Shown one piece after another: positions 1 to 12,551 of a stretch of 12,551 nt of DNA. Below the pieces are notes generated by a model, which was given only the letters and a program-made list of their open reading frames with translations, was not told the origin of the DNA and searched no databases. The stretch's first letter is position 1, and each line of letters opens with the position of its first letter. Origin of the DNA: Candidatus Latescibacterota bacterium. Lineage in GTDB: Bacteria > JAAXHH01 > JACQVL01. The DNA is taken from assembly GCA_016209865.1 (NCBI GenBank), contig JACQVL010000148.1, forward strand, positions 1 to 12,551. The letters run 5' to 3'. Position numbers and translations under genes: made by a program.

Positions 1-37
1 CGATCGTGCCGACGTAAACTGTGATGGTGGATGGCAT
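1..37 (-). CDS. 5' end of an unidentified gene, cut by the window edge
   Basis: A start codon at 37-35 is preceded by a strong Shine-Dalgarno (AAGGAG, five bases before the ATG) and opens a frame that reads MPSTITVYVGTI before running off the left edge. Only 12 codons are visible, so no family can be named. The gene lies downstream of the amidohydrolase in the same direction, across a 158-bp spacer that holds a large inverted repeat. The start call rests on the ribosome-binding site alone. Confidence 0.6.
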   Translation of the reverse strand, partial: MPSTITVYVGTI

Positions 38-68
38 GGTGTCTCCTTGAAAATGGTCAGGTAAACAG

Positions 69-200
69 AGTGACGAGTGACAAGTGACGAGTAAAAACAA
101 TACAAAGGTTTTTCTTATGGCGCTGTCGTATGATCGACGCTCTCCTTCCCACGCATGCGAGAATCCGGGGCTTTACACTCGTCACTCGTCACTCGTCACT
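69..200. repeat. Inverted repeat built from GTGACGA heptamers
   Basis: The arms at 69-92 and 177-200 are each 24 bases long and reverse-complementary except for one position. The spacer between them is 84 bases. Each arm is itself about three tandem copies of the heptamer GTGACGA (CGTCACT on the other strand). The right arm contains the stop codon of the amidohydrolase (198-196). Transcribed from the minus strand it could fold into a long stem between that gene and the next. It has no U-tract after the stem, so it is not a standard terminator. The same word occurs once more at about 1045-1055. Confidence 0.85.
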
Positions 201-1026
201 GCTCTTGAAACCACAACCGCGTCGACGTCGTCTCTAAAATCGTCCGCTGCTCCGCCTCGCTCAGGCTAAGCTCGTCCGTGAAAATCGTGAGATGCTGCGT
301 GTACGTCACTTTCGGACACCACAGCTCGCACGGGAAATCCGTCCCCCAGACGCACCGGCCGGGCCCGTACGCCCGGATCACCTGCCGCACGGCGTCGTGC
401 ATGTCGCGGCACGGGTACGGCTCGGCCGACCCGGTCGGGACGAACGTCAGCTTCGCGTGGAGGTTGGAATACTGCGCCAGGTCGACGACGGTTCGCAGGG
501 TCGCCTGGCCGTCCGGCGAGGGGTTGATGCCCAGGCAGTGGTCGAGGACGACCGTGAGGTGCGGGAACCGCTCCAGCATCCGCGCCAGTTCGTCCGCTAA
601 CGACGCGCCGGTCAGGACGTTGACGACGATGTTGAGTCGCGCGGCGGCCGACCAGAGGGCTTCGACGCCCGGATGGTCGAGATGCGATGGGTCGGCGCTC
701 GGCACGCTCCGCAACCCGCGGACGTTGTACCCTTCCACAAGCCGGGTCAACTGTTCGGGACTCGTCGGATCATCAGGGTTCAGCGTGCAGACTCCGACCA
801 TCCATCCAGTATTCGCCCTCGCGCTGTCGGCTAAGAACCGGTTGTCCCACCGGTACGCGCTGCTCGTCTGGATGGCGACGACGTGGGTGACGCCAGACGC
901 CGCCGTCTCCTGACGCAGATGCTCGATCGTGCCCGTCCCCTCAGGCGGCCGGAGCGGGTTCTCGATCTTGGGGTACGCGACTTCGTCATTCGAATAGATG
1001 TGCGCGTGCGTGTCGATGATGTGCAT
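196..1026 (-). CDS. Amidohydrolase-2 family metal-dependent hydrolase
   Basis: This 276-residue protein looks like a complete TIM-barrel hydrolase of the amidohydrolase-2 family (the group that includes ACMS decarboxylase and 2-pyrone-4,6-dicarboxylate hydrolase relatives). Visible metal-site features are H7 and H9 in the N-terminal D-T-H-A-H motif, H163 in L-D-H-C, and D230 in W-G-T-D-F-P. The substrate cannot be read from sequence, since these enzymes act on varied carboxylated or cyclic compounds. Probably cytosolic: there is no signal peptide. The ATG at 1026 follows a purine-rich leader (GAGGGG, about nine bases upstream). The gene sits 52 bp after the RepA-like/ExeA-like gene and may be read with it. 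The stop codon TGA is supplied by the tandem GTGACGA repeat at 177-200. Family confident, function not. Confidence 0.85.
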   Translation of the reverse strand: MHIIDTHAHIYSNDEVAYPKIENPLRPPEGTGTIEHLRQETAASGVTHVVAIQTSSAYRWDNRFLADSARANTGWMVGVCTLNPDDPTSPEQLTRLVEGYNVRGLRSVPSADPSHLDHPGVEALWSAAARLNIVVNVLTGASLADELARMLERFPHLTVVLDHCLGINPSPDGQATLRTVVDLAQYSNLHAKLTFVPTGSAEPYPCRDMHDAVRQVIRAYGPGRCVWGTDFPCELWCPKVTYTQHLTIFTDELSLSEAEQRTILETTSTRLWFQEQ

Positions 1027-1059
1027 ATCCGTTTCCCCTCTCCCTTACTCGTCACTGCC

Positions 1060-1105
1060 TTTTCCCTTTTCCCATTTTCTATTTCCCATTTCCCATTTCC
1101 CCTTC
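1060..1105. repeat. Tandem TTTCCCA (GGGAAAT) heptamers
   Basis: The plus strand shows TTTTCCC, TTTTCCCA, TTTTCTA, TTTCCCA, TTTCCCA and TTTCCCC in succession, a period of about 7. The array fills most of the spacer between the RepA-like/ExeA-like gene and the amidohydrolase and runs into the 3' end of the former, giving it its last codons and its TAG stop (1081-1079). A single AGTGACGAGT word of the other heptamer family follows at about 1045-1055. Confidence 0.85.
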
Positions 1106-3142
1106 TTTTCTTTCTCCGCCCTGTCCGGCCCGGGCGCCGGCGGCGCCGTTGACGACCCCCTCATCGATCGCGGTGGCGCGGCGGGTGGAGCCGATGAGCA
1201 GACAGATATCGCACAGGCTGTTGATGCGCCTGGGCACGCCGCCCGACAGTTCATACAGCCGTGCCACGGCCTCCGGCGTGAAAATCTCCTGCGTCACCCC
1301 GGCCACGCCTAACCGGTGCTGGATGTAATCCTCCGTCTCCACCTCCGACATCGCCGTCAGATGGTGCCGGAAGGCTAAGCGCTGCTCGAATTGCGGGATG
1401 GCGTCGATGTGGGTGTTCAGCTCGGGCTGACCGACCAGGATGGCGGTCAGCAGGAACCGGTCGTCGAGCTGGAAATTGAGGAGGAGGCGCAGCTCCTCCA
1501 ACGTCTCAAAATCGTTGATCAACTGGGCCTCGTCGATGATGAGCACCGCGTGCCGGCCGTCCTGGTACGTCTTCAGCCACGTCTCTTCCAGCAGGCGCAG
1601 GGTGGCCGTCTTATCCCCCGTCCGCGATTCCCGTCCGAGCTGGTAGAGGATTTCGCGCAGGAACTCGACCCCCTTCCATCGCGGGTTGGTCAGCACCGCG
1701 ATCTCGTACTGCTCCGGGTTGAGCGTGTGGATGAACGTCCGGATGATCAACGTCTTGCCGCATCCGTACTCCCCGGTTAACAGCGCCGCGCCCATTTGTT
1801 CGTTGACGACGTACTGGATTTTGAACAAGGCTTCCTGGTGCTGTCCCGTATCGAAGTAGAATTTGGGGTTCGGGGTGTTGTCGAACGGCTTTTCCGTCAA
1901 CCCCCAGTATTGCAGATACATGGCAGCAGCTCCGTTGTGGTGGGTCTGTTGATACAGCCCTGTCTGGAAACGTCGGGCGGGAGCGGACGACGGGGGCCCG
2001 GCGGATGATGAGGCGGTCAGGACGGGCGACGGTGTCTCGCTGACGACAGTCGGCGTTCCGGGGTGGCTCGTGCGTTGACGGGTGAACCGGGGACCATCCC
2101 CGGCCGGTGGCCCAGACGACGGGGGCAGCGACGTCGGGGATGGGGGTGGTGTGGCTGGTTGGAGCGCCGCGGCCACCTCCGGGGCTTCGATCTGGGGCCG
2201 CTGGTCGGACGGGCCTGCGAGCAGGGCGATATGTGCATTGCGGGCTCGGCTCCCCGGCACGTACAGGATGAACCAGGTCCGGTCGATCTTCTCCCACCCG
2301 ACTCGTTCGACAAAACTGGTGGCGATGAGGTCCCGATGGGCCGGTTCGAGCCGGCGCTGGGGAGAGGACAGCCAGCCGGATTCCGGGAAAGGGAGCAGTT
2401 GGCAGAGGACCGGGTACGATACCCGCCATCCTTTCAGGCCGCGCCGGAACACCTCCTCGAATTTCAGGGTCAGCAGTTCGTACAACCGGCTGGCGACCGG
2501 GTTGCGGAGGATGCGAAAATACACGATATCGACCGGCTGCACGAACCGCTGGTTGATGTTCTCCAGGTACCAGGCGCCGAACCGAATGGAGTGGGTCGCC
2601 GCCCCGATGTCATGGCTGAACGATTCCTCCTGGAAGGAGACGTCGTCGTACAGATGGAACGTCTGGGACAAATGGCCGGTCTCGGTGCCCTTCATGAAGG
2701 TGACGTGGCTGTGCACGGTCACGGCGGCGATCCGCCGGAGGGAGGAGCGGACGCGCGCCAAGTTCGAGCTGAACGGGGCGAGACCGAGGATCTGTAGCAT
2801 CTGGTGCAGGGAGAACGGAACGGGGTTCCGCAATGGGAGGCCGCACTGGAGGACCAGGTACTCGAGGACTTTGAACACCTTCCGATCGAACGCGTCCGGG
2901 AACCCGTAGATCGGGTCGGCGGACACCTGCCAGCGCAGCGTCGCGTCGACGCTATGCCGGGCGAGCTTCGTCTCGTAGGAGAGGATATGCCGTCGTCGCC
3001 GTCCCCCCGCATAGTCCCCAGCGTAATCTAAGGAAAAAAACGGGAGGGCGGCGAGGGTCGTCTCTTCACGAGACAACAAGACGAGCGGGACGTCCCTGAG
3101 TCCACCCTCGTCCTCGTTTCGGTCGTCTGGCTCCATGGGCAT
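1079..3142 (-). CDS. RepA-like replication initiator fused to ExeA-type AAA ATPase
   Basis: The frame is open for 687 residues and has two parts. Residues about 35-300 resemble plasmid replication initiator protein A (RPA/TrfA-like paired winged helices): an S-Y-E-T beta region, a Y-G-F-P-D segment, a helix-rich block, then a R-L-Y-E-L-L-T-L-K-F-E second winged-helix start. Residues about 325-407 are Pro/Ser/Thr-rich linker. From M408 the protein matches an ExeA/GspA-type ATPase, opening M-Y-L-Q-Y-W-G-L-T-E-K-P-F, with Walker A G-E-Y-G-C-G-K-T (457-464), Walker B L-I-I-D-E-A-Q (534-540), a G-Q-P-E-L sensor-1 region and a G-G-V-P-R-R-I-N sensor-2 region. ExeA itself has a C-terminal peptidoglycan-binding part that is absent here. 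No Shine-Dalgarno precedes the ATG at 3142 (or the ATG two codons later). The last eight residues come from the downstream repeat. Function is unknown; DNA binding with ATP-driven remodelling is inference. Confidence 0.8.
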   Translation of the reverse strand: MPMEPDDRNEDEGGLRDVPLVLLSREETTLAALPFFSLDYAGDYAGGRRRRHILSYETKLARHSVDATLRWQVSADPIYGFPDAFDRKVFKVLEYLVLQCGLPLRNPVPFSLHQMLQILGLAPFSSNLARVRSSLRRIAAVTVHSHVTFMKGTETGHLSQTFHLYDDVSFQEESFSHDIGAATHSIRFGAWYLENINQRFVQPVDIVYFRILRNPVASRLYELLTLKFEEVFRRGLKGWRVSYPVLCQLLPFPESGWLSSPQRRLEPAHRDLIATSFVERVGWEKIDRTWFILYVPGSRARNAHIALLAGPSDQRPQIEAPEVAAALQPATPPPSPTSLPPSSGPPAGDGPRFTRQRTSHPGTPTVVSETPSPVLTASSSAGPPSSAPARRFQTGLYQQTHHNGAAAMYLQYWGLTEKPFDNTPNPKFYFDTGQHQEALFKIQYVVNEQMGAALLTGEYGCGKTLIIRTFIHTLNPEQYEIAVLTNPRWKGVEFLREILYQLGRESRTGDKTATLRLLEETWLKTYQDGRHAVLIIDEAQLINDFETLEELRLLLNFQLDDRFLLTAILVGQPELNTHIDAIPQFEQRLAFRHHLTAMSEVETEDYIQHRLGVAGVTQEIFTPEAVARLYELSGGVPRRINSLCDICLLIGSTRRATAIDEGVVNGAAGARAGQGGERKEGEMGNGK

Positions 3143-3146
3143 CTCG

Positions 3147-3184
3147 AACGTTCAAACGTTGGAACGTTCGAACGTTGGAACGTT
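3147..3184. repeat. Five AACGTT palindromes at exact 8-bp spacing
   Basis: AACGTT starts at 3147, 3155, 3163, 3171 and 3179, with two-base spacers CA, GG, CG, GG. This can also be read as a 16-bp unit repeated twice plus a half. It makes up almost the whole spacer between the M20 deacetylase stop (3186-3184, which shares one base with the last copy) and the RepA-like/ExeA-like start at 3142. It may be a stop-codon-associated tandem repeat like the others here, or a binding array for the neighbouring Rep-like protein. A degenerate copy of the family is at 9437-9455. Confidence 0.9.
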
Positions 3185-4299
3185 TACACACAAAACCGTT
3201 CGATCAGGTTCCGGTACACCTGGACTGCCCGGTCGAGTTGCTCCAGCTTGACCCACTCATCGATCGTATGGGCCTGCTTGATGTCGCCCGGGCCCAGGAC
3301 GACGAGTTCCATCCGTGAGCAGAAGACCAGCCCGTCCGTCCCGTACGGCACCGTCTTCGCTTTTCGCCGGCCGGCGGCCGTCAGCGAGGCCTGGACGACC
3401 TCGGACTGGATCGGGGTTAAAAACGGGCCGCCCAGCCGGTGGATGTCGACGTCCACCCCGCACCGCCTGGCCGCGTCCCGGACCCGCTGGAACAGCGCGC
3501 GCTCGTCCTGGCCGGGCATCGGACGGTAGTTGACCGTGCAGACACTCAGCGGGGCGGTGACGTTCATCTGCGTCCCCCCGTCGTTGATCCCGATGTTCCA
3601 GTCGGAGTACGGCGGGTCGAAGTCTGCGTTGCCATGCCGGGGGTCGGTCGTCAGTTCCTCGTAGATAGCCTTCATCTCGACGAGGAACGGGATCATCGTC
3701 AGGTTGGCGTTGATGCCCTTGCCCGTGCTGCTGTGGGCGGCCCGCCCGCGCGCGACCGCCCGGATGCTGACCGCGCCCTTGTGAGCGTGGATGACCTCCA
3801 TGTTCGTCGGTTCGCCGATGACGCCGTACCGGACATCGCTCTGGTTGTACAGCTTCGACCGCTGGTCGATCATCTTCGCCCCCGTACATCCGACCTCTTC
3901 ATCCGACGTGAACAGGATGTACAGCGGGGCTTTCAGGTCGGACAGCCGGTAGGGCTCGGCCGCGGCCAGCATGCAGGCGAGCGCCCCTTTCATATCGCAA
4001 CTGCCCCGTCCGTAGAGCTTGTCGCCCCGGATGACCGCGCGGAACGGGTCGAACTCCCATCCGTCGGCGGGGACGGTGTCGCAGTGTCCCAAGAGCGCCA
4101 GGCCCCCGCGGCCTCTCCCCTTCCGGGCGACCAGGCTCACTTTCTCGACGCCCGCGGCATCCCGGTAGACGATCCGCTCGACCGTAAAATCCAGGGACTT
4201 CAACCGTTCGTCCAGACAGTCGGCGATACTGACGTTACTGTTCGCGCTGATCGAATTGTACTGGATGAGGTCTTTCGTGACGTCGACCGCCTCGATCAT
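3184..4299 (-). CDS. argE: M20 metallopeptidase, acetylornithine deacetylase (ArgE)-like
   Basis: This 371-residue protein is a full-length M20 family zinc hydrolase, best matching ArgE, which removes acetyl from N-acetylornithine in arginine synthesis. Predicted metal and catalytic residues are H72 and D74 (G-H-C-D-T-V), D102 (R-G-S-C-D-M-K-G), E134/E135 (S-D-E-E-V-G), E163 (G-E-P-T) and H344 (Q-A-H-T-I-D-E). The insertion with H189 (A-A-H-S-S-T-G-K) is the usual dimerisation-domain contact. The frame stays open back through the tRNAs to 4572, but the ATG at 4299 is chosen because a GGAGG lies six bases upstream and family homology starts there. It is the last gene after three tRNAs. Succinyl-diaminopimelate desuccinylase (DapE) is the main alternative; the P-G-D-I-x-Q-A-H-T-x-D-E-W-V ending favours ArgE. 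Confidence 0.88.
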   Translation of the reverse strand: MIEAVDVTKDLIQYNSISANSNVSIADCLDERLKSLDFTVERIVYRDAAGVEKVSLVARKGRGRGGLALLGHCDTVPADGWEFDPFRAVIRGDKLYGRGSCDMKGALACMLAAAEPYRLSDLKAPLYILFTSDEEVGCTGAKMIDQRSKLYNQSDVRYGVIGEPTNMEVIHAHKGAVSIRAVARGRAAHSSTGKGINANLTMIPFLVEMKAIYEELTTDPRHGNADFDPPYSDWNIGINDGGTQMNVTAPLSVCTVNYRPMPGQDERALFQRVRDAARRCGVDVDIHRLGGPFLTPIQSEVVQASLTAAGRRKAKTVPYGTDGLVFCSRMELVVLGPGDIKQAHTIDEWVKLEQLDRAVQVYRNLIERFCV

Positions 4300-4391
4300 A
4301 AGGACCTCCGTATTGGAGAATCGAGATTCGGAGTGAGGGGTACAGGCAAGACAACACAGATTCTGCGCGGACACAGTCGGAACACGAGGGA

Positions 4392-4475
4392 TGCCGGAGG
4401 TCGGACTCGAACCGACACGACCTTGCGGTCGGGGGATTTTGAGTCCCCTGCGTCTACCAATTTCACCACTCCGGC
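4392..4475 (-). tRNA. tRNA-Leu(CAA)
   Basis: The acceptor stem GCCGGAG (4475-4469) pairs with CTCCGGC (4399-4393), and the discriminator A is at 4392. The anticodon arm has five pairs around the loop CTCAAAA, giving anticodon CAA for UUG. A long variable arm (CGACC-GCAA-GGTCG) confirms a class II tRNA. The T arm is GTCGG-TTCGAGT-CCGAC. CCA is not encoded. Confidence 0.96.
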
Positions 4476-4513
4476 GGTCAGGGTGGTCGTCGATTCGCAG
4501 GATGGGGGGAAAA

Positions 4514-4588
4514 CGGGGCCGACGGGACTCGAACCCGCAACTTCCGCCGTGACAGGGCGGTGCTCTAACCAAATTGAACTACGGCCCC
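4514..4588 (-). tRNA. tRNA-Asp(GTC)
   Basis: The acceptor GGGGCCG (4588-4582) pairs with CGGCCCC (4521-4515). The discriminator is G, the identity base expected for aspartate. The anticodon arm CCGCC-CTGTCAC-GGCGG gives GTC, and the T arm is GCGGG-TTCGAGT-CCCGT. CCA is not encoded. It lies 25 bp after tRNA-Val and 38 bp before tRNA-Leu. Confidence 0.96.
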
Positions 4589-4613
4589 ACACACGCAGAC
4601 AACACACGACGCA

Positions 4614-4688
4614 TGGGCGATACTGGATTCGAACCAGTGACCTCATGCTTGTAAGGCATGCGCTCTCGACCAACTGAGCTAACCGCCC
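4614..4688 (-). tRNA. tRNA-Val(TAC)
   Basis: The acceptor GGGCGGT (4688-4682) pairs with ATCGCCC (4621-4615), including one G-U type pair, and the discriminator A is at 4614. The anticodon arm CATGC-CTTACAA-GCATG gives TAC, and the T arm is ACTGG-TTCGAAT-CCAGT. CCA is not encoded. It begins only 15 bp after the stop of the small membrane protein, so it is probably cut from a transcript that starts upstream of that gene. Confidence 0.95.
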
Positions 4689-4703
4689 GTCGTGTCTCCC
4701 GGG

Positions 4704-5015
4704 CTATGGCTTACCCGACTCCTCCGCCTGACCGGTCTTTGCCCGGTCCGATCTCCCGCGCCAGATGAAGACGAGCGGGAGGAGAAGGCAATACCCGACG
4801 ACCAACAACAGGGGTGCCGCCGTGATCGACCCCTGGCTGAGGGTGAGGTACCCGGTCAGAATCACGGCCAGCCCGATGCCGAACAGGAGAGACTGCCGTC
4901 GCTGAAACGGCAGGACATAGCTCGATCGACCGGCTGGCCGTCGGGCCGCGGGGGAGGGTCGTCTGACTTCACGCGGTCGTGCTCGCTCCTTCGCGAGCGG
5001 CAGTCGTTTAGCCAC
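4704..5015 (-). CDS. Small two-helix membrane protein of unknown function
   Basis: This 103-residue protein has a very basic, Pro/Arg-rich N-terminus (residues 1-41), two predicted transmembrane helices (about 42-59 and 67-85) joined by a short L-S-Q-G-S-I-T-A-A-P turn, and a polar C-terminal tail. This layout recalls short DUF3098-like inner-membrane proteins, but I cannot assign a function. It starts with GTG at 5015, supported by GGAGGAG a few bases upstream. A good promoter lies 27-55 bp before the start, so it is probably the first gene of a unit continuing into three tRNAs and the ArgE-like gene. The preceding gene is rplI. Confidence 0.75.
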   Translation of the reverse strand: MAKRLPLAKERARPREVRRPSPAARRPAGRSSYVLPFQRRQSLLFGIGLAVILTGYLTLSQGSITAAPLLLVVGYCLLLPLVFIWRGRSDRAKTGQAEESGKP

Positions 5016-5041
5016 CTGCTCCTCCGCGACAATGACGGTAC

Positions 5042-5070
5042 AATATACAGCCCGGTGAGAGCACCGTCAA
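5042..5070 (-). promoter_or_regulatory. Sigma70-type promoter for the membrane protein-tRNA-argE unit
   Basis: On the minus strand TTGACG (5070-5065) is followed by a 17-bp spacer and TATATT (5047-5042), close to the -35 and -10 consensus. The expected transcript start near 5035 leaves a leader of about 20 bases holding the GGAGGAG site before the GTG at 5015. It falls in the 68-bp gap after rplI, the widest gap in the ribosomal run. Confidence 0.7.
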
Positions 5071-5083
5071 GGAAAAACTCGTC

Positions 5084-5527
5084 CTATTCTTTCACCACCC
5101 AGAGCTTGATCTGCGCGTCAACCTGCGGGTGGAGCCGGATCGGAATCGTATAGATGCCCAACGCTTTGATCGGCTCGTCGAGCAGCACCTTGCGGCGGTC
5201 GACCTCGAACCCCTGCTCCTTGAGCAGGTCGACCACCGTCTGCGCCGTCACCGACCCGAACATCCGGTCTTCCTCGCCGACCTGGACGACCGCCGTGCAG
5301 GAAATCGTCTCGAGCTGCTTAGCGAGCGCCTCCGCTCTGTGCTGCTCCTTCACGTCTTTCGCCTCTTGCTGTTTCAGCCGCCCCTGCAGGACTTTGAGGT
5401 TCCCCGGCGTCGCCAGCACCGCCTTCCGGTTGGGCAGGAGAAAATTGCGCCCGTACCCGTCGGAGACGGTCACCATCTCACCCGCCGCCCCCAGCCGGTC
5501 GATCGTCTCTGTCAGAATGACTTTCAC
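5084..5527 (-). CDS. rplI: 50S ribosomal protein bL9
   Basis: This 147-residue protein is full length for bL9, which binds domain V of 23S rRNA near the base of the L1 stalk. It opens MKVILTETIDRLGAAGE (GTG start) and carries the signature G-Y-G-R-N-F-L-L-P-N-R-K-A (about residues 24-36), followed by the long connecting helix rich in Lys/Gln/Glu (about 43-75) and the C-terminal domain ending I-K-L-W-V-V-K-E. AAGGAG nine bases upstream supports the start at 5527. It is 24 bp after rpsR, in the canonical rpsF-rpsR-rplI order. Confidence 0.97.
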   Translation of the reverse strand: MKVILTETIDRLGAAGEMVTVSDGYGRNFLLPNRKAVLATPGNLKVLQGRLKQQEAKDVKEQHRAEALAKQLETISCTAVVQVGEEDRMFGSVTAQTVVDLLKEQGFEVDRRKVLLDEPIKALGIYTIPIRLHPQVDAQIKLWVVKE

Positions 5528-5551
5528 GGCGATGACTCCTTCAGTCTGGGC

Positions 5552-5794
5552 TCACTTGTACATCTCAGCGGTAAACGGTAGGAAGGCGAGGTGGCGAGCC
5601 CGCTTGATGGCCATCGTGAGCTGGCGCTGGTGTCGGGCGCACGACCCCGAAATCCGTCGGGGGATGATCTTCCCGCGATCCGTGATAAACCGCTTGAGCT
5701 GCTTGGAATCTTTATAATCGAGCCATTCCACCTTGTTCTGGCAGAAACGACAGCTCTTGCGTCTCTTAGTCTTGAGCAACTTGGCTCGGTTCAT
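5552..5794 (-). CDS. rpsR: 30S ribosomal protein bS18, zinc-ribbon (C+) form
   Basis: The 80-residue protein matches bS18, including [14 protein letters not shown] (residues 34-47) and the C-terminal L-A-F-L-P-F. It keeps C15, C18, C52 and H55, the potential metal ligands of the C+ version that many bacteria have lost in favour of a metal-free copy. The frame is open upstream to 5878, but those residues overlap rpsF and are not bS18-like. The ATG at 5794 has AGGAGG directly before it at good spacing. It lies 13 bp after rpsF; S6 and S18 bind each other on the small-subunit platform, which fits the tight gene pairing. Confidence 0.96.
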
Positions 5795-5807
5795 CCATTC
5801 CCTCCTG

Positions 5808-6164
5808 TTACTCGCGATACCGGCTCCGTTCGTCATACGTCTCATCATCCTCCGGGAGCCGACTGTGTGACGGTTCATGGCTCTTGACGCGGACGGTCAC
5901 GTGCCGGAGCACCGCCTCGTTCAGTTTGAAGACCCGTTCGAGTTCAGCGGGCACGGTCGAGTCCGCGTTGAACCGGATCAGGGTATAGAACCCTTGCTGG
6001 CGTTTGTTGATCTCATACTGCAACTTGCGGCGTCCCCACCGTTCTGTGCCCACGATCTCCCCATGCCGGGCGGTGATCAGGTGCTCGACCTGGACGATCT
6101 GCTTGTTGATCGGCTCATCCTCGAGCTGGGGGTCGAGCACAAAGATGGTTTCATACGCGTTCAC
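5808..6164 (-). CDS. rpsF: 30S ribosomal protein bS6
   Basis: The protein starts at a GTG (6164) preceded by a full AAGGAGGT (6182-6175), and reads [12 protein letters not shown] over 118 residues. Family signatures are [11 protein letters not shown] (about residues 46-56) and Q-G-F-Y-T-L-I-R-F. The C-terminal stretch after residue about 97 is a charged, probably disordered tail, as in many S6 proteins. An upstream ATG at 6254 is in frame but lies inside pth and adds no S6-like sequence. It begins 25 bp after pth and leads the S6-S18-L9 unit. Confidence 0.96.
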
Positions 6165-6189
6165 GGTGATGTCTACCTCCTTGTGGGTG

Positions 6190-6750
6190 TCATCCGTTAT
6201 ACCGGCTGATGGCCGCAGCCAATCCCTCGATGACGAACGTCTGAAGCTGCTCACACGCCCGGTCGATCACCGCCCGCAACCCCGCATCCTCGTCATCAGT
6301 GAACGGGTCGAGGACGTAGTCCGCGCGCTCCACACCCTCCGGCGGCTGGCCGATCCCGATGCGCTGCCGGGCAAACTCCCTCGACCCGACTGCGGCGATG
6401 ATGGAGGTCAGCCCGTTATGTCCCCCGTCGCTCCCCCGTCCCCGGAGACGGAGCTTGCCGAAGGGGAGGTTGACGTCGTCACAGATCACGACGAGGTCTG
6501 GGAGACCGAGGCCGTACACCCGCATCGCCTCGACCACCGCCCGACCGCTCCGGTTCATGAACGTCGTCGGCTTGATGAGGACGACCGCCTCAGACCCGAT
6601 CAGACCGGAGACCGCGTCGAACCCCTCACCCTCCCGTCGTAACCGGAGCTGGAGCCGGTCGAGCCAGGCGTCGATCACCCGGTAGCCCACGTTGTGGCGG
6701 GTACGACGGTAGGCGCTCCCCGGGTTGCCGAGGCCGATGAACGCGCGCAT
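6190..6750 (-). CDS. pth: Peptidyl-tRNA hydrolase
   Basis: This 186-residue Pth cleaves the ester bond of peptidyl-tRNAs released from stalled ribosomes, recycling tRNA in the cytosol. All key residues are visible: N9 in the opening G-L-G-N-P-G, catalytic H19 in T-R-H-N-V-G-Y, N66 in P-T-T-F-M-N-R-S-G, D91 in I-C-D-D-V-N-L-P-F-G, and N112 in G-G-H-N-G-L. Length is normal for the bacterial enzyme. The ATG at 6750 comes only six bases after the L25 stop, so the two are surely co-transcribed and perhaps translationally coupled. L25-pth adjacency is common across bacteria. Confidence 0.97.
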   Translation of the reverse strand: MRAFIGLGNPGSAYRRTRHNVGYRVIDAWLDRLQLRLRREGEGFDAVSGLIGSEAVVLIKPTTFMNRSGRAVVEAMRVYGLGLPDLVVICDDVNLPFGKLRLRGRGSDGGHNGLTSIIAAVGSREFARQRIGIGQPPEGVERADYVLDPFTDDEDAGLRAVIDRACEQLQTFVIEGLAAAISRYNG

Positions 6751-6756
6751 CCAGCC

Positions 6757-7416
6757 TCATCTCCCCTGCTCTTCCTTTTCCTCGTCAACGGCGCGCGGCC
6801 GCTCGATCAATTCCGGCTCGGCCAGTTCTTCCGTCACCGGCACTGCTTCCTCCTCGCGCATCGGCGGGACGACCGTGGCGATGACCGTCTCCCCGTGCGT
6901 CCCGATGCCGATACGGGGGATGGAGAGGTCGCGCACGTGGATCGAGTCGCCGATGTCGAGGGCGGAGACGTCCACCTCGATATGCTCCGGGATATCCGAC
7001 GCCAGACAGGTGATCGACAACTCGCGGAGCGACTGCTGGAGAATCCCTCCACGCTCCCGGCTCGCCCCGATCGCGCGCCCGACCAGGAGGATGGGCACAT
7101 CCATCGTCAGCCGCTGCGTCATGGAGATGTGCTGGAAATCGACGTGCAGCAACGCGTCGCTCAGCGGGTTGCGCTGCACCTCGCGGAGCAGCGCCATGCG
7201 CGTGTCGTTCGCGTCAACCTGGAGGTTAATGACGACGTTCTCCCCATGACGCTTCCGCATGAACGCCTCGAATTCGCGCCGGTCGAGTTCTAACGGTTCT
7301 GGACTCTTTCCCGACCCGTAGATCACTGCCGGCAGCTTCCCCGCCCGCCGCAACGCCTTCGCCCACCCCGTCCCAACCTCCTGACGCCTGCGGGCGGTCA
7401 ATGAGACCTCGTTCAT
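6757..7416 (-). CDS. rplY: 50S ribosomal protein bL25, long CTC/TL5 form
   Basis: This 219-residue bL25 binds 5S rRNA. Residues 1 to about 92 form the L25 domain (A-R-R-R-Q-E-V-G-T-G then L-P-A-V-I-Y-G, and L-L-H-V-D-F-Q-H-I). Residues about 98-190 form the extra beta domain of the CTC/TL5 type (V-P-I-L-L-V-G, D-I-P-E-H-I-E-V-D-V, G-D-S-I-H-V-R-D-L). Residues about 188-219 are an acidic, Glu-rich tail. The ATG at 7416 follows a purine-rich GGGGGAGGGAG leader. It sits between prs and pth, a conserved order, 60 bp after prs. Confidence 0.96.
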   Translation of the reverse strand: MNEVSLTARRRQEVGTGWAKALRRAGKLPAVIYGSGKSPEPLELDRREFEAFMRKRHGENVVINLQVDANDTRMALLREVQRNPLSDALLHVDFQHISMTQRLTMDVPILLVGRAIGASRERGGILQQSLRELSITCLASDIPEHIEVDVSALDIGDSIHVRDLSIPRIGIGTHGETVIATVVPPMREEEAVPVTEELAEPELIERPRAVDEEKEEQGR

Positions 7417-7455
7417 ACTACTCCCTCCCCCGAATAACCCTCAGCAGGCGGTCTT

Positions 7456-7476
7456 CACCGACCACCGACCACCGAT
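7456..7476. repeat. Three CACCGAC heptamers abutting the prs stop codon
   Basis: CACCGAC (7456-7462), CACCGAC (7463-7469) and CACCGAT (7470-7476) lie head to tail. The next bases, 7477-7479, are the prs stop codon read on the minus strand, so the array begins exactly where the gene ends. Read in the transcript direction the word is TCGGTGG. The rest of the 60-bp spacer before rplY shows only its ribosome-binding site. Confidence 0.85.
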
Positions 7477-8421
7477 TTAAAACGTCGACTCAAACAACGA
7501 ACTGACCGACTGCTCCTGATGAATCCGGCGAATCGCCTCCCCTAAGAGGGACGCGACCGAGACGACCTCGATCTTCGGGCTGAGTTTGTCCGGACCGAGG
7601 TAGATGGTGTTGGTCACGACAAGCTTCGTGATCTCCGACTGCTCGATCCGTTGCACCGCCGTGCCCGACAGGATGGCGTGGGTACAGCCAGCGTAGATCT
7701 CGCGCGCCCCCTTCGCCCGCAGCGCCGCCGCCGCGCCCGTCAGGCTCCCGCCCGTGTCGATCATATCGTCGCGGATGATGACATTCCGTCCCTCGACATC
7801 CCCGATGACGTTGAGCACCTCCGCCACATTCGGCCGGGGCCGTCGTTTGTCGACCATCGCTAAGGGCGCGTTCAGCCGTTTCGCGTACGACCGCGCCATG
7901 GCGATGCTGCCCGCGTCCGGGGAAACGACAACCAGGTCGGGGAGGTTGAGTTGAATCAGGTGTTTCGTGTACACGGGCGCTGAATACAGATGATCCAGAG
8001 GAATATCGAAGAACCCCTGAATCTGCGACGCGTGGAGGTCCATCGTCAACACCCGGTCGGTTCCCGCTGTCGTGATCAGGTTGGCCACCAGCTTGGCGGA
8101 GATGGGCACGCGCGGCTTTGCCTTGCGGTCCTGCCGGGCATACCCGAAGTACGGGATGACGGCGGTCACCCGCCGGGCGGACGACCGTTTCATCGCGTCG
8201 ATCATCAACAGCAGTTCGAGGAGGTTGTCCGCCGGGGCGTTCGTCGGCTGCACGATGAAGACGTCCGTCCCCCGGATGTTCTCGTTGATCTGCACCTCGA
8301 TCTCCCCGTCGCTGAACCGGCCGACTTTCGCGTCCCCTAACGGGATGCGCAGGTAGTGACAGACCTCCTGGGCCAGCGGTCGATTCGAATTGCCGCTGAA
8401 CACCTTCAGCTCGTCCGCCAT
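7477..8421 (-). CDS. prs: Ribose-phosphate pyrophosphokinase (PRPP synthase)
   Basis: The 314-residue class I enzyme makes PRPP from ribose 5-phosphate and ATP for nucleotide, His and Trp synthesis. It shows the flexible-loop region Y-F-G-Y-A-R-Q-D-R-K (91-100), the metal and substrate region D-L-H-A-S-Q-I-Q-G-F-F-D (128-139, with H130), S-P-D-A-G (167-171, with D169), and the PRPP-binding loop D-D-M-I-D-T-G-G-S-L (218-227). The frame is open upstream to 8499, but the ATG at 8421 is chosen: it has GGAGGG just upstream, gives normal family length and follows ispE by 23 bp. The ispE-prs-rplY-pth order is standard. A possible second promoter lies inside ispE. Confidence 0.97.
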   Translation of the reverse strand: MADELKVFSGNSNRPLAQEVCHYLRIPLGDAKVGRFSDGEIEVQINENIRGTDVFIVQPTNAPADNLLELLLMIDAMKRSSARRVTAVIPYFGYARQDRKAKPRVPISAKLVANLITTAGTDRVLTMDLHASQIQGFFDIPLDHLYSAPVYTKHLIQLNLPDLVVVSPDAGSIAMARSYAKRLNAPLAMVDKRRPRPNVAEVLNVIGDVEGRNVIIRDDMIDTGGSLTGAAAALRAKGAREIYAGCTHAILSGTAVQRIEQSEITKLVVTNTIYLGPDKLSPKIEVVSVASLLGEAIRRIHQEQSVSSLFESTF

Positions 8422-8444
8422 CTCGCCCTCCCTGACGCCCCACC

Positions 8445-9326
8445 TCAGCGTCCAGATCGCTCCGCAATCTCTCGTGCGGAGACGGGCATCGCCACCCACA
8501 CCCGCCAGGTCGTCTCCACCTGCCGGACTCGATCGGCCACCCGGCTCGCGGCCAGCCGGTCCGGGACGACCCCGAACACCGTCGGCCCGCTGCCCGACAT
8601 CGCCGCCCCGGCTGCCCCACAGTCGATCAGGGTCTGCTTCACCCGGCCGACCACCGGCAGATGGGCGAGCACCGGCGACTCCAGGTCGTTCCGCAGATGC
8701 ACGACCAGACGATCGAGATCCCCTTCATGTAACGAAGAGATAATTAAATTAACAATAGAAGAAAAATTTGTCAATTCTATTTTTACCTGCTGGTAGGCCC
8801 AGGCGGTGGATACCGCACAGGGCGGGGTCACTAAAACGAACGCGAACGGGCAGGCGGTATCGAGAAACTCGACCACCTCTCCCCGGCCGCGGCCGATGGC
8901 CATCCCGCCCCGCAGGCAGAACGGGACGTCCGACCCGAGCCGGTCGGCCATCGCGAGGAGGTCGTCGAACGACAGCCCGGCGTCCCACAGCCGGTCGAGG
9001 GCGATCAGCGTCACCGCCCCGTTCCCGCTCCCCCCCGCCAGCCCGGCGGCAACCGGGATGCGCTTCTGGATGTCAACCCGGACTCCGGACTCCGTCCCGA
9101 CCCGACTCCGGATGAGCTCCGCCGCGCGGTACGCTAAGTTCCGCTCATCCGTCGGCACCGCCGGGTCGTCACAGGTCACGGTCGTGCCCGACGCCTGCGG
9201 CGAGACGGTGAGCGTGTCCGTCAGGTCGACCGTCTGCATCACCGTCTCGATGTCGTGGTAGCCGTCCGGCCGCTTCCGCAGCACCCGGAGACCGAGGTTG
9301 ATCTTGGCGTAGGAATGGATGGTCAT
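8445..9326 (-). CDS. ispE: 4-diphosphocytidyl-2-C-methyl-D-erythritol kinase
   Basis: This 293-residue GHMP kinase phosphorylates CDP-methylerythritol in the MEP isoprenoid pathway. It shows the N-terminal Y-A-K-I-N-L motif (K8), the ATP-binding glycine loop P-V-A-A-G-L-A-G-G-S-G-N (91-102), catalytic D133 in G-S-D-V-P-F, and motif 3 S-G-S-G-P-T-V-F-G (244-252). The ATG at 9326 is where family homology begins, but no Shine-Dalgarno precedes it: an inverted-repeat element starts 12 bp upstream. Residues 181-202 (8786-8721), a variable loop in the family, are encoded by A/T-ending codons quite unlike the rest of the gene. The frame is intact through this patch. Confidence 0.96.
   Translation of the reverse strand: MTIHSYAKINLGLRVLRKRPDGYHDIETVMQTVDLTDTLTVSPQASGTTVTCDDPAVPTDERNLAYRAAELIRSRVGTESGVRVDIQKRIPVAAGLAGGSGNGAVTLIALDRLWDAGLSFDDLLAMADRLGSDVPFCLRGGMAIGRGRGEVVEFLDTACPFAFVLVTPPCAVSTAWAYQQVKIELTNFSSIVNLIISSLHEGDLDRLVVHLRNDLESPVLAHLPVVGRVKQTLIDCGAAGAAMSGSGPTVFGVVPDRLAASRVADRVRQVETTWRVWVAMPVSAREIAERSGR
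8746..8774 (-). promoter_or_regulatory. Possible internal promoter within ispE, facing prs
   Basis: On the minus strand a perfect TTGACA (8774-8769) is followed by 17 bases and TAATTT (8751-8746), which keeps the three most conserved -10 positions (T1, A2, T6). It falls in an AT-rich island of about 65 bp in an otherwise GC-rich gene. A start near 8740 would give prs a leader of about 320 bases. Speculative: AT-rich DNA yields such matches by chance. Confidence 0.35.
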
Positions 9327-9337
9327 GGTGATATGGT

Positions 9338-9405
9338 GTAGGGGCGAAGCATTCGCCGATTGTCTATTGGATGGCTCAGGCTTAGGGCGAATGCTTCGCC
9401 CTTAC
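9338..9405. repeat. Interspersed hairpin repeat (GTAGGGGCGAAGCATTCGCC arms)
   Basis: The arms at 9338-9357 and 9386-9405 are 20 bases long and reverse-complementary with one mismatch, around a 28-base loop. Each arm also contains a smaller self-complementary core (GCGAA-GCA-TTCGC). It resembles the GTAGGGGCGAA-type hairpins scattered between genes in several phyla; this is from memory, not a search. It sits between the Wzi-like gene and ispE, 11 bases from the ispE ATG. No T-run follows, so it is not a standard terminator. Confidence 0.85.
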
Positions 9406-9436
9406 GGGCGCCCCAACCACCATGCCGTCATGGGCG

Positions 9437-9455
9437 AACGTGTGAACGTTCAACG
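9437..9455. repeat. Degenerate AACGTT-type repeat after the Wzi-like gene
   Basis: AACGTG, AACGTT and a partial AACG follow each other at 8- then 7-base spacing, four bases beyond the stop codon of the Wzi-like gene (9461-9459). The word matches the exact 8-bp array at 3147-3184. It is weaker than the other arrays and could be chance. Confidence 0.5.
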
Positions 9456-9458
9456 CCA

Positions 9459-11114
9459 TCATTCCCACCCGACAATCCGATTAAAATTGATGAACACCCC
9501 TGCTCGAAATAACTGGACCTGATTCTTGACGACGCCCGGCGCGAACCCGAAATCAGTCACATGGGCAAGGCGCACGTCGACCCGGAATTGGACATCGACC
9601 GACGGCACGTACCGGGCGCCGAGGTTCAGGGCGTGCGTGCGCTGCACCGGGCCGAACGGGAACGGCTCTGTGTACCCTGCATCAACGGACGGCACGTTGA
9701 GATAATCCGTGTTGTACGGGCTGGTGATGTTATCCCTGCCCTGCCGGGTGTACTCGTAGCTGCCGGAGACGAACACCGTCCGCCCGGCCCATCCGGACGC
9801 GGTCAGGTCGAGACGATCGACGTTGTTCCCTAAAAAATACCCGATCGGCCGGTTCCGGTGGACGAAACGTTCCCATTCGTTGAACAGGGTATTGTACGTC
9901 CGGTTGGCCACCCGGACATATTCCGCTCGTACGGAGACGCCGTCGAGGCCGAACGGATCGGCGTACTGGGCACCGATGAGCAGGCCGACCTTGCTGGGCT
10001 CCAGGTCGGAGGTGTTCACGCGCTCGATCTTCACATCATCGATCAGCAGTTCCCCGAACAGTTCAAGCCGGGGGACTGGGAACAGGTCGATGTCGAGCGA
10101 GGCCAGCTCGCTGCCCGTCCGGCCGAGCGACTCGTCGTTCAACTGTTCGCCGTGGTAAAAATTGACCGGGTTGATGAACGCCAGCTCGAACGTCCGCCGC
10201 GGCCCGCCGTAGATGATCACCTCGGAGACCCCGATGCTCCCCCACTGAGCGAGCCGGAAGTCGAGACGGTGTCCGTTGATGAACCGTCTGGCGGTGTTGA
10301 CCGGACCCTGGCCGCGGACGATGACCGTATCGAGCGGGACGTCGTCGAGCGCGATCCCGAAGGCGGTGAACCTGACGAATGAGGCGGTCAAATCGACGCG
10401 GTACTGGTCGAACGTCCGGGAATTGTCGGAGAGGAGCAAGTTCCCGCTCTTCCCGGAGCCGAGGACGAGAAAATCGCGGCCGAGGGTGAAATGCACCGGG
10501 CGGAATGTCCCCTGCACGTACGCCTGCTCGGTATAGGCGTTAAACCCTCTGAACGGTTTCCCGATGTAGGCCGGGTCGTCCTTGAGGTTGCGGTCGGCCC
10601 GGAGGCTGTGGTACAGGGCGAGGTGGTCGCCGAGGCCGACGCTGACCGTGCTCCGGATGGCCTCACGGGCTTTCGTTCCCCCGCTCATCGGGTTGATGCC
10701 GTAGTAGACCAGGTCGCTCCGTTCGAGAGCGTGCGGCCGGGAGGCAGCGTCGAGAGTTCCGATCAGACCCAGCTTCAGCCGGTTGGGCGCGACGGCGCCT
10801 GACAGCTCGTCGAGTTCCGGACGGAATTCAGCGGCCAGGAGGTCGAGGAGGCCTTGCTCGGCCTGCGACGGCTGGCGTCGGTCCGTGTCGATGTCCGACC
10901 GGACGCGGCGCAGCTCGGCCGCGATCGCGCCCCGTGTGAACGGGCGGTTAGAGATGAACAGGCTGGTGAAATACCCGCGGAGCCGTAACTGATCGAGAAG
11001 GGGATAACTCCAGTGGAACGAGGGCAGCGTCTCCTCACCCGCCGCATGGCCGGGGTGCGGGACGCTGATGAGCAGGATGACCGTGACGAGGGTGTTACGG
11101 ATGACTGGCGCCAC
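9459..11114 (-). CDS. Wzi-like capsule assembly outer-membrane protein
   Basis: This 551-residue protein begins with a signal peptide (basic R6, hydrophobic core about 8-18, likely cleavage after A24 in G-H-A). It continues with alternating aromatic strands typical of an outer-membrane beta-barrel. It resembles the capsule assembly protein Wzi family: an N-terminal helical region around R-P-F-T-R-G-A-I-A-A-E-L, then segments such as F-T-L-G-R-D-F-L-V-L-G-S-G and F-E-L-A-F-I-N-P-V-N-F-Y. It is longer than E. coli Wzi, as non-enterobacterial members often are. The mature protein would sit in the outer membrane, where Wzi helps anchor capsule polysaccharide. The C-terminus ends V-G-W-E rather than in an aromatic residue. 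The start overlaps gmhA by 20 bp, suggesting coupling to heptose synthesis. Family fairly sure; ligand unknown. Confidence 0.8.
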   Translation of the reverse strand: MAPVIRNTLVTVILLISVPHPGHAAGEETLPSFHWSYPLLDQLRLRGYFTSLFISNRPFTRGAIAAELRRVRSDIDTDRRQPSQAEQGLLDLLAAEFRPELDELSGAVAPNRLKLGLIGTLDAASRPHALERSDLVYYGINPMSGGTKAREAIRSTVSVGLGDHLALYHSLRADRNLKDDPAYIGKPFRGFNAYTEQAYVQGTFRPVHFTLGRDFLVLGSGKSGNLLLSDNSRTFDQYRVDLTASFVRFTAFGIALDDVPLDTVIVRGQGPVNTARRFINGHRLDFRLAQWGSIGVSEVIIYGGPRRTFELAFINPVNFYHGEQLNDESLGRTGSELASLDIDLFPVPRLELFGELLIDDVKIERVNTSDLEPSKVGLLIGAQYADPFGLDGVSVRAEYVRVANRTYNTLFNEWERFVHRNRPIGYFLGNNVDRLDLTASGWAGRTVFVSGSYEYTRQGRDNITSPYNTDYLNVPSVDAGYTEPFPFGPVQRTHALNLGARYVPSVDVQFRVDVRLAHVTDFGFAPGVVKNQVQLFRAGVFINFNRIVGWE

Positions 11115-11697
11115 TGGCGCGCTCCGCGTGCGGCGCTCTGATGATCTCCGTCGCCCGGTTGATGATGAGATGGAAGATGATCATGTGCACGCTCTCCGCC
11201 ATCCCGTAGTCGTGGATGGGCACGTGCACCGGATGATGCGCCATCTCCCGTAACCGGCCCCCGTCGAACCCAGTCAGCCCGATGGTGGTCAGACCGTGCT
11301 CGTTCGCGTACGCGATCGCCCGGAGGACGTTGGGGCTGTTGCCGGAGGCGCTGATGCCGATGACCAGGTCTCCCGGCTCCGCCAGGTTACGCAGTTGCTG
11401 CTCGAACACCGTCTCGTACCCGTTGTCGTTCGCCCAGGCGGTGACGTACGGCAGGTTGTCCGTCAGGCTGATGACCTTGAACCGCAGCGGGTCGTCTAAG
11501 CTCGTCAGGGTGCACTTGCCCAGGTCCTCGCAGAAATGCGAGGCGGTCGCCGCGCTCCCGCCGTTGCCGATGATGAAGACCCGGCGTCCGTTCGCCCGTG
11601 CCTCGAACAAAAGATCGATCAACCGCTGCACCTGGCCGGGGTCGACCGTCAGGCACGACTCAGACGCCCACGTGAGGTAGTCGGCAATCATTTCCAT
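11095..11697 (-). CDS. gmhA: D-sedoheptulose-7-phosphate isomerase
   Basis: This 200-residue SIS-domain protein matches GmhA, which converts sedoheptulose 7-phosphate to D-glycero-D-manno-heptose 7-phosphate, the first step to nucleotide-activated heptose. Visible features are the phosphate-binding G-N-G-G-S-A-A (44-50), E57 in H-F-C-E-D-L, S-A-S-G-N-S (116-121), and the E168/H171 pair in M-A-E-S-V-H, equivalent to the catalytic base region. The ATG at 11697 overlaps the hddA stop by 10 bp. The ATG two codons later gives a classic ATGA overlap and is equally plausible. Its product is the substrate of the upstream kinase HddA. The C-terminal residues after about 188 are a non-conserved tail. 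Confidence 0.93.
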   Translation of the reverse strand: MEMIADYLTWASESCLTVDPGQVQRLIDLLFEARANGRRVFIIGNGGSAATASHFCEDLGKCTLTSLDDPLRFKVISLTDNLPYVTAWANDNGYETVFEQQLRNLAEPGDLVIGISASGNSPNVLRAIAYANEHGLTTIGLTGFDGGRLREMAHHPVHVPIHDYGMAESVHMIIFHLIINRATEIIRAPHAERASGASHP

Positions 11698-12551
11698 TCG
11701 TACCTCCGCATGTTGAAGATCACCTTACTCCCATCCCGTTCGAGCATGAACGGGAGTTCTCGGAGGTCGGACAGCGCCTCGCGGACCTGGGCCTGCACCC
11801 GCTGGGGACAGTAGAGCAGGAAGAACCCACCCGCGCCCGCCCCGCAGAGCTTCCCGCCGAGCGCCCCGGCGTCGAGCGCCCGCCGGTACAAGTCATCGAT
11901 ACTGGGGTCGCTGACCCGGTCGGACATCTCCTTCTTCCAGCCCCAGCCCCGGTCTAAGACCTCGCCGAGCGCGTCTAATTGCCCGCTCGTCAGTCGCTCA
12001 CGGGTCTCGTGGGCGAGCGTCTTGAGTTGGCGGAGCATCGTGCGTTTCTCAGGAATCCGGGCTTTCTGCTCGTGGAGGACGGCCGCGGCGCTCCGGGTCC
12101 GGTTGGTGTAGAACAGCATCAGGTTCTCGCTCAGTTGCCGTTTGTGATGGTTGGGGAGGGCTAACCGTTCCGCCCGCACCGTCCCGCCCGGGTCGAACTG
12201 AAAACACCGCAGTCCCCCGAACGCGGCGATGTACTGGTCCTGTTTCCCGATGGGTTTGCCCAAGCGGACGACCTCGATGTCGTACGCCTCTTGCGCTAAC
12301 CGCTCGGCCGGCTGCGGGTCGCCGCGGTAGGCGTAGAGCGCGTTGAGCAGGCCGACCGTCACGCTGCTGGACGAGCCGAGTCCCGACCCCTCGGACGGCA
12401 CATCGGCTAAGGTGGTGATCTCGATCCCCCCCGTCACTCCCGTCACCCGCATCGCCTCGCGGACGAGGTCGTGCTCGATCTGATCGACCGTGTCGACGAT
12501 CTCTTTCCGGGAATAGTTGATGTAAATCTTCTCGTCAAACCGTTCCTTGAC
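11688..12551 (-). CDS. hddA: D-glycero-alpha-D-manno-heptose-7-phosphate kinase, 5' end missing
   Basis: The frame is open to the right edge of the window. The first 33 visible codons (V-K-E-R-F-D-E-K-I-Y-I-N-Y) match the HddA family, so the ATG at 12452 is internal and about 40 N-terminal residues lie outside. The 287 visible residues show the GHMP ATP loop E-G-S-G-L-G-S-S-S-S (54-63), G-K-P-I-G-K-Q-D-Q-Y and motif 3 G-G-K-L-C-G-A-G-A-G-G (232-242). HddA phosphorylates heptose 7-phosphate at C1 to the alpha anomer, leading to GDP-heptose for surface glycans, unlike the HldE route to ADP-heptose for LPS core. It overlaps gmhA, the preceding enzyme of the pathway. Confidence 0.93.
   Translation of the reverse strand, partial: VKERFDEKIYINYSRKEIVDTVDQIEHDLVREAMRVTGVTGGIEITTLADVPSEGSGLGSSSSVTVGLLNALYAYRGDPQPAERLAQEAYDIEVVRLGKPIGKQDQYIAAFGGLRCFQFDPGGTVRAERLALPNHHKRQLSENLMLFYTNRTRSAAAVLHEQKARIPEKRTMLRQLKTLAHETRERLTSGQLDALGEVLDRGWGWKKEMSDRVSDPSIDDLYRRALDAGALGGKLCGAGAGGFFLLYCPQRVQAQVREALSDLRELPFMLERDGSKVIFNMRRYEWK

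Follow-up and report, generated by a model that had tools for sequence, protein, structure and literature searches.

The window, which is the whole 12,551-nucleotide stretch of DNA analysed here (contig JACQVL010000148.1 of a Candidatus Latescibacterota bacterium), contains a gene, termed rpa-exeA, that encodes an RPA-type N-terminal region and an ExeA-type AAA+ ATPase joined by a Pro/Ser-rich linker (Table 1). The other genes of the window encode an amidohydrolase, an M20 peptidase, three tRNAs, the ribosomal proteins bL9, bS18 and bS6, an IspE-like GHMP kinase, Wzi and a SIS protein. The original prediction, made from the letters of the window, had described a chromosomal setting with ordinary neighbours and no partitioning genes in view; the ribosomal, tRNA and housekeeping genes agree with this description, and no partition genes are present around rpa-exeA. 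A plasmid contig was ruled out, since the ribosomal and tRNA flanks are common to the window and a related genome (G013). All genomes compared are draft assemblies, including that of the window (G000, 83% complete), three relatives in the same order (G001, G011 and G013) and 12 genomes of a genus designated g3.

Table 1. Coordinates of the rpa-exeA gene, its parts and its flanks in the window.
Feature	Position	Strand	Evidence or remark
rpa-exeA fusion ORF, 687 aa	1079..3142	-	Open frame; co-linear homologues in G001/L021 (55%) and G011 (52%); codon-position pattern of purifying selection
Predicted RPA double winged-helix DNA-binding region, aa 26-303 (Pfam match aa 26-225)	2234..3067	-	PF10134; tblastn matches to plasmid RepA; predicted model
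Pro/Ser-rich linker, aa 305-407	1922..2230	-	Alignment; pLDDT
ExeA/TIGR03015-type AAA+ ATPase domain, aa 408-662	1157..1921	-	TIGR03015, AAA_22, tree
Walker A, GEYGCGKT, aa 457-464	1751..1774	-	Read in translation
Walker B, VLIIDE, aa 533-538	1529..1546	-	Invariant in three homologues
M20/ArgE-DapE-like peptidase, conserved upstream flank	3184..4440	-	PF01546; in 16/16 genomes of the order
Amidohydrolase (PF04909), downstream of the fusion	196..1026	-	Same strand as the fusion; position not conserved among relatives
8-nt tandem array (AACGTTNN)n	3144..3184		Occupies the interval from the M20 peptidase gene to the fusion; ychF and rpa-y1 lie here in relatives

The single uninterrupted frame reported in the original prediction was recovered as 687 codons without a stop (minus strand, from 3142 to 1079); the plus-strand frame over the same interval is interrupted by stops. 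Three copies of rpa-exeA were found in this analysis, in the window, G001 and G011, the latter two genomes representing two other families of the order. The G001 homologue (628 aa) aligns end to end with the window protein at 55% identity, and its contig is apparently JABIQT010000027.1 of Candidatus Latescibacterota bacterium SI072_bin148 (L021). The G011 homologue is truncated by a contig end and shares 52% identity over 550 aa. Both begin in the alignment at Met3 of the window protein (nt 3136), which is the likely start codon. These co-linear homologues, in two other assemblies, rule out a sequencing or assembly error that joined two genes, and the initiator-like part and the ATPase are thus truly fused, as had been claimed. 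Between the copies, the first and second codon positions are 64–74% identical and the third positions only 32–37%, which indicates that the protein sequence is under constraint. No second copy of the gene, and no lost partner, was found in the window's own assembly (83% complete).

The N-terminal region matches the Pfam family RPA (PF10134) at residues 26–225 with an E-value of 7.7e-7 and a score of 29.4 bits (cut-off 27), and the L021 homologue scores 37.4 bits against the same family. In tblastn searches against plasmids, annotated replication initiators of Rubrobacter, Deinococcus and Thermus were matched, the best being the RepA of a Rubrobacter radiotolerans plasmid (27% identity, E-value 9e-20). 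A search of phages gave no relatives of this domain, and a PDB sequence search gave no relative of either the RPA region or the ATPase. A model of the N-terminal part was computed with AlphaFold2 from three sequences, with a mean pLDDT of 64.8 and values of 70–85 in the core. Residues 26–303 of the model superpose on domains 2–3 of RctB with a Z-score of 14.7 (rmsd 4.7 for 243 aligned residues), on Pi with a Z-score of 10.6 and on RepE with a Z-score of about 10, compared to about 6–7 for unrelated entries, at sequence identities of 10–15%. The predicted fold is that of a Rep-type double winged helix, and profile, plasmid matches and model all agree with the initiator-like RPA region that had been proposed.

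The resemblance to RctB (the initiator of Vibrio chromosome 2), Pi of plasmid R6K and RepE of plasmid F lies in this predicted fold. These three proteins work at origins that carry iterons, and we know of no AAA+ domain in any of them. The likeness to plasmid RPA proteins of Rubrobacter, Thermus and Deinococcus (PF10134) is likewise in the double winged helix; in contrast to these, the window gene is chromosomal, has neither iterons nor ParAB, and ends in an AAA+ ATPase. Iteron-sized repeats were absent around the gene in the window, G001 and G011.

The linker, a flexible tether between the predicted DNA-binding fold and the AAA+ motor, is weakly conserved and its length differs among the homologues in the alignment. 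In a full-length model from the three sequences, the pLDDT falls to about 25 over residues 310–400, and the ATPase part is poorly folded.

The ATPase domain matches AAA_22 at residues 450–576 (E-value 4.3e-23, 82.5 bits, cut-off 27) and, over its full length (residues 408–662), the XrtA/PEP-CTERM-associated ATPase family TIGR03015, with an E-value of 2.4e-63 and a score of 214 bits that lies below the family cut-off of 324.5. The Walker A residues G457, G460, G462, K463 and T464 are invariant across the three homologues. An ExeA-type ATPase with intact Walker A and B motifs, as read in the original prediction, is therefore present. The suggested kinship to both ExeA and TniB stood in part: Pfam TniB matches residues 443–593 above its cut-off (E-value 7.1e-8, 32.5 bits, cut-off 22.4), although AAA_22 scores far higher, and PHROG 296, 'DNA transposition protein', is also matched (2.7e-30), but the nearest relatives are ATPases of exopolysaccharide clusters rather than transposon TniB proteins. 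These closest relatives are stand-alone ATPases of 260–280 aa with 44–46% identity, those of three genomes (G053, G021 and G057) being located inside gene clusters with polysaccharide genes. In a small tree that was built without transposon TniB sequences, the three fused ATPases group together (support 100/100) and are nested with the stand-alone exopolysaccharide-cluster ATPases (100/97), so that the fused domain was probably taken from that lineage. It differs from TIGR03015 ATPases of such clusters in its score under the family cut-off, in its fusion behind an RPA region, and in that a second genome copy was not found. It differs from the TniB/MuB/IstB-type transposition ATPases in its tree position and in its surroundings, since no adjacent DDE transposase (TniA/TnsB) was found, either in the window or in the gene neighbourhoods of the related loci.

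The place of the gene on the chromosome is shared by its relatives. In G011, the gene order is M20 peptidase, ychF, rpa-y1 (described below) and rpa-exeA. In G013, the M20 peptidase and ychF are followed by a broken rpa-y1, rpa-exeA is absent, and on the other side lie the ribosomal, prs, ispE and Wzi genes that are also present in the window. One contig of G001 ends with M20 peptidase and ychF, and another starts with rpa-y1, rpa-exeA and pyruvate dehydrogenase genes, the latter at the position of the amidohydrolase in the window; these contig ends are compatible with the same place. In the six g3 genomes that were inspected, the next genes after M20 peptidase and ychF are those for pyruvate dehydrogenase, without an intervening rpa gene, and no RPA match was found in any of the 12 genomes of this genus. 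In the window, rpa-exeA directly follows the M20 peptidase, and rpa-y1 is absent. The ychF gene was not found in the whole window assembly (83% complete) and is present in 15 of the 15 other genomes of the order; its absence exactly where the relatives carry it makes a deletion of ychF and rpa-y1 likely. A single ancestral insertion followed by later losses would be the simplest history.

In G001 and G011, rpa-exeA is immediately preceded, tens of bases upstream and on its own strand, by a paralogous gene, rpa-y1. The product of rpa-y1 comprises an RPA domain (46–48% identical to that of the window), a long, acidic linker and, at its C-terminus, a Y1_Tnp domain of the IS200/IS605 HUH type (E-value 9.9e-27; NF033573 95 bits, cut-off 55). 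The original statement that no transposase is in view thus holds for the window but not for the relatives, where a Y1 transposase domain is encoded by the neighbouring gene. In G001, this domain aligns with the ISDra2-type transposase structure 2xm3 (E-value 2e-18), and both the HUH motif (PDHIHIEV) and the catalytic tyrosine (QYLDAQQ) are intact. In G011, both HUH histidines are lost (PDSVQIEV) in a domain whose remainder is 51% identical, and the gene has a frame break. Compared to TnpA of IS200/IS605 elements, with which it shares the profile match and, in G001, the HUH motif and tyrosine, the Y1 domain is fused behind an RPA domain and the long acidic linker, occurs in single copy, and has lost its HUH motif in G011. 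It was found in one copy each in two genomes; the 16 genomes of the order that were searched gave no further Y1 domain of its type, so that it is not a multiplying insertion sequence there. In G011 (L022, about 3233) and G013 (L036, about 1960), which represent two genera, rpa-y1 also has an in-frame TAA at the same codon, and the codon pattern is constrained before as well as after it; either readthrough or parallel breakage would account for this codon.

The presence of this sister gene beside rpa-exeA in two relatives suggests that an old plasmid or transposon toolkit has seemingly been adopted by the chromosome for some task in DNA handling. In our preferred reading, to which we assign a probability of roughly one half, rpa-exeA is a chromosomal, vertically inherited descendant of an RPA-type initiator that has acquired an ExeA/TIGR03015-type AAA+ domain and acts as a domesticated, DNA-targeted AAA+ remodeller. 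The double winged helix would bind a particular site in the chromosomal DNA; on binding ATP, the AAA+ domains would assemble as oligomers on or beside this DNA, and ATP hydrolysis would remodel the nucleoprotein complex, either by opening DNA or by loading or releasing a partner. The ancestral module would have consisted of two genes, rpa-y1 and then rpa-exeA, in which one of two paralogous RPA domains was joined to a Y1 HUH nuclease and the other to an AAA+ ATPase. RPA-Y1 would have been directed to sites of the same kind, where it may have bound or cut a single-stranded hairpin, and shared targeting by the RPA domains would be the simplest common model for both proteins. From their adjacency and paralogy, we infer that the two proteins may have acted together. 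Tentatively, they could have formed a chromosomal two-protein machine in which paired winged-helix domains of the initiator type recruit the AAA+ ATPase and the Y1 HUH nuclease to one and the same DNA site, as a split counterpart of Rep proteins that combine HUH and ATPase activities, with the ATPase half persisting alone in some lineages. In the window genome, the ATPase protein alone was found, and its present role is thus probably independent of a cutting partner; with the partner absent there and inactive in G011, cutting is unlikely to be an essential present role in these genomes.

The original prediction had offered a domesticated initiator, a regulator and a DNA-remodelling factor as readings. 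The shared chromosomal place supports the domesticated status of the module, whichever of these tasks the protein now performs. The locus is dispensable, as judged from its absence in the 12 g3 genomes and its breakage in G013, and could be a slowly decaying relic. In that case, an element inserted a single time behind ychF in the order's ancestor would have left its replication and transposition genes there, and these would now be disappearing, having no function for the host. The patchy losses (rpa-y1 in the window, rpa-exeA in G013, where rpa-y1 is broken, both genes in g3) and the dead HUH motif and frame break in G011 would fit such a history. However, the frame, the Walker motifs and the codon constraint of rpa-exeA have been kept at 52–55% identity over three families, unlike those of a drifting gene, and other genes of an element are not seen nearby; we consider this explanation rather unlikely.

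Two further roles were weighed. In a transcriptional or envelope-linked regulator, the RPA winged helices would bind an operator and the ATPase would act in the control of envelope polysaccharides; the location of the nearest ATPase relatives in exopolysaccharide clusters would fit this, as would the Wzi, SIS and GHMP kinase genes of the window and the glycosyltransferase genes further along in G013. Such a regulator is improbable, however, as ribosomal, tRNA and housekeeping genes separate the fusion from the Wzi region, the partner in the relatives carries a Y1 nuclease domain and is not an envelope protein, and the downstream neighbours in G001 are pyruvate dehydrogenase genes. Least probable, and by our estimate very much so, is a system that still moves or replicates DNA. 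G001 retains the HUH motif and catalytic tyrosine of rpa-y1 together with the Walker motifs of rpa-exeA, but the genes are in single copy at a fixed chromosomal place without iterons, and the pair was found on no plasmid, phage or viral contig searched.

RPA domains fused as in rpa-exeA and rpa-y1 were found in this order only, in a search of 384 genomes; the other RPA matches that were opened are stand-alone proteins, the best being in G336, G384 and G061. A second sample of 386 genomes, largely the same ones, added no case. Plasmids, phages and viral contigs gave no co-linear match to the fusion, the viral scan being made with two short patterns, and a viral, phage or plasmid source was rejected on this basis. 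A defence system was also rejected, as PADLOC gave weak P-loop matches only. The combination had been thought undescribed, and no description of it was found in the open-access literature searched. The parts are known singly, and the pairing of RPA plus AAA+ with RPA plus Y1 was not encountered outside the order (about 380 genomes, plasmids, phages and viral contigs). Under the preferred reading of a domesticated remodeller, an initiator DNA-binding domain would serve as an interchangeable targeting module on the chromosome, which offers a testable case of plasmid or transposon parts entering chromosomal service, and ExeA/TIGR03015-like ATPases of exopolysaccharide clusters would be linked to a predicted DNA-binding protein.

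Several repeats and RPA genes were observed besides these. The (AACGTTNN)n motif of the 8-nt array recurs on some ten further contigs of the window genome; the inspected occurrences lie mostly at gene ends or between them. The motif is absent from the 15 other genomes of the order. Given this dispersal it is not specific to rpa-exeA, and its candidacy as an iteron or target site is unsupported, as the relatives that have both proteins lack it. A 7-nt tandem array (1061–1101) overlaps the 3′ end of rpa-exeA and encodes its last codons, and other 7-nt arrays of differing sequence are located at 68–92, 176–200 and 7456–7475. All three sampled genomes of another phylum encode, on what appears to be the chromosome, a stand-alone RPA protein of some 540 aa (L092, 4655–6274; L093, 4136–4816; G384:C40:21624-22442). 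On a contig of 412 kb, the gene for another RPA protein (L024, 2095–4475) adjoins flagellin and ParA/ParB genes.
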